A stretch of 64,000 nt of DNA from Aquisalinus luteolus (lineage in GTDB: Bacteria > Pseudomonadota > Alphaproteobacteria > Caulobacterales > Parvularculaceae): contig NZ_VCJR02000002.1 of the NCBI RefSeq assembly GCF_009712425.2, positions 1 to 64,000 of the forward strand, given 5' to 3'. Every line of letters starts with the position of its first letter. Position 1 is the stretch's first letter. This document shows positions 1-64,000 of this stretch, piece by piece. The notes below the pieces were generated by a model that did not search any database, had not been told where the DNA came from, and saw only the letters and a program-made list of their open reading frames with translations. Position numbers and translations under genes: made by a program.

Positions 1-207
1 GACACATGCACGCTGCCATTCGCATTCTCGTCAACATTCCAAAATTTGCCCTTGCATCGCGGAGGCCATCCACACATGCGCGGATTGGATGCCGCCAGCC
101 AGTCGCCGCTGGACCGTTTGAAGTTAGCCCGTGGGAAAAATCACTTCTGATACAAGCCACTAGGTGATAGCATTACCAATGGTTGTGCCTCGACTAAGAA
201 CAAAAAG

Positions 208-1173
208 ATGAATGAAGAGACCAAAATTGATGAGTTGCCACAAGTTTCGAGCTTGTTGACCGGCACTATACGGGGCGGGACGAAAATTACAGATGTCCAT
301 TTGAAAGAGTTAAGCACAGGCCTTGCCGTCGAAGACACAAGAACGAGCGTCAATTGCTATCGGCTCCCAATCGATAAACATGGTCGTGTCAGATTTAAGC
401 CCTTGGCAGAATTTCTAAGAGAAAGAATTGTCGATTATGCCATCCCGCGGCGCCGTATTGATGAAGCGAAGAAGCATCTGAATGAGACAGGCTCCACTGC
501 TCAATTATCAAAGCTCGAAAAAGAAGCGAAGAAGCTATTCACTTCGCTGAGCCAAAGTGGAGAAGGCGGCGAGCTTATGGTCTTCGCGTTTGCAGAGGCC
601 GTTTTTGGTTTGTCACAGATCATATGCAAGATGAGCCTAAAGACATCTACTGAGATGCACTACCATGGCGCTGACGGTGTTTATGCAGAAGGCACCGATG
701 ATGGAGGCCTCAATGTGTATTGGGGAGAATCAAAGTTGTATGGTGACCCATCAGATGCGGTAAGAGATTGCCTCAAGTCTTTAGCACCTTTTCTTATTGA
801 TCCAGATGGAGACGATTCTGCGCGTTCTCAAGATGTTTTTCTGATCAATGAGTTTGCCAGCTTTGACGATCCAAAACTCACGGAAGGGCTAAAAAGATAT
901 TTTGATTTGGATGATCAAAAATCCTTATCGTTGCACCATTGTGGCATCGCATTAATTGGATTCGATACAACTTCTTATTTGAAGGACGGTGAAAACAGCG
1001 ATGAATTGAAACTGGAGGCCGAACTAAATGAACAAATTCCAGCTTGGGTTAAGCAAATAAAAAACCGAGTCGGTAAAGAAAATATAGCCTCTTATGATAT
1101 AAATTTCATCTGTGTACCAATGCGCACAGTCGAAGAATTCAGAAAATACTTTTTAAGCCTTTTGGAGAGCTAA
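208..1173 (+). CDS. hamA: Hachiman anti-phage defence nuclease HamA (DUF1837)
   Basis: A 321-residue protein with the DUF1837 layout of HamA, the effector nuclease of Hachiman defence. In the family HamA forms a complex with the helicase HamB and degrades DNA when activated. Seen in the sequence: a PD-(D/E)xK-like core with GEGGE (E122 after the glycines), HGADG (D156) and YWGESK (E174, K176), the expected acidic-acidic-lysine arrangement. The N-terminal 115 residues are charged and helical. The next gene, a DEAD-like helicase, starts one base after this stop, which is the standard hamA-hamB order. The start at 208 is the first in-frame ATG before the conserved region; its ribosome site is weak and A-rich. 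The preceding 207 bases hold no recognisable gene. Base composition is much richer in A+T than the chromosomal genes after 6.2 kb, indicating transfer. Confidence 0.88.
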   Translation: MNEETKIDELPQVSSLLTGTIRGGTKITDVHLKELSTGLAVEDTRTSVNCYRLPIDKHGRVRFKPLAEFLRERIVDYAIPRRRIDEAKKHLNETGSTAQLSKLEKEAKKLFTSLSQSGEGGELMVFAFAEAVFGLSQIICKMSLKTSTEMHYHGADGVYAEGTDDGGLNVYWGESKLYGDPSDAVRDCLKSLAPFLIDPDGDDSARSQDVFLINEFASFDDPKLTEGLKRYFDLDDQKSLSLHHCGIALIGFDTTSYLKDGENSDELKLEAELNEQIPAWVKQIKNRVGKENIASYDINFICVPMRTVEEFRKYFLSLLES

Positions 1174-1174
1174 G

Positions 1175-3799
1175 GTGGGTCTCGAAGTCATTCAAGAATG
1201 GTTGGTTGGACCAGATGGCATCAAGGAAGAGTTGGACCGTCTTAGGTTATGGTCAGCGGCCCTGAGTTTTGGTCCTGATACTATTCGGCATGACAATCTG
1301 ACCTCTGAGCATGACTGGAAAAGGCTTTTGTTTGCGGCCAGCATTTTGGCACAAAGCGAAGATCGTGAAGCTCAAGAATACGCGTTAATGGTGGCGGAAG
1401 CCGCAATTTGCTTTTCAGAAGATCGAATCTTTCAAGACGCTGGCGGCTTAATTTTAACAAGGCTTTCTAATCATCGAGCAGTTCAGTTAGCGCAAGAACG
1501 TGAATTTTTAAAACCTAATCTTGAAAGTCGTACTGGAACTATAGAACAGCTCCTTCTCACGCGGAGACGACTGCAATCTGAAATCCTGCTGAATGAGAAT
1601 GATTCTATCTTGGGAAATAGGTTTCAGAATGAGTTGTGGTCCAGTCTAGCGACTTCACATTGGCTCTCTGCTACTGCACCTACTGCCGCAGGAAAAACTT
1701 ATGCTGTGTTGAACTGGCTCTTGCTTCAACATGCAACAGGAAAAGCAAAATCATCTGTATTTGTCGCCCCGACCCGGGCGCTGGTTTCAGAAGTTGAGCA
1801 CCAGCTAAATCAACTCAAACTAAACCATGAGCTGAACAAACTCACTATTACCTCCCTTCCAATAAATGAGATTGATTCTGACGATAAGCCTTTCATCGCC
1901 GTTTTCACGCAAGAACGACTTCATATATTTTTGAACGCAAAACCACAGCCACATCCTTTTGACATCGCAATTATCGATGAAGCTCAAAAACTATCAGACG
2001 AGCGCAGAGGGGTAATCTTGCAGGATGCAATAGAAAGAGTTACTCGTGCTAATGAGCAGTGCAGACTCATTTTTTTGAGTCCTCATAGCGAGAATCCTGA
2101 CGTTCTTTTGGAAGAAGCGCCTAGCGGAGTAACCACTGCAGTTGTTCCGAGCAATACCGCCACCGTCATGCAAAATGTTATGGTTGCGGAACAGGTACGT
2201 GGAAATACAAAAGAATGGACCCTCTCTCTTTCTACCAATGACGGATTTAAACCGCTCGGCGGATTCTCGCTGTTTGACCGGCCAACCTCTGTCAGGAAGA
2301 GAATGGCCTTCGTTGCTCTTGCGCTAGGCAAAGAGACTTCTGGCACTCTTATTTATGTTACCACGGCCGACTCAGCCGAGCGAGTTGCAGGCCTGATTTA
2401 TGACGGACTGGCAGATGAAGAAATTAGTGACGACGAAGAACTAAATGATCTTTCTGAGTTCTGTGACAAAATTATCCATCCAAAATTTCAATTAGTACAT
2501 CTCGTTAAGCGTGGAGTCGCTTTCCATTACGGCAATATGCCTTCGCTTCTGCGCGAGGAAATTGAACGGCTTTTCACTGCCGGCAAAATTCGTTTTTTGG
2601 TGTCTACTTCAACTCTCATCGAGGGAGTGAATTTGGCTTGTAGAACCATCATAATAAGAGGCCCCAAAAAGGGTATTGGCCGAGACATGTCTCCACAAGA
2701 TTTTTGGAATTTAGCAGGACGTGCTGGCCGGTGGGGAGCCGACTTTTACGGGAATATTGTTTGTGTTGATGTTAGTAAACCGGCTGTTTGGCCACAAGGG
2801 TTACCCAATAAGACTGCATATCCTATTCGCCGTGAAACGGATCAGGTTATCGAGCAATTTGATGATCTTTCTGAATATCTTTCTCAGCGTACAGAAATGA
2901 AAACAGAAGCTGTAAACGGGAAGCTTGAGCATGTAGCCGCCTACTTAATGAGTTGGCAATATCGCGAAGGCTCTCTCAGAAACGCCCCTCCAGTAAAAAA
3001 ACTAAGCGAAGATAGGGCTAATCAGCTCGAAGAGCTGATTAAGCCATCGCTCGAAGCAATTGAAATAAGCCAGGAGATCGTAGATGCGAACCCTGGAATT
3101 TCGATTGTAGCATTACAGCGTCTGTTAACATATTTCAGAGACTTCTCTGCTGACCCAAAGTTATTGCTCCCCATCCCTCCGGAAGATGAGGAATCTGTGA
3201 ACCGATTTGTGTTCATATTTGATGTAATAAATTTAACCCTCGCCCCCGTCTTTGCGCCAGAACAACGCGTGTTGCCTTGTGCGCTAACAACTTGGGACTG
3301 GATGCGAGGCAAAACGCTGGGGCAGATGATAAAAGCCCGACTGAAACGTGAAAGAGCTAAACCTGAATACCAGTCAGACGAAGAGCTTCCTTATGCAAAA
3401 TTTATTCGTGACACAATGGCTGCGGTTGAGGAAATAGCGAGATTCTTAGCGCCAAAGTATCTGGGTGCATATCTATCAGTGTTAAGACAAAACTTTCACG
3501 AAAGAGGAATTTCTGAAGAATTTCCTGATGATCTCACATATGATCTGTTCTTGGAATTCGGAGTAAGCACCCGGACATTGATTACGCTGATTAGCCTCGG
3601 CCTATCGCGCACAAGTTCAATCGAATTGAGTGACTACCTAGGGCGTACCGATTTAAATGAGATCGAGGTATTACAGAGACTAGAACGGGGAGAATGGGAA
3701 TCTTTAGATTTACCTGCGTTAGTGAAGCGTGAAATTCGTCGTGTCATTGAGCAAAAAAAGCTCGAGAACTCAGCTGACTCTAATATGGAGCAAAACTGA
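1175..3799 (+). CDS. hamB: Hachiman helicase HamB
   Basis: An 874-residue superfamily 2 helicase, the ATP-driven partner of HamA. Visible motifs are Walker A APTAAGKT (168-175), motif Ia VAPTRALV (197-204), a DEAQ box (268-271), STSTLIEGVNL (476-486) and NLAGRAGRWG (511-520), the last being the arginine-finger motif VI. The long helical C-terminus (about 540-874) has no motif I can name. The start is GTG at 1175, one base after the hamA stop, with GGAG about nine bases upstream inside the end of hamA, so the two are probably translated from one mRNA. The stop TGA shares its last base with the ATG of the next gene. Known of the family: HamB senses or loads on DNA and licenses HamA cleavage. 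Composition is A+T-rich like hamA. Confidence 0.88.
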   Translation: MGLEVIQEWLVGPDGIKEELDRLRLWSAALSFGPDTIRHDNLTSEHDWKRLLFAASILAQSEDREAQEYALMVAEAAICFSEDRIFQDAGGLILTRLSNHRAVQLAQEREFLKPNLESRTGTIEQLLLTRRRLQSEILLNENDSILGNRFQNELWSSLATSHWLSATAPTAAGKTYAVLNWLLLQHATGKAKSSVFVAPTRALVSEVEHQLNQLKLNHELNKLTITSLPINEIDSDDKPFIAVFTQERLHIFLNAKPQPHPFDIAIIDEAQKLSDERRGVILQDAIERVTRANEQCRLIFLSPHSENPDVLLEEAPSGVTTAVVPSNTATVMQNVMVAEQVRGNTKEWTLSLSTNDGFKPLGGFSLFDRPTSVRKRMAFVALALGKETSGTLIYVTTADSAERVAGLIYDGLADEEISDDEELNDLSEFCDKIIHPKFQLVHLVKRGVAFHYGNMPSLLREEIERLFTAGKIRFLVSTSTLIEGVNLACRTIIIRGPKKGIGRDMSPQDFWNLAGRAGRWGADFYGNIVCVDVSKPAVWPQGLPNKTAYPIRRETDQVIEQFDDLSEYLSQRTEMKTEAVNGKLEHVAAYLMSWQYREGSLRNAPPVKKLSEDRANQLEELIKPSLEAIEISQEIVDANPGISIVALQRLLTYFRDFSADPKLLLPIPPEDEESVNRFVFIFDVINLTLAPVFAPEQRVLPCALTTWDWMRGKTLGQMIKARLKRERAKPEYQSDEELPYAKFIRDTMAAVEEIARFLAPKYLGAYLSVLRQNFHERGISEEFPDDLTYDLFLEFGVSTRTLITLISLGLSRTSSIELSDYLGRTDLNEIEVLQRLERGEWESLDLPALVKREIRRVIEQKKLENSADSNMEQN

Positions 3800-4089
3800 T
3801 GGCTAAAGGGAAAGTAGTAAAAATTGACGGTGTGCTTTTCGAGCGAAAAGGCGATGCAATGGCACACTTAAGAACAATGTTAAATAGCTATGAGCTTGAG
3901 CAACGGGTGTCAGAAAAAGACCAATCATTTTTGTTAGACGCAATTAGAAACCATCCCGAATCCGAAGAAAAGATTGGTTCTGGCATTGATCATTTTTTCG
4001 TCCGTAGGGCTGATTATGGGACGCGATGTTTTTGGATCCGACGGGTGGACGGTAGCGAAGAGCGTTTTTCATACAAGAGCTGCGTATGA
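3799..4089 (+). CDS. Small DUF3223 (DCL-like) protein coupled to Hachiman
   Basis: A 96-residue protein whose second half fits the DUF3223 pattern: HPESEEKIGSGI (about 52-63), then TRCFWIRRVDGS and FSYKSCV at the C-terminus. The same fold occurs in plant DCL proteins, which act in plastid rRNA maturation, and at the C-terminus of plant RNA polymerase IV/V large subunits, so a link to nucleic acid is plausible. The first 50 residues are basic and helical. Its ATG overlaps the hamB TGA by one base, so it should be translationally coupled to hamB and made with the defence proteins. I know of no role for DUF3223 in Hachiman. It could be an accessory, regulator or self-protection factor, or a passenger. 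The gene call is firm; function is unknown. Confidence 0.8.
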   Translation: MAKGKVVKIDGVLFERKGDAMAHLRTMLNSYELEQRVSEKDQSFLLDAIRNHPESEEKIGSGIDHFFVRRADYGTRCFWIRRVDGSEERFSYKSCV

Positions 4090-4296
4090 GAATGACGCAC
4101 TGATATGCTCGACGATTTTAAACCATACCAATTTTTATAGACCCGTATTTTACATAGGGGCTTTGCCCCTCGCGCGGGCAAGGCATCCAAACGTATCCAC
4201 GCCTGACGGCGCGGAGCCTCGTTCGGAGCCTCCTTGCCCACGGCACACCCCATTCTTCGCCAGAATGGCAGAGGGTTGCAGGGCAACCCTTGCTTT
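4090..4296. other. Intergenic region between Hachiman and mobilization genes
   Basis: About 200 bases separate the end of the DUF3223 gene from the convergent relaxase gene. It contains a short hairpin AGGGGC-TTT-GCCCCT at 4156-4170 and a G+C-rich stretch, then the terminator listed separately. The A+T-rich island composition changes to G+C-rich here, suggesting two modules of different origin were joined. No coding frame here is convincing. An origin of transfer could lie here, but I see no recognised nick motif. Confidence 0.4.
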
Positions 4297-4298
4297 TT
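4272..4298 (+). terminator. Rho-independent terminator of the Hachiman operon
   Basis: Perfect 8-bp stem AGGGTTGC (4272-4279) and GCAACCCT (4283-4290) with a 3-base loop, followed by TGCTTTTT. It lies downstream of the DUF3223 gene and ends on the stop codon of the convergent relaxase gene. Confidence 0.6.
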
Positions 4299-5667
4299 AT
4301 CTTTCAAGGCCGTGGCCACGGTCGCGCGATGATCTGACTTGCGGGCGTTGGCGAGGTTCGCGCAAACGCGCCAGGTATTCCCTCCGCTTGTCGGCCTGAT
4401 CGTTGAAGACTTCCCTCGGCGCTCTCTTCTCCGGCGGCTTTTCCTGTTCGCGTTGCGGCTCTTTACCTTCCCGTCGATAGCGGGCCAGCTCCCGGTGAAC
4501 TTCCGTCACCTCTTTCAGATGTTTGCGCCGTTCCATCTTGATCGGCACTTGCAGGGCATGCCGCTGGAATAGCTGCCGGGCGATCATGTCCGTGCGCTCT
4601 TTGCGGTCGCGCTGCATGGCGGCTTCGGCCTGCCGCTCATTTTCCTGCACGATTTTGGAGCGCTTGCCCGTCACCCGATCCCAAAGACCGAAGAAGCCGG
4701 AGCGCAGTTTCGCGGCCCTCTCCAGCACCTCCCGCTTGGCGCGGTCATCCTGCTGGCTTTGCAGGCTGGCGCGCTCAGCCCGATGCTTTTCAGTCACCTT
4801 GGTCTTTTGCGCGATTAGCGGCTCCATACGCTTTTTGGAGCGTTCATCCGCTTCACGCAGCCAGCCTTGAGCAACGGGAGTCATTTCCCGCGCCATAGTT
4901 TGCTTTGCCTGATCGACCGAAGGCAGCTCTTGCGGTTTGCCAAGTCGTGCCTCCAGCTCGGCTTTCTCGCCGATATAGCGCGACAGCGACAGCGCTTCGC
5001 CACCATAGGAGACAGCCACGAAGCCCCGGCGATCCCCCTTCGCGAGTTTCAGCCCGTGGTCCTGCAGCGCCGCCTCGAAACTCGCCCGGCTATCGGAGAT
5101 CGCCCAGCAATCCTGCAGGACATGCTTCAGATCGCCCGCATGTTTGCCCATGCGCTTGGCCTGCTGCCATTGGTCCAGCGTGAAATTGCGCGGGTCGGCG
5201 TTCCCGCGCTCGATCAGGCCGCGCGGCATTTGCCAGCCATGCTCTCGGTATAACTCGCGGGAGACTTCCTGCAGCTTGCTCTTGGAATAGGAAAGCTGGA
5301 TCGCCTTCATTTCCTCTGCATCGATCCGCGACCAGACCGCATGACAGTGACGGCGGCCTTCCTTTTCATGAAAGACGATGGCGCGGGGTTGGCCCGTCAG
5401 GCCGAGGCGTGTTTCGGCTTTGGTGACGGCCTGCTCGAATTGTTCATCGCTGACCGCCTTGCCTTCCGGCGGATTGAGCGAGAGCGAGAACAGGAATTGC
5501 CTGCAGCGCGTACCGCGTGAGATCGCTTGCACCTCGTTGAACGCCCCCGGCAGCGTGTCCGAGGCAAAGCCTGATATCTCATGCACATGGACATGCTCGT
5601 TTTCCGGCGACATGAGATGCCGGGCGAGGTCTTGCGCCCCGCCGCGTTGATTACCGACCAAGATCAT
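4297..5667 (-). CDS. Relaxase / mobilization nuclease (VirD2-MobA type)
   Basis: A 456-residue relaxase-family protein that would nick the origin of transfer and pilot DNA during mobilization. The N-terminal domain (about 1-160) has the conserved NQRGG start and FLFSLSLNPP, then FHEKEGRRHCHAVWSR with H100, H107 and H109, the metal-binding histidine motif. The remainder (about 170-456) is charged and probably coiled coil. Oddly there is no tyrosine before Y127, although classical MOBP relaxases carry the nucleophile tyrosine within the first 30 residues. The start lies three bases after the MobC stop, so the two form one transcription unit in the usual relaxosome order. No conjugation pore genes are visible, so the element would be mobilizable rather than self-transmissible, unless such genes lie beyond the left edge. 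Confidence 0.82.
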   Translation of the reverse strand: MILVGNQRGGAQDLARHLMSPENEHVHVHEISGFASDTLPGAFNEVQAISRGTRCRQFLFSLSLNPPEGKAVSDEQFEQAVTKAETRLGLTGQPRAIVFHEKEGRRHCHAVWSRIDAEEMKAIQLSYSKSKLQEVSRELYREHGWQMPRGLIERGNADPRNFTLDQWQQAKRMGKHAGDLKHVLQDCWAISDSRASFEAALQDHGLKLAKGDRRGFVAVSYGGEALSLSRYIGEKAELEARLGKPQELPSVDQAKQTMAREMTPVAQGWLREADERSKKRMEPLIAQKTKVTEKHRAERASLQSQQDDRAKREVLERAAKLRSGFFGLWDRVTGKRSKIVQENERQAEAAMQRDRKERTDMIARQLFQRHALQVPIKMERRKHLKEVTEVHRELARYRREGKEPQREQEKPPEKRAPREVFNDQADKRREYLARLREPRQRPQVRSSRDRGHGLER

Positions 5668-5670
5668 AAA

Positions 5671-6069
5671 TCAGCTTTGCGACTTGATACCGAGCGCCGC
5701 GATCAGCTCTTCGCGCATCCGGCGTATATCGGCACAGGCCGAAGCCAGTTCATCGGTCAGATCAGGCGTGACCGGGAGCGTGCCGAGATTGGCGGCTTTG
5801 GCGATCTGGTTGAGGTTGGAAGACAGACGCGATTGGCCGAGCAGAGCCAGCGCCTTGCCGATGGCGGCTTCATCCGAGCGGGGTTTACGATAGGAACGGC
5901 GCGGCGTTTCCTGATCGCCGAACACCTTCTCGCGCACATAGGCATTGACCGAGCGCTGCCCGGCCAGCTCTTTGAGCAAGGCCCGTTCATTTTCGGAAAC
6001 GCGCAACGAGATCGGCGCAGGGCGTTTCTTCTTCGGCTTGGCGGCTTGATTGAAAGAATGGCAGGTCAT
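5671..6069 (-). CDS. mobC: MobC-like relaxosome accessory protein
   Basis: A 132-residue basic protein with the MobC pattern: a ribbon-helix-helix-like N-terminus (PISLRVSENERALLKELAG, about 19-37) and the characteristic LSSNLNQIAKAANLG box near residues 80-95. MobC proteins bind at oriT and help the relaxase open the strands. It lies immediately upstream of the relaxase gene with a three-base gap. The ATG at 6069 is preceded by GGAGG about ten bases upstream. The oriT would be expected near its 5' side, around 6070-6140, where a small inverted repeat TTCCAA (6112-6117) / TTGGAA (6129-6134) is present, but I cannot prove that is oriT. Confidence 0.82.
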   Translation of the reverse strand: MTCHSFNQAAKPKKKRPAPISLRVSENERALLKELAGQRSVNAYVREKVFGDQETPRRSYRKPRSDEAAIGKALALLGQSRLSSNLNQIAKAANLGTLPVTPDLTDELASACADIRRMREELIAALGIKSQS

Positions 6070-6140
6070 GCGTCCGGCCCTCCATCGAGATCAAGTGCTT
6101 GAAGTTGGGTGTTCCAATCTGATAAAGTTTGGAAAAGGAT

Positions 6141-6169
6141 GTTCGAAGGGAGTCCTTCGATCTCCGCCA
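6141..6169. other. tRNA 3'-end-like sequence, candidate attachment site of the island
   Basis: The end of this stretch, GAGTCCTTCGATCTCCGCCA, closely resembles the 3' end (T-arm right strand, acceptor, CCA) of an alphaproteobacterial tRNA-Ser-type gene, and GTTCGA precedes it at 6141. No complete tRNA can be folded from the surrounding bases, so it looks like a fragment. It lies at the border between the mobilization genes and ordinary chromosomal genes, as an attR from integration into a tRNA gene would. The matching attL and tRNA would lie left of the window. Confidence 0.4.
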
Positions 6170-6258
6170 CTTTTGCAAGTGCGCGATGCTGCCCGCCAAC
6201 CCATCGTGCGGGCTGCGAGTTCAGGCTATGAATTCTCCGCCAGCTTTTCCGGACGGCG

Positions 6259-6612
6259 CTAATCTGTCAGCTCGAGCGTGACGTCGAACGGCTCTTCCCT
6301 GTCAAGCAGGCGCAAATCTGCGTTCACTTTGCCCAACAGGACCAGACCAGGCGCGTGTCTGAAGTCACGATAAAATAGGGCAAGATTGCCCCATGGTGCG
6401 TAATAGGTGATGTCACCCGCTGATGGCTTGTAGCCGCTTGGCACACCACCTGTGTCCAGACGGCGCGGCAGGTCACTGACCTTCTCGATCCCCGCATAAT
6501 CCTTCAGGGTGAGCGTTAGTGGCAATAGTGACGCAAAATCCTGCGCAGCTACATTGTCAGCAAGCGTCAGGGGCATTTTTTGCCCTGCCATTTTAAGAGA
6601 TATCCCGATCAT
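6259..6612 (-). CDS. Cyclophilin-like fold protein
   Basis: A 117-residue protein of the small cyclophilin-like family. It shows the diagnostic run TLADNVAAQDFASLLPLTL (about 16-34), EKVSDLPRRL, GDITYYAPWGNLALFYRDF (about 66-84) and GLVLLGKV. These proteins share the cyclophilin barrel but lack the usual prolyl isomerase active site; their function is not established. It often sits beside aldo/keto reductases and cupins, as here. The start at 6612 follows GAGGGTAAG. It ends just right of the candidate island border and has normal chromosomal composition, so it is probably the first native gene here. Confidence 0.8.
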   Translation of the reverse strand: MIGISLKMAGQKMPLTLADNVAAQDFASLLPLTLTLKDYAGIEKVSDLPRRLDTGGVPSGYKPSAGDITYYAPWGNLALFYRDFRHAPGLVLLGKVNADLRLLDREEPFDVTLELTD

Positions 6613-6682
6613 CTTACCCTCGCGATCAGTTTACAGACAATCACGAGGCGGTGCAAAGCCGCCCCGCGACCGCCTGGTTTAC

Positions 6683-7546
6683 TTATTGAGGCTTGGCATA
6701 GACGGGGAAATCGCTTGCCTCGCCATAATCCTTGATCGGTTCAATCGTGCGCAGGGCCTCCATATCGCTTTCGGAGATCTCGAAGCCCACATCGGCATTG
6801 TTCTGCATGTGATCGGGATTGGCGGTTTTGGGCAGTGGCAGCAGGCCAAGCTGTAGCAGGTACCGTATACTGAGCTGTGGTACGCTGACATCATAGCGTG
6901 ACGCGATCTCCTTGATCTTTTCATTGTCCAGGATCTCGCCGTGGCCCATCGGGGAATAGGCTTCGACGACCATATCCGCGCCCTTGCAGTGTTCGATCAG
7001 CTCGAAAGGCGTATTGCTGATGTGAGCCAGGATCTGGTTCGACATCGGCTTTATGCGCGCATTCTCTATCAGATTATCCACGTCCTGCTTCTGGAAGTTG
7101 GAGACCCCTATGGCCCGCAGCTTGCCAGCCTCACAGGCTTCCTCAAGCGCCTTCCAGGCAGCAAGGTTGCCCTCGAAGAACCGGTCATCGCTGCCGAACT
7201 TGTCCCAGGGTTGTGGGCTGTGGATGATCATGAGGTCGATGACATCGAGCCCCAGATTTTCCAGCGAGCCATCGATGGCTTCCTTCGCCTCCTCATAGGA
7301 CTTGATGCCGGCATCGAGCTTGGTCGTGACGAACAGCTCTTCCCGGGCAATGCCGCTGTTGCGAATGCCGTCTCCTACACCACGCTCATTGCCATAGGCC
7401 TGTGCCGTGTCGATATGACGATAGCCAAGCGCTACGGCGGATTTCACCGCATCGGCAACCTTGTCATCCTCGATCATCCATGTGCCAAGGCCGAGCCGCG
7501 GAATCGCAACACCATTTGAAAATTTGTATGTATCTTGAATAATCAT
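6683..7546 (-). CDS. Aldo/keto reductase
   Basis: A 287-residue NADPH-dependent aldo/keto reductase of the 2,5-diketo-gluconate/morphine-dehydrogenase type. The catalytic tetrad is complete: D46 and Y51 in the GYRHIDTAQAYGNE stretch, K76 in TTKLDAG and H109 in LMIIHSPQPW. GVSNF and the C-terminal cofactor region are also present. It would reduce small aldehydes or ketones in the cytoplasm. The ATG at 7546 follows AAAGGAAAC. It lies between the cyclophilin-like and cupin genes on the same strand with gaps of 70 and 57 bases, which suggests co-transcription. The physiological substrate cannot be read from the sequence. Confidence 0.88.
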   Translation of the reverse strand: MIIQDTYKFSNGVAIPRLGLGTWMIEDDKVADAVKSAVALGYRHIDTAQAYGNERGVGDGIRNSGIAREELFVTTKLDAGIKSYEEAKEAIDGSLENLGLDVIDLMIIHSPQPWDKFGSDDRFFEGNLAAWKALEEACEAGKLRAIGVSNFQKQDVDNLIENARIKPMSNQILAHISNTPFELIEHCKGADMVVEAYSPMGHGEILDNEKIKEIASRYDVSVPQLSIRYLLQLGLLPLPKTANPDHMQNNADVGFEISESDMEALRTIEPIKDYGEASDFPVYAKPQ

Positions 7547-7603
7547 GTCAGTTTCCTTTCGGTAGTATTCTTCCGTCTATCGAAATTGTGCCCGATACGG
7601 ATC

Positions 7604-8011
7604 TTATTTATCCGCTCCGAGATATTCCTCGTCGGTGACATGCTCCAGCCACTCGACATTCTTGCCGTCCAGCCTTTCCTGAAGGGCGATATGCGTCATC
7701 GACGCATCGGGTGTCGCGCCGTGCCAGTGCTTCTTGTCCTTTGGGCAAAGCATGATGTCGCCAGCATGGAATTCGATTTTTTCCTTGCCCTCCACCTGCG
7801 TCCAGCCGATACCTTCGGTGACGATCAATGTCTGACCTAACGGGTGCTTGTGCCATGCAGTTCGGGCGCCGGGCTCGAACGTTACGATGGCGCCGGTCAG
7901 GCGCGAGGGTTCTTCGCGGGAGAACATGCCCTTGATCGTCGCCTTGCCGGTGAAATTTTCCGCAGGACCTTCGACAGTTTCCTGCTCTTCCTTGCGTATG
8001 ATTTTCATCAT
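7604..8011 (-). CDS. Cupin protein, (R)-mandelonitrile-lyase / carboxymuconolactone-associated type
   Basis: A 135-residue single-domain cupin. Motif 1 is WHKHPLGQTLIVTEGIGW with the metal histidines; motif 2 includes FHAGDIMLCPKDKKHWHG. This fits the small manganese cupins annotated as hydroxynitrile lyases or quercetinase-like proteins; the in vivo reaction is usually unknown. The open frame runs further upstream to 8086, but the ATG-ATG at 8011 has AAAGGAG just upstream and matches the family N-terminus, so I chose it. First gene of a minus-strand group with the reductase and the cyclophilin-like protein. Confidence 0.82.
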   Translation of the reverse strand: MMKIIRKEEQETVEGPAENFTGKATIKGMFSREEPSRLTGAIVTFEPGARTAWHKHPLGQTLIVTEGIGWTQVEGKEKIEFHAGDIMLCPKDKKHWHGATPDASMTHIALQERLDGKNVEWLEHVTDEEYLGADK

Positions 8012-8593
8012 GCCATCTCCTTTTCGTCTTAGGTCTCGGCTGTCGCCTGACCTGATGGAGAGATAGGCGCTGCTTCCGCATGGCAATAGATCAATCCTTT
8101 GCGATTATTGCCTGATCCAGCACGATTGTCCCGGACGACGCACTGCAAGTTTCGATTTACCAGTAAGTTAGAGATACATTCTTTGCCTGATAGGCTTCAG
8201 ATTTTGACTTTCAGAATGCCTCATCGGCCATTATGAAAGCATTTTCTTTTTGAGACGGTCGATACGCGCTTCTTGCCCGTTCCTGTGCCCGCGCGCTCCG
8301 CTCAACGTCCTTCCGCGACTTTCCGTTTGCGCCCTTCATTACCCGGGTATCCTGCCCTTCATGGCAAAATCAGGCGGCATTCGGGAATTGTCGGATGGAT
8401 CTACGCGCCGCGCGAGGCGTTCTTCTCTTTTATCAGCGGTCACAAGGAGCTAAACTCGCTCGCTGCCATGGCCCCGATCGACCGGCTGGACTGGTCCCTC
8501 TTTATCCGCTGCCATTAACAGGATGTTGGTTAATCCCCGGCATACTCCCGGCACTTCTTGCCCGTATACCGGGTGCAGACCAGTGGGACAGCC
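8012..8593. other. Gene-poor intergenic region
   Basis: About 580 bases between the divergent cupin and PP-loop genes. It should contain both promoters, but I cannot assign -35/-10 elements with confidence. An open frame at 8273-8518 (81 codons) ends just before the PP-loop gene; its product matches nothing I recognise and I left it out as a gene. No hairpin, repeat or RNA gene stands out. Confidence 0.4.
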
Positions 8594-9748
8594 ATGTCGG
8601 CGACCAGGACGGCCACAAATTCCCCTGCCTCACCCGGCAGCCGGATCAGTTTCGACATCACCGATGGAGAGAACCGCCATCCGGTCTGGTTCGCCTCGCC
8701 CGATGTGCAGCTCGCCTCGCGGCCGGAGCTGGAATTCGTCACGTCTATCCTGCCCTGCATGAAAAAAGGCCGCGCCTATCGCGCGCCGCAGCCGCTCGAC
8801 CCGCGCCTGCTGGCCAGTTTCGAACAGATTCAGGACCTGTACCTTGCCTGGATACCGGGCGTCACACGGCTGCCAGCCAAGGCCCTTGAAGCCGCAGAGC
8901 CGCGCGCCCGCACCGGCAAGAACCGTGTCGCCGCCTTCTTCTCCGGCGGCGTCGATTCCTTTTATACGCTGATGAAGCGGCGCGAGGAGATCACCGATCT
9001 CGTCTTCGTCCATGGCTTCGACATCAGGCTGGAAGATGAAAAGCTCTATCGCGAGACACTCGCCATGATCGAGAGGATCGCCCGCGAGACCGGCAAGAAC
9101 CTGATCCGGCTTGAAACCAACATCCGCCCTGTGCTCGACAGCTATATCGGCTGGGACTACGGCCACGGGCCGTCACTCGCCGCCACCGCCTATCTGCTCT
9201 CCGACCAGTTCGACAAGGTCTACATCCCGTCCTCGCAGGATTACACGCATCTTTTCGCCTTCGGCTCGCACCCGCTGCTCGACCCGCTCTGGAGCCTGTC
9301 CGATCTTGATATCGTCAATGACGGTGCAGAGGCCCGCCGCATCCGCAAGGTCGAGGCGATCGCCCGCCACCAGATCGTGCTGGACACGCTGCGCGTCTGC
9401 TGGATGAACCCGGACAGCGCCTATAATTGCTGCCGCTGCGAAAAGTGCCACCGCACCATGATTGCCCTGAAAGTCGCTGGCGCCCTCGACAAGTGCCGCA
9501 CCTTCCCGGAACCCTTGCGCAACGAGAACATCCGCGCCCTGAAAATCGTCGCGACCAACACCCGCTCCTTCATGACCGAGAGCATGCGTGAGGCAGAAAG
9601 GCGCGGGCTGGAACCGGCCTTTATCAAGGCCATGGGCGATGCCCTGAAGGGACAGACGAAACCGCAGCGCTTCGTCAACAATATGCGCCGCGCAATCAGC
9701 CAGCCGCGGCGCGCCATGGCGAAAATCCGCCGCAAAATCGGCCTCTAG
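8594..9748 (+). CDS. PP-loop ATPase-like protein with Cys motif, function unknown
   Basis: A 384-residue protein with a PP-loop SGGVDS signature (117-122), as in N-type ATP pyrophosphatases such as QueC/ExsB, GMP synthetase and tRNA thiolases, which activate a substrate by adenylation. A cysteine cluster NCCRCEKCHRT (C279, C280, C282, C285) suggests a zinc site like that of QueC-type enzymes. Both ends differ from QueC: the first 110 residues form an extra domain and the C-terminus is very basic. A TTG at 8558 in the same frame could extend it by 12 residues; I prefer the ATG at 8594, preceded by GTGGGAC. It stands alone, 78 bases before the GMC dehydrogenase gene. It may modify a small molecule, nucleotide or peptide; the exact role is unknown. 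Confidence 0.7.
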   Translation: MSATRTATNSPASPGSRISFDITDGENRHPVWFASPDVQLASRPELEFVTSILPCMKKGRAYRAPQPLDPRLLASFEQIQDLYLAWIPGVTRLPAKALEAAEPRARTGKNRVAAFFSGGVDSFYTLMKRREEITDLVFVHGFDIRLEDEKLYRETLAMIERIARETGKNLIRLETNIRPVLDSYIGWDYGHGPSLAATAYLLSDQFDKVYIPSSQDYTHLFAFGSHPLLDPLWSLSDLDIVNDGAEARRIRKVEAIARHQIVLDTLRVCWMNPDSAYNCCRCEKCHRTMIALKVAGALDKCRTFPEPLRNENIRALKIVATNTRSFMTESMREAERRGLEPAFIKAMGDALKGQTKPQRFVNNMRRAISQPRRAMAKIRRKIGL

Positions 9749-9826
9749 CCCTACCATTCCTGCCTGACCTGGGGCATGCTTCTCCCATAAGGATAGCCGG
9801 ACCAAACCGGCCGGGAGGAACAGGGT

Positions 9827-11524
9827 ATGACCGCACCAAGCGGCGATCACGACGTCATCGTCATCGGCTCGGGTGCCGGTGGTGGCATGGCCGCATGGCG
9901 GCTCGCCGATGCGGGCGTAAAAGTGCTGATGCTCGAGGCCGGACGGGACTACGATCCCTACACCGAAACCCCGATGTTCAACTGGGGCCGCGAGGCGCCC
10001 CTACTCGGCGGCGGCACCCCGGAAAAGAATTTCGGCTATTACCTCGCCTCCATCGGCGGCTGGACCCTGCCGGGAGAGCCCTATGTCAGCGCCGAGGGCA
10101 ACGAGTTCATGTGGTGGCGCTCGCGCATGCTGGGCGGGCGCACCAATCACTGGGCGCGCAATTCCTTCCGCATGGGACCGCATGATTTCAGGCCATATTC
10201 GCGCGACGGTCTCGGCGCCGACTGGCCGGTCAGCTATGACGAGATGGCGCCCTATTTCGACCGGGTCGAGAAGCTGATCGGCGTCTATGGCGCCAATGAC
10301 GGGCTGGAGAACCACCCGGATTCTGGCCCCGGCGTGCTGCACGAGCCGCCCAAACCGCGCATCAACGAACTGGCGATCAAGGCTGCCGCCAACGATCTCG
10401 GCATCCCCTGCGTCGCCTCCCGCCGGGCCGTATTGACCAAGAACATGGGCGACCGGCAGGCCTGCTTCAACGCGACCAATTGCGGTCGCGGCTGCAATAT
10501 CGGCGCAGCCTTCCAGTCGACAACCTCGCTGATCCCGTGGGCACGCGCGACCGGCAACCTCGAAATCCTGACCAATGCCATGGTCTATGAAGTCGAGACC
10601 GACCGTTCCGGCAAGGCGACGGGCGTGCACTATATCGACAAGACAAGCGGCGAGCACAAATTCATCGCCGCCCGCGTGGTCGTGCTGGCAGCGAGCGCCT
10701 GCGAAAGCGCGCGCATTCTCCTGAACTCGAAGAATGCCCAGCACCCGGACGGTGTCTCCAACTCCTCCGGCCAGGTCGGGCGAAACCTGATGGACACGGT
10801 CGGCGCCAGCGTCGGCGCACAGATACCAGCGCTGGAAAACCGCCCGCGCTACAATGAAGACGGCACGATGGGCCTGCACCTCTACATTCCCTTCTGGGAC
10901 TATCAGCGACAGGCGGCGGGGCAACTCGACTTCCCGCGCGGCTATCATGTCGAAATCGGCGGCACCTTTGGTGAACCCGGCATCGGCATGGGCGGGGCCA
11001 GCTGGCAGGTCGATGGCTATGGCCCACAGGTGAAGGAAGACGTGCGCCGTTATTATGGCAGCTTCATTCACTTCTCCCAGCGTGGCGAGATGATCCCGAA
11101 CGAGAACTGCTATGCCGAACTCGACCCGGAACAGGTTGACGATTACGGTATTCCCATCCTGCGCTTCCATTATCGGCATACGGAGCATGAGATCAACCAG
11201 ACCGCCCATTTCCAGCAGAACATGCTGGAGATCATCGACCGGCTGGGCGGCACGCCGACCTATGGCGCGGACAGCGCCCCCCGGGACATGATGGCCAAGG
11301 GTGGCCAGATCATTCACGAGGTCGGCACGGCACGCATGGGCGACGACCCGGCGACCTCCGTGCTCAATGCCTCGGGCCAGAGCTGGGACGTGCCGAATTT
11401 GTGGGTCATGGACGGTGCCGCCTTTGCCTCCAAGGCGCACAAGAACCCGACCCTGACGATCATGGCGCTTGCCGATCGCAGCTGCGACCACCTGATCGAG
11501 AAGATGCGCGCGAGGGAAATCTGA
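9827..11524 (+). CDS. GMC oxidoreductase, FAD sugar/glycoside dehydrogenase large subunit (copy 1)
   Basis: A 565-residue GMC-family flavoenzyme. The N-terminus has the FAD fold motif VIGSGAGGGMAAWRLADAG (about 12-30) and RMLGGRTNHWARNS (about 100-113). C213, C219 and C223 form a C-X5-C-X3-C motif like the 3Fe-4S site of bacterial FAD glucose dehydrogenases. The C-terminal GMC domain has HEVGTARMGDDP and NPTLTIMALA. In the family such enzymes oxidise a sugar or glycoside hydroxyl, often C3, and pass electrons to a membrane carrier. It has no signal peptide; the coupled next gene carries a Tat signal and probably exports the complex. GGGAGG lies upstream of the ATG; the stop shares one base with the next start. 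Substrate unknown. Confidence 0.88.
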   Translation: MTAPSGDHDVIVIGSGAGGGMAAWRLADAGVKVLMLEAGRDYDPYTETPMFNWGREAPLLGGGTPEKNFGYYLASIGGWTLPGEPYVSAEGNEFMWWRSRMLGGRTNHWARNSFRMGPHDFRPYSRDGLGADWPVSYDEMAPYFDRVEKLIGVYGANDGLENHPDSGPGVLHEPPKPRINELAIKAAANDLGIPCVASRRAVLTKNMGDRQACFNATNCGRGCNIGAAFQSTTSLIPWARATGNLEILTNAMVYEVETDRSGKATGVHYIDKTSGEHKFIAARVVVLAASACESARILLNSKNAQHPDGVSNSSGQVGRNLMDTVGASVGAQIPALENRPRYNEDGTMGLHLYIPFWDYQRQAAGQLDFPRGYHVEIGGTFGEPGIGMGGASWQVDGYGPQVKEDVRRYYGSFIHFSQRGEMIPNENCYAELDPEQVDDYGIPILRFHYRHTEHEINQTAHFQQNMLEIIDRLGGTPTYGADSAPRDMMAKGGQIIHEVGTARMGDDPATSVLNASGQSWDVPNLWVMDGAAFASKAHKNPTLTIMALADRSCDHLIEKMRAREI

Positions 11525-12252
11525 TGAGCTACACCCAAAAGATCAGCCGCCGCACGACCCTGAAATGGCTTGCCGGGACCATGGGCGTAGCCGCCACCGC
11601 TGCCTGCGGGCCGGAACATACGAGCCCCGAACAGGACTATGCCGAGCGCATGGCCAAGCGGAAGACCCTGACACCGGCACAGCCCGTTTCCGGCACGACC
11701 TATGGCTACGACCCGGCGCAGATCGAGCCGGTCCTGACATGGGAAAAGACCATGAGCCAGGACCAGCTTAACGTCGCTGCGCGCCTGTCGGACCTGATCC
11801 TGCCGGCCGATGACCGCTCCCCGGCGGCCAGCGCTGTCGGCGTGCCGGACTTCATCGATGAATGGGTCAGCGCCCCTTACGAGAACCAGCAATATGACCG
11901 CGAGCGTTTCTTTGCCCTGTTCGACTGGCTGGAGGTGGAAGCGCAAAAGCGCTTCGACACCGGCTTTGCCGAGGCGAGCGATGATCAGCAAAAGCAGATT
12001 CTCGACCAGATTGCCTGGCAGGGACGCGTCGGCGAAGGGCTGGGCGACATGGCCGCAAGTTTCCGGTCTTTCCGCAATATCGCCATTGGGGCGTTCTTCG
12101 CCTCTGAGGCTGGTGTTGAGGATATCGGCTATCTCGGCAACAAGCCCGTCATCGGCCCCTATCCCGGACCGTCGCCGGAAGCGATAGAGCACCTTCGCGG
12201 TGTACTGACGAGCATGGGTCTTGAGATGCCCGAGGCACGATACCTGCCGTGA
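11524..12252 (+). CDS. Gluconate 2-dehydrogenase subunit 3-like Tat lipoprotein (copy 1)
   Basis: A 242-residue member of the gluconate 2-dehydrogenase subunit 3 family, the small partner that chaperones or exports GMC dehydrogenases. The N-terminus shows a twin-arginine signal SRRTTLKWLAG (8-18) followed by a lipobox-like ATAAC with C28, so it should be anchored to the membrane on the periplasmic side. The core has LSDLILPADDRSPAASAVGVPDFIDEWV, given here only as a landmark split between about 75 and 102. The start ATG at 11524 overlaps the GMC stop (TGATG), so production is coupled. It is longer than copies 2 and 3 (195 and 207 residues). Confidence 0.85.
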   Translation: MSYTQKISRRTTLKWLAGTMGVAATAACGPEHTSPEQDYAERMAKRKTLTPAQPVSGTTYGYDPAQIEPVLTWEKTMSQDQLNVAARLSDLILPADDRSPAASAVGVPDFIDEWVSAPYENQQYDRERFFALFDWLEVEAQKRFDTGFAEASDDQQKQILDQIAWQGRVGEGLGDMAASFRSFRNIAIGAFFASEAGVEDIGYLGNKPVIGPYPGPSPEAIEHLRGVLTSMGLEMPEARYLP

Positions 12253-12333
12253 GCAGGTGCAGCACGGGTCCTGCTTGATAGCGGTGTCAGAGTGCCGTAG
12301 CTTGGCAAAAACTGATTGAAAACTGGAGGATTA

Positions 12334-13500
12334 ATGGCTGAGAAAATACGCATGGGCATGGTCGGTGGCGGCAAGGGCGCTTTCATTGGCGCAATCCACC
12401 GCCTCGCTGCAAATATTGCGGGCGATATCGACCTGGTCGCCGGGGCGTTCAGCCGCGACGCGGCGGCCTCGAAGGAATTCGGCGTCAATGAGCTGGGTCT
12501 CGACGGCGCGCGCGCCTATGGCAGCTATCAGGAAATGTTCGACGCGGAGAACGCCCTGCCGGAAGACCAGCGGATCCAGTGCGTCTCCATCGTTACGCCG
12601 AACGACACCCATGCGCCGGTTTCCATCGCCGCGCTGGAAGCCGGCTTCCACGTTATTTGCGACAAGCCACTCGCCGGCACGCTGGATGACGCGCTCGCCA
12701 TCGAAGCGGCAGTGAAGAAATCCGGCAAGCTGTTCGGCCTGACCCAGACCTATACCGGCTATCCCCTCGTTATGCAGGCCCGTGCCATGGTCGCAAGCGG
12801 CGAGATCGGCAGTATACGGCGCGTCGCCGTCTCCTATCTTCAGGACTGGCTGTCCAAGGCCGAGGACACAGGCTCTTCCAAGCAGTCTTCCTGGCGCACG
12901 GACCCCTCCCGCTCAGGCGAGTCCGGAGCCTTTGCCGATATCGGCACCCACGCCTTCAACCTCGTCGAATACATGACCGGCGAGCGCATCACCGATGTCG
13001 CCGCAGAGCTGCGCTCAGTGATTGAAGGCCGGGCGATCGACGATGACGGCCAGGCGATGTTCCGCCTGTCTGGCGGCGGCTCCGGTCTTCTGTCTGCCAG
13101 TCAGGTCTGTTCCGGTGCGATCAACGCGCTGAAGATCGAGATCTATGGCGACAAGGCGAGCCTGCACTGGCAGCAGGAACAGCCGAACGAGCTGATCGTG
13201 AAGACCCGAGGCAAGCCGGAACAGATCCTGCGTCCCGGCGCCAATATGCCGTTCCTGACCGACCGGGCGCTCGCCAATTGCCGCACGCCGGGCGGCCACC
13301 CGGAAGGCTATATCGAGGCCTTTGCCAATATCTATGGCGCCTTCGCCTCCGCCGTGAAGAAATTTCCCGACACGGAGCCAGAGCCGGGCTTTACCACTAT
13401 CGAGGATGGCATTGCCACGATGCGCTTCATCCGCGCTGCAGTGAATTCCAGCAACAACAAATCCGCCTGGACAGCCCTGTCCGGTGTCGAGAATAGCTAA
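12334..13500 (+). CDS. Gfo/Idh/MocA family oxidoreductase
   Basis: A 388-residue NAD(P)-dependent sugar or cyclitol dehydrogenase. The Rossmann start is MVGGGKGAFIG (about 9-19), the EKP-type motif appears as CDKPLAG (K111, P112) and the catalytic-region motif is FADIGTHAFNLVEY (D202, H206). The ATG at 12334 has GGAGG six bases upstream; an in-frame TTG at 12316 lacks this support. It lies between the exported dehydrogenase pair and a TIM-barrel isomerase in one plus-strand operon. In keto-sugar pathways such enzymes reduce the 3-keto sugar back to the sugar in the cytoplasm, which is my inference for its role here. Confidence 0.87.
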   Translation: MAEKIRMGMVGGGKGAFIGAIHRLAANIAGDIDLVAGAFSRDAAASKEFGVNELGLDGARAYGSYQEMFDAENALPEDQRIQCVSIVTPNDTHAPVSIAALEAGFHVICDKPLAGTLDDALAIEAAVKKSGKLFGLTQTYTGYPLVMQARAMVASGEIGSIRRVAVSYLQDWLSKAEDTGSSKQSSWRTDPSRSGESGAFADIGTHAFNLVEYMTGERITDVAAELRSVIEGRAIDDDGQAMFRLSGGGSGLLSASQVCSGAINALKIEIYGDKASLHWQQEQPNELIVKTRGKPEQILRPGANMPFLTDRALANCRTPGGHPEGYIEAFANIYGAFASAVKKFPDTEPEPGFTTIEDGIATMRFIRAAVNSSNNKSAWTALSGVENS

Positions 13501-13515
13501 TACAGGAGAGACATC

Positions 13516-14562
13516 ATGAAAGGTCCCGCCATTTTCCTTGCCCAGTTCATGGGCGACGAACCACCCTTCAACGATCTCGACACGATCACCAAATGGGCCG
13601 CCGGCCATGGCTACAAGGGCGTACAGCTACCCTCCGATGATCCGCGCCTGTTCGACCTGGAAAAGGCCGCCGAGAGCAAGGATTACTGCGACGAGATCGC
13701 CGGCATCTGCGAGGGCAATGGCGTCGAGATCACCGAGCTGTCGACCCATTTGCAGGGCCAGCTCGTCGCCGTTCATCCGGCCTATACGGAAATGTTCGAC
13801 GCCTTCGCGCCGGAACAGGTCCATGGCAACATGGAAGCGCGCACCGACTGGGCGATCGAGCAGTGCAAGATGGCCGCGAAGGCCAGCCGCAATTTCGGCC
13901 TGACGTCGCATGCGACCTTCTCCGGCGCCCTCCTGTGGCACACCATGTATCCGTGGCCGCAGCGCCCGGCAGGCCTGGTTGAGGAAGGCTTTGCCGAGCT
14001 TGCCCGCCGCTGGAAACCGATCCTCGATGTGTTCGAAGACAATGGCGTCGCCGCCTGCTACGAACTGCACCCGGGCGAGGACCTGCATGACGGGATTACC
14101 TTCGAGCGCTTCCTGGATGCCGTCGACGATCATCCGGCTGCGAACATTCTCTACGACCCCAGCCACTTCGTGCTGCAGCAGCTCGACTACCTCCAGTTCA
14201 TCGATTTCTACCACGACCGCATCAAGGCCTTCCACGTCAAGGACGCGGAGTTCAACCCGACCGGCAAGTCCGGCGTCTATGGCGGTTATCAGGGCTGGGT
14301 CGAGCGCCCGGGCCGGTTCCGCTCGCTCGGCGACGGCCAGATCGATTTCAGCGCCATCTTTTCCAAGATGACGCAGTATGGCTTTGATGGCTGGGCAGTG
14401 CTGGAATGGGAATGCGCGCTGAAGCACCCGGAACAGGGTGCCGCCGAGGGCGCGCCGTTCATCGCCGCGCACATGATCACCCGCACCGAGAAAGCCTTCG
14501 ACGATTTCGCCGGGGCGGACAGCGACGCAGCGCGCAACCGGCGCATTCTCGGTCTCGATTGA
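13516..14562 (+). CDS. Sugar phosphate isomerase/epimerase (xylose isomerase-like TIM barrel)
   Basis: A 348-residue AP-endonuclease-2/xylose-isomerase-like TIM barrel. The metal ligands are visible as YELHPGE (E183), LYDPSHF (D214) and AFHVKDAE (H240), with a final acidic ligand probably in EWECALKHPEQG. No signal peptide, so it is cytoplasmic. Starts 15 bases after the Gfo/Idh/MocA gene with AGGAGAG before the ATG. Family members isomerise or epimerise sugars, and some are eliminases of 3-keto-glycosides. With the neighbouring oxidoreductase and permease it most likely processes a keto-sugar taken up by the cell. Confidence 0.85.
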   Translation: MKGPAIFLAQFMGDEPPFNDLDTITKWAAGHGYKGVQLPSDDPRLFDLEKAAESKDYCDEIAGICEGNGVEITELSTHLQGQLVAVHPAYTEMFDAFAPEQVHGNMEARTDWAIEQCKMAAKASRNFGLTSHATFSGALLWHTMYPWPQRPAGLVEEGFAELARRWKPILDVFEDNGVAACYELHPGEDLHDGITFERFLDAVDDHPAANILYDPSHFVLQQLDYLQFIDFYHDRIKAFHVKDAEFNPTGKSGVYGGYQGWVERPGRFRSLGDGQIDFSAIFSKMTQYGFDGWAVLEWECALKHPEQGAAEGAPFIAAHMITRTEKAFDDFAGADSDAARNRRILGLD

Positions 14563-14575
14563 GGAAACAACACCT

Positions 14576-14600
14576 CCCTGTCCCGGCAACCGGGACGGGG
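14576..14600 (+). promoter_or_regulatory. Strong intergenic mRNA hairpin before the MFS gene
   Basis: An 11-bp stem (14576-14586 with 14590-14600; core GTCCCGG/CCGGGAC, one G-T pair) with a CAA loop. There is no T-run, so it is not a standard terminator. It may stabilise the upstream mRNA or reduce expression of the permease relative to the enzymes. Confidence 0.4.
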
Positions 14601-14661
14601 GTACTCTGACAACAACACCCGCCGGCAAAAAGATCAAAAGGGCGGCTTGAGGGAGGATTAA

Positions 14662-15978
14662 ATGAATACAGCATCAGCCACCGTGGGCGGCGCAACGCCA
14701 TCCATCAATCGCAACCGCCTGTTCATCATGGCGTGCCTGTCGCTGATCGTGACGTCGATGACGTTCTCTATCCGCGCCGGCGTCCTGAACCAGCTCGGTG
14801 GCGAATTCGCCCTGAGCGACACCCAGCTCGGCTGGATGAACTCCATGGCGTTTCTTGGCTTCCCCGTCGCGATGATGATCGGCGGGCTCGTCTATAACCA
14901 GGTCGGTGCAAAAAACCTGATGATCATTGCCTTTATCGGCCACCTTCTGGGGCTGGTACTGACCATCCTCGCCACGGGGTTCTGGGGGCTGATCATTTCA
15001 ACCTTCTTCATCGGCTTTGCCAATGGCTCGGTCGAGGCTGCCTGTAACCCGATGATCGCCGACATGTATCACAGGAACAAGACAGCGATGCTGAACCGCT
15101 TCCATGTCTGGTTCCCGGGCGGCATCGTCATCGGCGCGCTGGTGTCACAGGGCATGACCTCTGTCGGCCTTGGCTGGCAGCTGCAGGTCGCGACCATGCT
15201 GATCCCGACCGCCATCTACGGCTACATGGTCTTTACAGAGACATTCCCCAAATCGGAGAACATCGAAAGCTCCACGGCCACGAACATCAAGGGCCTTCTC
15301 AGCCCGCTGTTCTTCGTCATGATCATCCTGATGACCATGACGGCGACGACGGAGCTTGGCACCGGCCAGTGGATCGAGCGCATTCTCGCCGGTTCCGGTG
15401 CTTCCGGCCTGATGGTGCTGGCCCTGACCGCTGGCCTCATGGCAGTCGGGCGCTATTTCGCCGGGCCGATCGTTCACCGCTTCAACCCGGTGGGCGTTCT
15501 GCTTGGTTCTGCGATCTTCTCCGCGCTCGGCCTGTTCCTCTTCACCCAGACATCGGGCGCGATGGTCTATCTCGCAGCGATCGTCTTCGCACTGGGCGTG
15601 ACCTATTTCTGGCCGACCATGATCGGCTTTGTCGGCGAGTACCTGCCGAAGACGGGTGCGCTCGGCATGTCCCTGATGGGTGGTGCCGGCATGTTCGGCG
15701 TATCGATCTGGAACCCGGTCATCGGCGGCTGGCTCGACAGCGCACGCGAGGCGGCAACGTCCAGCGGCCTTGATGCAGCAGCTGCGGAGATCGCTGCGGG
15801 CCAGGCCGTCATCAGCCGGCTGATGGTCTTCCCGATCCTGCTGATCGTCGCCTTCGCGATCCTCTATTTCATGCGCCTGAAACGGCCTGACGAGGACACT
15901 GCAGAAACTGTCGTGCATGAAGGCGCGACGGTTACATCCGCCGCTGCGGAACCGGATGATCCCACACGCCCGGTTTAA
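14662..15978 (+). CDS. MFS sugar/nucleoside-type permease
   Basis: A 438-residue major facilitator with about 12 hydrophobic segments between residues 22 and 410, a loop after TM6 (about 200-215), and hydrophilic, Ala/Glu/Thr-rich tails. The layout matches sugar:proton symporters of the FucP/nucleoside-permease group often found in such operons; a typical substrate would be a monosaccharide or keto-sugar. Last gene of the plus-strand operon beginning at the GMC gene, followed by a strong terminator. GGGAGGA lies before the ATG at 14662. The substrate assignment is inferred from context only. Confidence 0.85.
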   Translation: MNTASATVGGATPSINRNRLFIMACLSLIVTSMTFSIRAGVLNQLGGEFALSDTQLGWMNSMAFLGFPVAMMIGGLVYNQVGAKNLMIIAFIGHLLGLVLTILATGFWGLIISTFFIGFANGSVEAACNPMIADMYHRNKTAMLNRFHVWFPGGIVIGALVSQGMTSVGLGWQLQVATMLIPTAIYGYMVFTETFPKSENIESSTATNIKGLLSPLFFVMIILMTMTATTELGTGQWIERILAGSGASGLMVLALTAGLMAVGRYFAGPIVHRFNPVGVLLGSAIFSALGLFLFTQTSGAMVYLAAIVFALGVTYFWPTMIGFVGEYLPKTGALGMSLMGGAGMFGVSIWNPVIGGWLDSAREAATSSGLDAAAAEIAAGQAVISRLMVFPILLIVAFAILYFMRLKRPDEDTAETVVHEGATVTSAAAEPDDPTRPV

Positions 15979-15998
15979 CGCAGGTCATCCAGAACAGC

Positions 15999-16033
15999 AA
16001 AAGGGCCGGTCAGCGCGACCGGCCCTTTTCTTT
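15999..16033. terminator. Bidirectional rho-independent terminator
   Basis: A 13-bp perfect stem AAAAGGGCCGGTC (15999-16011) / GACCGGCCCTTTT (16017-16029) with a 5-base loop, flanked by A- and T-runs. It lies between the convergent MFS permease and beta-propeller genes and can serve both strands. Confidence 0.85.
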
Positions 16034-16077
16034 TGCGTCCTGATCCTGAGCTGGTTACGCAGCAGCCCATGAAGGAT

Positions 16078-17664
16078 TTATTCAGGCCGGTCGTCGCGGT
16101 CGATCCGGTAGCTGACGAAAGCCACCTTGGTGGAATCCGGTGACCAGGACGGCACATTGATCGTGCCCTGCCCGCCGAACAGTTTCGCGACGATCCGGGG
16201 CGGTTCAGACCCGTCCGTCGGCATCATCCGCAGCCAGACATCACGGTTCGGCGGATGGTCGCCAAGGTCCACGTCGAGGCCGAAGGACACCATGATGATA
16301 TTCTCGCCATCGGGCGACGGATGCGGGAACCAGTCGCGATAGTTACCATCGAAGGTCACCTGCGTCGGCTCGCTGCCATCGGGCCGCACCTTCCAGATCT
16401 GCATCGCGCCGGAGCGGGTCGAGTTGAACCAGACCCACTCCCCATCGGGTGAGAAATCCGCGCCGTCATCGAGCCCATCGGAATCCGTCAGCCGGAACTC
16501 CGCCCCACCGGACAGGCGCTTGGCCCAGAGGTTATAGGCCGGCGAGACCTCAGGCCGCTGGGCGGTATAGACGATCATGTCGCCATCGGGCGACCAGCCA
16601 TGCCAGTAGGATGGCGCCGAGGGGTGCGAAACGACCTCGCGCGGAGTGTCCGATCCCTCGATGGGCAGGATATAGATGCGCGACTGGTTGTCCTCCGCCG
16701 ACTGGTCGGAGATGATCAGCTGCGTGCCATCCGGCGAAATGCCGTGATCGTTGTTATTGTTGATATACGGACCGGTATTGATCTCGACCGGCCCGCCGCC
16801 TTCGACCGGGATACGATAGATCTTCCCACCGGCATTATAGACGAGGAAGGAGCCATCGCGCGACCAGTTCGGTGCCTCGAACTTGTCCTCGCTCACATGC
16901 ACGACGCGGCGGTTGCCGCTCGTCACATCCAGAATTTCCAGCGTTGAATCCACGGTGGCAGCATAGCCGGTCTCGGTCACCGGCGCGAGGTCCATGGGCG
17001 TGATCTCGACATTGGAAAAACGCGCCGTCTCGACGACGTCATTATTGTGTGCGCTGACGGCAAGACCGACATGGAACGGCTCGGCGAAAGCCAGCCGGTA
17101 ATTGCCGCCGGTGATCCAGTCGCCACCTTCCTCCCGGACGGACATGTAGACATAGTCGCCTTCCTTCTCCAGCCGCACGCTGTCGGCCCCGGTGATGGAA
17201 GCGACGATCTCCTGTGTCTCACCGCCTGGCATGGCGCGATACTGCATGGACGTCAGCCCGTCACCATGAACCACAATGTCAGCATAAGGTGCATCGGGTG
17301 CTGTCCCGGCGCGGATCATCACACCCGCCTTGCGGTGCGGGTCGACGCCCTCGCCCACGAAATCGACATCGGCGGCGATCATCACATCGCCGCTCATCTG
17401 CGTCCAGATATAGTGGAACTGGTCGTCCACCCCCCACATATTCGTGCCGCTGGCGGATATCTCGTAGACACCGACAGCGGGATCATAGGCAACAGAGCCT
17501 GCCGCGCCGACATCACCGATATCGGCATGGCTGTCGAACTGCCCGATATCCTGAACCTCGCCCACGTCCTGATCCGCCTGCTCGACAGGGGCGGAACAGG
17601 CACCGGCCAGCAACCCCAAGGCACTGGCCGACAGCAGCAGCCTCACCAGATGTCCCCTCATCAC
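16078..17664 (-). CDS. Lipoprotein with concanavalin-like domain and TolB-type beta-propeller
   Basis: A 528-residue exported protein. A lipoprotein signal ends in LLAGAC (C23). Residues about 45-235 look like a laminin-G/DUF1349-type carbohydrate-binding sandwich (MWGVDDQFHYIW, then AGVMIRAG). Residues about 240-520 contain repeated PD40/WD40-like blades of the form SxDGxxLxY (for example NWSRDGSFLVYN, SPDGTQLIISD, SPDGDMIVYTA, SPDGEWVWFNS), as in TolB. No hydrolase active site is evident. It is the last gene of the minus-strand dehydrogenase operon, 14 bases after the TIM-barrel gene, so it probably binds or presents the glycan in the periplasm or at the outer membrane. Confidence 0.78.
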   Translation of the reverse strand: MMRGHLVRLLLSASALGLLAGACSAPVEQADQDVGEVQDIGQFDSHADIGDVGAAGSVAYDPAVGVYEISASGTNMWGVDDQFHYIWTQMSGDVMIAADVDFVGEGVDPHRKAGVMIRAGTAPDAPYADIVVHGDGLTSMQYRAMPGGETQEIVASITGADSVRLEKEGDYVYMSVREEGGDWITGGNYRLAFAEPFHVGLAVSAHNNDVVETARFSNVEITPMDLAPVTETGYAATVDSTLEILDVTSGNRRVVHVSEDKFEAPNWSRDGSFLVYNAGGKIYRIPVEGGGPVEINTGPYINNNNDHGISPDGTQLIISDQSAEDNQSRIYILPIEGSDTPREVVSHPSAPSYWHGWSPDGDMIVYTAQRPEVSPAYNLWAKRLSGGAEFRLTDSDGLDDGADFSPDGEWVWFNSTRSGAMQIWKVRPDGSEPTQVTFDGNYRDWFPHPSPDGENIIMVSFGLDVDLGDHPPNRDVWLRMMPTDGSEPPRIVAKLFGGQGTINVPSWSPDSTKVAFVSYRIDRDDRPE

Positions 17665-17678
17665 CCCCTGCCCTTCAT

Positions 17679-18563
17679 CTATCTGGCGTGTTGCCCGCCA
17701 ACCGTCTGCAGGATGGTCTCCAGAGTCGCGTGGCCGACTGCCGCCGTTTCGAATGGCTGCGGGGCATCATCCCGCTCGATGAAGAAATGCTGGAAGCGGG
17801 ACACATCACTGGCGAGGAGTGACCGGAAATCCATGACGCCGGTGCCCACATCGGCCATGTTGCCCGACTGGTCCATGTCCTTGACGTGACACATCACAAA
17901 GCGGTCCGGGTCCCGCGCCAGCAGGGCCGGAATATCCGTACCCGCCTTTTGTGCCCAGAACAGGTCAAGCTCGAACTTGACGAGGTCCGGGTCGCACTCA
18001 TCTATCAGCACATCGAGCGGCACCGTGCCGTCGATCGCCATCAGCTCGAAGTCGTGATTATGCCAGGCGGCTTTCATGCCCGCCGCCTTCGCCTGTTCGC
18101 CGAAGCGGTTCATCACCTCGGCCCAGCGCTTGTACTGGTCGATGGTTTCACGCTGGTCTGGCGCGAGCCAGTTCAGCACCAGCCATTCATGGCCGACTTC
18201 CGCGCCGGCTTCGATCGCCGGCATCGGATTGTCGCGGATCACGTCATGACCGACATGGGTGCTGGGTGCGGCAAGACCGTTATCGGAGAGGATCGCCTTC
18301 ACCTCTGCCGGGCTCTTGTCGAAATAGCCGGCGAACTCGACTTCCCCATAGCCGATCTCGGCGATCCGGGCGAGCGTGCCCGCCATATCCTCAGCCATCG
18401 CATCGCGCACAGTATAGAGCTGGATGCCCGACACCGGTTGCACAGTGCTTGCGGCCTGTTGCTGTCCACATCCGGCCAACACGGCAGTGGTTGCCAGCGA
18501 CCCGCCGATAATGAAGTTGCGACGAGACAAGACTGATTCTTCGAGCATCCGTTTACGCATCAT
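17679..18563 (-). CDS. Exported (Tat lipoprotein) xylose isomerase-like TIM barrel
   Basis: A 294-residue TIM barrel with metal motifs WHNHDFE (E173), KFELDLFW (D200) and MCHVKDM (H226). Unlike the cytoplasmic relative at 13516 it has a twin-arginine signal SRRNFIIGG (13-21) followed by the lipobox LAGC (C32), so it acts in the periplasm. Its first ATG overlaps the stop of the upstream GMC gene (ATGA), with AGGAGGGAG just before, so the dehydrogenase and this enzyme are translationally coupled. This strongly suggests it acts on the product of the dehydrogenase, for example as a keto-glycoside eliminase or isomerase. The reaction is inferred, not shown. Confidence 0.82.
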   Translation of the reverse strand: MMRKRMLEESVLSRRNFIIGGSLATTAVLAGCGQQQAASTVQPVSGIQLYTVRDAMAEDMAGTLARIAEIGYGEVEFAGYFDKSPAEVKAILSDNGLAAPSTHVGHDVIRDNPMPAIEAGAEVGHEWLVLNWLAPDQRETIDQYKRWAEVMNRFGEQAKAAGMKAAWHNHDFELMAIDGTVPLDVLIDECDPDLVKFELDLFWAQKAGTDIPALLARDPDRFVMCHVKDMDQSGNMADVGTGVMDFRSLLASDVSRFQHFFIERDDAPQPFETAAVGHATLETILQTVGGQHAR

Positions 18564-20251
18564 AATACTCCCTCCTGTAGCAGATCTGCAGCATGATTGG
18601 CCGCCCGTGCGGTCACGGCCATGTATGTCAGTGACGGGTTCTGGCAGGCAGACGATGTCATGCATGCCCCGTCGGTTACGAACAGGTTCGGCACGTCATG
18701 GGCCTGGTTCCAGCCGTTGAGAACCGATGTCGACGGATCGCGCCCCATGCGGGCCGTGCCCATCTCATGGATGCCGTATCCGGGCGGTGCCGGATCGCCG
18801 CCTACCTCGATATTCTGCACACCCGCCGATTCCAGCATGGCGACGATATCGGCCTTGCAGCGCTCGACGATCTTCATCTCGTTTTCGCCATAGGCACAGT
18901 CGATGACCGGTAGCGGAATGCCCCATTTGTCGACCTTGTTGGGGTGCAGGCTGACGCGATTGTTCGGATCGGGCAGCATTTCGCCAAAGCCTGACAGGCC
19001 GACGCGCCACGCCCCCGGGGTGCGCAGGCTTTCCTTCAGCTCCGCGCCGATACCCGGCCGCCCCCCGGCCCGGCTCCAGTTCATGCGGCCGATGCCGCCC
19101 TGTATGCCGAAGCCGCGAACGAAGTTTTCTTCCTCCTGTCCCGGCAGGTTGCGATAGCGCGGAATATAGAAACCACCAGGGCGCTTGCCGGAGTAATACT
19201 GATCCTCATGACCCGGATAGATACCGCCGGCGCGGATACCGGAGATATGGTCCATCAGGTGACGCCCCAGCGCGCCGGACCGGTTGGCGATGCCGTTGGG
19301 GAAACGCTCCGATGTCGAGTTCAGCATGACGAGCGCCGAGCCGATGGCAGAGGCGCACAGGAACACCATGCGGGCGGTATAGGTGCGACCTTCTTTCGTA
19401 TGATAGTCGACGACGCGCACGCCGCTGGCCTTGCCGGTTGAAGGGTCATAGACGACGCTGTGTCCGATGGCATCGGTGACAACCGTCAGGTTGCCGGTGC
19501 GCTCCGCCGCCGGCAGGGTGGCCGACAGGGCAGAGAAATAGGCGCCGAAAGAACAGCCGCGATAGCAAAGGTCCCGGTACTGACAGCTGCCACGGCCGAG
19601 CGATTGCTGTTCTTGAGTGGGCTGCGTCAGATGCGCGATGCGCCCCATGATCAGCGTGCGGCCCGGATAATTTTCCTCAATATGAGACTTGAAGTCGCTC
19701 TCGGCACAATTTAGCGGCATGGCCGGCTGGAATTCGCCATCAGGCAAGTGCGCCAGCCCCATCTTCTCGCCGGTGATACCGGCAAAACGCTCGACATGAT
19801 CATACCATGGCGCGAGGTCGCCATAGCGGATCGGCCAGTCGACACCGTAGCCATCTTTCTTGTTGGCCTCGAAATCCATCTCGCTCCAGCGATAGGAATG
19901 GCGCGCCCAGAGCAGCGAGCGCCCGCCCAGGTGATAGCCACGAAGCCATGCGAAGGGCTTGCCTTCCGGCGTCTCATAGGGGTGGTCGGAATCCTTGACG
20001 AACAGGTGCTTGTTCGCCGTGTTCAACGCGTAACAGCCGCGCTGGACCTGATAATGCTCGTCCAGTTCCTCCTCCGGGATGCGGCCGCGGTTCTCGACCT
20101 CCCAGACCTCCTGCATGTCATTGTAGTCAGCGCCATGCTCCACATGCTGGCCACGCTCGATCACCAGCACTTTAAGGCCGCGCTCACATAATTCCTTGGC
20201 TGCCCAGCCACCACTCATGCCGGAGCCTACAACGATCGCATCAAAATCCAT
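18560..20251 (-). CDS. GMC oxidoreductase, FAD glycoside dehydrogenase large subunit (copy 2)
   Basis: A 563-residue GMC flavoenzyme with VVGSGMSGGWAAKELCERG near the N-terminus, RGYHLGGRSLLWARHSY (about 104-120) and the Fe-S-type cysteines C223, C229, C233 (C-X5-C-X3-C). The C-terminal domain has HEMGTARMGRDP and NPSLTYMAVTARAA. It is clearly closer to copy 3 (20889-22568) than to copy 1, sharing long stretches such as EMDFEANKKDGYG. No signal peptide; export probably rides on the Tat-tagged small subunit 46 bases upstream (20298-20885). The stop overlaps the start of the exported TIM barrel. Likely oxidises a sugar or glycoside; which carbon and substrate is unknown. Confidence 0.88.
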   Translation of the reverse strand: MDFDAIVVGSGMSGGWAAKELCERGLKVLVIERGQHVEHGADYNDMQEVWEVENRGRIPEEELDEHYQVQRGCYALNTANKHLFVKDSDHPYETPEGKPFAWLRGYHLGGRSLLWARHSYRWSEMDFEANKKDGYGVDWPIRYGDLAPWYDHVERFAGITGEKMGLAHLPDGEFQPAMPLNCAESDFKSHIEENYPGRTLIMGRIAHLTQPTQEQQSLGRGSCQYRDLCYRGCSFGAYFSALSATLPAAERTGNLTVVTDAIGHSVVYDPSTGKASGVRVVDYHTKEGRTYTARMVFLCASAIGSALVMLNSTSERFPNGIANRSGALGRHLMDHISGIRAGGIYPGHEDQYYSGKRPGGFYIPRYRNLPGQEEENFVRGFGIQGGIGRMNWSRAGGRPGIGAELKESLRTPGAWRVGLSGFGEMLPDPNNRVSLHPNKVDKWGIPLPVIDCAYGENEMKIVERCKADIVAMLESAGVQNIEVGGDPAPPGYGIHEMGTARMGRDPSTSVLNGWNQAHDVPNLFVTDGACMTSSACQNPSLTYMAVTARAANHAADLLQEGVL

Positions 20252-20297
20252 TGCGTATCTCTTTCATCTTCATTCGTATACTCATCTAAATTCCGGG

Positions 20298-20885
20298 TCA
20301 GTCAGCCCATGCCCGGCCGACTTCCGACAGCGGCAGGCAGGCACGCAATTCACCGGGGATCAGTTCATATTGCAGCTCCTGGGTCGCGCCGATCTGCGAA
20401 TGGTAATAACCAACCAGCACCAGGTTCTTGAACTGGCGATACGGCCAGCTATTCTCGCCCAGTTTTTCCAGGTCATAGTCGCGGATGATGTCGAAGCGCT
20501 GCTCCTGCGGCAGTCGTGTCAATCGGTCACCATGGGCCGCAACGGCGCGCTCATCGAGCTCGTCGATCACCTTGTCGAATTGTTCGCGCGTGTCCGGCGC
20601 GGCCCAGTCGGCCATCATCTGGTCGATGAAGGTGTGTACGCCCGCCGCCACGGCCCCCGGTGTATCCGTATCCGGAATGATCGTGTCGACGATCAGTTTC
20701 AGACGCGTCATGCGAACACCTGTGAAATAGCGCCCTGGCCCGCTGAGGCGCGGAATGCCGCCCTCTTCGACACCCTGTTCAGAACAGGCCGCCAGTGCGT
20801 TCAGGCCCGCAGCCCCGCCAACCATGTAGACGGCCTGCCGCAGCAATGTGCGGCGATTGACGGTCATTGGTTCGTCCTTGCTCAT
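20298..20885 (-). CDS. Gluconate 2-dehydrogenase subunit 3-like Tat lipoprotein (copy 2)
   Basis: A 195-residue small subunit with a twin-arginine motif NRRTLLRQ (10-17) and a lipobox-like LAAC (C34). The family core is visible in DTIIPDTDTPGAVAAGVHTFIDQMM (about 68-92, divided here only by position). The second Met (residue 7) has AAGGACG before it and may be the true start; I keep the first ATG. It sits three bases after the stop of GMC copy 3 and 46 bases before GMC copy 2, so it could serve either; the arrangement small subunit then GMC repeats twice. Confidence 0.83.
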   Translation of the reverse strand: MSKDEPMTVNRRTLLRQAVYMVGGAAGLNALAACSEQGVEEGGIPRLSGPGRYFTGVRMTRLKLIVDTIIPDTDTPGAVAAGVHTFIDQMMADWAAPDTREQFDKVIDELDERAVAAHGDRLTRLPQEQRFDIIRDYDLEKLGENSWPYRQFKNLVLVGYYHSQIGATQELQYELIPGELRACLPLSEVGRAWAD

Positions 20886-20888
20886 CGC

Positions 20889-22568
20889 CTAGATCTTCCC
20901 TTCCTTCAAAAATTCAGCTGCATGATGGGCCGCCCGCGCCGAAATGGCCATATAGGTAAGTGACGGGTTCTGGCAGGCTGTTGATGCCATGCACGCGCCA
21001 TCTGTCACGAACAGGTTCGGCACATCATGGGCCTGATTGAAACCATTGAGTACGGATGTTTTTGGATCTCGCCCCATGCCTACCGTACCCATTTCATGGA
21101 TCGCCCGGCCAGGCTCATGCGGCTCATCCCCACGCTCGCGCACGCCCTGAAACCCTGCCGCTTTCAGCATGTCGACAGCATCCCTGTTGGCCTGGCGCGC
21201 CATTTTAAGGTCGTTCTCGCCATAGGCACAGTCGATATGCAGCAGCGGGATGCCCCATTTGTCGACCTTGTTCGGATGCAGGGTGACGCGATTATCCGGG
21301 TTCGGCAGCATCTCGCCAAAGCCGGCGAGCCAGACACTCCACCCGCCGGGAGTGCGCAGGTCCTGTTTAAGCTCTGCGCCAATGCCGATCTGCCCGCCAC
21401 CACGGCGCCAGTCGCCTCGGGAGGCGCCGCCCTGGAATCCATAGCCGCGCACGAAGTCAGCATCCTCTGTCACATTGCGGAAGCGGGGGATGTAGAACCC
21501 AGTTGGGCGACGGCCCTTGTAGTATTGATCCGCATACCCCGGCAGATAGCCATTGGCGCCCAGCCCGCTGACATGATCCATCAGGTTGCGCCCCAGCATG
21601 TCGCTGGAATTGGCGATGCCCGTCGGGAATTTCTCGGACCGCGAGTTGAGCATGATCTGCGCCGACCCGATCGCCGAGGCGCACAAAAAGACGATGCGGC
21701 CGGTATAGACCTTGTGCTCTCGCGTGACGGCGTCGACGACTCGCACACCGCTCGCCTTGCCGGTTGCCGGATCATGGACGACACTGTGGCCGATCTCGTC
21801 AGTCACGACCGTCAGATTGCCTGTCTTGCGTGCCGCGGGCAAGGTCGCCGACAGGCTGGAGAAATAGGCTCCATAGGAACACCCGCGCGGGCACAGGCTG
21901 CGCGCCTGGCACTCACCACGGCCCAGAGCCTGCTGTTCTTCAGTAGGCTGCGTCAGATGCGCGCACCGGCCAATGGTCAAGCGTCGGGTCGGATAGGCTT
22001 CATGAAGCCGGTCGCGAAACACTTCCTCGACGCAGTTCAGCTCCATCGGCGGCTGGAACTGGCCATCGGGCAATTGCGGCAAGCCTTCGGCCTGACCGGA
22101 GATACCGGCAAAACGTTCTACGTGATCATACCAGGGGGCGAGGTCGCCATAGCGGATCGGCCAGTCATTGCCGTATCCGTCCTTTTTGTTGGCTTCGAAA
22201 TCCATCTCGCTCATGCGATAGGATTGCCGCGCCCACATCAGGGAGCGCCCGCCGAGATGATAGCCACGAAACCAGCGGAACGGCTTTCCCTCGGCGACGG
22301 AATAAGGATGCTCGTCTTCCTTGATACGGAAATGCGCCATCGACGCTGGCAGGGCACGCCCACCATAGTGGACCTGCTCGCGCTCCGGCACGGCATCGAG
22401 GTTGGGCAGCTCCCACGGTGCCTTGAAATCGGTATAGTCCGCACCATGCTCAATGTGCCTGCCACGCTCGATCACGAGCGTCTTCAGCCCGCGTTCGGCG
22501 AGCTCCTTGGCGGCCCATCCCCCACTCATGCCGGAACCGACGACGATGGCGTCGAAATCCGCGGTCAT
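20889..22568 (-). CDS. GMC oxidoreductase, FAD glycoside dehydrogenase large subunit (copy 3)
   Basis: A 559-residue paralogue of copy 2, with VVGSGMSGGWAAKELAERG, RGYHLGGRSLMWARQSY and the cysteine triad C220, C226, C230 in CQARSLCPRGC. The C-terminal GMC motifs HEMGTVGMGRDP and NPSLTYMAISARAA are present; the usual TARMG reads TVGMG here, a change in a conserved stretch near the active-site side of the FAD domain. ATG at 22568 with GGAGG-like AGGAAAAC upstream. Part of the tandem small-subunit/GMC duplication on the minus strand. Confidence 0.87.
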   Translation of the reverse strand: MTADFDAIVVGSGMSGGWAAKELAERGLKTLVIERGRHIEHGADYTDFKAPWELPNLDAVPEREQVHYGGRALPASMAHFRIKEDEHPYSVAEGKPFRWFRGYHLGGRSLMWARQSYRMSEMDFEANKKDGYGNDWPIRYGDLAPWYDHVERFAGISGQAEGLPQLPDGQFQPPMELNCVEEVFRDRLHEAYPTRRLTIGRCAHLTQPTEEQQALGRGECQARSLCPRGCSYGAYFSSLSATLPAARKTGNLTVVTDEIGHSVVHDPATGKASGVRVVDAVTREHKVYTGRIVFLCASAIGSAQIMLNSRSEKFPTGIANSSDMLGRNLMDHVSGLGANGYLPGYADQYYKGRRPTGFYIPRFRNVTEDADFVRGYGFQGGASRGDWRRGGGQIGIGAELKQDLRTPGGWSVWLAGFGEMLPNPDNRVTLHPNKVDKWGIPLLHIDCAYGENDLKMARQANRDAVDMLKAAGFQGVRERGDEPHEPGRAIHEMGTVGMGRDPKTSVLNGFNQAHDVPNLFVTDGACMASTACQNPSLTYMAISARAAHHAAEFLKEGKI

Positions 22569-22684
22569 TCTGTTTTCCTCCAGTGCCGGCGTGCCGGCAG
22601 ATTATGCACCGGCTCTTGGCGACCGGTTGGGTCTGGTCGCTCAACGGCAACCATGATTATGTGGCCCAATTCATGTGGCCCAAG

Positions 22685-23308
22685 TTACGTGGCCCATGTC
22701 CGGCCGATCTCCTCGAAGGGTACACACCCCTGATAGGGACCGGGGACCGGATCATATCTGAGCTCTTTTGTTGCACCGGGTTCGGAAGAATAATATGCCT
22801 CGACGATCGTTGACTTTATCTGTCTGTAGTTCTGATCGCCATTGGACAGGGCGTCGGCATCATGGCGCGACAGCAAATCGAACTGCACAGCTGGCTCGAG
22901 CCCCACAAACGCCATGCCGTGCTCACGCCGCGCGCGCGTGTCGATGGCGGCCAGCCCTTCGAGCCATTCGCCCTGCGTTTCGGCCAATGCCCATGTCACC
23001 ATCATGCGGTCGATCACCTGCGGCACCCCGGCGGCAAGCGCGCCGGGCGTATCCGTGTCAGGGATGATCAGATCGCTGATCCGCTCCAGCAGCCGGAACT
23101 GGGCTACCGAGAAGAAATGCCCGGGCCGTCGCACGGCGTCGCGGGTGGTCAGGCCGGCAAGTTTTGCCGCCAGCTCATCCGTCGGCTCCTTGCCTTCGCT
23201 GGACCCACAAGCGGAAAGGCCGCCGCCAACGGCAAGGCCGCCGGCAAGCCGCGCGCTGCCAGACAGAAGCTGGCGCCTGCTGAACCCGCTGGATGGGGAT
23301 GAACTCAC
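22685..23308 (-). CDS. Gluconate 2-dehydrogenase subunit 3-like Tat lipoprotein (copy 3)
   Basis: A 207-residue small subunit starting at GTG 23308 (AAGGGCAAG upstream). It has a twin-arginine signal FSRRQLLSG (9-17) and a lipobox-like LSAC (C34). The conserved DLIIPDTDTPGALAAGVPQ stretch is shared nearly word for word with copy 2, confirming tandem duplication. It is the first gene of the minus-strand operon that continues with GMC copy 3, small subunit 2, GMC copy 2, the exported TIM barrel and the propeller lipoprotein. Its promoter must lie in the 147 bases shared with the divergent ThuA-like gene. Confidence 0.84.
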   Translation of the reverse strand: MSSSPSSGFSRRQLLSGSARLAGGLAVGGGLSACGSSEGKEPTDELAAKLAGLTTRDAVRRPGHFFSVAQFRLLERISDLIIPDTDTPGALAAGVPQVIDRMMVTWALAETQGEWLEGLAAIDTRARREHGMAFVGLEPAVQFDLLSRHDADALSNGDQNYRQIKSTIVEAYYSSEPGATKELRYDPVPGPYQGCVPFEEIGRTWAT

Positions 23309-23455
23309 TTTCTTGCCCTTACTTTTTTACAAACTCTATGGTGCCCGGCCCCCTCTTGTCCAGCCATTCGGGGCGATAACGAATGCTTCAGATCAGGGGC
23401 CGCACATGCTATGGTCCGGCATTAAAACAAGGGCCAAAAATTCAGGGAAGGAACG

Positions 23456-24232
23456 ATGATGAATTTCAGGTACACGACTGCCCTCGCCGGGGCGATCTGC
23501 CTGCTCGCCACCAGCGCCTGCAGCAATGCCGAGCAAGGCAACACGACAGAAGCCGATACACCGCAAATCCTGGTCTTTTCCCTCGCGACGGGCTGGGTGC
23601 ATGATTCCATCCCGGCAGGCGTCGAGGCACTGACGGCACTGGGCGAGCGCGAAGGCTACAGCGTGACCAACAGCGACGATCCGGAAATCTTCAATGATGA
23701 GGATCTTGAGCAGTTCGATGCGATCGTCTTCCTCAATTCCACCACCGGCAAGGAAGTGGAGAATGAATGGTTCGTCGGCGAGCGGCGCGAGGCCATGCAG
23801 AATTTCCTCCGCGCTGGAAAAGGTGTCGTCGGCATCCATGGTGCCTCTGATTCCCATTACAGCTGGGACTGGTATGGCGACATGATGGGCGGCTATTTCG
23901 AGAGCCATCCGCAAGGAACGCCGACCGGGGAACTGACTGTCGTCAACGGCGATCATCCGTCGACGACCCATATGGATCCGGTCTTCTCGCGCACCGATGA
24001 ATGGTACTGGATCGCGAATTTTGACCCGTCGGTGGACCTGCTCGTCACGCTGGACCCGGAATCGATCGGCGAGCCGGCAGGCGAGGAAAAGCCCATTTCA
24101 TGGTCGCAGGAATTCGATGGCGGCCGGGTGTTCTACACATCCATGGGCCATACGGTCGAAACCTATTCCGATCCGGTCTTCCTTGATCACGTCGCCGGTG
24201 GCATGGCGTGGGTATTGGACGACACCGAATAG
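23456..24232 (+). CDS. ThuA domain lipoprotein
   Basis: A 258-residue ThuA-like protein. Lipoprotein signal with C22 (LATSAC). The ThuA domain runs from about 37 to 255, with VFSLATGWVHDS, FDAIVFLNSTTG, GKGVVGIHGASD and the C-terminal GGRVFYTSMGHT motif. ThuA belongs to a glutamine-amidotransferase-like fold, and ThuA/ThuB take part in the 3-keto-trehalose route of rhizobia, which fits the flanking glycoside dehydrogenases. Here it is exported. AAGGAACG precedes the ATG-ATG at 23456. Divergent from the dehydrogenase operon and followed by a terminator, so a single-gene unit. Confidence 0.86.
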   Translation: MMNFRYTTALAGAICLLATSACSNAEQGNTTEADTPQILVFSLATGWVHDSIPAGVEALTALGEREGYSVTNSDDPEIFNDEDLEQFDAIVFLNSTTGKEVENEWFVGERREAMQNFLRAGKGVVGIHGASDSHYSWDWYGDMMGGYFESHPQGTPTGELTVVNGDHPSTTHMDPVFSRTDEWYWIANFDPSVDLLVTLDPESIGEPAGEEKPISWSQEFDGGRVFYTSMGHTVETYSDPVFLDHVAGGMAWVLDDTE

Positions 24233-24256
24233 GCCTGTCGGCGATACAAATCGATC

Positions 24257-24288
24257 AGGCGCCGGATCAGTCATCCGGCGCCTTTTTT
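24257..24288. terminator. Rho-independent terminator
   Basis: An 11-bp perfect stem AGGCGCCGGAT (24257-24267) / ATCCGGCGCCT (24273-24283), 5-base loop, then TTTTTT. It ends the ThuA-like gene; it lies immediately after the stop of the convergent halogenase and may serve that strand more weakly. Confidence 0.85.
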
Positions 24289-24290
24289 CA

Positions 24291-25808
24291 TTACGCCGAC
24301 ATGAGGGAATTCGCGGCGCAGTACCTGTCGATGAATTCCTGATGGGACGGCATCCCGTTCAGCCTGTCCTGAATGCCGGAGCGTATCTTGGCGAGGCGCA
24401 GCTTCAGGTCATCCTCTGAGATGGAGTTGGCGACAGGATGATATCCCGTCGGCTCCAGGCCCTGCCCATAGAGCACAGCAAACCAGCTGACTTCCTTGAA
24501 CAGTTCGCTCTTGTGGCAGAGCGTCTCGCCGCGATTGCGGAAGGTTTCCAGACGGCGTTTCAGTTCGTCCGGAATTTCCATCGTGCGCACATAGTTCCAG
24601 AACGGCGTGTCATCGCGCTCGGTCACATGATAGTGGGCGATGAGGAAGTCCTTCACATGATCGTATTCCCAGTGCATTTCCTCGTTATACTGATCGACTA
24701 GGCCAGTCTGTATCTGATCCCCAGGGAACATCGCCAGGATCTTGGCAATCGCGACCTGGATGAGGTGGATGGAGGTTGACTCAAGCGGCTCCAGGAAGCC
24801 GTTTGACAGGCCGACGGAGACGACGTTCTTGATCCAGCTTTTCTTGCGCACGCCGGTGGTGAATTTCAGCACTTTCGGGTCCGCCAGCGGCTCCCCGTCG
24901 AGCGAGTTCATCAGCCTTGCCGTTGCCTCGTCCTCGCTGATGAATTCGCCGGAAAAGACATAGCCATTACCGGTGCGGTGCTGCAGCGGGATGCGCCACT
25001 GCCACCCGGCCTCCCGCGCCGTGGAGCGTGTATAGGGCAGTGGCGGACCGTTCTTGGCACAGGGCACGGCGACCGCCTTGTTGACCGGCAGCATGCTGCT
25101 CCAGTCATGATAACCCGCCTTGTAGACCTGCTCGATCAGCAAGCCACGGAAGCCGGAACAGTCGATGAAGAAATCGCCGGTGACGCTCTGGCCATTCTCC
25201 AGCTTGACGCTCTCGATGAAGCCGCTCTCTGCATTCTGGGCGGAATCGACGATCTTGCCCTCGATGCGGCGTACACCACGCTTTTCAGAAATCATGCGCA
25301 GATATTTCGCGTACAGGCTCGCATCAAACTGATAGGCATAATTGACCGACGGCATGTAGATATTGTTGTCATCGTTCGTGCGCAGGAATTTCTCGTCGCG
25401 CGCGGCCTCCGTCTCGACATTGAATTTCGTGTAGTCGAGATTGCCCCCGGCCTTTTTCCAGCGCAGCCAGTAATGAGAGAAGCTGATGCCGCCCATGTCG
25501 ACGCCGTAAAACCCGAACGGGTGGAAATAGCTGTGATCGAGCTTGCGCCAGTCGCGGAACTCGATCCCCAACTTGAAGGTCGCATTCGTCTCGCGCATCA
25601 TTTCGGCCTCATCGAGACCGACGACGCTGTTATAAAGGGCGATCTGCGGAATGGTCGCCTCGCCCACCCCCACAGTGCCGATCATTTCGGACTCGATCAG
25701 CACGATGTCATGGTGATGCGTACCAAGAGTTTTCGCGAGCGCCGCCGCGACCATCCACCCCGCCGTACCGCCGCCGACAATTACTATTTTCCGGATTTTC
25801 TTCTGCAT
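24291..25808 (-). CDS. Flavin-dependent halogenase, tryptophan-halogenase family (intact active site, copy A)
   Basis: A 505-residue FAD-dependent halogenase. It has the FAD motif VGGGTAGW (11-18), the catalytic lysine in ATFKLGIEF (K79), the diagnostic WQWRIP (269-274) and the glutamate E343 in LEPLESTS. All are hallmark residues of PrnA-type enzymes, which make HOCl or HOBr from FADH2, O2 and halide and chlorinate or brominate an aromatic substrate, often indole or tryptophan. A flavin reductase is not visible nearby. It is the third of three consecutive halogenase-family genes behind a TonB receptor, 11 bases after copy B. Such receptor-linked halogenases usually act on free indoles or unknown imported compounds; the substrate here is unknown. 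Confidence 0.88.
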   Translation of the reverse strand: MQKKIRKIVIVGGGTAGWMVAAALAKTLGTHHHDIVLIESEMIGTVGVGEATIPQIALYNSVVGLDEAEMMRETNATFKLGIEFRDWRKLDHSYFHPFGFYGVDMGGISFSHYWLRWKKAGGNLDYTKFNVETEAARDEKFLRTNDDNNIYMPSVNYAYQFDASLYAKYLRMISEKRGVRRIEGKIVDSAQNAESGFIESVKLENGQSVTGDFFIDCSGFRGLLIEQVYKAGYHDWSSMLPVNKAVAVPCAKNGPPLPYTRSTAREAGWQWRIPLQHRTGNGYVFSGEFISEDEATARLMNSLDGEPLADPKVLKFTTGVRKKSWIKNVVSVGLSNGFLEPLESTSIHLIQVAIAKILAMFPGDQIQTGLVDQYNEEMHWEYDHVKDFLIAHYHVTERDDTPFWNYVRTMEIPDELKRRLETFRNRGETLCHKSELFKEVSWFAVLYGQGLEPTGYHPVANSISEDDLKLRLAKIRSGIQDRLNGMPSHQEFIDRYCAANSLMSA

Positions 25809-25819
25809 GGGCTTCTATC

Positions 25820-27328
25820 CTAGAAAGAGCTTCTGGGTTTTTGCGGCGCATAAAGTTCCATATGCGCCGACAGGGACGTCATCTCGGAGACTTCCTCGGC
25901 AATGAATTTCAGCATGGCCTGGAAACGTTGCATCAGTTCGGCATCGGGTACGCCATCGACAAGCGGGTGATACTGGTCGAGCAGGTGATTGTGCCCGATC
26001 ATGATCGAGGTCCAGTTCTCTTTCTCGAAGGCCTCGTCATCATGAAGCGGCACCTGTCCCGTCGCCTTGAACGTGGAAAGCTTGTAGGCAAGCCGCTCCG
26101 GCGTTTCCATTTCGCGCGCCCTGTCCCACAGCGGTTCATCATAGCGCTGGTTGAGACGATAATGGGCGAGCTGGAAGTCCCGGATATTTTCCATGTGACC
26201 GGCAAATTTGCGGTTGAAAAGGCGCGCTTGCGGCATTGCATCGGCAGCAGCTGGGAAATGATCGACCAGCAGCGACAGGCCGGTATGCAAGGGGTGAAGG
26301 GACACCGCATCCAGCGGCTCCAGCATCACGGCAGCCTCGCCAAGCGCAACACAATTGCCGACCCAGGCATTTCGGCGCAATCCGGTGTTCAGTGAGCTGA
26401 CGACGGCATCTCCCGACACCGGCACACTGGACAGGACGGGCACGGATTGCGTCATGTCCTCATCGGACAATTCGTCATCCGAATAGACAGCGACGATCGC
26501 CGTGCGATCCTGCAACGGGAACATGCCGACCCAGCCGCCCCTGAACGCCTGGATATGACTGTAGGATGGTGCGGGCGACACCGGCGCACCGGCCATCACC
26601 ATCATCCGATTGCACGGATAAAGATGATCCCAGGAGTCGGGCCCCGCTTCATCGAGCTGGCTGATCAGGGATGCCTGCGGCCCGGTGGCATCGACAAACA
26701 GGTCACCCTCATGCCTCGTCCCGTCGGCCAGCGTGACCGACATGACCGCCCCCTCTGCGACATCCACCTTTTCCAAGATGCCTTGGCTATGGGCAATGCC
26801 GCTCTTCAGCGCATACGCCTTCAGCAGCTGGCCATAGCTGAAGGCATCGAGATTGAACCCCTGGGCGGCCTTTGAAAATGGTGTCGCAGATTCCCTCAGG
26901 TCAGCGATGCGCCCCTGCGCTGCGGCGACAGCACCAATCGAGAAATTCTCGAACGGTACGTTCATCCCTGCTCGCTGTGCCTTTTGCCAGAAATGGACAA
27001 AATCGACATGCCCGAAATTCGTGCCGGTCGAGTCGTAAGGATGCATGAAGGGAGGGCGCGACCCGGACCAGCCGGCAAATCGCTGCCCCAGCACATAGGA
27101 CGCCTTTGCAAACCTGAAGACATTGTTCTCGGCAATCCCGAGCAATCCGTGCAGGCCATAGGTGGTTGGCAATGTGCTCAATACGTCATTAGGCTGCAGC
27201 AGTGACGGCAGTTCGATAGCGTGAACCTTTACACCGACCTTGCCATAGGCCCGTTGCAGGCCAAGGGCGGAAAGCCATAGCGCGGCATCGCGCCCGACCA
27301 CGGTTATGGTTTCAATCGGGCGGCTCAT
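25820..27328 (-). CDS. Degenerate tryptophan-halogenase-family protein (copy B)
   Basis: A 502-residue relative of the flanking halogenases with the same overall length and fold pattern but lost active-site residues. The FAD motif reads VGRDAALW (11-18) instead of VGGGTAGW; the lysine position is valine (V79 in ASYVLGQRF); WQWRIP is replaced by WVGMFP (266-271); and the glutamate is aspartate (D340 in LEPLDAVS). It therefore should not halogenate by the known mechanism and may not bind FAD normally. The open frame is intact and the start overlaps the upstream halogenase stop (ATGA), so it is under selection and co-translated. It could be a structural partner or a new catalyst. Confidence 0.85.
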   Translation of the reverse strand: MSRPIETITVVGRDAALWLSALGLQRAYGKVGVKVHAIELPSLLQPNDVLSTLPTTYGLHGLLGIAENNVFRFAKASYVLGQRFAGWSGSRPPFMHPYDSTGTNFGHVDFVHFWQKAQRAGMNVPFENFSIGAVAAAQGRIADLRESATPFSKAAQGFNLDAFSYGQLLKAYALKSGIAHSQGILEKVDVAEGAVMSVTLADGTRHEGDLFVDATGPQASLISQLDEAGPDSWDHLYPCNRMMVMAGAPVSPAPSYSHIQAFRGGWVGMFPLQDRTAIVAVYSDDELSDEDMTQSVPVLSSVPVSGDAVVSSLNTGLRRNAWVGNCVALGEAAVMLEPLDAVSLHPLHTGLSLLVDHFPAAADAMPQARLFNRKFAGHMENIRDFQLAHYRLNQRYDEPLWDRAREMETPERLAYKLSTFKATGQVPLHDDEAFEKENWTSIMIGHNHLLDQYHPLVDGVPDAELMQRFQAMLKFIAEEVSEMTSLSAHMELYAPQKPRSSF

Positions 27329-28860
27329 TCCACGGCCTCCGCAATCGCTTCGGGAACGTCATTGGACGGACAATAGTCTTCCACGAAAACACCATGACTT
27401 GGCATGCGGTCTACGCGCTCTGCGATCTGTGCCTTCATCTTCCTGATTTCGCCCAACATTTCATCGAGCGGGAGCTTGTCTGCCTGCCTGTCATAACGCT
27501 CGGGCATCACGCCCTGGCCGATATAGACGGCAAGCCAGCTCGCCGGGGTGAACAGGCCATTCCTGTATGTCTCGACATGCCCGCTGGTACGGAAGAATTC
27601 CAGCTTTTCCAGCAGGCTGTCCGGCACCTCCATGGAACGGCAATAGCGCCACAGGTCGGCATCGTCCCGGGTGTTCGCATAATAGTGCAGGATCAGGAAA
27701 TCCCGTACACGGTCATATTCGAGATCGATGAGGCGATTGAATTCGGTGCGAAGGGCCGGATCGATCTTCTTGCGTGGCAGGAATGACAACAAGGTCGTGA
27801 TCGCCTGCTGGATCAGGTAAATGGATGTGGATTCCAGGGGCTCGAGGAACCCGCTGGACAGGCCAATTGCAACGCAGTTTTTCTGCCACGAGCCCACGCG
27901 GCGGCCAGCCTGGAATTTCAGGAAGCGGGGGTCGCCCTGCGCCTCGCCGTCAAGACTGGAAAGAAGCGTGCCGGCCGCCTCGTCTTCACTGATGAAGTCG
28001 CTGGCATAGACATAGCCGTTGCCGGTCCGGCTTTGCAGCGGGATGCGCCATTGCCAGCCAGCATCGCGCGCGGTCGCGCGGGTGTATGGTAGCAGCTTGC
28101 CCGGCTGGCGCTCACACGGCACGGCAACCGCCCGGTCGCAGGGCAGCCACTTGCTCCAGTCCTGATAATCCGTACCCAAAGCGTCGCCAATCAGAAGCGC
28201 CCGGAAACCGGTACAATCGATGAAGAGGTCGGCTGTCACCGTCTCGCCGTTTTCCAGCGTGATGGAGGCGATATCCCCGCTTTCGCCGTCAAGGGAAACG
28301 TCGGTGACCTTGCCCTCTGTGCGCATTGCGCCCCGCCGCTCGGCAAACCGTCTCAGATAGCGGGCATAGAGTGCGGCATCGAAATGATAGGCATAGGAAT
28401 ATGTCGAACTGACCTGGTTTTTGTCCCTGGACGGAAAGTCGAACTTCGCAGCGCGGCTGGCCATGATCGGATAGCTGTAATCGCCAAGGCTCGACTCGTC
28501 GCCGCTCAGTCTTGATCGCACCCACTGGTGATGGAACATGGCCCCGCCTAGTGGCTGACCGTGCACACCGAAAGGGTGGATATAGGATGAGCCCTTGTAA
28601 CCCCAGTCGACGAATTCGATGCCGAGTTTGAAGGTGGCATTGGCCTGCTGCATCATGTCGGCCTCGATGACGCCGATATGATCGTTGAATTCCTTCATGT
28701 GGGGCAGCGTTGCCTCGCCGACGCCGACCGTGCCGATTTCTTCGGACTCGATCAGTCGCACGGTGGCGACATTCTGTGACACCACACCGGCGATGGCTGC
28801 CGCTGCGGACCAGCCGGCCGTTCCGCCGCCCACGATCACGATATTCAGGGGAGTATCCAT
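27325..28860 (-). CDS. Flavin-dependent halogenase, tryptophan-halogenase family (intact active site, copy C)
   Basis: A 511-residue halogenase with FAD motif VGGGTAGW (10-17), lysine K78 in ATFKLGIEF, WQWRIP (269-274) and E343 in LEPLESTSI. It aligns with copy A over its length. The frame is open to a GTG at 28914, but that start lies inside the terminator-like hairpin. The ATG at 28860 aligns with the family start, though its ribosome site is weak, so initiation is uncertain. First of three halogenase-family genes after the TonB receptor; its stop overlaps the start of copy B. Confidence 0.85.
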   Translation of the reverse strand: MDTPLNIVIVGGGTAGWSAAAAIAGVVSQNVATVRLIESEEIGTVGVGEATLPHMKEFNDHIGVIEADMMQQANATFKLGIEFVDWGYKGSSYIHPFGVHGQPLGGAMFHHQWVRSRLSGDESSLGDYSYPIMASRAAKFDFPSRDKNQVSSTYSYAYHFDAALYARYLRRFAERRGAMRTEGKVTDVSLDGESGDIASITLENGETVTADLFIDCTGFRALLIGDALGTDYQDWSKWLPCDRAVAVPCERQPGKLLPYTRATARDAGWQWRIPLQSRTGNGYVYASDFISEDEAAGTLLSSLDGEAQGDPRFLKFQAGRRVGSWQKNCVAIGLSSGFLEPLESTSIYLIQQAITTLLSFLPRKKIDPALRTEFNRLIDLEYDRVRDFLILHYYANTRDDADLWRYCRSMEVPDSLLEKLEFFRTSGHVETYRNGLFTPASWLAVYIGQGVMPERYDRQADKLPLDEMLGEIRKMKAQIAERVDRMPSHGVFVEDYCPSNDVPEAIAEAVE

Positions 28861-28901
28861 GACACAATTTATCCTGCTGTCCCTGACAATACACTGTGTC
28901 T

Positions 28902-28972
28902 GAAAAGAGATCACCCCTCCCGCGACATCGAGACCCGGTCGAACCGGTATCGGCGAGCCGCGAGAGGGGTGA
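28902..28972 (-). terminator. Terminator-like hairpin between TonB receptor and halogenases
   Basis: On the minus-strand transcript, arms at 28959-28972 and 28911-28924 (TCACCCCTCTCGCG with CGCGGGAGGGGTGA, one G-U pair) form a 14-bp stem around a 34-base loop that contains a smaller CCGG hairpin, followed by TCTCTTTTC. It lies 28 bases after the receptor stop and would terminate or attenuate transcription before the halogenase genes, giving more receptor than enzyme. Confidence 0.65.
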
Positions 28973-28999
28973 CGCTTAAGTCAGGCCCTCAGGCAATGA

Positions 29000-31900
29000 C
29001 TAGAACTTCATCCGGACACCGAAGGTGTAGCGGACATCGTTCTGGAACTTCGAACCCGGGACCCGGAAGCCGCCATCGGAAGAGTTCTGAACCTGTGATT
29101 CCGTCACCGTCTTGGTGTTCAGGAGGTTCTGGCCCTGCAGGCTGAGTTCGACATTGTCGTTCACGCGGTAACGGAGCGATGCGTCAAGGAAGCCTTGCTC
29201 TTCGTTCCAGATTGGCGTGGCCACACAGCAGTCGAGAGCCGTGATCAGGTATTCACTACGCCAGTTGTAGGCGAGACGGGCCGCGAACGGACCTTTCTCG
29301 TACATGCCGACGAGGTTGTAGGAGTGGTCGGAGAGACCTTCCAGGCGATCAACCTGGACCTGGTTCTCGGAACCGCCGCCAACCTGGCCACTGTCTTCAC
29401 CGTCGCCGCTCGCACCGTCATTGACAACGCGGGAGTTGGTGATGCCCTGGTTGTCGACATAGGTGTAGTTGGCCTGGACACCGAGCCCGTCCCAAGGAGA
29501 CGGCAGGAAGTCGAAGAAGCGCTGATAGGCAACCTCGAAGCCCTGGATCGATGCGCCCTCACCGTTCTGCGGACCGCGGATGAGGGCCGTTTCGGTGACA
29601 CCGTTATTGGTGACCTGACGCTCATACTCGCCAACCTGGATGTAGTCCTCAAACTCCTTGTAGAATACGGCGAAGGAGAACGAACCGACATCGGCGAAGT
29701 AACGCTCGAGAGAGATGTCGAATTGGTTCGCCATCACTGGTGCAAGGAACGGGTTCTGGGCAGAACCGCGATAGATCGGCGTGATACCTGTGATGTTGCC
29801 GCTGCCATCAGTGGTGTAGAGCTGCGGATCGAAATCACCCGAGGAATTCGGCACAGTCACGCCGACATTGGCGAAGTTGCGCAGCGTCCCCATGTCCGGA
29901 CGGGACATGGCGCGGGAGGCAGCGAAGCGGATCAGCCACTCGTCCGACAGGTCGAACTTGATGTTGAAGCTCGGCAGCCAGTGCTCATGCTCTTTTTTAG
30001 TGGTCGTTTCGATGTTGCCACCGCTCAGGAAGTTGAACTGATCCTGAGAGATGAAGCACCCCGGGGTGTACGGAACCGGCGGCACGCTGACTTCACCGGT
30101 TTCCTGATCACGGCGCGGCGTCAGCCTGTAACAGGCAAGGTTCTCAAAAGTACGCGGCAGGATGGTACTGGTTGGTTCAAACGTCTGCTCGCCAGTTTCC
30201 GGGTCGAGGATTGGATCGCCCGTATCATCGTCCGTCGCCGCAACATACTCAGCAAAGTAAGCATCCGGAAGCGCAGGAATGATCAGGCTGCCCGTGCTGG
30301 TGTTGGTGGTTTCGACGTAGCGAACACCAATATTACCACTGAACGGGATGCCGAATAGTTCCGCATCGGAACCGCCAAAGTTGAGTTGGACGTAACCGGC
30401 CAGGGTTTCTTCCTGAACGTCAGCGATTTCGCCAGGGCCGTAGCATGAGCCAGCCATTTCGCGGAAGGCCGGGTTCGGACCATTCGGGCCGCGCTCGCCA
30501 CCGCCGGAACAGATCGGCGACCAGTGACCGTCATTGCCGACACCGCCGACCCCTTCACGACCATAGGCAGCCGCGAAGGCATCCTTGTCCTGAAGGAGAT
30601 CCATGTTGAAGAAGACCCACTCATCGGAACCGAGGTCAGTGTTACCGAGATCGATACCGAAAGGCAGGACTTCAACACCATTGGCGCCATAGCCGAGGAA
30701 CCCGTCAGCGCCGAAACGGCCACGGACAGAGTCATAGAGATCAGCAGAGGAAACCGGGCCAGCAAGCGGGTTCGCGTACTGGGCATTGTTGGTCCAGTTG
30801 TTGGCGACGTTCTGCCAGTTATAGGTGGAGTTGCGGATCAGCTGTTCGCGGTTTGCATAACGCGCACCGACCTTGACCGAGCGGAACCAGCCACTGTCAA
30901 CGAAATCATATTCCGCATCGCCACGGAAGGCCGTTTCCGTGCCTTCGGAGTCTTCGATGTGGTCCATGATGTGCTTGATGAAGTAGTTGGACGGATCACC
31001 AAAGACCGAGTTGTCATAGGTATTCGACTGATATTCGGCATTGGTGTTTTCCGCACCGGCAGCCTCACCATCAGAATAGTTGATATTGATACCCGGCAGG
31101 AACTTGATGTCCGGATATTCGCCGGTCAGGTCGAGCTGGATGTTACCGAAAGTCTGCAGCGCAGCGGTGATGTCATAGTTAGACACCTCAGCCTCGACAC
31201 GCTGGGCGTCGAAGTTGAACCGCAGGCGGTCGGTCGGCGCATATTTCAGGTTGAAGCCAAAATCTTCGGTCAGGTTCGTGTTGTTGTTCGACCGGCTCTC
31301 GGTGAGAACGTCGGAACCACGCTGACGCGGCGCGCAGCCGTTCCAGCCATAGCACGGGTTGACGAGAGCTTCGCCGTCGCCGTTGGACAGGAACTGGGCA
31401 GCTTCCGTGCCGTTATTGCCCCACCAGCCGGTGTCATTGACGAGCGTGCCCTGCTGGAACAGACCATCATTGTTGAACACGAACGGATCAGTACCCACGA
31501 GAGGCTGCGGTGGCCGTGGGTTGCCATCCGGATCCGCGTTAGGAACCACATAGAAAATCGACTCGCCGTAAGAGAAGTCAGCCGGAATGCCGAAGACGAC
31601 ATATTCTTCCCAGCGCTGGTCATATTCGGAACGCTGGTATTGTGCAGTTGCCAGCCATTTCTTGTCCGGGTCCTGCCATTGAGCAGCGAGGGAGACACCG
31701 GTGCGCTCACGATAGTAGGTGTTGTCGCGGGCGAATATCTGGGACGGTACGAAGAAGATGCCATCGCTCTCGTCGATCTGGCCGTTATTATTACAGCTCT
31801 CGTCGTCATAAACTGCAAAGCCCGGCGCGGTGTACTGAACCTGGCGCCCATCGGCGGTAAAGAAATTCACGCCGCAGCTCTGGGCGTCCGTATCCGGGTT

Positions 31901-32698
31901 GTTCACACCGAAGCGGTTCATCCGGTATAGCTGAAGACCTTCGGACTTCGTCTGGACTTCGGAGAAGGCAGCGTTTGCCATAATGCCGAACTCACCGATC
32001 TCGGTTTCCCAGCGATCGGAGAAGATGCCGGAGATTTCCGGTGTCGTTGCTTCGGCAAGGCTGTTGTAGTTGGCGTTGGCAGACAGGGCGATCAGGCGGC
32101 CGTTGGAATCGAACGGCACGCGGGTGCGCAGGTTGATCGTACCGGCGATACCGCCCTCGATCAGCTCGGCCGTCTGGTTCTTGTAGGTATCGACGCCAGC
32201 CATCAGCTCCGGCGAGATGTCCGACCAGGACAAGCCGCGCGAGGAGTTGGCGGAGAAGGTGTCGCGGCCGTTGAACTCGGAACGGACCTGCTGCAGACCA
32301 CGGACGATAACGCCCGACGGTTCGGCAGAGAAGTGCGCCGTGTCGCTCGATGCAGCAAAGCGGTTAACCGTGATACCGGCAACACGCTGCAGCGCTTCGG
32401 CGATGGATTTGTCCGGGAACGCGCCGATGTCGGTCGCGGTGATGGAGTCGACGACGGTGTCGGCGCCGCGCTTGATCTGCTGGGCGGATCTCAGCGAAGA
32501 GCGCACGCCGGTAACAACGATCGTATCGTCGCTGGCAAGGCTTTCAATATCGTCTTCATCTTCTTCGACGGTGTCGACGTCGTCCTGTGCGAACGCCATG
32601 GACGGCGCAAACGGCACGCCGGCGACGCCGAGAACGAGCGCAGAGGCACCCGTCAGGGCCCAAGCCCGTGTTTTGGAACTAGAGTTAAGTGATTTCAT
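29000..32698 (-). CDS. TonB-dependent receptor
   Basis: A 1232-residue outer-membrane receptor. A signal peptide (about 1-38, ending FAQDD) is followed by a TonB-box-like stretch DDTIVVTGVRSSLRSA (about 58-73), a plug domain (DIGAFPDKSIAEALQRVAGI) and a long beta-barrel ending in an aromatic-terminated strand (VRYTFGVRMKF). It is longer than siderophore receptors and matches the Caulobacter/Xanthomonas type used for oligosaccharides and other large substrates. GGGAGG lies before the ATG. It is the first gene of the unit feeding the three halogenase-family genes, with a long upstream region holding candidate operators. TonB/ExbBD are not in the window. Ligand unknown. Confidence 0.92.
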   Translation of the reverse strand: MKSLNSSSKTRAWALTGASALVLGVAGVPFAPSMAFAQDDVDTVEEDEDDIESLASDDTIVVTGVRSSLRSAQQIKRGADTVVDSITATDIGAFPDKSIAEALQRVAGITVNRFAASSDTAHFSAEPSGVIVRGLQQVRSEFNGRDTFSANSSRGLSWSDISPELMAGVDTYKNQTAELIEGGIAGTINLRTRVPFDSNGRLIALSANANYNSLAEATTPEISGIFSDRWETEIGEFGIMANAAFSEVQTKSEGLQLYRMNRFGVNNPDTDAQSCGVNFFTADGRQVQYTAPGFAVYDDESCNNNGQIDESDGIFFVPSQIFARDNTYYRERTGVSLAAQWQDPDKKWLATAQYQRSEYDQRWEEYVVFGIPADFSYGESIFYVVPNADPDGNPRPPQPLVGTDPFVFNNDGLFQQGTLVNDTGWWGNNGTEAAQFLSNGDGEALVNPCYGWNGCAPRQRGSDVLTESRSNNNTNLTEDFGFNLKYAPTDRLRFNFDAQRVEAEVSNYDITAALQTFGNIQLDLTGEYPDIKFLPGININYSDGEAAGAENTNAEYQSNTYDNSVFGDPSNYFIKHIMDHIEDSEGTETAFRGDAEYDFVDSGWFRSVKVGARYANREQLIRNSTYNWQNVANNWTNNAQYANPLAGPVSSADLYDSVRGRFGADGFLGYGANGVEVLPFGIDLGNTDLGSDEWVFFNMDLLQDKDAFAAAYGREGVGGVGNDGHWSPICSGGGERGPNGPNPAFREMAGSCYGPGEIADVQEETLAGYVQLNFGGSDAELFGIPFSGNIGVRYVETTNTSTGSLIIPALPDAYFAEYVAATDDDTGDPILDPETGEQTFEPTSTILPRTFENLACYRLTPRRDQETGEVSVPPVPYTPGCFISQDQFNFLSGGNIETTTKKEHEHWLPSFNIKFDLSDEWLIRFAASRAMSRPDMGTLRNFANVGVTVPNSSGDFDPQLYTTDGSGNITGITPIYRGSAQNPFLAPVMANQFDISLERYFADVGSFSFAVFYKEFEDYIQVGEYERQVTNNGVTETALIRGPQNGEGASIQGFEVAYQRFFDFLPSPWDGLGVQANYTYVDNQGITNSRVVNDGASGDGEDSGQVGGGSENQVQVDRLEGLSDHSYNLVGMYEKGPFAARLAYNWRSEYLITALDCCVATPIWNEEQGFLDASLRYRVNDNVELSLQGQNLLNTKTVTESQVQNSSDGGFRVPGSKFQNDVRYTFGVRMKF

Positions 32699-33282
32699 TT
32701 CCCTTGCCCTCCCATTGGCACTGAATGTTTACGCTCCCAAATCTTTTCTCCGCGCTGTCACCGGACATTGCGGTTGGACAAGAATTGTCTGCGATTTTTC
32801 GCGCGGCGTTTCCGGTCCCATCGGTTTTCCCGACGTCTTTTATAATTCAATCGCTGCTGGAATTCCGCGTTTGTTCAACTGTTCGTGACGCGGAAGCCAA
32901 CATTGCAGCAATTTCACATTCCAGTGATAGATATTTCAAATTTATCAATCAAGCGGATTTTTTGGTGCCTATCTCAAAACAGCCGTATTTTGAGCAAATT
33001 GGAGCAAGAACTGGAATTTTTATGGCTATTGGTGCCAAAAAGCATCACTGGATATCATGTGATGTTAGCGCCAACGTCTCACGGTGTCTGTTAGCGCCCA
33101 CATGACAATTAAAAGGGCAATTTTTGCGCCCTGCGACTGAGAGGCAATCTCCTTGCCAGCGTCGGGCCGATCTGATTTACCTCACTACCAAGAAGTGACG
33201 CCGAGGACTTTCTCATGACGGCGGCGACCAACCGTCAACTGGCATAGCCCTATTCAGAACGACAGGACACGGATCCCGAACC
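32699..33282. promoter_or_regulatory. Divergent regulatory region between TonB receptor and JmjC-like gene
   Basis: About 580 bases, more A+T-rich than the genes around it. It holds the two tandem operator-like repeats listed separately (33063-33102), a CATCAC / GTGATG inverted repeat (33043-33048 with 33059-33064) touching the first repeat, and a TTGGTGCCAA stretch (33029-33038). Short frames here show no coding character. Both divergent promoters must lie here; the exact -35/-10 elements are not clear. Confidence 0.55.
33063..33102. promoter_or_regulatory. Tandem LacI-type operator-like repeats
   Basis: TGTTAGCGCCAACG (33063-33076) and TGTTAGCGCCCACA (33089-33102) are imperfect versions of the palindrome TGTTAGCGCTAACA bound by LacI-family sugar regulators of Xanthomonas and alphaproteobacteria. 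The same-phase spacing of 26 bases suggests binding by one regulator at two sites. The regulator gene is not in the window. Confidence 0.5.
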
Positions 33283-34296
33283 ATGGAACTTGCATCACCG
33301 CGCCCGATAGCTGAACGAGACAATGTAACGTTTGACATCTTCCAGAACGAGATCCTGCCTGCCGGTGAACCGGTGATCATGCGGGGTCTCGTGGCGGACT
33401 GGCCGGTGGTGATGGCGGGAAGGTCATCAGGGCGGGACGTCCTGGACTATATCCGCCAGTTCGACCGCGGCGGCGCGGTCAGCACGGCCAGCGGGCCCCC
33501 ATCCCTGAAAGGCCGGCTCTTCTATAACGACGACATGAGCGGGCTTAATTTCAGGATGGAGCAGATCCCGATCCGCTCTTCACTGGATTACCTGATCGAC
33601 CACGAGAATGATCGCCGGCCACCGGCTCATGCCATCCAGTCCGTGCCGATGAACGACTACCTGCCAGGGTTCGCCGGACAGAACAGCATGCCATTGCTCG
33701 ACGGTGCCATCGGCCCGCGGCTCTGGCTCGGCAATTCGGTGACCATCGCCGCTCATCAGGACCCGTCCGAGAACATTGCCTGCGTCGCAGCAGGCCGGCG
33801 CCTTTTTACCCTGTTCCCGCCGGAGCAGGTCGCCAATCTTTACATCGGACAGTTCGAGCTGACCCCGGCCGGCGTGCCGATCAGCCTGGTCGATTTCGAC
33901 GCCCCTGACCTGGAGCGCTTCCCGCGCTTTTCCAGGGCAATGGAAGCGGCACGATCAGCCGAGCTGGAGCCGGGCGATGCAATCTATGTCCCCTATCTGT
34001 GGTGGCACCATGTGCGATCGCTGGACAAGATCAACATGCTCATCAACTACTGGTGGACGCCCGGCGGCGGCGATCGCAGCCAGCCGCGCGATGCACTGCT
34101 GCACGCCATGCTGACAATCAAGAACCTTCCGCCAGCCCACCGGGAAGCCTGGAAGGCGGCATTCGATCACTATGTCTTCCAGCAGCAGGGAGATCCGGGC
34201 GCGCATCTGCCCGAAGAGCGGCGCGGCATTCTGGGCGAACTAGCACCCGAAAAGGCTCGCGAAATCAGGCTGGCCATCGCCGACATGCTGCGATAG
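33283..34296 (+). CDS. Cupin_8 / JmjC-like dioxygenase-fold protein
   Basis: A 337-residue protein of the cupin_8 (JmjC-like) family, 2-oxoglutarate and iron-dependent hydroxylase relatives. Metal-ligand candidates are H158 and D160 in AAHQDPSEN and H242 or H243 in LWWHHVRSL, giving the HxD...H facial triad. ENIACVAAGRRLFTLFPPE is the typical following stretch. Such proteins are repeatedly encoded next to TonB receptors and tryptophan halogenases in Caulobacterales and Sphingomonadales, as here, but their substrate is not established. No signal peptide. Divergent from the receptor, sharing the operator-bearing region; ribosome site weak. Confidence 0.83.
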   Translation: MELASPRPIAERDNVTFDIFQNEILPAGEPVIMRGLVADWPVVMAGRSSGRDVLDYIRQFDRGGAVSTASGPPSLKGRLFYNDDMSGLNFRMEQIPIRSSLDYLIDHENDRRPPAHAIQSVPMNDYLPGFAGQNSMPLLDGAIGPRLWLGNSVTIAAHQDPSENIACVAAGRRLFTLFPPEQVANLYIGQFELTPAGVPISLVDFDAPDLERFPRFSRAMEAARSAELEPGDAIYVPYLWWHHVRSLDKINMLINYWWTPGGGDRSQPRDALLHAMLTIKNLPPAHREAWKAAFDHYVFQQQGDPGAHLPEERRGILGELAPEKAREIRLAIADMLR

Positions 34297-34388
34297 CCGC
34301 GCCCTGCCGGCCTCCATCTTTGTGCTGACAGCTGGTCCCTTCTCCCATAGAGTTGCCGCAAGAGGGTAACAGTAACGAAGGGGATTTC

Positions 34389-36395
34389 ATGAAACATACC
34401 CACCTGCTCAATGCATTGATGGGCGCGGCCGCCAGCTGCGCGATGCTCGGTGCCTGCACCAGCGAGAAAGTTACACCGGCCGGTCAGAGTGAAACCGGGA
34501 CGAGCACGGTCGAGACTTACGGGGCCGCCGCGTTTTTCGAGACAACCAGCTATGGCATGGCCAGTTCCGCCGGTTTTGCCTTCTCGCCTGATGACGACGC
34601 GATCCTTGTCCATTCCGACGAGACCGGCATTTTCAACGCCTATGCCCTGCCGATCGACGGCAGCGAGCCTGCAACCCTGACGGCGTCGGACACGGACTCC
34701 ACCTTCGCCCTATCATATTTCCCCGGCGATGAGCGCATCCTTGTCACCCATGATACAGGCGGCGATGAACTGAACCACATCTACCTGGTCGACGAGGACG
34801 GCACGTCCACGGACCTGACGCCGGGCGAAGAGGTCAAGGCGAGCTTTGCCGGCTGGAGCGATGACGCCCTGTCCTTCTACATCACGACGAATGAGCGCGA
34901 TGCCCGCTTCTTCGACCTCTATGAATACGACACGGAAAGCTTCCAGCGCGAACTCGTCTTCCAGAACGATGAGGGATACACGATTGCCGCTGTCAGCGGT
35001 GACGGAACCGATGTCGCCCTCGTGCGCGAACGCACCTCCGCCGACTCGGACGTTTATCTCGCCGATCTGGAGGCCGGCGGCGCGCCGGTGCATGTCACCC
35101 CGCATGAAGGCAACATCGCTTATGGCGTCTACGACTTCACGCCCGATGGCTCCCAGCTTGTTTTTTCGACGGACGAGTTCGGCGAGTTCAGCCAGGCCTG
35201 GACCTATGATATCGCGACCGGCGAGAAGGCCGAGCTGATAGCAGAGGACTGGGACGTTATGTATGTCCTTTATTCTCCGTCCGGGGACTATCGCGTCCAT
35301 GCGATCAACGAGGACGCCCGCACCACGCTGAAGATCACCGAAACGGCAACAGGCGCCCCGCTCACCGCCATCGACCTGCCCGCAGGCGATATCGGCAGTG
35401 TGCGCTTCTCGCGCGACGAAAGCCGGATCGCCTTCATGCTGTCGAGCGATACCTCGCCCAACAACGCCATGGTCGCAGACCTTGAGACCGGCGAAATCAC
35501 CCAGCTGACCGATGCCCTCAACCCGGCGATTGACGAGGAAGACCTCGTCGATGCGCAAATCGTCCGTTATGAGAGCTTTGACGGGCTGGAAATCCCCGGC
35601 GTTCTCTACGTGCCGCACGGCGCGGAAGAGAACCCCGCCCCGGCCCTCGTCTGGGTCCATGGCGGACCGGGTGGCCAGAGCCGCGCCGGTTATTCCGCGA
35701 CGATCCAGCATCTCGTCAATCATGGCTATGTCGTGCTGGCCGCCAACAATCGCGGCTCGTCCGGCTACGGAAAGACGTTCTTTCACATGGATGACCGCCG
35801 CCACGGCGATGTCGACCTGCAGGATATCGTCTATGCCGAAAAATGGCTGGCCGAGCAGTCCTATGTCGATGCCGAGAAGATCGGCATTATCGGCGGGTCG
35901 TATGGCGGCTACATGGTTGGTGCCGCCCTCGCCTTCGAGCCGGATGTCTACAAGGTCGGCATCAATATTTTCGGCGTCATGAACTGGGTCCGCACGCTGG
36001 AATCGATCCCGCCCTGGTGGGAATCTTTCCGCGAGGCGCTGTTCGACGAGATGGGCGACCCGGCAACGGATGCTGAACGCCACCGCGCGATCTCGCCGCT
36101 GTTCCACGCCGACAACATCCGTGTACCGCTGCTGGTCGTGCAGGGTGCCAACGACCCGCGCGTCCTGCAGGTCGAAAGCGACGAAATCGTCGAGGCGGTC
36201 CGCGCCAACGGCGTGCCGGTCGAATATGTCGTTTTCGAGGATGAGGGCCACGGCTTCTCAAAGCGCGAGAACCGGATCGAGGCCTCAGAGGCCTATGTCA
36301 CCTTCCTCGACCAGTACCTGAAAACGCCCTGGTCACCAGAGGGGTCGCCGGATGGTGAAGGGGAAGCAGCCGAAACATCAGAGTCTGAAGAATAG
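34389..36395 (+). CDS. S9 family (prolyl oligopeptidase-type) serine peptidase, lipoprotein
   Basis: A 668-residue exported peptidase. Lipobox LGAC (C23). Residues about 50-400 form a beta-propeller (WD40/PD40-like); the C-terminal alpha/beta-hydrolase has [23 protein letters not shown] with S504, ANDPRV with D589 and [11 protein letters not shown] with H621, a complete catalytic triad of DPP/acylaminoacyl-peptidase type. It probably trims peptides in the periplasm. The frame opens earlier, but ATG 34389 follows AAGGGG and matches the signal peptide. The last 20 residues are acidic. It follows the JmjC-like gene by 92 bases and has its own strong terminator. Confidence 0.88.
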
Positions 36396-36408
36396 ACCTG
36401 ATCTTGAT

Positions 36409-36437
36409 ACCCTCCCGGTTATCCGGGAGGGTTTTTT
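36409..36437 (+). terminator. Rho-independent terminator after the S9 peptidase
   Basis: A 10-bp stem ACCCTCCCGG (36409-36418) / CCGGGAGGGT (36423-36432), loop TTAT, then a T-run. Confidence 0.88.
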
Positions 36438-36472
36438 CTTGAAGGGCATATAGGGGTAGATTGGGGGAGAGC

Positions 36473-37822
36473 ATGGGATTTCTGAAAAGACTGTTCGGCG
36501 TCAGTTCAAAATATTCCGCACCCGCAGCATCCTTGCCGCCGCTGCCCTATCCCAAACGCACCCTTTCTGACCATCTGTCACCTGCAGGTCGCAAGCGCGT
36601 GCTCGCGCTCGATGGTGGCGGCGTGCGCGGTGTCATGGCCATCGCCGTGCTGGAGCGGATCGAGGCGCTGCTGCGCGAGCGCCATGGCAACCATCCTGAT
36701 TTCCGCCTGTGCGATTATTACGACCTCATCGGCGGCACCTCCACCGGCTCTATCATCGCTGCCGCCCTCGCGGGCAAGCGCTTCAGCGCCAGCGAGATAA
36801 AGGATTTCTATTTCGACATGGCCCCCGGCGTGTTCAAGGGCTCGTTCTTCCGCAAGGGCCTGTGGCACGCCCTCTTCGACGGCAAACGGCTCCTGAAGCA
36901 ACTGGAAGACGTCTTCGGCGACATGACGCTCGGCTCGGAGGATATCGCCACCGGCTTTGCGCTCATCGCCAAGCGGGTCGATACGAATTCCGTCTGGGTA
37001 CTGCACAACCACCCCGATGCCCTGTATTTCAATGATCCGCCGGACGGCAGCTATCTCGGCAACCGACACTACCCCATCGCCAATATCGTGCGCGGCTCGA
37101 CCGCCGCCCCGCATTATTTTCAGCCGGAACGGATCGAGATCCTCAAGGGCCGCGAATACGGCCTGTTCGTCGATGGCGGCATCACCCCGCACAACAACCC
37201 GTGCTTCCAGCTGCTGATGCTGGCCGGCCTGCGCAATTATAATTACGGCTGGACGCTATCGCAGGACGACCTGATCATGCATTCCATCGGCACCGGTTCG
37301 ATGGCGGTCAAGCTGCACGAGAAGGAGATCCGCCAGAAGCTGCAGATCACCCGGACGCTGGAGGCGCTGACCTCCATGATCTCCGGCAATGAGGATTTCA
37401 TCGAGCTGCTGATGCAATGGGTCGGCGACAGCCCGGACCCGAAGGTCATCGATTCAGAGATCGGCGATCTGCGTGACGATTACCTGACCAGCCAGCCGCT
37501 CCTGTCGATCCAGCGCTACCAGTCCGTTCTCGGACAAAAGGAGCTTGAACGCGACTTCGGCATCAAGCTGTCGGACAAGCACCTCGCCACGGTGCGCAAC
37601 ATGACCGACCCTGCAGGGATGGCTCTCGCCTATGAAATCGGCCAGGCCATGGCCGAGACACTGGTCAGGGATGTCCATTTCCCGGAACGCTTCGACCTGA
37701 CGGCATCCGGCGAACCGGCCCACCCGGCCGAGGTCGAGGAACCGGAAATGGAAACCGCCCCCATGCTGCGCGCAGCGGAGGGCGGCAAGCTTGCCCATAT
37801 TCTCGGGCGGTTGGAGCGCTAA
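36473..37822 (+). CDS. Patatin-like phospholipase
   Basis: A 449-residue patatin. The oxyanion-hole motif ALDGGGVRG (45-53), the nucleophile GTSTG with S90 (88-92) and the catalytic aspartate D234 in FVDGGITPHNN are all present, as is RGSTAAPHYF. These enzymes use a Ser-Asp dyad to hydrolyse acyl lipids. No clear signal peptide, so it acts in the cytoplasm or at the membrane. GGGGGAGA lies right before the ATG at 36473; an in-frame TTG 12 bases upstream is less likely. The C-terminal 40 residues are Glu-rich. Convergent with the lipoprotein gene that ends four bases later. Confidence 0.88.
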   Translation: MGFLKRLFGVSSKYSAPAASLPPLPYPKRTLSDHLSPAGRKRVLALDGGGVRGVMAIAVLERIEALLRERHGNHPDFRLCDYYDLIGGTSTGSIIAAALAGKRFSASEIKDFYFDMAPGVFKGSFFRKGLWHALFDGKRLLKQLEDVFGDMTLGSEDIATGFALIAKRVDTNSVWVLHNHPDALYFNDPPDGSYLGNRHYPIANIVRGSTAAPHYFQPERIEILKGREYGLFVDGGITPHNNPCFQLLMLAGLRNYNYGWTLSQDDLIMHSIGTGSMAVKLHEKEIRQKLQITRTLEALTSMISGNEDFIELLMQWVGDSPDPKVIDSEIGDLRDDYLTSQPLLSIQRYQSVLGQKELERDFGIKLSDKHLATVRNMTDPAGMALAYEIGQAMAETLVRDVHFPERFDLTASGEPAHPAEVEEPEMETAPMLRAAEGGKLAHILGRLER

Positions 37823-37825
37823 GCG

Positions 37826-38392
37826 TCAAGACGGCGGATTGATCAGGATGAGGTTCCCGATGACGTCATCGACCCGCTGGCGAAGGTCGCATTCGCCCGG
37901 CTCGGCGTCGGCGATCTCGCAATCGACCCGCACGGTATAAAAACTGCCCCAGCGATAGAACCGGCGCTCACCGACATTGCCGCTTTGTTCGTAAGCCTGG
38001 GTTTCGCGCGGCTGGGCCAGCCTGATGCCCGTAACGGTCAGCACATAATCCGGCATGCGCATATAGGCCACGTAAAGGTGGCTCTTGGCGTTAATTTCCA
38101 GTCGCCCGAGCATCTGCTCGTCGCCCGGCACCAGCACCGGCATGTCGGCATCTGCCAGCAGGTCATCCGTCACGCCCTGCTCACGCAGGATGGCGGCCTG
38201 TGCCTCGCTCGCCATCACCGCCTCGGCGGCCACACTTGCCCATGGCACTTCAAGGCGCGCACCATCCTGTCCACCAGCCCCCTCGCTATTCTCGCCGCCG
38301 CAGGCGCCAAGGGTAAGAGTCAGGCCAAAGAACACAAACAGGCAACGGGCGGAGGCCCTGTGAAAGGTTTTTATCATTTTTTCCGCTTTCAT
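37826..38392 (-). CDS. Hypothetical lipoprotein
   Basis: A 188-residue protein with a lipoprotein signal (LTLGAC, C31), probably anchored in a membrane facing the periplasm. I do not recognise a domain. It has an acidic middle and three cysteines (C31, and C158/C168 near the C-terminus) that might pair. The first ATG is used; an ATG five codons later (MIKTF) with GCGGAAAAA upstream is also possible. Convergent with the patatin and divergent from the HWE kinase gene; a 19-bp palindrome lies 12 bases before it. Confidence 0.7.
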   Translation of the reverse strand: MKAEKMIKTFHRASARCLFVFFGLTLTLGACGGENSEGAGGQDGARLEVPWASVAAEAVMASEAQAAILREQGVTDDLLADADMPVLVPGDEQMLGRLEINAKSHLYVAYMRMPDYVLTVTGIRLAQPRETQAYEQSGNVGERRFYRWGSFYTVRVDCEIADAEPGECDLRQRVDDVIGNLILINPPS

Positions 38393-38404
38393 CGCATTTC
38401 AGTG

Positions 38405-38423
38405 GAACTATTTTAAACAGTTC
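38405..38423. promoter_or_regulatory. 19-bp palindrome between divergent genes
   Basis: GAACTATTTTAAACAGTTC is a near-perfect palindrome (differences only in the centre) in the 134-base region between the lipoprotein gene and the HWE kinase gene. It has the form of a dimeric repressor operator. I cannot name the regulator. Confidence 0.5.
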
Positions 38424-38526
38424 TGCCTTCCCCGGCGAGGCAAGGCGACATTCCCACCGCACTTTAACTTTCACGATGCACTCTCTAAAGGTGACATCCT
38501 AACGCGATATATAACAAGAGCGACCC

Positions 38527-40329
38527 GTGAGCGACCGACAACCCGAAATTTCCAGTTCTACCCGGTCATGGCTGGAATCGATCATCAACTCATCCAATGA
38601 TGCCATTATCAGCAAGACGCTGGACAGCATCATCACAAGCTGGAATCCGGCTGCACAGGCGATGTTCGGCTATACCGCCGATGAAATGATCGGCACCTCG
38701 ATCCGCAGGCTGATCCCCGAAGATCGCGCCCACGAGGAAGACGACATCCTCGCGAGGATTTCCCAGGGGGAGCGGGTCGACTATTTCGAGACCCAGCGCC
38801 TGACCAAAAATGGCACGCTGATCGACATCTCTGTCAGCATTTCACCGATCCATGATGACGCAGGTGCCGTCATCGGCGCATCCAAGATCGCCCGCGACAT
38901 CACGCAACGCAAACTCGACCGTGCCCTGCTGGAGGAAAGTGAATCCCGTTTCCGTGCGCTCGCCGACAACATCTCCCAGTTCGCCTGGATGGCGGACCGC
39001 AAGGGCTGGCTCTTCTGGTATAACCAACGATGGTTCGATTATACGGGCACCACGCTAGAAGAAATGCAGGGCTGGGGCTGGCGGGCCGTCCACCATCCCG
39101 ACCATGTCGATCGTGTGGTCGAGCGGCTGCAATATTCATGGGACACGGGCGAGCCGTGGGAGGACACCTTCCCGCTCCGCAGCAAGGAGGGCGAGTATCG
39201 CTGGTTTCTCTCCCGCGCCTTGCCAATACGCGACGAGGCCGGTGCCGTGACCATGTGGGTCGGAACGAATACTGACATTACCGAACGCATCGACCACGAC
39301 CGGCAGGTCCAGCTGCTGATGCAGGAAGTCAACCACCGCACCAAAAACATGCTGTCCCTCGTCCAGGCCATCGCAAGGCAAACCACCGGTGCGACCCACG
39401 AGGAATTCAACGCCCGGTTTTCAGAACGCATACAGGCCCTGTCGCGCAATCAGGATATCCTCGTGAACAATGAATGGCGGGGCATCGGCCTGAACGAGCT
39501 GTGCCGCCACCAGCTTACCCCGTTCGAAGATGAAATCGGCACCCGGATCACTTTCGAAGGGCCGGACGTGATGCTGACCGCCGCCAGCGCCCAGACCCTG
39601 GGCATCGCCCTGCATGAGTTGGCGACCAATGCCAGCAAGTATGGCGCCCTGTCCAACGACACGGGGTCTGTCGCCATCAGCTGGACCATACCGGGCACGG
39701 AGCTTTCGCCAGGTGGCCTTACCCTCCAGTGGCAGGAGGCGGGCGGCCCCGACGTGACCGAACCGGAAACCATGGGTTTTGGTACCGGCGTGCTGGAAAA
39801 AATGGCCTCCATGGGGCTCGGCGGCACTGTAAAAGCTGATTTCGAGAAGACCGGGCTTCGGTGGTGTCTGGAGACGAAGGACGGCAGCATCTTCGAAGGC
39901 GGCAAGCGGCCTTCCGGCCTAGCCGGTAAAGGCGACCAGATCCCTGACTCTTCCCGGCATTGCATCCTGCTCGTCGAGGACGAGGCCCTTGTCGGAATCG
40001 AGATGCAGATCAGCCTTGAGGAAGCCGGTTACGATGTCGCCGGCCCTGCCGCCAGCGTGCGACAGGCCCTCAACATGATCGAGAAGAAAAAATGCGATAT
40101 CGCCGTTCTCGACATTAATCTTGGCCGGGAAAACTCCGTACCCGTTGCGGAGAAACTGCAGGAGAAGGGTATCCCCTTCATTGTGGTCTCGGGTTATTCC
40201 GAAGGCCAGCAACCGGAAATCTTTTCCGGCTACCCGTCCCTGTCAAAGCCGGTTCCGATGAGCAGGCTCCTCAGGCTCATCGAAACCGGGCTTGAGATCT
40301 TCACCCCGCAGGACGGCGCCTCCGGCTAG
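38527..40329 (+). CDS. Hybrid sensor: PAS-PAS-HWE histidine kinase with receiver domain
   Basis: A 600-residue cytoplasmic sensor. PAS 1 (about 15-125) and PAS 2 (about 140-255) are followed by an HWE-type kinase: H270 in EVNHRTKN, the N-box HELATNASKYGALS (N368) and the W-x-E motif WQE (402-404). A C-terminal receiver has E484, D485, phosphoacceptor D529 and K574. There are no membrane segments, so it senses an internal signal, perhaps redox, light or a ligand. HWE kinases in alphaproteobacteria often feed the general stress response (PhyR-NepR-EcfG). GTG start at 38527, preceded by AAGAGCG. The stop overlaps the stop of the convergent GH9 gene. Confidence 0.87.
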   Translation: MSDRQPEISSSTRSWLESIINSSNDAIISKTLDSIITSWNPAAQAMFGYTADEMIGTSIRRLIPEDRAHEEDDILARISQGERVDYFETQRLTKNGTLIDISVSISPIHDDAGAVIGASKIARDITQRKLDRALLEESESRFRALADNISQFAWMADRKGWLFWYNQRWFDYTGTTLEEMQGWGWRAVHHPDHVDRVVERLQYSWDTGEPWEDTFPLRSKEGEYRWFLSRALPIRDEAGAVTMWVGTNTDITERIDHDRQVQLLMQEVNHRTKNMLSLVQAIARQTTGATHEEFNARFSERIQALSRNQDILVNNEWRGIGLNELCRHQLTPFEDEIGTRITFEGPDVMLTAASAQTLGIALHELATNASKYGALSNDTGSVAISWTIPGTELSPGGLTLQWQEAGGPDVTEPETMGFGTGVLEKMASMGLGGTVKADFEKTGLRWCLETKDGSIFEGGKRPSGLAGKGDQIPDSSRHCILLVEDEALVGIEMQISLEEAGYDVAGPAASVRQALNMIEKKKCDIAVLDINLGRENSVPVAEKLQEKGIPFIVVSGYSEGQQPEIFSGYPSLSKPVPMSRLLRLIETGLEIFTPQDGASG

Positions 40330-42830
40330 TCCTCTTCGGCGTAAAGCGCGTTTGCCGCGAGGGCGAGGAACATGTAGTTCGTTGCACCGCCGCCCATCAC
40401 ATATTCTGTCTGCTGCCAGAAGAACGGCCAGTCCTTCAGTTCCGGCAGGTCAGGCCTGATCAGCGCCGTGCCGGAGATCGACCCGCCGGGGATGAACGAC
40501 CAGTCGGCCCGGTTCGTGCCATAGGCGATCAGGGCAGAATTCGCGCCGACACCCGAAACGAACGAGATCGTATTCTCCCCCGGGTGGACACCGAGAACAA
40601 AATTCAGCGCATCGAGATAGAGTTTTTCATCCGCATGCTGCGGCCAGCCCCTGGTAAAGAAATAATGCTCGACGCCAAAGCGCTGGATTGTCCAGCCCGC
40701 GCCCCAGATATCCGGCTCGTAAGGCACACCATAGGGTGTCTCGGTCGAGCGTTCACGAACTTTCTCCTGATACTCCGCCACACGGGCATCGAGGGCAGTC
40801 AGGAAATCGCCATAGCCGCCTTCTGCCTCTATCATCGGCAGCGCCGACGCCAGCATCCATCCCGTCGCGTCGATATCTTCCAGCAGGGCATCTTCCATTT
40901 CGACCAGCCTGTCGAGATAGGCTGTATCACCCGTCGTCTGGTACAGCTCGCTGAGAACGAAGACCCGGTTGTGGACGCTGTCAGCCCGGTCGAAAGACAT
41001 CTCGTAAACGCCCCTGGCCGCTGCCAGCGTGCGCTCGGCAAGGTCGTCATCATAGCCCCGCATGACCCGCGATGCCGCGGCCAACCCGGCCGCTGTATAA
41101 AGCTCCCGGCTCGGATTATCCTCGGTGAAGACCCAGCGGTCATCCATCGCCTCATAGCCATCCTTGCGCTGCTGCACGACGCTGTCTTCTCTCCAGACGA
41201 AGCCATCAGTCTGGTCGTTGGCCTCGCCCAGCATCACATATTGCCGGTTGGTCGGCACGATGATGCCACGATAGAGTCGGCCGAGGGCTTCATAGCCACC
41301 AACGACCGACAACAGACCGTGCTCGACCTGCTGCAGCATGTCGTTGACGCCGTCTCGCTGGTGCAGCTCGACCAGCTTGTTGTCCTGGTCGATCATGGTC
41401 GCGTCATGGTCGAGACCAAATTCCTCGATCATCTTCGTCAGCAGCCAGACAGTGCCGATCTGGCTTTCGACGCGCAGGTCGTAATCGCCTGCATCGTGCC
41501 AGCCACCGGCATTCAGGCCCGGCACGTGCTCGCCCGGCTCGAACGGCGTCATCGTCTCCAGCCCCGAGACATAGCCATCGAAATGGTTGAGATCGACCGG
41601 CGCCATCAGCGCATCGTCCTGATGATCGAGGCCGTGCCAGACGCGGTATTTCTCGTTCACCCGCATATGGCACATCTGTACCGGCAGGTAATATTCCAGC
41701 GTCGGTGCCCAGGCATGACGCCCGAACACATCGTTCCCGATACGGAAGGCATGGGTCGTCCGCCCGCGATACTCGGCCACATAAGCCCCCGCCTCGGTGA
41801 TGTCGGAGAAATCATATTCCAGATAATTATAGCGCAGGAACTCGCCCCATGCCTCTGGCGTGCCGGCAGAGACTTCCTCGCGGCCATTCGGCGTCAGGCG
41901 ATAGATCGCCAGCCGGTCGGCCTTCGTGTCACGCTTGTCCTGTTCGATCAGGATGCGCTTGGGCTGGTTCGGCCCGTAACCGAGCTGGGAGACCTGCACC
42001 ACCGGCTCATACATCCAGTCCGTCTCGACATTTGGCGTGATCGTCCATTCGATCGCGCCTTCCGTCGCCCCCGCAGGGATGGGTGTACGGACAATATACC
42101 AGCCATTATTGTGGTTGGTGCGCCCGTCCCACAGCTCCAGCCCGTCATCGGAGCTGATCACCATCGACACCATGGGATCGTCCGGTGCAACGCTCAGCGT
42201 CGTGCCTGTCGCCAGTGGTTCGGCCAGTGTCTCTCCATGATGGTCGACCAGTGGCCCGTTCGGCTGCACCGGGAAATACCCCGCTTCTTCGCCACTATCC
42301 CCGTCCATCAGGAAGGCCTTGCCGAAATAATGCGGCGGAAACAGTTCGAAATTGAACCCGATGCGCCCGGCCCATTCATCCGGGATCGGCTCATCGAGAT
42401 CGACCGACACGATCACGCTGTTGCCCTCACCCGCACGGACCTTCACCTCATATTCGAAGTCGAGATCGGGATAGATAATGGGGTTGAACCCGGTCCGGTC
42501 CTTCGATTCATCCGGATACGCCATTCTCTGGCTGATGATGCCGTTCTCGGCATCGACCGTTCGCTCGACCGCTTTCGGCACCGGCGACCACTGGCCGGGC
42601 GAGGCTTCAAGCCGCACATCACCGTTGGCGGCGACACGCTGGCCATGCTGGATAATGGTCACGCCGGTCTGGTGCCCGTCAGGATAGTAATCGGCAAACA
42701 CGGTGACGTTCAGCCCGGGTGCCTCGAAATATTCCTTGTCGTTCAGTTCCAGCTGCGCGGCGGCACCCGATGGGGCGACCATGGGGGCAAGCAGGCACAG
42801 GGCGGCAGCAATGCCGGTGACCTTCCTCAT
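40326..42830 (-). CDS. Glycoside hydrolase family 9 protein
   Basis: An 834-residue secreted enzyme. A signal peptide (about 1-26, ending GAAAQ) is followed by an N-terminal region and an Ig-like cellulase-N domain (about 280-370), then the GH9 (alpha/alpha)6 barrel with GGWHDAGDYDLR (D446 and D449, the catalytic-base aspartates) and the conserved GVHPGENTISFVSGVG near the C-terminus. GH9 enzymes are inverting beta-glucanases/cellulases or exo-glucosaminidases. An extra N-terminal sandwich domain (about 27-270) may bind glycan. The ATG at 42830 follows GGAGAAATCG; the frame extends four codons upstream. The stop overlaps the HWE kinase stop at CTAG. Confidence 0.85.
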   Translation of the reverse strand: MRKVTGIAAALCLLAPMVAPSGAAAQLELNDKEYFEAPGLNVTVFADYYPDGHQTGVTIIQHGQRVAANGDVRLEASPGQWSPVPKAVERTVDAENGIISQRMAYPDESKDRTGFNPIIYPDLDFEYEVKVRAGEGNSVIVSVDLDEPIPDEWAGRIGFNFELFPPHYFGKAFLMDGDSGEEAGYFPVQPNGPLVDHHGETLAEPLATGTTLSVAPDDPMVSMVISSDDGLELWDGRTNHNNGWYIVRTPIPAGATEGAIEWTITPNVETDWMYEPVVQVSQLGYGPNQPKRILIEQDKRDTKADRLAIYRLTPNGREEVSAGTPEAWGEFLRYNYLEYDFSDITEAGAYVAEYRGRTTHAFRIGNDVFGRHAWAPTLEYYLPVQMCHMRVNEKYRVWHGLDHQDDALMAPVDLNHFDGYVSGLETMTPFEPGEHVPGLNAGGWHDAGDYDLRVESQIGTVWLLTKMIEEFGLDHDATMIDQDNKLVELHQRDGVNDMLQQVEHGLLSVVGGYEALGRLYRGIIVPTNRQYVMLGEANDQTDGFVWREDSVVQQRKDGYEAMDDRWVFTEDNPSRELYTAAGLAAASRVMRGYDDDLAERTLAAARGVYEMSFDRADSVHNRVFVLSELYQTTGDTAYLDRLVEMEDALLEDIDATGWMLASALPMIEAEGGYGDFLTALDARVAEYQEKVRERSTETPYGVPYEPDIWGAGWTIQRFGVEHYFFTRGWPQHADEKLYLDALNFVLGVHPGENTISFVSGVGANSALIAYGTNRADWSFIPGGSISGTALIRPDLPELKDWPFFWQQTEYVMGGGATNYMFLALAANALYAEED

Positions 42831-43073
42831 CGATTTCTCCACTTGAATTCTGTTTTGTTATTGCCGGTTACGCTAGGCGAGGATGCCGCCTGTGTCACCG
42901 TTGTCATGGACATTATTTTCTTAACTTTTTCACCTGTGACCCGGACGCAAAGCCAGTATTTGCGCCATTTTTATAGTTAATGTTTACGGGCTTCCACCTT
43001 TGGCATAGAGTGTACAATGTTATGGGGTATTGAGAGCTGCAAGTGTCGAAAGACGTGCGGCAGGTAGGGGATA

Positions 43074-45362
43074 ATGGGGAAGTGGAACGACCGCGGGGAC
43101 AAGCCCGTTATCCGGCGTAACCCCGCCAGGGCACGCCGCCTTTTCAAGGATCAGACCGTCGCCAAAGGCATCCGCTTCACCGGCGCTGATTACTGCCCGG
43201 TCCCGGATTTCTCCAGGGCCGGCCCCGATGCCAGCACTGAAAAACCCTCCCCCTCATCGGCGACAACATCCTCGGCCTCAGCCTCCTATGCCGGTGCCGA
43301 TGGCTATGGCCGCTCATCAGGCGGCAGCGGGGTGACAGGACTGATCATCGCCGTTCTGCTCGTCGTCTTCCTGGTCGTCTTCGCCTTCGGCATGTATGGC
43401 ACCTACCAGCTCGCTTCGACCCAGACAGTCTTCGCTTTCCAGACCGAGTTGAAAGAGAAGCGGCTGGAGAATGCGCGCCTCGTCACCGACCGGGTCGAGG
43501 CAGAGGCGCTGGCGCTGACCCCGTGGATCGTCGAGGCGGAGCCAACCTATGTCGCCAGCCGCAAGATCAAGGCGATGGGCATCGACGCCGTTGCCATCGA
43601 CCATGCCAATCTGGGCCTGTACGAACAATATGCCCTGCGCCGCGCGCCGGAAGCGGCGCTGCATTACCTCTTCGCCTCGACCCGGGGCGAGCGCCGCTCC
43701 AGCGTCATCCTGCTGCAGGAGCGCAAACATCTGGGCGCGCAACAGCAGAAGACGTTCGAGGCCGTTCACCAGCTCAATGGCGGAGAGGGCTATCTGGCCC
43801 TCGGCCAGTATTACCTGTACGGGGAAATCATCACCCAGGAACCGATACAGGGGCATCCGGAGGTGATGGAGACCACCCTCGCCGACACCGCCCTGCCCGT
43901 ATTCGGTAACGACCCCGCCAAGGCATTCCGCTATTTCCATATTGCAACGCTGTGCAACGTGCAGGGCGGCTATCAGTGGCGCAATGAAATCACCATGCGC
44001 AATTATATCACCGAGGCGAACCAGAGCGCGGAGCGAGAGGCCGGGGAGAAGGAACTCGCTGCCCTCGTCACCCGCGCCGGCACCAGCCGTGAGGCCTTTT
44101 GCTCCGGCACCTATCTGGAAGATCGCCTGTCCCGCCTTCAGCCGCACATGCTGCTGACCGATACGGGCGTCCTGACCCTCGACCAGCTGGTCGACACGGT
44201 CTGGCTGCCCGCGGCTGATTTCGACCGCTTCATCGCCAGCCACCCGGCCCCCGCCAACTCCAATCCGGGCAACCGCACCGGCGCCACGTTCGGCACGGGC
44301 GACACCGGGCGCGGCTATGGCGCGGCCAGCCTGTCCGCAGACGGATCGAAATATTATCGTGACAGCCCGGGCGGCAGCATCCCCCGCGCCGAAGCGACGT
44401 ATGACGGCCTGCCGCCGGAATGCCGCGGCACTGACGCGCCCGCCGATTGCACCGAGCGCCTCGCTGCGCTGAGCTGCTCTGACGAGGCACGCTATAATTA
44501 CAGCCTCGGCGAAGCGGAAATGGCTCGCGGTGCCCTCGATACCGCCCGCGCCTATTTTTCACAGGCGATCACCGTCGGGCGCACCTGCGGTTCCGAATTT
44601 GCCGTCATGTCGTCCAAGCGTCTCGGCGCGCTGAACCTGACCTGCGAATACACACCGGACAGCCTGCGGCGTATCGCCCGGGGCGGCGAAAACAATCCCG
44701 AAGGCGGCGACATCATCGACCTGATCATCCGCCAACGGGCACTGAAGGCGCTCGGCCATTATCGCGACACCATCGACGGCAAGTACGGCCCCAACACCCG
44801 TGCCGCCATCTCCAGCTTCCAGCGTGAGTTCGGCTTCCGCGAGACCGGCGACCTGACCCCGATCGAGACCGTCTATCTCATCTGCGGTGCTGCCGAGATC
44901 GCCCGCGATGTCGACGCCTATACGACGCTGGGCCTGATGTATGTCACCGGCCTCGGCACTGTTCAGAACACGGATCTTGGCCTGCAATGGCTCAAGCTCG
45001 CTGCGCGCGATGGCGACGATGACGCCCTCTATAATCTCGCTCTGCTCTATGGCTCCGGCACGGTCCTGTCGAGCTACCAGGTCTGCGATGTCGTCGAGAA
45101 CGAAGAACAGGCCGATGCATACCTGCAGGAAGCCTCCGATGCCGGTCACCCGGTCGCTCGTCGCCTCATCGAGGCCTATGGCCGCCTCGGCACTGCTGGC
45201 CGCTGGGCCGCGATCCGCGCCGATCTCGGCCTCGATGGCGACCCGACGCCCGCCAGCGACGATACCAAATTCGAGCGGCGGCTGGAAAATGTCGGCTATG
45301 GCTGCCAGCCCAACCCACCCTTACCCACAGCACCGGACACATCTGCAGGAGAGACGTTATGA
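43074..45362 (+). CDS. Membrane protein with peptidoglycan-binding and Sel1-like repeats
   Basis: A 762-residue protein. It has a basic, disordered cytoplasmic N-terminus (1-85), one membrane segment (about 87-108) and a long periplasmic part. A PG_binding_1-like domain spans about 552-605 (DGKYGPNTRAAISSFQ), and Sel1/TPR-like repeats follow (about 614-700). At least nine cysteines are periplasmic and may form disulfides. No enzyme motif is seen; it may scaffold or sense the cell wall. GGTAGGGG before the ATG. The stop overlaps the start of the next lipoprotein gene (ATGA), so they act together. I do not recognise a named family. Confidence 0.75.
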   Translation: MGKWNDRGDKPVIRRNPARARRLFKDQTVAKGIRFTGADYCPVPDFSRAGPDASTEKPSPSSATTSSASASYAGADGYGRSSGGSGVTGLIIAVLLVVFLVVFAFGMYGTYQLASTQTVFAFQTELKEKRLENARLVTDRVEAEALALTPWIVEAEPTYVASRKIKAMGIDAVAIDHANLGLYEQYALRRAPEAALHYLFASTRGERRSSVILLQERKHLGAQQQKTFEAVHQLNGGEGYLALGQYYLYGEIITQEPIQGHPEVMETTLADTALPVFGNDPAKAFRYFHIATLCNVQGGYQWRNEITMRNYITEANQSAEREAGEKELAALVTRAGTSREAFCSGTYLEDRLSRLQPHMLLTDTGVLTLDQLVDTVWLPAADFDRFIASHPAPANSNPGNRTGATFGTGDTGRGYGAASLSADGSKYYRDSPGGSIPRAEATYDGLPPECRGTDAPADCTERLAALSCSDEARYNYSLGEAEMARGALDTARAYFSQAITVGRTCGSEFAVMSSKRLGALNLTCEYTPDSLRRIARGGENNPEGGDIIDLIIRQRALKALGHYRDTIDGKYGPNTRAAISSFQREFGFRETGDLTPIETVYLICGAAEIARDVDAYTTLGLMYVTGLGTVQNTDLGLQWLKLAARDGDDDALYNLALLYGSGTVLSSYQVCDVVENEEQADAYLQEASDAGHPVARRLIEAYGRLGTAGRWAAIRADLGLDGDPTPASDDTKFERRLENVGYGCQPNPPLPTAPDTSAGETL

Positions 45363-45973
45363 GATTTTTACAGACTTCCACCGTCATCCTGGCCGTCGCC
45401 CTCGCTGTCTCCGCCTGTACGCCGATCGACAATTCATTCCACAACATGACCGGCAACCCCAAGCCAATCACCTACGAGCCGAGCTGCCAGCCCGGCGACA
45501 TCACGGCCCAGAACGCCCTTTACGAAGCCCGCTACCAGAGCCTGTGGCAGATGATGCGCGAGCGGCTCTATGTGAACACCGTCGCGCCGCGTACGGAGAA
45601 AGATATCAGGCGCGCCAATGGGTATGAACGCGAGATGGAAGCGCTCGAGGCGGAACTGTCGCGCACCTATTCCCGCGCCAGCAACAGCTGTTCTGCCCTC
45701 CTGAAATGCGAGAGCGGTGCGAGCGGCGACAGCTGGGATGCCTGCGAGGCAAAGCGCGGCGACATGCTGATCGCGCAGACCGAGTTCTACGCCATGTCCG
45801 GTCGCCTCGACGGCCAGGCCAGCCGCATCCTGTCATGGGAACCTTTTGCAGATGTTCCCGTCACGGAGTATGACGCAAAAGCGGCAAGCAAGGATGACGG
45901 GCCGCAACTGAACCGCAAGCGCAATTGCCCGACCCTCAGCGACGTGCTGACCGTCTGCTCCGAAGACGACTGA
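45359..45973 (+). CDS. Hypothetical lipoprotein coupled to the PG-binding membrane protein
   Basis: A 204-residue protein with a lipobox VSAC (C20). It contains several further cysteines and a helical region. No known domain. Translationally coupled to the preceding gene by an ATGA overlap; a membrane scaffold plus lipoprotein pair suggests a cell-envelope complex. Its last base lies only seven bases from the convergent VOC gene, with no clear terminator. Confidence 0.75.
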   Translation: MRFLQTSTVILAVALAVSACTPIDNSFHNMTGNPKPITYEPSCQPGDITAQNALYEARYQSLWQMMRERLYVNTVAPRTEKDIRRANGYEREMEALEAELSRTYSRASNSCSALLKCESGASGDSWDACEAKRGDMLIAQTEFYAMSGRLDGQASRILSWEPFADVPVTEYDAKAASKDDGPQLNRKRNCPTLSDVLTVCSEDD

Positions 45974-45980
45974 TCGGTCC

Positions 45981-46394
45981 CTATTGCGTGGCGAACAGCT
46001 TCGCCATGTCGCGGAATGTCTTGAATTCCATCACCGCCCCGCCGGGGATATTGATGAAGAATGTCCCCTGCTCGCCCGGCTGTTCGCGGAAGCGGATCGT
46101 CGGCTCGATACGGAAATCCGTCCCCGCCTGTTCCAGCCTGTCAGCCAGCGCCTGCCAGTCATCCCAGTCCATCACGAGGCCGAAGTGAAAAGCCGGCACG
46201 GCGCGCCCGTCGACCGGATTGGTCGGCAGGTCGGCCGCGCTGTCGACCAGATGAGCCGTCACCTGATGCCCGGCAATGTCGAAATCGACCCAGCGTGCGG
46301 CCGTGCGCCCGACAGCAAAGCCCAATACGCCCTCCAGATAGCTGCGCGTTGCGGCAAGGTCCGTGGTCGGGAAGGCAAGGTGAAAGGGTGTCAT
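45981..46394 (-). CDS. VOC (glyoxalase/bleomycin-resistance fold) family protein
   Basis: A 137-residue VOC-fold protein with two beta-alpha-beta-beta-beta modules (FHLAFPTTDLAATRSYLEGV at the start; AFHFGLVMDWDDWQALADRL in the second half). Metal-ligand candidates are the first HLAF histidine, the HFG histidine and E in GGAVMEFKTF. Such proteins are dioxygenase- or lyase-like; the specific reaction is unknown. The frame is open further upstream to 46457, but the ATG at 46394 fits the family N-terminus. Confidence 0.83.
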   Translation of the reverse strand: MTPFHLAFPTTDLAATRSYLEGVLGFAVGRTAARWVDFDIAGHQVTAHLVDSAADLPTNPVDGRAVPAFHFGLVMDWDDWQALADRLEQAGTDFRIEPTIRFREQPGEQGTFFINIPGGAVMEFKTFRDMAKLFATQ

Positions 46395-46501
46395 CTGTGC
46401 ACTCGTCCTGAAATGATTGCTGGTCTCACTGGTTCCGGGGATATCATCGCCAGCCATCTGCCGCTATCGTGTTCCTGCAATACATGCAGGGGAGAGAACA
46501 G

Positions 46502-46816
46502 ATGACTCGCATCATTATCATGTACAAGCTGAAAGACGGCGTTAGCAAGGACGATTTCGAAGCATGGGTGCGCGAAACGGACTACCCGACCATGCGCGGC
46601 CTGACCCGCGTCAGCAGCTTTCACACCCATCGCGCCGACAGCCTGTTGATCGGCAAGGGCAAGCCCTCGGTCGACTATGTCGAGATCTTCGAGATCAACG
46701 ACATGGTCGGTTTCGCCAGCGAGGACCTGCCGGGCGAAACCGTTCAGGAAATCATGGGCCAGTTCATGGGCTTCGCCGATGAACCGGAATTCATCATTGC
46801 AGAGACGGTTGCCTGA
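46502..46816 (+). CDS. RedY/HapK-like small protein
   Basis: A 104-residue protein resembling the RedY/HapK family, small ferredoxin-fold proteins related to dabb/EthD domains. RedY/HapK members occur in prodiginine-type pigment clusters, but most, as here, stand outside any such cluster and have no known role. It begins MTRIIIMYKL and has DYPTMRGLTRVSSF and VEIFEINDM. GGGGAGA before the ATG at 46502. It lies between the VOC gene and the aminopeptidase with no shared operon. Confidence 0.7.
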   Translation: MTRIIIMYKLKDGVSKDDFEAWVRETDYPTMRGLTRVSSFHTHRADSLLIGKGKPSVDYVEIFEINDMVGFASEDLPGETVQEIMGQFMGFADEPEFIIAETVA

Positions 46817-46824
46817 TCCGGCAA

Positions 46825-48219
46825 TTATCCCTGACTGCCATATTTCCCTGCCAGCATGTCGAACACGGCGCGGATACCCATCGCCTCGCCGCCCTTGGGC
46901 CTGCCGGGGCGCTCCTTGGGGTTCCACGCAAAAATATCGAAATGCGTATAGGGAATTTCTTCCGGCACGAACCGGTTGAGGAAAAGCGCCGCCGTGATCG
47001 ACCCGGCAAAGGGGGTATCGGCGGCGTGGTTCACATCGGCAATGTCCGATGACAGATAGCTGTCATAGTTCTTCCACAGCGGCATGCGCCAGCACGGATC
47101 GGACAGGCGATCTCCCGCGGCCATGATCGTATCTGCAATGGTCCGGTCACGGACATAGAAGGGGGAAACCTCCGGCCCCATTGCCACGCGCGCCGCCCCC
47201 GTCAACGTAGCGAACGTGAACAGCATTTCCGGCGTGTCTTCCACCGCCAGCGCCAGCGCATCGGCCAGCACCAGCCGGCCTTCGGCGTCGGTATTGGAAA
47301 TCTCCACCGTCATGCCGTTGCGCGAGGGGTACACATCACCCGGGCGATAGGCGTTGCCGGCGATATTGTTCTCCACGGCCGGGATCAGCACACGCAGGCG
47401 TACGTTCAGCTTCGCCGCCATGATCATCTGGGCGAGCGCCAGCACATTGGCAGAGCCGCCCATATCCTTCTTCATCAGGGCCATATAGCTGCCCTGCTTG
47501 ATGTTCAGCCCGCCGGTATCAAAGCACACGCCCTTGCCGACCAGGGTCAGCTTCGGTGCGTTCTTGTCGCCCCAGGAAAAATCGATCAGGCGCGGCGCTT
47601 TCTCTGCTGCCCGGCCAACCGCATGGATCAGAGGGAAGTTCTGCTTCAGCAGCGCCTCGCCCTCGATCACATTGACCTTGGCCTTGAACCGCGCGGCGAC
47701 CGCCTTGGCGGCATCGGCGAGCGCATCCGGGCCCATATCCTCCGTCGGCGTATTGACCAGATCGCGGGCAAGCCACACGGCCTCGACGGTGCGGTCGAGC
47801 GCCGCCATGTCCAGGCCTTCGGGCAGCACCAGCACGGGGGGTTTTTCGCGTTCCTTGTAGCGATCGAACTTGTAAGCGCCGAGCGCCCAGCCGAGACAGA
47901 ATAGCTGCGCTGCTTCTCCCTCAACCGGCCCCTCAACCGGATTGGCGAAAACATAGTCCCCTTCCGGCAGGGCCGCTGCCGCCGCCCCGGTCACGAACGG
48001 GTCGCTGCCATCGCCAAGGCCGACAAAGACCGCATTGCTCGCGATAAGCACCTTGCCAGCCTGCCCCTTGAACTTGTTCGCCTTGGTCAGCAGCAGGTGA
48101 TCGATCGCCGTCTCCTCCAGCCAGCCATCGAAATTTTCCGACGGGGCGAGGTAGATCGGCACCGCCTTGGCGGCACGGTCTGCGTCATGGGCGGTGTAGG
48201 CGTCGTTGAAGGCAACCAT
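46825..48219 (-). CDS. Leucyl aminopeptidase family protein (M17)
   Basis: A 464-residue M17 metallo-aminopeptidase. The C-terminal catalytic domain shows VGKGVCFDTGG (metal-binding lysine and aspartate), KKDMGGSA and the signature NTDAEGRL. The N-terminal domain is the usual divergent one. It hydrolyses N-terminal residues from peptides in the cytoplasm, as a hexamer in the family. Length is a little shorter than PepA (about 500). Convergent with the RedY-like gene, with only eight bases between stops. Confidence 0.9.
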   Translation of the reverse strand: MVAFNDAYTAHDADRAAKAVPIYLAPSENFDGWLEETAIDHLLLTKANKFKGQAGKVLIASNAVFVGLGDGSDPFVTGAAAAALPEGDYVFANPVEGPVEGEAAQLFCLGWALGAYKFDRYKEREKPPVLVLPEGLDMAALDRTVEAVWLARDLVNTPTEDMGPDALADAAKAVAARFKAKVNVIEGEALLKQNFPLIHAVGRAAEKAPRLIDFSWGDKNAPKLTLVGKGVCFDTGGLNIKQGSYMALMKKDMGGSANVLALAQMIMAAKLNVRLRVLIPAVENNIAGNAYRPGDVYPSRNGMTVEISNTDAEGRLVLADALALAVEDTPEMLFTFATLTGAARVAMGPEVSPFYVRDRTIADTIMAAGDRLSDPCWRMPLWKNYDSYLSSDIADVNHAADTPFAGSITAALFLNRFVPEEIPYTHFDIFAWNPKERPGRPKGGEAMGIRAVFDMLAGKYGSQG

Positions 48220-48353
48220 TCGTTAACTCTCTGACTGTCTGAAACTTATAAACTGGGATGAAAAACCTGTTTGGCCAGTGGTGGTTAAGGGTTTCTTGAA
48301 CACCTTGGGCCATTATGGCGCGAACGGTAACAGGTCTGAAGTGAGGATCAACT

Positions 48354-49403
48354 ATGTCCCGCATGCTGAATAGAGTCTTGATCGGCGTTTCCGCCATGGC
48401 GCTCGCCTCGTGCTCGAGCGTCGAGGGCGTCAAGGATGTCGCCAGTTTCGACCGCTCGAACGAGGCGCTGAACGCCCAGCTCGGCACCATGTCCGGCGCC
48501 CCGTCGCCGGACAATATGGATGTCATCTCCAAGGCTGCCTATTGGGGCACGCGCTATGACCGCAACCCGTCCGACAGCGACACGGCAGTCAATTATTCAA
48601 AAGCGCTGCGCGACATGGAAAACAACGAGGAAGCGCTGAAGGTCATGACCCGTTTCGCTGAAACGGTGCGGGCCGATGCCGCGGTGAACCTGGAACTCGG
48701 CAAGGTGCTGATCGCCAATGACCGTGCCTTCGAGGCCGTACGCCCGCTGGAACGGTCCATCGACGCCGAGCCACGCAACTGGAGTGCCTATTCCGCCTAT
48801 GGCGTCGCCCTCGACAAGATCGGCGAGCATGGCGAGGCCCGCAAGCAGTATGACATCGCCCTGTCCCTGTCGCCAGAGAATGTTTCCGTGCTGAACAACA
48901 AGGGCCTGTCCTATGCTCTTTCCGGCGACATTCAGCGCGCCGAAATGACCCTGCGCAAGGCAACGACCAGCCGCGAAGGTTCCGCCCGCGTGCGCCAGAA
49001 CCTCGCCCTCGTGCTTGGTTTCGCCGGCAAGGCAAACGAGGCAGAGCGGCTCGCCCGCTCCGACCTGCCGCCGCGCATCGCCGACAACAATGTCACCTAT
49101 TTCCGCTCTCTTGTCGCCCAGCCTGCCTACTGGCAGGAGTTCAGCGGCGACAATGTCGATCTGCCTGATTTCGGCGAGGAGTATGTCAATCCGCCGCGCG
49201 CTTCGCGCATGACGCCGGTTTACGAAGTACCGCTGACGGTCAACGGCCAGCCGGCCCCTGGCGCGGACACGCCGCAGCGCCCCGTTGCGCCGGCGGCGAG
49301 CGAGCCGACACCGCTACAGCCGCAACCACAACCGATCGAGCCGGAAGAGGAAGAGAACGAAGAGATCCTTTCTTCTCTCGCTGACGACCAGTCGCAAGGG
49401 TAA
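48354..49403 (+). CDS. tadD: TadD-like tetratricopeptide lipoprotein of the Tad pilus
   Basis: A 349-residue lipoprotein (lipobox ALASC, C20) with TPR repeats over about 70-215 (for example AYSAYGVALDKIGEHGEARKQY, quoted as a landmark near 135-155 only in part). This is the TadD/RcpC-associated pilotin-like protein that helps secretin assembly in Flp pili. The C-terminal 60 residues are Pro/Gln/Glu-rich and disordered. It lies on the plus strand 800 bases away from and convergent with tadC, separated from the main pilus operon but clearly part of it. AGTGAGGATC before the ATG. Confidence 0.83.
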   Translation: MSRMLNRVLIGVSAMALASCSSVEGVKDVASFDRSNEALNAQLGTMSGAPSPDNMDVISKAAYWGTRYDRNPSDSDTAVNYSKALRDMENNEEALKVMTRFAETVRADAAVNLELGKVLIANDRAFEAVRPLERSIDAEPRNWSAYSAYGVALDKIGEHGEARKQYDIALSLSPENVSVLNNKGLSYALSGDIQRAEMTLRKATTSREGSARVRQNLALVLGFAGKANEAERLARSDLPPRIADNNVTYFRSLVAQPAYWQEFSGDNVDLPDFGEEYVNPPRASRMTPVYEVPLTVNGQPAPGADTPQRPVAPAASEPTPLQPQPQPIEPEEEENEEILSSLADDQSQG

Positions 49404-49451
49404 GCCCGCACGAATTCAAAATGGGGGAGCCTGTCTTGCACGGGATAAGAG

Positions 49452-49483
49452 AACGCCGCCGGATCACTCCGGCGGCGTTTTTT
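49452..49483 (+). terminator. Rho-independent terminator after tadD
   Basis: A 12-bp stem AACGCCGCCGGA (49452-49463) / TCCGGCGGCGTT (49468-49479), loop TCAC, followed by a T-run. Confidence 0.9.
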
Positions 49484-49853
49484 ATTTTAGACCAGACTTA
49501 TCCCCGCTCATCCGTATCCGTCTATTCTCTGATGCAAGCCCGGTGAGAATCGGGCGGAGGGATGATGTCGCCCTTACCTGCGGGCGGCATCATCCAGCAG
49601 GCATCCCTGTTATCCCCTCGGGGAGAGGAGCGGGCGCGCGTCGGCGTTCGTGACAGGGATCGGCATCCTGTCCAGACGGATAGGCGCGAGAGCTCCCTCA
49701 GGGCCGCGCACCGGAATGCCGCCGTGACGGGCGATATGCGCTTCCACGCTTGTCGCTTTCGCGCTCAACGCTTGAAGAATGTCCGTCACGGGCCTTCCTC
49801 GTTCTATTTCTCACCACCGCAGCGATAGCTGACGGTGCTTTCAATGCTGCCTC

Positions 49854-49985
49854 TCTTGTCATCCTGGCCAAGCGCAGCGCGAGCCGGGACCCATTTTCCA
49901 GAGACGGTGAGGCTGGCTTGGTAAAGCAAAGGCCTCTGGCAAATGGGTCCCGGGTTGATGCTCCGCATCCCCCGGGATGACAAGA
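49854..49985. repeat. 132-bp palindromic intergenic repeat (TGTCATCC-type)
   Basis: Outer arms TCTTGTCATCC (49854-49864) and GGATGACAAGA (49975-49985) are perfect inverted repeats. Inner arms CCGGGACCCATTT (49884-49896) and AAATGGGTCCCGG (49941-49953) are also perfect. This 'TGTCATCCC...GGGATGACA' layout is typical of dispersed palindromic repeats in alphaproteobacterial intergenic DNA. Confidence 0.75.
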
Positions 49986-50050
49986 TGGATGTTTTGGAAA
50001 GAAACTCGACACCGTATCACGCTGAAGTCTAGCCTTTATGGTCAGCCAAT

Positions 50051-50079
50051 GCCTGTAAGGCAGAGCCTGCCTTACAGGC
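50051..50079. repeat. Perfect 13-bp hairpin
   Basis: GCCTGTAAGGCAG (50051-50063) and CTGCCTTACAGGC (50067-50079) form a perfect stem with a 3-base AGC loop. It is not followed by a T-run on either strand of useful length. Confidence 0.7.
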
Positions 50080-50105
50080 TTGGTGAGCCATTGTTTTGCC
50101 GGCGG

Positions 50106-50162
50106 CGATCAGTCAAGGGTCGCCTTTGGCGACCGCGGAGCGGCTTCGCCCTTGACAGATCG
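50106..50162. repeat. Three-way-junction palindromic element
   Basis: Outer arms 50106-50119 and 50149-50162 pair over 14 positions (one A-A mismatch). Inside are a perfect 7-bp hairpin GGTCGCC-TTT-GGCGACC (50118-50134) and a second GCGGAGC/GCTTCGC hairpin. The layout is a three-way junction, seen in REP/BIME-like repeats and in small RNAs. Confidence 0.6.
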
Positions 50163-50211
50163 ACACCGGTGAAACACCGGATATCGAAAGCTGTATTTTG
50201 AAATCTTCCGC

Positions 50212-51192
50212 CTACTGCGGACCATCCATCCCGAACACGCGCAGCATGGCCGGGCCGAGGATGATCGCGAAAAGCACCGGCAGGAAGAACAGGATCATCG
50301 GGACTGTCAGTTTCGGTGGCAGGGCGGCGGCCTTTTTCTCCGCAGCCTGCATGCGCAGCTCGCGGTTCTCGGCGGCCATGACCCGCAGGGACTGGCCCAG
50401 CGGCGTGCCGTAATTCTCCGTCTGGATCAGCGCGGTGACGACGGATTTCATACCATCCGTACCGACACGATCGGCCAGATTCTGATAGGCCACCTTGCGA
50501 TCCGGCAGATAGGAAAGTTCGGCCGTCGTCAGCGCCAGTTCCTGCGCCAGTTCCGGGCAGTTGACGGCGATTTCCTCGCTGACCTTCTGCAGGGCATGTT
50601 CGATCGACATGCCGGATTCAACGCAGATCAGCAACAGGTCGAGGGCGTCGGGGAAGAACAGCTGCATCTTCTGGCGACGCTTGGTGATGGTGTTTGTCAG
50701 CCAGATATTCGGCAGGTAGAAGCCGACGGCAAAGGCGCCGATCGTTGCCATCAGGCGCATGAAGCTGCCCAAGTCAAACCCGTTGAAGATATAGACGTAA
50801 CAGCCAACGGCGAAACAGGCGAGGAACGGCATGACCAGGCGTGCCAGCATGAAGGTGAACACCGGCCGCTCGCCGCGATAGCCAGCCTGGGCCAGTTTCT
50901 TGGCCGCACTCTTGGCATCGAAGAATTCCAGCAGCTTGAACTGCTCGACGATTTCCCGCGCCATGCCCTGCGCCGTTTCGGTCCGCAGGCTTGCGCCCTT
51001 TTTCTTCAGGGATTCGCGGTGCTCGTCACGCAGCCGGCTCTTGTAGTCGCTGACTTCCTTCAGGCGCCCGGCCATCGGGTCGCGCGCCAGCATCGGCCCC
51101 AGAATGGTGATCGCAGCAGCAACGGTGGCAACAGCCGCCAGAAAGGCGATCTGGTTCTGCCGGTCCATCACTACATTGAGAAAGTCTTCCAT
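50212..51192 (-). CDS. tadC: Tad pilus inner-membrane protein TadC
   Basis: A 326-residue T2SSF-domain membrane protein, the second platform component of the Tad secretion machine. It has an N-terminal membrane segment (about 13-35), a further pair (about 127-170) and a C-terminal one (about 293-318) around the conserved cytoplasmic PF00482 region (LLLICVESGMSIEHALQKV). It lies 29 bases after tadB and is the last gene of the pilus operon. No terminator is immediately evident. Confidence 0.9.
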   Translation of the reverse strand: MEDFLNVVMDRQNQIAFLAAVATVAAAITILGPMLARDPMAGRLKEVSDYKSRLRDEHRESLKKKGASLRTETAQGMAREIVEQFKLLEFFDAKSAAKKLAQAGYRGERPVFTFMLARLVMPFLACFAVGCYVYIFNGFDLGSFMRLMATIGAFAVGFYLPNIWLTNTITKRRQKMQLFFPDALDLLLICVESGMSIEHALQKVSEEIAVNCPELAQELALTTAELSYLPDRKVAYQNLADRVGTDGMKSVVTALIQTENYGTPLGQSLRVMAAENRELRMQAAEKKAAALPPKLTVPMILFFLPVLFAIILGPAMLRVFGMDGPQ

Positions 51193-51221
51193 GGTCGCGA
51201 GCCTAAATCAGTTACGGTGAA

Positions 51222-52220
51222 TCAGACCTTAATGCTGATCATGTTCTTCATGATGAAGATACCGATCGACATCCACAGCCCTGAGCCGAGAAGGATGAAA
51301 TTGCCCATCTGGGTATTCCAGAGTGGCTCCAGATATTCCGGGGACGACATATGCACCATGCCGCCGACCATGAATGGCAACGAGCCGAGAATGACGGCGG
51401 AGGCTTTCGCTTCCATCGACAGGGCGGAAACCTTGCCCTGCATCAGCTTGCGGTTACGCAGCACCGTGCCGAGGTTGCCCAGCGCTTCGGCCAGGTTACC
51501 GCCAGTCTGGCGCTGGATGATCAGGACGATGGAAAAGAAGTTCACTTCCGGCAGCGGCATGCGATCATACATGCGCTCCAGCACCTGGTCGAGGGACAGG
51601 CCGATGCGCAGGCCTTCGATCATCAGGGCGAATTCGGCGCGCACGGGTTCCTCTGCATCCTTCGATACAATCTTCAGGCATTCATGCACCGGCAGGCCGG
51701 ATTTGACACCGCGCACGATGACGTCGATCGCGCCGGTAAACTCGGTCAGGAATTTCTTCTGCCTGCGGCTTTTCAGGAAGAAAAGGCCCCAGCGCGGCAG
51801 GCCAAGGGCGCCGACAAATGTCATCATGCCGATGACATGCATCGCCTGGCCGGAGATGAACCCGACCAGCGCGCAGCCGATGCCGCAGATGACGGAGGCG
51901 ACATAGAAGTCGCGCTCTGAAATGTTCAGGCCGGCCTGCTCTATCTTCTGGCTCAGGCTGAGCTTCTGTTTCTCGGCCCGTTCCTTCTGCGCGTCTTCCA
52001 TCTTGCGCAGGGATTCCTGGATATGCTTGCGCCGGTCCTTCGTGTTTTCCTGCTGGCCCTTGCCGCCCGTGCGTTGCGCCGTGCGGCTGTTGCCTGACAG
52101 GCCTGCGGCACGCTGGCTTGCCTTTTTCTGGCTCGTCGGCGCCATGAAGACATAACCAAGGGCGCCGATACAAACGACGCCCAGGATCAGCATGAGGAGG
52201 GTTTGCTGGTCAAGCTGCAT
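51222..52220 (-). CDS. tadB: Tad pilus inner-membrane protein TadB
   Basis: A 332-residue T2SSF-family platform protein with an N-terminal membrane segment (about 8-28), a long basic Arg/Lys-rich cytoplasmic linker (30-85), a pair of membrane segments (about 105-150) and the F-domain (GLRIGLSLDQVLERM), then two C-terminal segments. It starts two bases after the TadA ATPase stop, so the ATPase and platform are coupled. Role: anchors the ATPase that drives Flp pilus assembly. Confidence 0.9.
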   Translation of the reverse strand: MQLDQQTLLMLILGVVCIGALGYVFMAPTSQKKASQRAAGLSGNSRTAQRTGGKGQQENTKDRRKHIQESLRKMEDAQKERAEKQKLSLSQKIEQAGLNISERDFYVASVICGIGCALVGFISGQAMHVIGMMTFVGALGLPRWGLFFLKSRRQKKFLTEFTGAIDVIVRGVKSGLPVHECLKIVSKDAEEPVRAEFALMIEGLRIGLSLDQVLERMYDRMPLPEVNFFSIVLIIQRQTGGNLAEALGNLGTVLRNRKLMQGKVSALSMEAKASAVILGSLPFMVGGMVHMSSPEYLEPLWNTQMGNFILLGSGLWMSIGIFIMKNMISIKV

Positions 52221-52222
52221 GA

Positions 52223-53665
52223 CTACTCCGATGCCGCGTCGAGCGCTTCGGCCAGCTCGACATGGCGGCCGTAATAGCGGGCACGATCCCAGAAGGCCGG
52301 CCGGGCAATACCCGTCGACTTGTGGCGGCCGAGGACCTTGCCGTCATCGTCCTCGCCCTCGATATCGTAGACGAACAGGTCCTGCGTGATAACGGTGTCA
52401 CCCTCCGTACCCAGTACTTCGGTAATGTGGGTGATACGGCGCGAACCGTCGCGCAGGCGGGCGGCCTGGATGATGATGTCGATCGAGCCAACGATCATCT
52501 CGCGAATTGTCTTTGACGGCAGGTTGTAGCCGCCCATGGTGATCATGGATTCAACACGCTGCAGGGCTTCGCGCGGCGAGTTGGCGTGCAGCGTGCCCAT
52601 GGAGCCGTCGTGACCGGTGTTCATGGCCTGCAGCAGGTCGAACGCTTCCGGGCCACGTACCTCGCCCACGATGATCCGTTCAGGACGCATCCGCAGACAG
52701 TTCTTGACAAGATCGCGCATGGTCACCTCGCCCTGGCCTTCCAGGTTTGGTGGACGCGTCTCGAGACGAACGACGTGCGGCTGCTGCAGCTGAAGTTCGG
52801 CCGCGTCTTCGCAAGTGATGACGCGCTCATCGGTTTCGATGAAGGATGTCATACAGTTCAGCAGCGTCGTCTTGCCCGAACCCGTACCGCCCGAGATCAG
52901 CGTATTGATCCGGCAACCGCCGATGATTTCAAGAACCTTGGCCCCTTCCGGCGAGATCGACTGGAAGTCGACCAGGTTTTTCATGGTCAACTTGTCTTTC
53001 TTGAACTTACGAATGGTCAGCGCGGCGCCATCGATCGACAGCGGCGGCGCGATGACGTTGACACGCGAACCATCCGGCAGGCGCGCGTCGCATATCGGGC
53101 TGGATTCATCGACCCGGCGGCCGACTTGGCTGACGATCCGCTGACAGATGTTCATCAGCTGGGCGTTGTCGCGGAAACGGATATTGGTCAGCTGGATCTT
53201 GCCGTTGACCTCGATGAAGACACGCGACGACCCATTGACCATGATATCGGCAATATCATCACGGGCGAGCAACGGCTCTAGCGGGCCATACCCCAGGACG
53301 TCGTTACAGATGTCCTGCAGCAGGGCTTCCTGCTCGGCAATCGACATCTGCAGGTTCTTGATCGAGATGATCTCGTTGACGATGTCACGGATCTCTTCGG
53401 CAGCCGATTCCGGGTCGAGCTGGGCGAGCTGCGACAGGTCGATCGTGTCGATCAGTGCGTTGAAGATCGTCGTTTTCGTCTGGTAATATTTCTCCGACTG
53501 CTGCTTGTTTTCAACGACAGGCTTGTCGGCATCCGCCTTCGGCTTTGACGCCGGCTTTGCAGCAGGTTTCGGCGCCGGCTTCGGCGCGCTTTTTGCGGCA
53601 GCAGGTTTTGGCGTCGGCTTTTGCGCGACGGGCTGTTCCTGCAGGGCGGATTTCTTACCAAACAT
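52223..53665 (-). CDS. cpaF: Tad pilus assembly/secretion ATPase TadA (CpaF)
   Basis: A 480-residue type II/IV secretion ATPase. Walker A is GGTGSGKT (259-266), the Walker B-like stretch is RIIVGEVRG (about 330-338), and [11 protein letters not shown]-type His-box follows (about 360-370). It hydrolyses ATP to polymerise and retract Flp pili. The first 55 residues are an unusual Ala/Lys/Pro-rich, repeat-like extension absent from minimal TadA. It lies ten bases downstream of cpaE. Cytoplasmic. Confidence 0.92.
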
Positions 53666-53674
53666 AGTCTGTCC

Positions 53675-55324
53675 CTAAAGCTTTTTCAGCAGTGACTTGA
53701 TATCGAATCCCTTCTTGCGGGATTTCTTGCCGTGATGGCCGAGGATTGTCCCGGCGATAAAGTCAAGCGAACCGGTGACCTTGGACTTGGCGTCTGCCTG
53801 GAAGATCGTCTCGGCATTGGTTGCCGCCGTGCCAAACAGCACCGGATCCCACGGGATGACGGCGGTCGGCTCGATGTCGAGAGCTTCGGCGAATTGCTCG
53901 ACCGGCACTTCCGGGCGCTTGGGCACGCCGACCTGGTTCATGACGAGGATCGGCGGTGCATCGTTCGAGCGGGTCGCGTTGATCGTCTCGATCAGGTTCT
54001 TGGCGTTACGATAGGACGACAGGTCCGGCGTTGCCGTCAGGATGATCTGGTCTGCGGAATGCAGGATGTCCCGTGTCCACCCGCTCCAGCCATGGGGCAG
54101 GTCGATGACGATGTTCGGGGCACCCTTGCGCACGATGTCGAGCACTTCCTCGAATGCCGAGGCCGGGACGTCGTAGTCCTGGTCCAGCATGTTCGGCGCT
54201 GAGAATAGCGACAGGCGATCCGTACACTTCTGCAGCAGGCGATCAAGCAGTACGTCGTCAAGACGCTCCGGCGCGCCCAGCGCTTCGGTCAGGCCGTGGG
54301 ACGGGTCCTGGGCGAAGTCGAGGCTTGCCGTGCCGAAAGGCAGGTCGAGATCGAGCAGCACTGCGTCATTGGCGTAATGCTCGGCAATGGCCCAGGCGAC
54401 GTTGTGACAGATCGTCGAAGAACCGGTGCCGCCGCGGGTGCCGGCGAAGACGATATTCTTTCCGATCGGCGGTGCGGACGGATCGAGATAGAGACCGGCA
54501 ATCGCGCGGGTGATCTGGATCGGCGCGCGCGGCGCGATCAGATATTCGCTGATGCCACGTGCCATCAGTTCGCGATAGAGGGTGACATCATTGATCTTGC
54601 CGAGGATGACGACCTTGGTCGACGGGTCGCAGACCTCTGCGAGTCGGGCGAGGCCATCGAACAATTGCTGGCCGCCATGGACGGTTTCCAGGATGATCAG
54701 GTTCGGCGTTGCCGTATTCTGGTAATGCTGGGCGGCTTTTTCGACACCGCCGAAGGACAGGTTGATATGGGCCTTGGCCATGCGCCGGTCATTGGCGGTC
54801 GCCTCGATCAGCCCACTGATTTCCGTTGTCTCGCAGAACACATCGATATTGATGCGCGGCACCGGAATGTGGTCGCCTTCCTGCGGTTCGAACTCTTCAT
54901 CGTCATAGTCATGACGGGAATGGGAGACGGCCGGTGCAGCCAGCGGTGCGGCACTTGTCTGTTCATGCACCTCATCGAGGAGCGGCGGCAGCTCGTCATC
55001 ATTCTCGAGCGCCTGCTGCATCTGGGCCGGGGTCTGTTCGACAGTATCTTCGCCAAGGTCGCTATCAGTGGCGGCATCCTCATCGAAGGCGAGCATGTCT
55101 TCAGTCGTCTGCTCGACGGCTGCATTGCCAGCGGCGTTGTCGAGCGCCTCGTCAATCTCGTCCTCGTCCCAGTCGTCCATGCCTTCGAGATCGATATCGT
55201 CGAAGTCGAACCCTTCGAGATCGATATCCAGATCGTCGTCGGACAGGGCTTCCAGTTCGGCGACATCCTCGTCGAAGGCGTCTTCCCGGTCGAAATCGAA
55301 CTTGCTGTTTGACAGATTGCTCAT
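53675..55324 (-). CDS. cpaE: Tad pilus localisation protein CpaE (TadZ)
   Basis: A 549-residue CpaE/TadZ protein with a receiver-like domain (about 156-275) and a MinD/ParA-like ATPase with the atypical P-loop GTRGGTGSST (295-304). CpaE sets where Flp pili are assembled. The first 155 residues are very acidic, with repeated Asp/Glu-Leu/Phe units (DLDIDLEGFDFDDIDLEG), an uncommonly long acidic tail. The frame opens to 55393, but the ATG 55324 with GGAGAAC upstream is the likely start. Its gene lies 25 bases after the cpaD stop. Confidence 0.87.
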   Translation of the reverse strand: MSNLSNSKFDFDREDAFDEDVAELEALSDDDLDIDLEGFDFDDIDLEGMDDWDEDEIDEALDNAAGNAAVEQTTEDMLAFDEDAATDSDLGEDTVEQTPAQMQQALENDDELPPLLDEVHEQTSAAPLAAPAVSHSRHDYDDEEFEPQEGDHIPVPRINIDVFCETTEISGLIEATANDRRMAKAHINLSFGGVEKAAQHYQNTATPNLIILETVHGGQQLFDGLARLAEVCDPSTKVVILGKINDVTLYRELMARGISEYLIAPRAPIQITRAIAGLYLDPSAPPIGKNIVFAGTRGGTGSSTICHNVAWAIAEHYANDAVLLDLDLPFGTASLDFAQDPSHGLTEALGAPERLDDVLLDRLLQKCTDRLSLFSAPNMLDQDYDVPASAFEEVLDIVRKGAPNIVIDLPHGWSGWTRDILHSADQIILTATPDLSSYRNAKNLIETINATRSNDAPPILVMNQVGVPKRPEVPVEQFAEALDIEPTAVIPWDPVLFGTAATNAETIFQADAKSKVTGSLDFIAGTILGHHGKKSRKKGFDIKSLLKKL

Positions 55325-55349
55325 TGTGTTCTCCAGACCTTCACGGCCC

Positions 55350-56024
55350 CTATTGATCAGACGCGGAAATTTCCGAACTTTCTTCTGCGGCACTCGAGGT
55401 CACTTCGCCACGGATATACTTGCCGTATACGTCGGCTTCACGGGCTGCATCCGGATTGCCGAGACGGCGTTGCCCGACCAGGTCGCGCGGATCGGCGACC
55501 ATCGCAGCCAGGTTGTTCTGCTGGGCACAGCCGAAATTCTTCGTGCGCAGGTTATGCGAGCGACGGTAATATTCTTCGTCCCACGCACCGCAGGCGCTCG
55601 GGCTTGCAACGTAATTGCTGAAGCTGATGATCACTTCCGGCTCGCTCTGTTCCGGCGACAGGCGATAGGACGCGCCCTGCATCGCGGCATAGTCGAGACC
55701 TTCCGCATAAAGCGCATCGCGAATGTCAGCGACTACCTGCTGGCCATAGAAATCGATCTGGCCACCACCGGACGGCGCCGTGATGGTCACCGGCCCGTGC
55801 CCGCGAGTGAAATAGGTATCGGCGAACGCTTTCACACGCGCCTTGTCGATGGCGGACAGCTCGCTCAGCGAGTTGTCGACAGCGACGGTCATTGTCACGA
55901 CCTGCTGCTCCACGGTGATCGGGTGCTGTTCCTCGATCGTCGTGGCTTGCATTTCACCGTTGAACGGCGATGCGCAGGAGGCCAGACCCGAAGTAGCGAT
56001 CAGGAGGGCGATAAACTTTTTCAT
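55350..56024 (-). CDS. cpaD: Tad pilus lipoprotein CpaD
   Basis: A 224-residue CpaD-family lipoprotein (lipobox GLASC, C17) with a core containing HPITVEQQ and FGCAQQNNLAAMVADPRDL, the usual CpaD signature. It is the outer-membrane or periplasmic partner of the secretin CpaC. The C-terminal 15 residues are Ser/Glu-rich. Positioned between cpaC and cpaE with 21- and 25-base gaps. Confidence 0.88.
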   Translation of the reverse strand: MKKFIALLIATSGLASCASPFNGEMQATTIEEQHPITVEQQVVTMTVAVDNSLSELSAIDKARVKAFADTYFTRGHGPVTITAPSGGGQIDFYGQQVVADIRDALYAEGLDYAAMQGASYRLSPEQSEPEVIISFSNYVASPSACGAWDEEYYRRSHNLRTKNFGCAQQNNLAAMVADPRDLVGQRRLGNPDAAREADVYGKYIRGEVTSSAAEESSEISASDQ

Positions 56025-56045
56025 ATGCCTGGTTCTCTTTCGCGT

Positions 56046-57518
56046 TTAGTCGAGGATGAAGCCGTGCGGACCCTGCAGGGTGCGCGGCTCACCGCGTGGT
56101 TTCATGCCATAGGCCGACTGCAACTTGCCGACGACGATGGACTGGATTTCGCTTGGCGGCACGAAGCCTTCGGACGGATCGGTCAGGTTGGCCATGGTGG
56201 TCGGCTCGACCAGATATGGCGTCACGATCACGACAAGCTCGGTTTCCTGGTTGATGAATTCGTTCGAGCGGAACAGCTGGCCAAGAACGGAAACGTCCTT
56301 CAGGCCCGGCACGCCTTCGACAGCAGTCTGGATATTTTCCTGCAACAGGCCGGCAATCGCCATCGACCCGCCGGACGGCAGCTCGACGACGTTGGACACG
56401 CGGCGCACGGTCAGGCCCGGAATGGTCAGTACGCTGCTGACTGTCGGATTGCCCGTATCCGGATCGATCGTGGTGCCACTGCCAAGGGTAAAGGAGTTGG
56501 CGCGGGAAATTTCGCTGACCTCTGTGTCGATCGCAAGGTTGATGCGGTCTTTCGACAGGACGACAGGACGGAAGCCGAGGGAAACACCGAATTTCTTGAA
56601 CTCGATCGTGACCTGGCCATCATCCTGTCCGACCGGCACGGGGAATTCGCCACCGGCAAGGAAGGTCGCTGCTTCGCCGGAAAGCGAGTTCAGCGTCGGT
56701 TCTGCCAGCGTCTTGATCATGCCGTTCTGCTCGAAGGCGTTGAACATGAAATCGAGGTCGGTGATATCGCCAATGCCATTGGTCACGATATCAGCATCGA
56801 TACCGCCGAGCGCACTGCCCGACGCGGCAAAGGATGACGTCCATGACGTATTCAGGATCGCGTCATCAAGGCGGGCGAAGGCCGAGCCGTTGACGCCCAG
56901 TTGTTTGACGAGGCGGCGCTGCATCTCGACGATGCGGACCTTCAGCATAACCTGGTTCTGGTCGCGGATGGACAGCATGTTCATGACAAGGTCCGGGTCG
57001 CCGACATAACGGGCGGCGACATCCTGCGCGCGCGAGGCATCCGACGATGTTTGTACGGAGCCTTTCAGAATGACGTTCGCATTGACCGTATCGACGGTGA
57101 TGCGCGCATCCGGCATCAGTTTCTTCAGCAGTGAATCGAGCCCTGCCGTGTCGCGTTCGATAAGGATCTCGAGATTCAGGATCTGCTCGCCGCGGCTGTC
57201 GAAGAAGAACGCGTTTGCCTGACCGGCCTCCAGACCCAGAAGATAGACACGGCGCGGTGAGCGGATGACCGCATCGACCTTGGCCGGGTTGGAGATGAGA
57301 ACATCGGACGCTGCCTGCGGCAGCTCGATGATCACGGCCTTGTCGAGGGCCAGCGTCAGCGTGCGCGAGCTCTGGCGGTCACCGCCGCGATTGATGACAA
57401 CATCGCTGCCTTGTGCAGCAACGGGTGCGGCCGATGCGGTGAACGCCGCAATACCAGCGAAAACCGCGCCCAGGATCGGTCTGAGGGCTGCGGTGAAAGT
57501 TTTTCTTGCCCGGTTCAT
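56046..57518 (-). CDS. cpaC: Tad pilus secretin CpaC (RcpA)
   Basis: A 490-residue outer-membrane secretin. A signal peptide (about 1-36, cutting near AAPVAAQG) precedes a pilus N-domain (about 45-110), a BON-like region (KLMPDARITVDTV) and the C-terminal secretin pore domain (LNSLSGEAATFLAGGEFPVP, PTLxS-type). The frame extends upstream to 57593 and would overlap cpaB; I chose the ATG at 57518 with CAGGAC upstream, though 57545 is possible. It lets the Flp pilus cross the outer membrane. Confidence 0.88.
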   Translation of the reverse strand: MNRARKTFTAALRPILGAVFAGIAAFTASAAPVAAQGSDVVINRGGDRQSSRTLTLALDKAVIIELPQAASDVLISNPAKVDAVIRSPRRVYLLGLEAGQANAFFFDSRGEQILNLEILIERDTAGLDSLLKKLMPDARITVDTVNANVILKGSVQTSSDASRAQDVAARYVGDPDLVMNMLSIRDQNQVMLKVRIVEMQRRLVKQLGVNGSAFARLDDAILNTSWTSSFAASGSALGGIDADIVTNGIGDITDLDFMFNAFEQNGMIKTLAEPTLNSLSGEAATFLAGGEFPVPVGQDDGQVTIEFKKFGVSLGFRPVVLSKDRINLAIDTEVSEISRANSFTLGSGTTIDPDTGNPTVSSVLTIPGLTVRRVSNVVELPSGGSMAIAGLLQENIQTAVEGVPGLKDVSVLGQLFRSNEFINQETELVVIVTPYLVEPTTMANLTDPSEGFVPPSEIQSIVVGKLQSAYGMKPRGEPRTLQGPHGFILD

Positions 57519-57579
57519 GGCATGTCCTGACATTGGGTGTTTCATTCTCTTGCCCCTGCTGACCACTCTCTCAAACGTG

Positions 57580-58338
57580 TTACGACTGGCCATAACGGAT
57601 TACGACGACTTCGGACGGTTGCGTTTCCTGCAGCAGCTCATCGCCACCTTCCGGTTGGAAGGCACTGCGCAGCGCAAGGCTCAGCGTGCCGTTTTCCCGC
57701 GATGTCAGGAATTTCTCGACCTGCGTCGGCGCGAGTTCCAGCGTGACAGTCGAGCTGGGCTGGGCGCCCTCACCCATCTGGTCGAAGGTCTGGTCGATCG
57801 CCAGCACACGGACATTGGCGTAAAGAAGCTGGCTGGTCAGCGTACCGTCACGATCGTCTGAATCGACCGTGTGGAAGATATCGATGCTGTCACCCGGCAG
57901 GATGAAACCGGCGGCGGACTGGCGCATGGAGACGTCCAGTGTCACGGCGCGCATGCCCGGCGTCAGCAGGGCGGCCATCATGCCAGCCTGGCCCGGACGC
58001 AGGACCTTTGCCTCGGTGATCGGTTCGTTCTTGACCAGTGTGGAGCGGGCCAGCGTTTCCGGCAGGCCTGCATAAAACTCTTCGTTCGACTTGGTGATCG
58101 CGCCTTCCGGCAGATTGTTTGCCGGCCATTTTACCCAGCGCGTTCCTTCGACATCGAGACGGTCGCCACGGGCGAAATCGCGGTCTGCGACCAGCACCTG
58201 CTCGACCTCGATCGCGTCCTGTTGGGGAATGATCTGCGCGGTCGGCACCGGTTCATTGCCACCGGACGACATCAGGAAAAACACGGCGCCACCAGCAACC
58301 AGTGCCACGGCAAGAAGAATGATACGTCCTGAATTCAT
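57580..58338 (-). CDS. cpaB: Tad pilus protein CpaB (RcpC)
   Basis: A 252-residue protein with an N-terminal membrane anchor (about 5-25), a SAF domain (about 45-110, VLVADRDFARGD) and the RcpC domain (GMRAVTLDVSMRQSAAGFILPGD...). It links the secretin to the inner-membrane machinery. The ATG at 58338 has AAAGTTAAGGGC upstream. Located between cpaA and cpaC. Confidence 0.9.
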   Translation of the reverse strand: MNSGRIILLAVALVAGGAVFFLMSSGGNEPVPTAQIIPQQDAIEVEQVLVADRDFARGDRLDVEGTRWVKWPANNLPEGAITKSNEEFYAGLPETLARSTLVKNEPITEAKVLRPGQAGMMAALLTPGMRAVTLDVSMRQSAAGFILPGDSIDIFHTVDSDDRDGTLTSQLLYANVRVLAIDQTFDQMGEGAQPSSTVTLELAPTQVEKFLTSRENGTLSLALRSAFQPEGGDELLQETQPSEVVVIRYGQS

Positions 58339-58435
58339 GACTAACTGCCCTTAACTTTTGAAGGCGCCACGTATGGCTTTGTGCAATTCGAGAGCTACTC
58401 TGCCCATAAACTCTCAAAACAATGTTAATGCTGTA

Positions 58436-58942
58436 TCAACCGCCGGTAACCAAAGCGTAGATCGGCAGGTCCGGCAGGCTCCACACCCCGCCGGCGGCGA
58501 TGGCGATGCCATAGGGGATGTAACTCTTGCCCTCATGGGCCTGCATCAGCCACGGCACCTGGGCGTAGATCGGCAGCGGCGGCATGCGCCGGAACATCAT
58601 GACGAGGATCGCCAGTGCACCGCCCATCAAGGTGATCTTGAGCACGAATGGCAGGAAGCCGGCGACACCGACCCAGGGTGCGGATGCGGCCAGCAGCTTG
58701 GCATCGCCGCCACCGAACACGTTCAGGGCAAACAGGATGAAGCACCCTATCAATACGGCCACCCCGAGGGCGACGGACGACAGGAACAGCTCCGTCGAAT
58801 ACTGGAAATAGATCGCCGCGGCGGGAAAGGTGATCAGAAGCGCGATGGAAATCCAGTTGGGGATTTTCATCTCTTCGGCATCATTCATTGCCGCAACCAG
58901 CCAGGCCCCTACGGGAATAGACAGAAACAGATAGCCAAGCAT
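58436..58942 (-). CDS. cpaA: Prepilin peptidase CpaA/TadV
   Basis: A 168-residue integral-membrane aspartic peptidase. It has about five membrane segments and the two catalytic aspartates D21 in NDAEEMKIPNW and D80 in FGGGDAKLL, the GxGD signature. It cleaves the Flp prepilin encoded just upstream. AAGGTGAG before the ATG. A 170-base gap with a terminator separates it from flp, so part of its mRNA is probably read-through or from its own promoter. Confidence 0.88.
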   Translation of the reverse strand: MLGYLFLSIPVGAWLVAAMNDAEEMKIPNWISIALLITFPAAAIYFQYSTELFLSSVALGVAVLIGCFILFALNVFGGGDAKLLAASAPWVGVAGFLPFVLKITLMGGALAILVMMFRRMPPLPIYAQVPWLMQAHEGKSYIPYGIAIAAGGVWSLPDLPIYALVTGG

Positions 58943-59064
58943 CTCAACTTCTCACCTTATCTTCACGCGCGACTATGGGAAAACAGCGTTAAATATTCCT
59001 TAGAGGGAAGAAGTTTTCCCCGCTTTCCTGAGTTGGGTTAATCTGAGCACGCGACAGGCAGGCA

Positions 59065-59094
59065 ATAAAAAAGGGAGGCCGAAGCCTCCCTTTT
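59065..59094 (-). terminator. Terminator after flp
   Basis: An 11-bp stem AAAAGGGAGGC (59069-59079) / GCCTCCCTTTT (59084-59094) with a CGAA loop. On the minus-strand transcript it is followed by a TTTTTT run, so it ends the flp message and lets the pilin be made in excess over the downstream machinery. Confidence 0.85.
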
Positions 59095-59113
59095 GTCTCA
59101 AACGCTCTGGCGA

Positions 59114-59287
59114 TTAGCCGGCAGCGTTGATGTCCGAAGAGATCTCGGAGAAGTTGGTGCTCAGCGAGGTAGCAACACCTTGCAGGGCAGCGATGATAGC
59201 CGTAGCAATCAGAGCAGCGATCAGGCCGTACTCGATAGCCGTCGCACCTTCTTCGTCCTTGACGAAACGGTTGATAAGTTTGTTCAT
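59114..59287 (-). CDS. flp: Flp/Fap-type pilin subunit
   Basis: A 57-residue Flp prepilin. The leader ends DEEG with cleavage after G14 before ATAIEYGLIAALIA, giving the mature Flp motif with E5 and Y6, and a hydrophobic helix (15-40). The gene starts at ATG 59287 with AGGAG upstream; the open frame runs further upstream to 59338. It is the major subunit of the pilus built by the downstream genes. Confidence 0.9.
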   Translation of the reverse strand: MNKLINRFVKDEEGATAIEYGLIAALIATAIIAALQGVATSLSTNFSEISSDINAAG

Positions 59288-59427
59288 TGGTCGAACTCCT
59301 GTTTTACACTTGCACATTCGGAACTCCCGAATGATCACAATCTATCACCGCGAAGTAAAAGAAAGGTTATATTATACAGTTAGCGGAATATTAATATTGA
59401 TGATTAACAGCCGTTTACGAACAGGCA

Positions 59428-60150
59428 TTATTCGGCGATGGCCATGAGGGCTGGATAGTCCGTAATCATCATACCGGGATAGTCCCGTTTGAGGACGTGC
59501 ATGCCGATCAGGCGGGCAACCGCCTCGGCAGCCTCTTTTTCACCGGCACTGGCAAGCACGCCAAGATCGCGATGGCGGGGCATGGTGTTGATCCGCCATT
59601 GCCCGCTCTCTTCACCACGCTCGGCAAGGCCGAACAGCACTTTCGCGACACGGCCCACCGCGCCCTTTTCGACTGTGGCATATCCCATGGACTGGCCGAG
59701 AACCCGCCGCGTCATTTCACGCAGCAGCACGACCGCCATCTGATGGGAGGACGAGATCGCCTCACGAAAACTGTCGGCATCTATAAGGACAAGCCGCATC
59801 TCCGTTTCAGCCTGCAGGCCGATCGAGGAACCGAGCTCCGGCAGGCCGGCGAGGACAAATTCCAGGCCCAGAACATCGCCCTCGGCGAAAAGGCGGCGGG
59901 TAATCGACCCGTCACCGCCATCGCCGCTGGTCATCTGGCCGCGACCCGAAATGCAGCAGATCAGGTCATCGGATTCATATTGTCCGGCAGAGAACACCAT
60001 TTCACCCGGGGCGACGACCTTCTCGGTAGACATCGCCGCCAGCGCCGACAGGACGCTGTCGGGCAGGTGACAGAAGAGCGGTAGCTGCTTGATGAGGAGA
60101 AGGAGCGGATCTTCAGTGACTATATCGTCTGCCGCGAGGGTAAATGCCAT
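59428..60150 (-). CDS. Crp/Fnr family transcriptional regulator
   Basis: A 240-residue regulator with an N-terminal cyclic-nucleotide-binding-like beta-roll (about 22-140; PGEMVFSAGQYESDDL, FAEGDVLGLEFVL) and a C-terminal winged helix (about 165-235). The residues that bind cAMP in Crp are not clearly kept, and no Cys cluster for Fe-S (as in Fnr) is present, so the signal is unknown. It is transcribed toward flp and divergent from the pilus-N-domain gene, and may control the pilus locus. Confidence 0.8.
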   Translation of the reverse strand: MAFTLAADDIVTEDPLLLLIKQLPLFCHLPDSVLSALAAMSTEKVVAPGEMVFSAGQYESDDLICCISGRGQMTSGDGGDGSITRRLFAEGDVLGLEFVLAGLPELGSSIGLQAETEMRLVLIDADSFREAISSSHQMAVVLLREMTRRVLGQSMGYATVEKGAVGRVAKVLFGLAERGEESGQWRINTMPRHRDLGVLASAGEKEAAEAVARLIGMHVLKRDYPGMMITDYPALMAIAE

Positions 60151-60378
60151 CGACCTGTTTCCTGCTCCGCATGCGAATAATTTCTGCGGACACTGGCATG
60201 CGGGTCTTAAGGGCCAGTAAAAAATCGCGTGTAAATTGTATCTGCCGGCACGATGGCAATCCAGCCAGCACTTCCCGCTTCAGGATCCCGTCTTCAAGAT
60301 ACTGAATGGCCGCTTAACCCTTCCTTGATCATTTCATGGGATTTTGCACTCGACCATTCAATCGCAAAGGGTTTTGCC

Positions 60379-60846
60379 ATGGCCAGAAACATTCTGAGCG
60401 CCGTCTTTTCCTTGATCCTGGCTTTTGCCGCAACTGGCGCAAACGCACAGTCGAACGAGATGTGGCTGACGATCGACCAGGTTCGCGCCTATGACCTGCG
60501 CCAGCCGGTCGCCAGCATCGTCGTCGGCAACCCTGTCATCGCCGATGTCTCCGTTCAGGCCAACAACAAGGTCCTGCTTTACGGCAAGGCACCGGGCCTG
60601 ACCAATATCTATTTCTTTGACAAGGACGGGAACCGCCTTGAAAACCTGAATATCCGGGTACAGAGCCAGACCAGCGACATGCTCGTCGTCTATCGCGGCA
60701 CCCAGCGCACCTCCTATACCTGTACGCGCAATTGCGAGATGACCCCGGTCATCGGCGACAGCCCGGAAGTGTTCGAGGCCGTCAGCTCGCAATCCCAGAT
60801 CAAGAATTCCGAGATCCGCTCGCAGGCGCAGGCCAACGACCGCTGA
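60379..60846 (+). CDS. Stand-alone pilus assembly N-domain protein
   Basis: A 155-residue secreted protein with a signal peptide (1-23, ending ANAQS) and one T2SS/T3SS/pilus N-domain (about 25-100: RQPVASIVVGNPVIADVSVQ, then GLTNIYFFDKDGNRL), equal to the N-terminal part of the secretin CpaC. It may assist or regulate secretin assembly. AAAGGG before the ATG at 60379; the frame opens 126 bases earlier. Cys residues near 115-120 may form a disulfide. Followed by a strong terminator. Confidence 0.8.
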   Translation: MARNILSAVFSLILAFAATGANAQSNEMWLTIDQVRAYDLRQPVASIVVGNPVIADVSVQANNKVLLYGKAPGLTNIYFFDKDGNRLENLNIRVQSQTSDMLVVYRGTQRTSYTCTRNCEMTPVIGDSPEVFEAVSSQSQIKNSEIRSQAQANDR

Positions 60847-60871
60847 TCCAGACATCTCCCCCGAGATCAGG

Positions 60872-60897
60872 AAAGGCAGCCTTCGGGCTGCCTTTTT
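60872..60897 (+). terminator. Rho-independent terminator
   Basis: Stem GGCAGCC (60875-60881) / GGCTGCC (60886-60892) with a TTCG loop, extended by AAA/TTT, then a T-run. It ends the pilus N-domain gene and overlaps the end of the convergent adenylate-forming enzyme gene. Confidence 0.85.
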
Positions 60898-62048
60898 CAT
60901 TTCTTGTTGAAGACATAGATGCGCGGCCGCTCCGGCGGCTGCAGCCGGTTGCGGCACCATTCGTCCACTGACCATGCAATGTCCTGGTTCGGCTGGATGC
61001 CGTCATTCAGCTGAATATGCGCGATCAGGCGATCGAGCGAGCCTGCCCGGTGGGTCACCCGCACGGTGCATTCGCGGATATCCGGATGCTCGCCGATGAT
61101 CGCACCGATACTGGACGGAAAGACATTGATCGCCCCGATCTGCACCGCGCCGTCGCGCCGGCCTGCCAGCTTGAAGGTGCGCTCGCCCTGCCATTCCATA
61201 TGATCCATGCAGACGACTTCGCGCTCGGAGCCGTCAGGCCTGATCCGGACCAGTTTCTCCTCCGCCCCGATCCAGTGGTCGAACAGGACGAAGGGTTCGG
61301 CCGGCGTATCACGCCAACCGATAATGCCGGACTCGGTCGAGCCGTAGAGCTCGCGCATCGCGCCCAGCCCGTGCTCACGCAGGCCTGTCGCCAGATCGAG
61401 CAGCAGGGGCTCGCCAAAGGCAAGCCCCATGACATTGTTGGGGAAGCCGGAAATCGTCTCGTGCAGATAGCGCCATAGCGTCGGTGTCGCGATGATCAGA
61501 TCGCCGAATGCGACCGCCTCGCTCAACTCGTCCGGCGCCATGGAGCGGGCATCCGTCACTTCCAGGTGCTGCAGGTTCGGCGCCAGCATCGTCGTGATGA
61601 ACCCGAACAGGCTGTGCGGCGAGACGAGGCTGAGCACACGGCGGCGGCCATGCATCAGGCTGGCAACGACACGGGCGTCCTGGAACACCTCATCGGCATT
61701 GTGGCGCACATCGGCCGAGCCTGCCTGCGTAGCCGGATGAAAACGCATGACCCTGAGGGATTGCTCTATCTCCGGCAGGAACCGTCCTGCCCAGTCACCA
61801 AAGGAATCCGTCGGCTGCGGATCGAGGTCCACCCCGGTCTTGTCGAAGAACTGGCACAGCCGCGCCGCGCAGGCCTCTATCCTCTCCTGGCTCAGCCCCA
61901 GCCCGCCTGGGCCGATAACGGTTTTCGCGTTCCATTCCGACTGTGTCAGGAAGTCCGTATAGGTATTGAACCGGCGCGACAGCTCATCCCCGGTCAGGGC
62001 GCCGGACAATCGTGCGATCTGGCTGGCTGACAGGGAGAAGCTTCGCAT
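60897..62048 (-). CDS. Adenylate-forming (ANL superfamily) acyl-/aryl-CoA ligase-like enzyme
   Basis: A 383-residue ANL enzyme, shorter than typical (about 500). It has the A5 motif YGSTESGIIGWRD and the A8-region GRRDGAVQIGAINVFP, the hinge of the family. The usual N-terminal phosphate-binding loop is not clearly present. It would activate a carboxylic acid as an acyl-adenylate. Its ATG overlaps the pabC stop by one base, so it is part of the pab operon and may activate 4-aminobenzoate, 4-hydroxybenzoate or a related aromatic acid; this is inferred from context only. It is the last gene of the operon in the window. Confidence 0.78.
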   Translation of the reverse strand: MRSFSLSASQIARLSGALTGDELSRRFNTYTDFLTQSEWNAKTVIGPGGLGLSQERIEACAARLCQFFDKTGVDLDPQPTDSFGDWAGRFLPEIEQSLRVMRFHPATQAGSADVRHNADEVFQDARVVASLMHGRRRVLSLVSPHSLFGFITTMLAPNLQHLEVTDARSMAPDELSEAVAFGDLIIATPTLWRYLHETISGFPNNVMGLAFGEPLLLDLATGLREHGLGAMRELYGSTESGIIGWRDTPAEPFVLFDHWIGAEEKLVRIRPDGSEREVVCMDHMEWQGERTFKLAGRRDGAVQIGAINVFPSSIGAIIGEHPDIRECTVRVTHRAGSLDRLIAHIQLNDGIQPNQDIAWSVDEWCRNRLQPPERPRIYVFNKK

Positions 62049-62902
62049 CAGCCCACCTTGCGCTGTTTCAGGTCGGCGGCCACGGCGGCAGCATAGAGGG
62101 ATTTGAGGCGTGTGATCATCGCCACCTTTCCCGACGGCTCCTCCCCCAGGATATGGGCAGGCGAAATGCCCATCAGCGAATTGGTAATAAAGATCGGCCG
62201 GTCCTGATAGTCACTGTCCTGAACATAGCCGGCTTCGACCTCCACGCCATCTGCGCGGGCAAGGTCGATGATCTTGCGCCGGACTATACCGGGCAACACG
62301 CCGCAATCCGTGTTTGGCGTCAGCAGCTGGTTGTCTCCTGCGACGATGAAGATATTGCCAACACTGGTGCAGGTGACGAGCCCCTGATTGTTCAGCATGA
62401 TCGCCTCGCCTGCGCCGGTCTGCTCTGCCTCCTGCCGGGCGAGGATATTGTCTATATAGGACAGCGTCTTCATCCGCGCGGCGGGCGAGCCCTCATTGCG
62501 CCGGATCGAGGAATGAATGCACGATATTGATGTCCGCCGCACCGGCGGGGCCGGTGACAGGGCGATCGTCATGACCGGCTGGGCATCCCCGCTTTTCGGC
62601 GGCAATATGCCCCGCGGCCCGACACCACGCGACAGGGTGATCCGCGCCGCCATATCGCCGTCACCCACGCCCGCCAGCTTTCTGATCGCCTTGTGGATCG
62701 CTGTCTCGTCATAGCGAACCGGCACCTCCATGATCCTGGCGCTCGCATGCAGGCGCGAGAGATGTTCCGACAGGAATACCGGCTCACCTTCGCGCACCAG
62801 CAACGTCTCGAACAGGCCGTCGCCTAGCGCAAACCCGCGATCGGCCAGCGCAATGACGTTGTCGGCTTTTTCCCGGTAAGTCCCGTTGATCCAGAAAGTC
62901 AT
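62048..62902 (-). CDS. pabC: Aminodeoxychorismate lyase / class IV aminotransferase
   Basis: A 284-residue PLP-fold-IV enzyme. K145 in RMKTLSYIDNILARQEA is the PLP lysine; GDGLFETLLV near the start and TCTSVGNIF near 180 match the family. PabC removes pyruvate from aminodeoxychorismate to form 4-aminobenzoate for folate. Branched-chain aminotransferase is possible, but the pabA/pabB neighbours favour the lyase. ATG overlaps the pabA stop (ATGA). Confidence 0.85.
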   Translation of the reverse strand: MTFWINGTYREKADNVIALADRGFALGDGLFETLLVREGEPVFLSEHLSRLHASARIMEVPVRYDETAIHKAIRKLAGVGDGDMAARITLSRGVGPRGILPPKSGDAQPVMTIALSPAPPVRRTSISCIHSSIRRNEGSPAARMKTLSYIDNILARQEAEQTGAGEAIMLNNQGLVTCTSVGNIFIVAGDNQLLTPNTDCGVLPGIVRRKIIDLARADGVEVEAGYVQDSDYQDRPIFITNSLMGISPAHILGEEPSGKVAMITRLKSLYAAAVAADLKQRKVG

Positions 62903-63498
62903 GATCCCCCGTCTATGGCAGTTTGACCTGAAGAGGCCGCGGCCATGGCCACGAAAGCCTCGATCATAGCCCTGCCCTCCGGCGTCAGCAATGATTCAGG
63001 GTGAAACTGCACGCCGTGATGGGGCCGGTCCCTATGACGCATCGCCATGATGTCCCCGTCCCCGGCGCGCGCCTGTATGATCAGGTCTGTCGCATCGATG
63101 ATGTCGACACTCAGCGAGTGATAGCGGCCAACCGTCAGCGGCGATGGCAGCCCGGCGAAGACGCCGGTGCCGTCATGCTCGATCACATTGGTGCGGCCAT
63201 GCATCGGCTCGCGCGAGGGCACGGTGGCACCGCCATAGACTTCCGCCAGCGCCTGATGACCGAGGCAGACGCCGAGGATCGGGATAGCGGGCGCAGCGGC
63301 GATCAGTGCCTTGCAGATTCCGGCATCGTCAGGCCTGCCCGGCCCGGGCGACAGGATAATGCCTGATGGCGACAGGACGAGGCAGTCTGCAACGCTGCGC
63401 TCGTCATTGCGCCAGACGACCGTCTCCTCCCCCGTCTCGCGGACATAGCGGGCGAGATTATGGACGAAGCTGTCGTAGTTATCGATGACGAGGATCAC
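62899..63498 (-). CDS. pabA: Aminodeoxychorismate/anthranilate synthase glutamine amidotransferase
   Basis: A 199-residue class I amidotransferase. The catalytic triad is C78 in LGVCLGHQALAE and H166/E168 in GVQFHPES. It supplies ammonia to PabB. The start is GTG at 63498, overlapping the pabB stop (GTGA); the longer open frame upstream to 63921 is the shadow of pabB. It could equally serve anthranilate synthase (TrpG), but the coupled pabC supports the PABA role. Confidence 0.88.
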   Translation of the reverse strand: MILVIDNYDSFVHNLARYVRETGEETVVWRNDERSVADCLVLSPSGIILSPGPGRPDDAGICKALIAAAPAIPILGVCLGHQALAEVYGGATVPSREPMHGRTNVIEHDGTGVFAGLPSPLTVGRYHSLSVDIIDATDLIIQARAGDGDIMAMRHRDRPHHGVQFHPESLLTPEGRAMIEAFVAMAAASSGQTAIDGGS

Positions 63499-64000
63499 GG
63501 GCCCTCCCCCGCAAACCGCCGCTCGATCAGCCGCCGAAACGGGCCCGCCTTGTCGACCGTCTCCTGATATTCCGCCTGCGGATCGGACAGGACGGTAATA
63601 CCCCCGCCCGCCCCATAGGTCAGGCGCGCACCCTTGGCGGAAGGTTCCAGAACAGCGGTTCGAATCGGTACGGACACCATCGCCCCGCCGCGATCGTCGA
63701 ACCAGCCAATGGCGCCGCAATAAACGCCCCTTCCTGTTTTTTGGGAGCCGTTCTGTTCCAGATCGGCGATGACCTGCATCGCGCGGATTTTCGGCGCGCC
63801 GGTGATCGACCCGCAGGGATAGCTGGCGCGCAACACATCGATCGCGCCCACCCCCTCGCGAAGCACACCGCTGACGCGTGAGACCAGATGATGCACCCCC
63901 GCAAAGCTCTGCAATTCGCAAACAGCTTCCTCCCGGATAGAATGATCCCGGCAGACACGCGACAGGTCGTTCCGAACAAGATCCGTGATCATCACATTTT
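63495..64000 (-). CDS. pabB: Aminodeoxychorismate synthase component I (partial)
   Basis: The C-terminal part (at least 168 residues) of a chorismate-binding enzyme; the gene continues beyond the right edge. Visible motifs are ITDLVRNDLSRV, RASYPCGSITGAPKIRAM and GAGGGITVLSDPQAEYQE, typical of PabB/TrpE. PabB makes aminodeoxychorismate from chorismate and ammonia. Its stop overlaps the pabA GTG, so the three pab genes are strictly coupled. The N-terminus cannot be described from this window. Confidence 0.86.
   Translation of the reverse strand, partial: NVMITDLVRNDLSRVCRDHSIREEAVCELQSFAGVHHLVSRVSGVLREGVGAIDVLRASYPCGSITGAPKIRAMQVIADLEQNGSQKTGRGVYCGAIGWFDDRGGAMVSVPIRTAVLEPSAKGARLTYGAGGGITVLSDPQAEYQETVDKAGPFRRLIERRFAGEGP

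Follow-up and report, generated by a model that had tools for sequence, protein, structure and literature searches.

A Hachiman type II operon in Aquisalinus luteolus and the possible role of its HamC protein as a portable accessory of defence ATPases

The first 64,000 nucleotides of contig NZ_VCJR02000002.1 of Aquisalinus luteolus (hereafter the window) carry, in an A+T-rich stretch adjoining mobilisation genes, a nuclease gene, a helicase gene and a 96-codon DUF3223 gene arranged as one operon (Table 1). The open reading frames bear out the layout given in a preliminary description of this DNA, with a single base between hamA and hamB, and a one-base overlap between the hamB stop and the hamC ATG (TGATG). 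The shared composition claimed there also held, with GC contents of 43.3, 45.1 and 43.3% in hamA, hamB and hamC, compared with 60.2% over positions 4300–64000, and GC3 values of 42, 40 and 40%, respectively. The weakest element of that description was a terminator after the third gene: a hairpin of nine pairs with a T-run does lie ~180 bp 3′ of the hamC stop, but four terminator-like matches were observed in this stretch against a mean of 4.9 in shuffled sequence. The HamA translation contains a D...GESK stretch that fits the D-GEXK motif as outlined in PMC12799240, indicating an intact nuclease motif, and had no match among PDB sequences up to E 1; in the HamB translation, the stretches APTAAGKT, DEAQ and AGRAGRWG were read by eye.

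Table 1. Features of the hamABC operon and its surroundings, in window coordinates
Feature	Position	Strand	Description	Evidence
hamA	208..1173	+	HamA/DUF1837 effector nuclease, 321 aa	Pfam HamA PF08878 5.4e-56; PADLOC HamA2 PDLC00196 4.9e-116
hamB	1175..3799	+	superfamily-2 helicase/ATPase sensor, 874 aa, GTG start	PADLOC HamB2 PDLC00200 1077.9 bits; Pfam DEAD + Helicase_C
hamC	3799..4089	+	DUF3223/DCL-family protein, 96 aa	Pfam DUF3223 5.1e-25; PADLOC HamC2 1.6e-39
GGAG, Shine-Dalgarno-like	3787..3790	+	within hamB, 8 nt 5′ of hamC ATG	direct reading of sequence
terminator-like hairpin, then T-run	4271..4291	+	between hamC and convergent relaxase gene	count not above chance

The locus is almost certainly a complete Hachiman type II operon, hamABC. 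All three genes had the type II models HamA2, HamB2 and HamC2 as their best PADLOC matches, and the operon combines a HamA protein (DUF1837/PF08878, above cut-off) with an adjoining HamB helicase and a DUF3223 gene abutting hamB; membership of the type allows the DUF3223 gene either upstream or downstream of hamAB. The earlier view of Hachiman as a two-gene system only is outdated, as hamAB plus a DUF3223 ‘HamC’ was named Hachiman type II by PADLOC in 2021 (PMC8565338; PADLOC-DB HamA2/HamB2/HamC2), where the account of the type leaves the function of HamC open and reports phage restriction in E. coli by a member from Sphingopyxis witflariensis. One of our loci (L052) is from the same species and contig as that member, and the operon described here is itself an ordinary member of the catalogued subtype. 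The PADLOC type I models HamA1 (PDLC00163) and HamB1 (PDLC00186) matched the pair nearly as strongly as the type II models, which makes it probable that there are close relatives lacking a recognised HamC. The operon falls outside ABC-3C/Lamassu, as it comprises HamA, a superfamily-2 helicase and DUF3223 only, with no ABC/SMC-like ATPase or middle component.

That the third gene is a true part of the system, as the preliminary description held, is borne out by its distribution; the search for DUF3223 genes near hamB proposed there was strongly positive. On plasmids, a DUF3223 match lay 3′ of hamB in 16 of 16 records whose HamB was 40.6–44.2% identical to this one, compared with 0 of 16 records at ≤30.3% identity (tblastn). 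Among the 385 genomes of a class-level sample, 5 contained DUF3223 and 13 contained HamA, and every one of the five DUF3223 matches lay no more than ~6 kb from HamA; once the genome of the window itself was excluded, this held for four of four (p ~6e-7, relatedness ignored). Among 63 genome loci collected by short-form HamC sequence, hamB was upstream of hamC in 48 and hamA was also present in 45 (some copies broken), with a hamB–hamC gap of −11 to +51 bp in 44 of these 45. A phylum-level sample of 398 genomes yielded DUF3223 in seven: beside HamB in three (G000, G028 and G361, all of them also in the class-level sample), after an SbcC-like ATPase in one, at a contig end where upstream sequence is absent in one, and as a broken, intergenic copy and a weak match (24.5 bits) in the remaining two. 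HamB2 matches at E ≤1e-30 occurred in nine genomes of this sample, with DUF3223 in only the same three.

DUF3223 genes apart from such ATPases do occur (three inspected loci, L133–L135), as might be expected were hamC a passenger caught in the operon. However, the plasmid counts and the tight spacing contradict this reading, as does the pattern of substitution. Relative to a Thalassospira copy (L035), differences per codon at positions 1/2/3 were.27/.18/.53 in hamC,.19/.10/.58 in hamB and.22/.13/.56 in hamA; because third positions hold most of the differences, the pattern fits purifying selection acting on hamC as on its two neighbours. We therefore regard a passenger as very improbable.

The same family also closes other ATPase cassettes, a pattern for which literature searches found no published report. 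An ABC-3C cassette (Lamassu superfamily) ended in an abutting HamC-family gene at 10 of the 63 genome loci, and additionally in two plasmids and one viral contig, with partner matches to MC5 (3.1e-53), CTD9 (5.2e-35) and LmuB (9.4e-46). A PDC-S06 ATPase gene runs into a DUF3223 gene with a one-base overlap, a PDC-M23B-type helicase is followed by DUF3223 as the last gene in two plasmids, and SbcC-like ATPases likewise precede it as the terminal gene. By ATPase type, Hachiman type II and the PDC-M23B-type cassette carry superfamily-2 helicases, and the ABC-3C/Lamassu-like, PDC-S06 and SbcC-like cassettes carry ABC/SMC-type proteins. These partners are partly dependent: HamB models also recognise the PDC-M23B-type helicase (3.9e-79), and weak LmuB matches are common to the ABC/SMC-like partners. 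Also weighing against a portable module, 18 of 43 plasmid DUF3223 records were not placed next to such an ATPase; 8 of these 18 were inspected. HamC proteins of ABC-3C loci were 55–58% identical to the present copy at five loci (L037, L038, L041, L042, L029) and 42–47% at three others (L021, L065, L088), and in an unrooted tree of 98 columns the window's HamC clustered with ABC-3C HamCs (100/98). A first tree had been built without L030 (same place as L069), L031 (near-copy of L079), the viral long forms L099 and L100, and L097 (62 aa, too short); the tree giving the 100/98 grouping additionally omitted 11 rows lacking a hamAB or ABC-3C label. The ABC-3C MC5 profile had no match in the window's own genome, and controls likewise gave no match. 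Neither Hachiman nor ABC-3C generally requires HamC, because HamAB at ≤36% identity (L137, H35) and two ABC-3C relatives (46% and 31%) occur without it; the only two HamB loci found in viral contigs both lacked DUF3223.

HamC matches PF11523 above cut-off and has the fold of 2k0m, a protein of unknown function that was the sole clear structural match of the short form found here. Invariant HamC residues include K58, W79 and R82 in the numbering of this copy. Its net charge is +1 (mean +1.6, median pI 7.8, n = 37 sequences), and a composition so close to neutral gives no hint of non-specific binding to nucleic acids. A natural HamB–HamC fusion, which would have been evidence of contact, occurred neither in the ORF table nor in any annotated hamAB locus inspected. 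In rhizobial and Bartonella plasmids, the short form is replaced 3′ of hamB by a long form with ~140 further residues and a partly conserved C..TG..DH..P pattern, a substitution that would suit a HamC acting as a separate effector or enzyme, widening or altering defence through a target other than the ATPase. Against this, the short form lacks a recognised catalytic set, the DH pattern is lost in some long forms, and the extra C-terminal part had no match among PDB sequences up to E 1; we consider a separate effector improbable. An AF2 model of a long-form DUF3223 protein, from a four-row alignment, had a pLDDT of 44.7.

HamC could also be a safeguard of the immunity or antitoxin type, which by binding to HamB or HamA would keep the nuclease-helicase of uninfected cells in check until phage infection lifts the restraint. 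A small protein encoded last in its operon and apparently translationally coupled, giving a fixed ratio, would suit such a role, and the hamC reading frame is open at several loci (L040, L064, L069, L079) that have a broken or interrupted hamB, which fits a protein harmless alone. Yet the family is found with superfamily-2 helicases as well as with ABC/SMC-like ATPases, alongside varied partners, which would be unexpected of an inhibitor of one nuclease; relatives of both Hachiman and ABC-3C manage without HamC; and in two-gene Hachiman, HamB already constrains HamA, according to the relevant part of PMC12278908. A safeguard of this kind therefore seems unlikely, although a better candidate than either of the foregoing, and a specific HamA immunity protein was set aside as the leading idea owing to partner diversity. 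Because DUF3223 accompanies both kinds of ATPase, with varied or no recognised nucleases, HamC is more plausibly a general aid to the ATPase/DNA-sensing step than a dedicated neutraliser of HamA.

We tentatively place HamC at that step, a role to which we give somewhat less than an even chance, because its partners cover two ATPase folds and differing effectors: effectors vary or no nuclease is recognised, and the common denominator of these cassettes is the ATPase. By analogy with published two-gene Hachiman, HamA would be the nuclease effector, and the HamB helicase would survey DNA and free HamA upon damage or phage intermediates. HamC, a small accessory with no recognised enzyme motif, would be matched in output to HamB through translational coupling. 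Acting where the ATPase senses DNA, it would most likely recognise something that several defence ATPases have in common, whether a feature of their substrate or a factor of host or phage origin. Such recognition could direct activation to invader DNA, or restrain it on host DNA. As the terminal gene of five cassette kinds with two unrelated ATPase folds, it may represent a portable module; that DUF3223 serves for specificity or licensing, doing the same job in all five in a manner akin to the DeCL domain of plant Pol IV/V, is conceivable but falls short of even odds. For the explanation as a whole, hamABC identity together with HamC as a portable accessory of the DNA-sensing/ATPase step, we judge the chances to be evenly balanced.

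The operon type being already catalogued, the weight of this locus lies in how partner exchange narrows the role of HamC. It is unlikely that a family moving between superfamily-2 helicases and ABC/SMC-like ATPases does so as a private HamA inhibitor, and more likely that HamC reads something met by all these machines. The modest new element is the occurrence of the HamC family as terminal gene in several other defence cassettes, which suggests a portable part of DNA-patrolling systems, and its role may in turn inform the function of the DeCL domain in plant silencing polymerases.

Among known systems, Hachiman type II has the same three families as this operon, and no structural difference was found; the one-base hamB–hamC overlap is seen in 3 of 45 hamAB loci, with gaps of 10–28 bp in 34, and the HamC of this copy clusters with those of ABC-3C, unlike most hamAB HamCs. 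Hachiman type I (hamAB) shares the nuclease and helicase families, with nearly equal model scores, but has no DUF3223; viral contig L137 and the 16 plasmid records with the more distant HamB are of this kind. One sub-clade of ABC-3C terminates in the same HamC family, with an LmuB-like ABC ATPase, an MC5 middle component and a CTD9 protein in place of HamA and HamB. A precedent for one accessory module common to Hachiman, Lamassu and other unrelated systems, as presented in PMC12799240, is the HamM nuclease-protease module, whose nuclease is activated by a protease fused to HamA and which is without DUF3223. The DeCL domain of plant RNA polymerases IV and V is homologous to HamC at sequence level (2.1e-10 and 2.2e-07; with a profile, 4e-17 and 8.6e-14), while the VIA-align structural listing included no plant DeCL chain among its matches, uninformative either way. 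A eukaryotic parallel that favours the role proposed for HamC comes from the DeCL experiments described in PMC6753486, in which deletion from Pol V left in vitro transcription unaffected and Pol V transcripts undetectable in vivo. Against it, the Pol IV domain was dispensable, and Tetrahymena Mlp1 lacking DUF3223 was impaired in suppressor-tRNA maturation and kept RNA binding, as summarised in PMC9705548. The plant domain differs from HamC in being fused to the largest RNA polymerase subunits and belonging to a gene-silencing pathway.

The operon at the start of the window is a further member of an already known system type, Hachiman type II. PADLOC-DB type II models matched all three products (HamA2, 4.9e-116; HamB2, 1077.9 bits; HamC2, 1.6e-39), with type I models nearly equal in fit (HamA1, 1.1e-115; HamB1, 1000.7 bits), and the Pfam families were HamA, DEAD/Helicase_C and DUF3223. 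The preliminary description had taken Hachiman to be a two-gene system, a premise that is out of date because hamAB with a DUF3223 gene was published in 2021 as type II (PMC8565338). The available portions of that PADLOC paper name the third gene HamC in 379 systems (3.8% of Hachiman), report lowered phage plating in E. coli with the type II system of Sphingopyxis witflariensis, whose contig was recovered here among the relatives (L052), and state the defence role of HamC as unknown. In open-licence PMC text, Hachiman and DUF3223 occurred together only in this paper, as did HamC with Hachiman, besides an unrelated polymer paper; DUF3223 itself was named in six papers.

Genes at the start of contig C2
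Feature	Position	Strand	Basis
hamA	208-1173	+	ORF
hamB	1175-3799	+	ORF, GTG start
hamC (DUF3223)	3799-4089	+	96-aa ORF
MobA/VirD2-like relaxase gene	4297-5667	-	Pfam
NikA-like mobilisation gene	5671-6069	-	Pfam

The three ORFs share one strand. As first described, they show a one-base gap between hamA and hamB and a one-base overlap of hamB and hamC, and the operon is A+T-rich (GC 43-45% versus 60% across 4300-64000); GGAG lies 8 nt upstream of the hamC ATG. The terminator proposed after the third gene is a weak claim: a hairpin with a T-run is present at 4271-4291, but such motifs are no commoner than in shuffled sequences. The first base of the contig is the start of the window, and the relaxase and NikA-like genes run convergent to hamABC, itself at the extreme end of the contig. 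These neighbours, the contig-end site and the GC difference suggest that a mobilisable element may carry hamABC. Separately, the solved chain most similar to the window HamB among those listed was PDB 9wh1_B (also 9whk and 9whu), which fits the HamB profile over ~665 positions (2.7e-62), better than the other chains listed. Its entry is titled 'DNA polymerase theta (Helicase domain only)', but judging by this match it may be an unusually named HamB-like protein of bacteria.

DUF3223 tracked hamB in both genomes and plasmids, the co-occurrence that the preliminary description had proposed as a check. Among 385 genomes sampled at class level, DUF3223 was found in five and HamA in 13, and all five DUF3223 matches lay within ~6 kb of a HamA match. 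A GTDB-based scan (genome_contigs) with an alignment of eight HamCs of the short form, as in the window, used a single peptide pattern, and therefore recovered only near relatives of the short form; its 63 loci comprised 45 with hamA and hamB (including some broken copies, e.g. L085), three with hamB only, ten with the ATPase of an ABC-three component system (ABC-3C), two at a contig edge and three others. The two datasets overlap, since locus L069 and class hit G028 are the same place. The hamB-hamC gap was -11 to +51 bp in 44 of the 45 hamAB loci, and 1348 bp in L069. HamB relatives were present in 32 plasmid records, which are not independent (several are near-copies within a single genus): all 16 with HamB at 40.6-44.2% identity had a DUF3223 match within ~160 bp of the HamB match end (six short forms and ten long forms; seven loci inspected), versus none of the 16 with HamB at ≤30.3%, over the whole record at the limits used. 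One locus of the latter kind, when inspected, had no DUF3223 gene downstream of hamB, and DUF3223 was also absent from a viral contig with HamB at 36%. In the samples seen, DUF3223 travels with one HamAB clade and is absent outside it; the good fit of the type I models means that HamC-less near relatives may exist.

Differences between hamC and its Thalassospira relative fall mainly at third codon positions. In L040, L064, L069 and L079, hamC is open at normal length though hamB is interrupted or split over several frames, where sequencing errors are possible. Shortened hamC stretches without hamAB occur in L093 and L097, where in both cases one and the same 473-aa protein is encoded downstream; because L019 has a 473-aa DUF2235 gene downstream of its hamABC, this suggests loss of hamAB in L093 and L097.

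DUF3223 accompanies ATPase cassettes of five kinds; their ATPases belong to two folds, and those of one fold are weakly related to each other. Besides hamAB, it follows the ABC-3C ATPase in the ten genome loci (gap -23 to +20 bp; ATPase frame broken in L037, match only partial in L042), in L029 (Ensifer) and L021 (Agrobacterium), and on the viral contig L098, which has exactly the HamC of L038. Upstream of DUF3223 in L029 are MC5 (3.1e-53), CTD9 (5.2e-35) and an LmuB-like ATPase (9.4e-46); ABC-3C is placed in the Lamassu superfamily in the accessible text of a review (PMC10586767). DUF3223 was present in two of 14 plasmid records with the ABC-3C ATPase, and inspected loci of ATPase relatives at 46% and 31% were without it. 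In L131, a long-form DUF3223 gene overlaps by one base the PDC-S06/AAA_13 ATPase gene that it follows; the long form also lies behind a 1050-aa helicase in Ensifer canadensis (L132) and Rhizobium phaseoli (L139) that matches PDC-M23B (6.9e-179) and, more weakly, HamB1 (3.9e-79), and after an SbcC/SMC-like ATPase in Bradyrhizobium L022 and L026 (a shortened copy in L026). PDC-S06 and PDC-M23 are PADLOC candidate systems, and the 286-aa neighbour upstream of the L132 helicase had no PADLOC or Pfam match. Two further Bradyrhizobium SbcC/SMC-like pairs were identified by coordinates (one a fragment), a fifth such ATPase record lacked DUF3223, and genome G617 (L127) also has long-form DUF3223 after an ATPase of this kind. 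The long forms (L101 5592-6329 and others) are extended at the C terminus by ~140 residues, in which a C..TG..DH..P pattern is partly conserved and a histidine further on is near-invariant; attempts to assign a fold to this part gave none.

Across all plasmid searches, 25 of the 43 records with DUF3223 had it directly after one of the five ATPase types (16 hamAB, two ABC-3C, four SbcC-like, one PDC-S06 and two PDC-M23B-type); eight were inspected and are not behind such ATPases, and ten more are uninspected. Other settings included a gene immediately before a Prim-Pol/DUF3987 gene in Sinorhizobium phage AP-16-3 (L028 5959-6624), a phage-side occurrence, one downstream of BREX pglZ and brxL in Polaromonas (L135 4986-5303), and one upstream of a UvrD-like helicase gene in Streptomyces (L136 4833-5558). 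HamC as common to ABC-3C, PDC-S06, PDC-M23B-type and SbcC-like cassettes was not found in open-licence PMC text, searched with DUF3223 not paired with each name; module sharing itself is already published, in the part of PMC12799240 available, for a nuclease-protease pair common to Hachiman, Lamassu and others.

In an unrooted tree of 66 short HamCs (98 columns), 13 ABC-3C rows formed one side of a branch (support 98/90), a grouping that was weak (58/5) once distant long forms were added. The window HamC and hamAB rows L035, L036, L039 and L040 join the ABC-3C rows (100/98) and are separated from the remaining 48 hamAB rows, and HamBs of both hamAB groups are 42-43% identical to the window HamB. 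Because these hamAB HamCs fall on the ABC-3C side, the tree indicates that HamC has changed partner type, in one direction or the other, at least once.

According to PMC12278908, HamB recognises damaged DNA and holds HamA in check. We propose that HamC would act at the DNA-sensing ATPase step, the element constant across cassettes because the partners are superfamily-2 helicases or ABC/SMC-like proteins and the other subunits differ. It would there read a ligand common to the cassettes, which might be some feature of DNA or RNA, or else a protein of the host or the phage. Given the diversity of partners, one small conserved protein more likely reads a shared ligand than fits one nuclease; the main rival explanation is that HamC serves as a safeguard. 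The near-neutral charge of HamC, as predicted from sequence, speaks against simple nucleic-acid binding. A result from Tetrahymena may bear on the mechanism in both directions: Mlp1 without DUF3223 nearly lost tRNA-mediated suppression with RNA-target binding unchanged (PMC9705548, in the part available). The homologous DeCL domain of plant Pol V may offer a eukaryotic parallel to the role proposed for HamC: in the accessible sections of PMC6753486, the Pol IV DeCL is not essential and raises siRNA levels, and Pol V without its DeCL keeps in vitro transcription, with transcripts undetectable in vivo.
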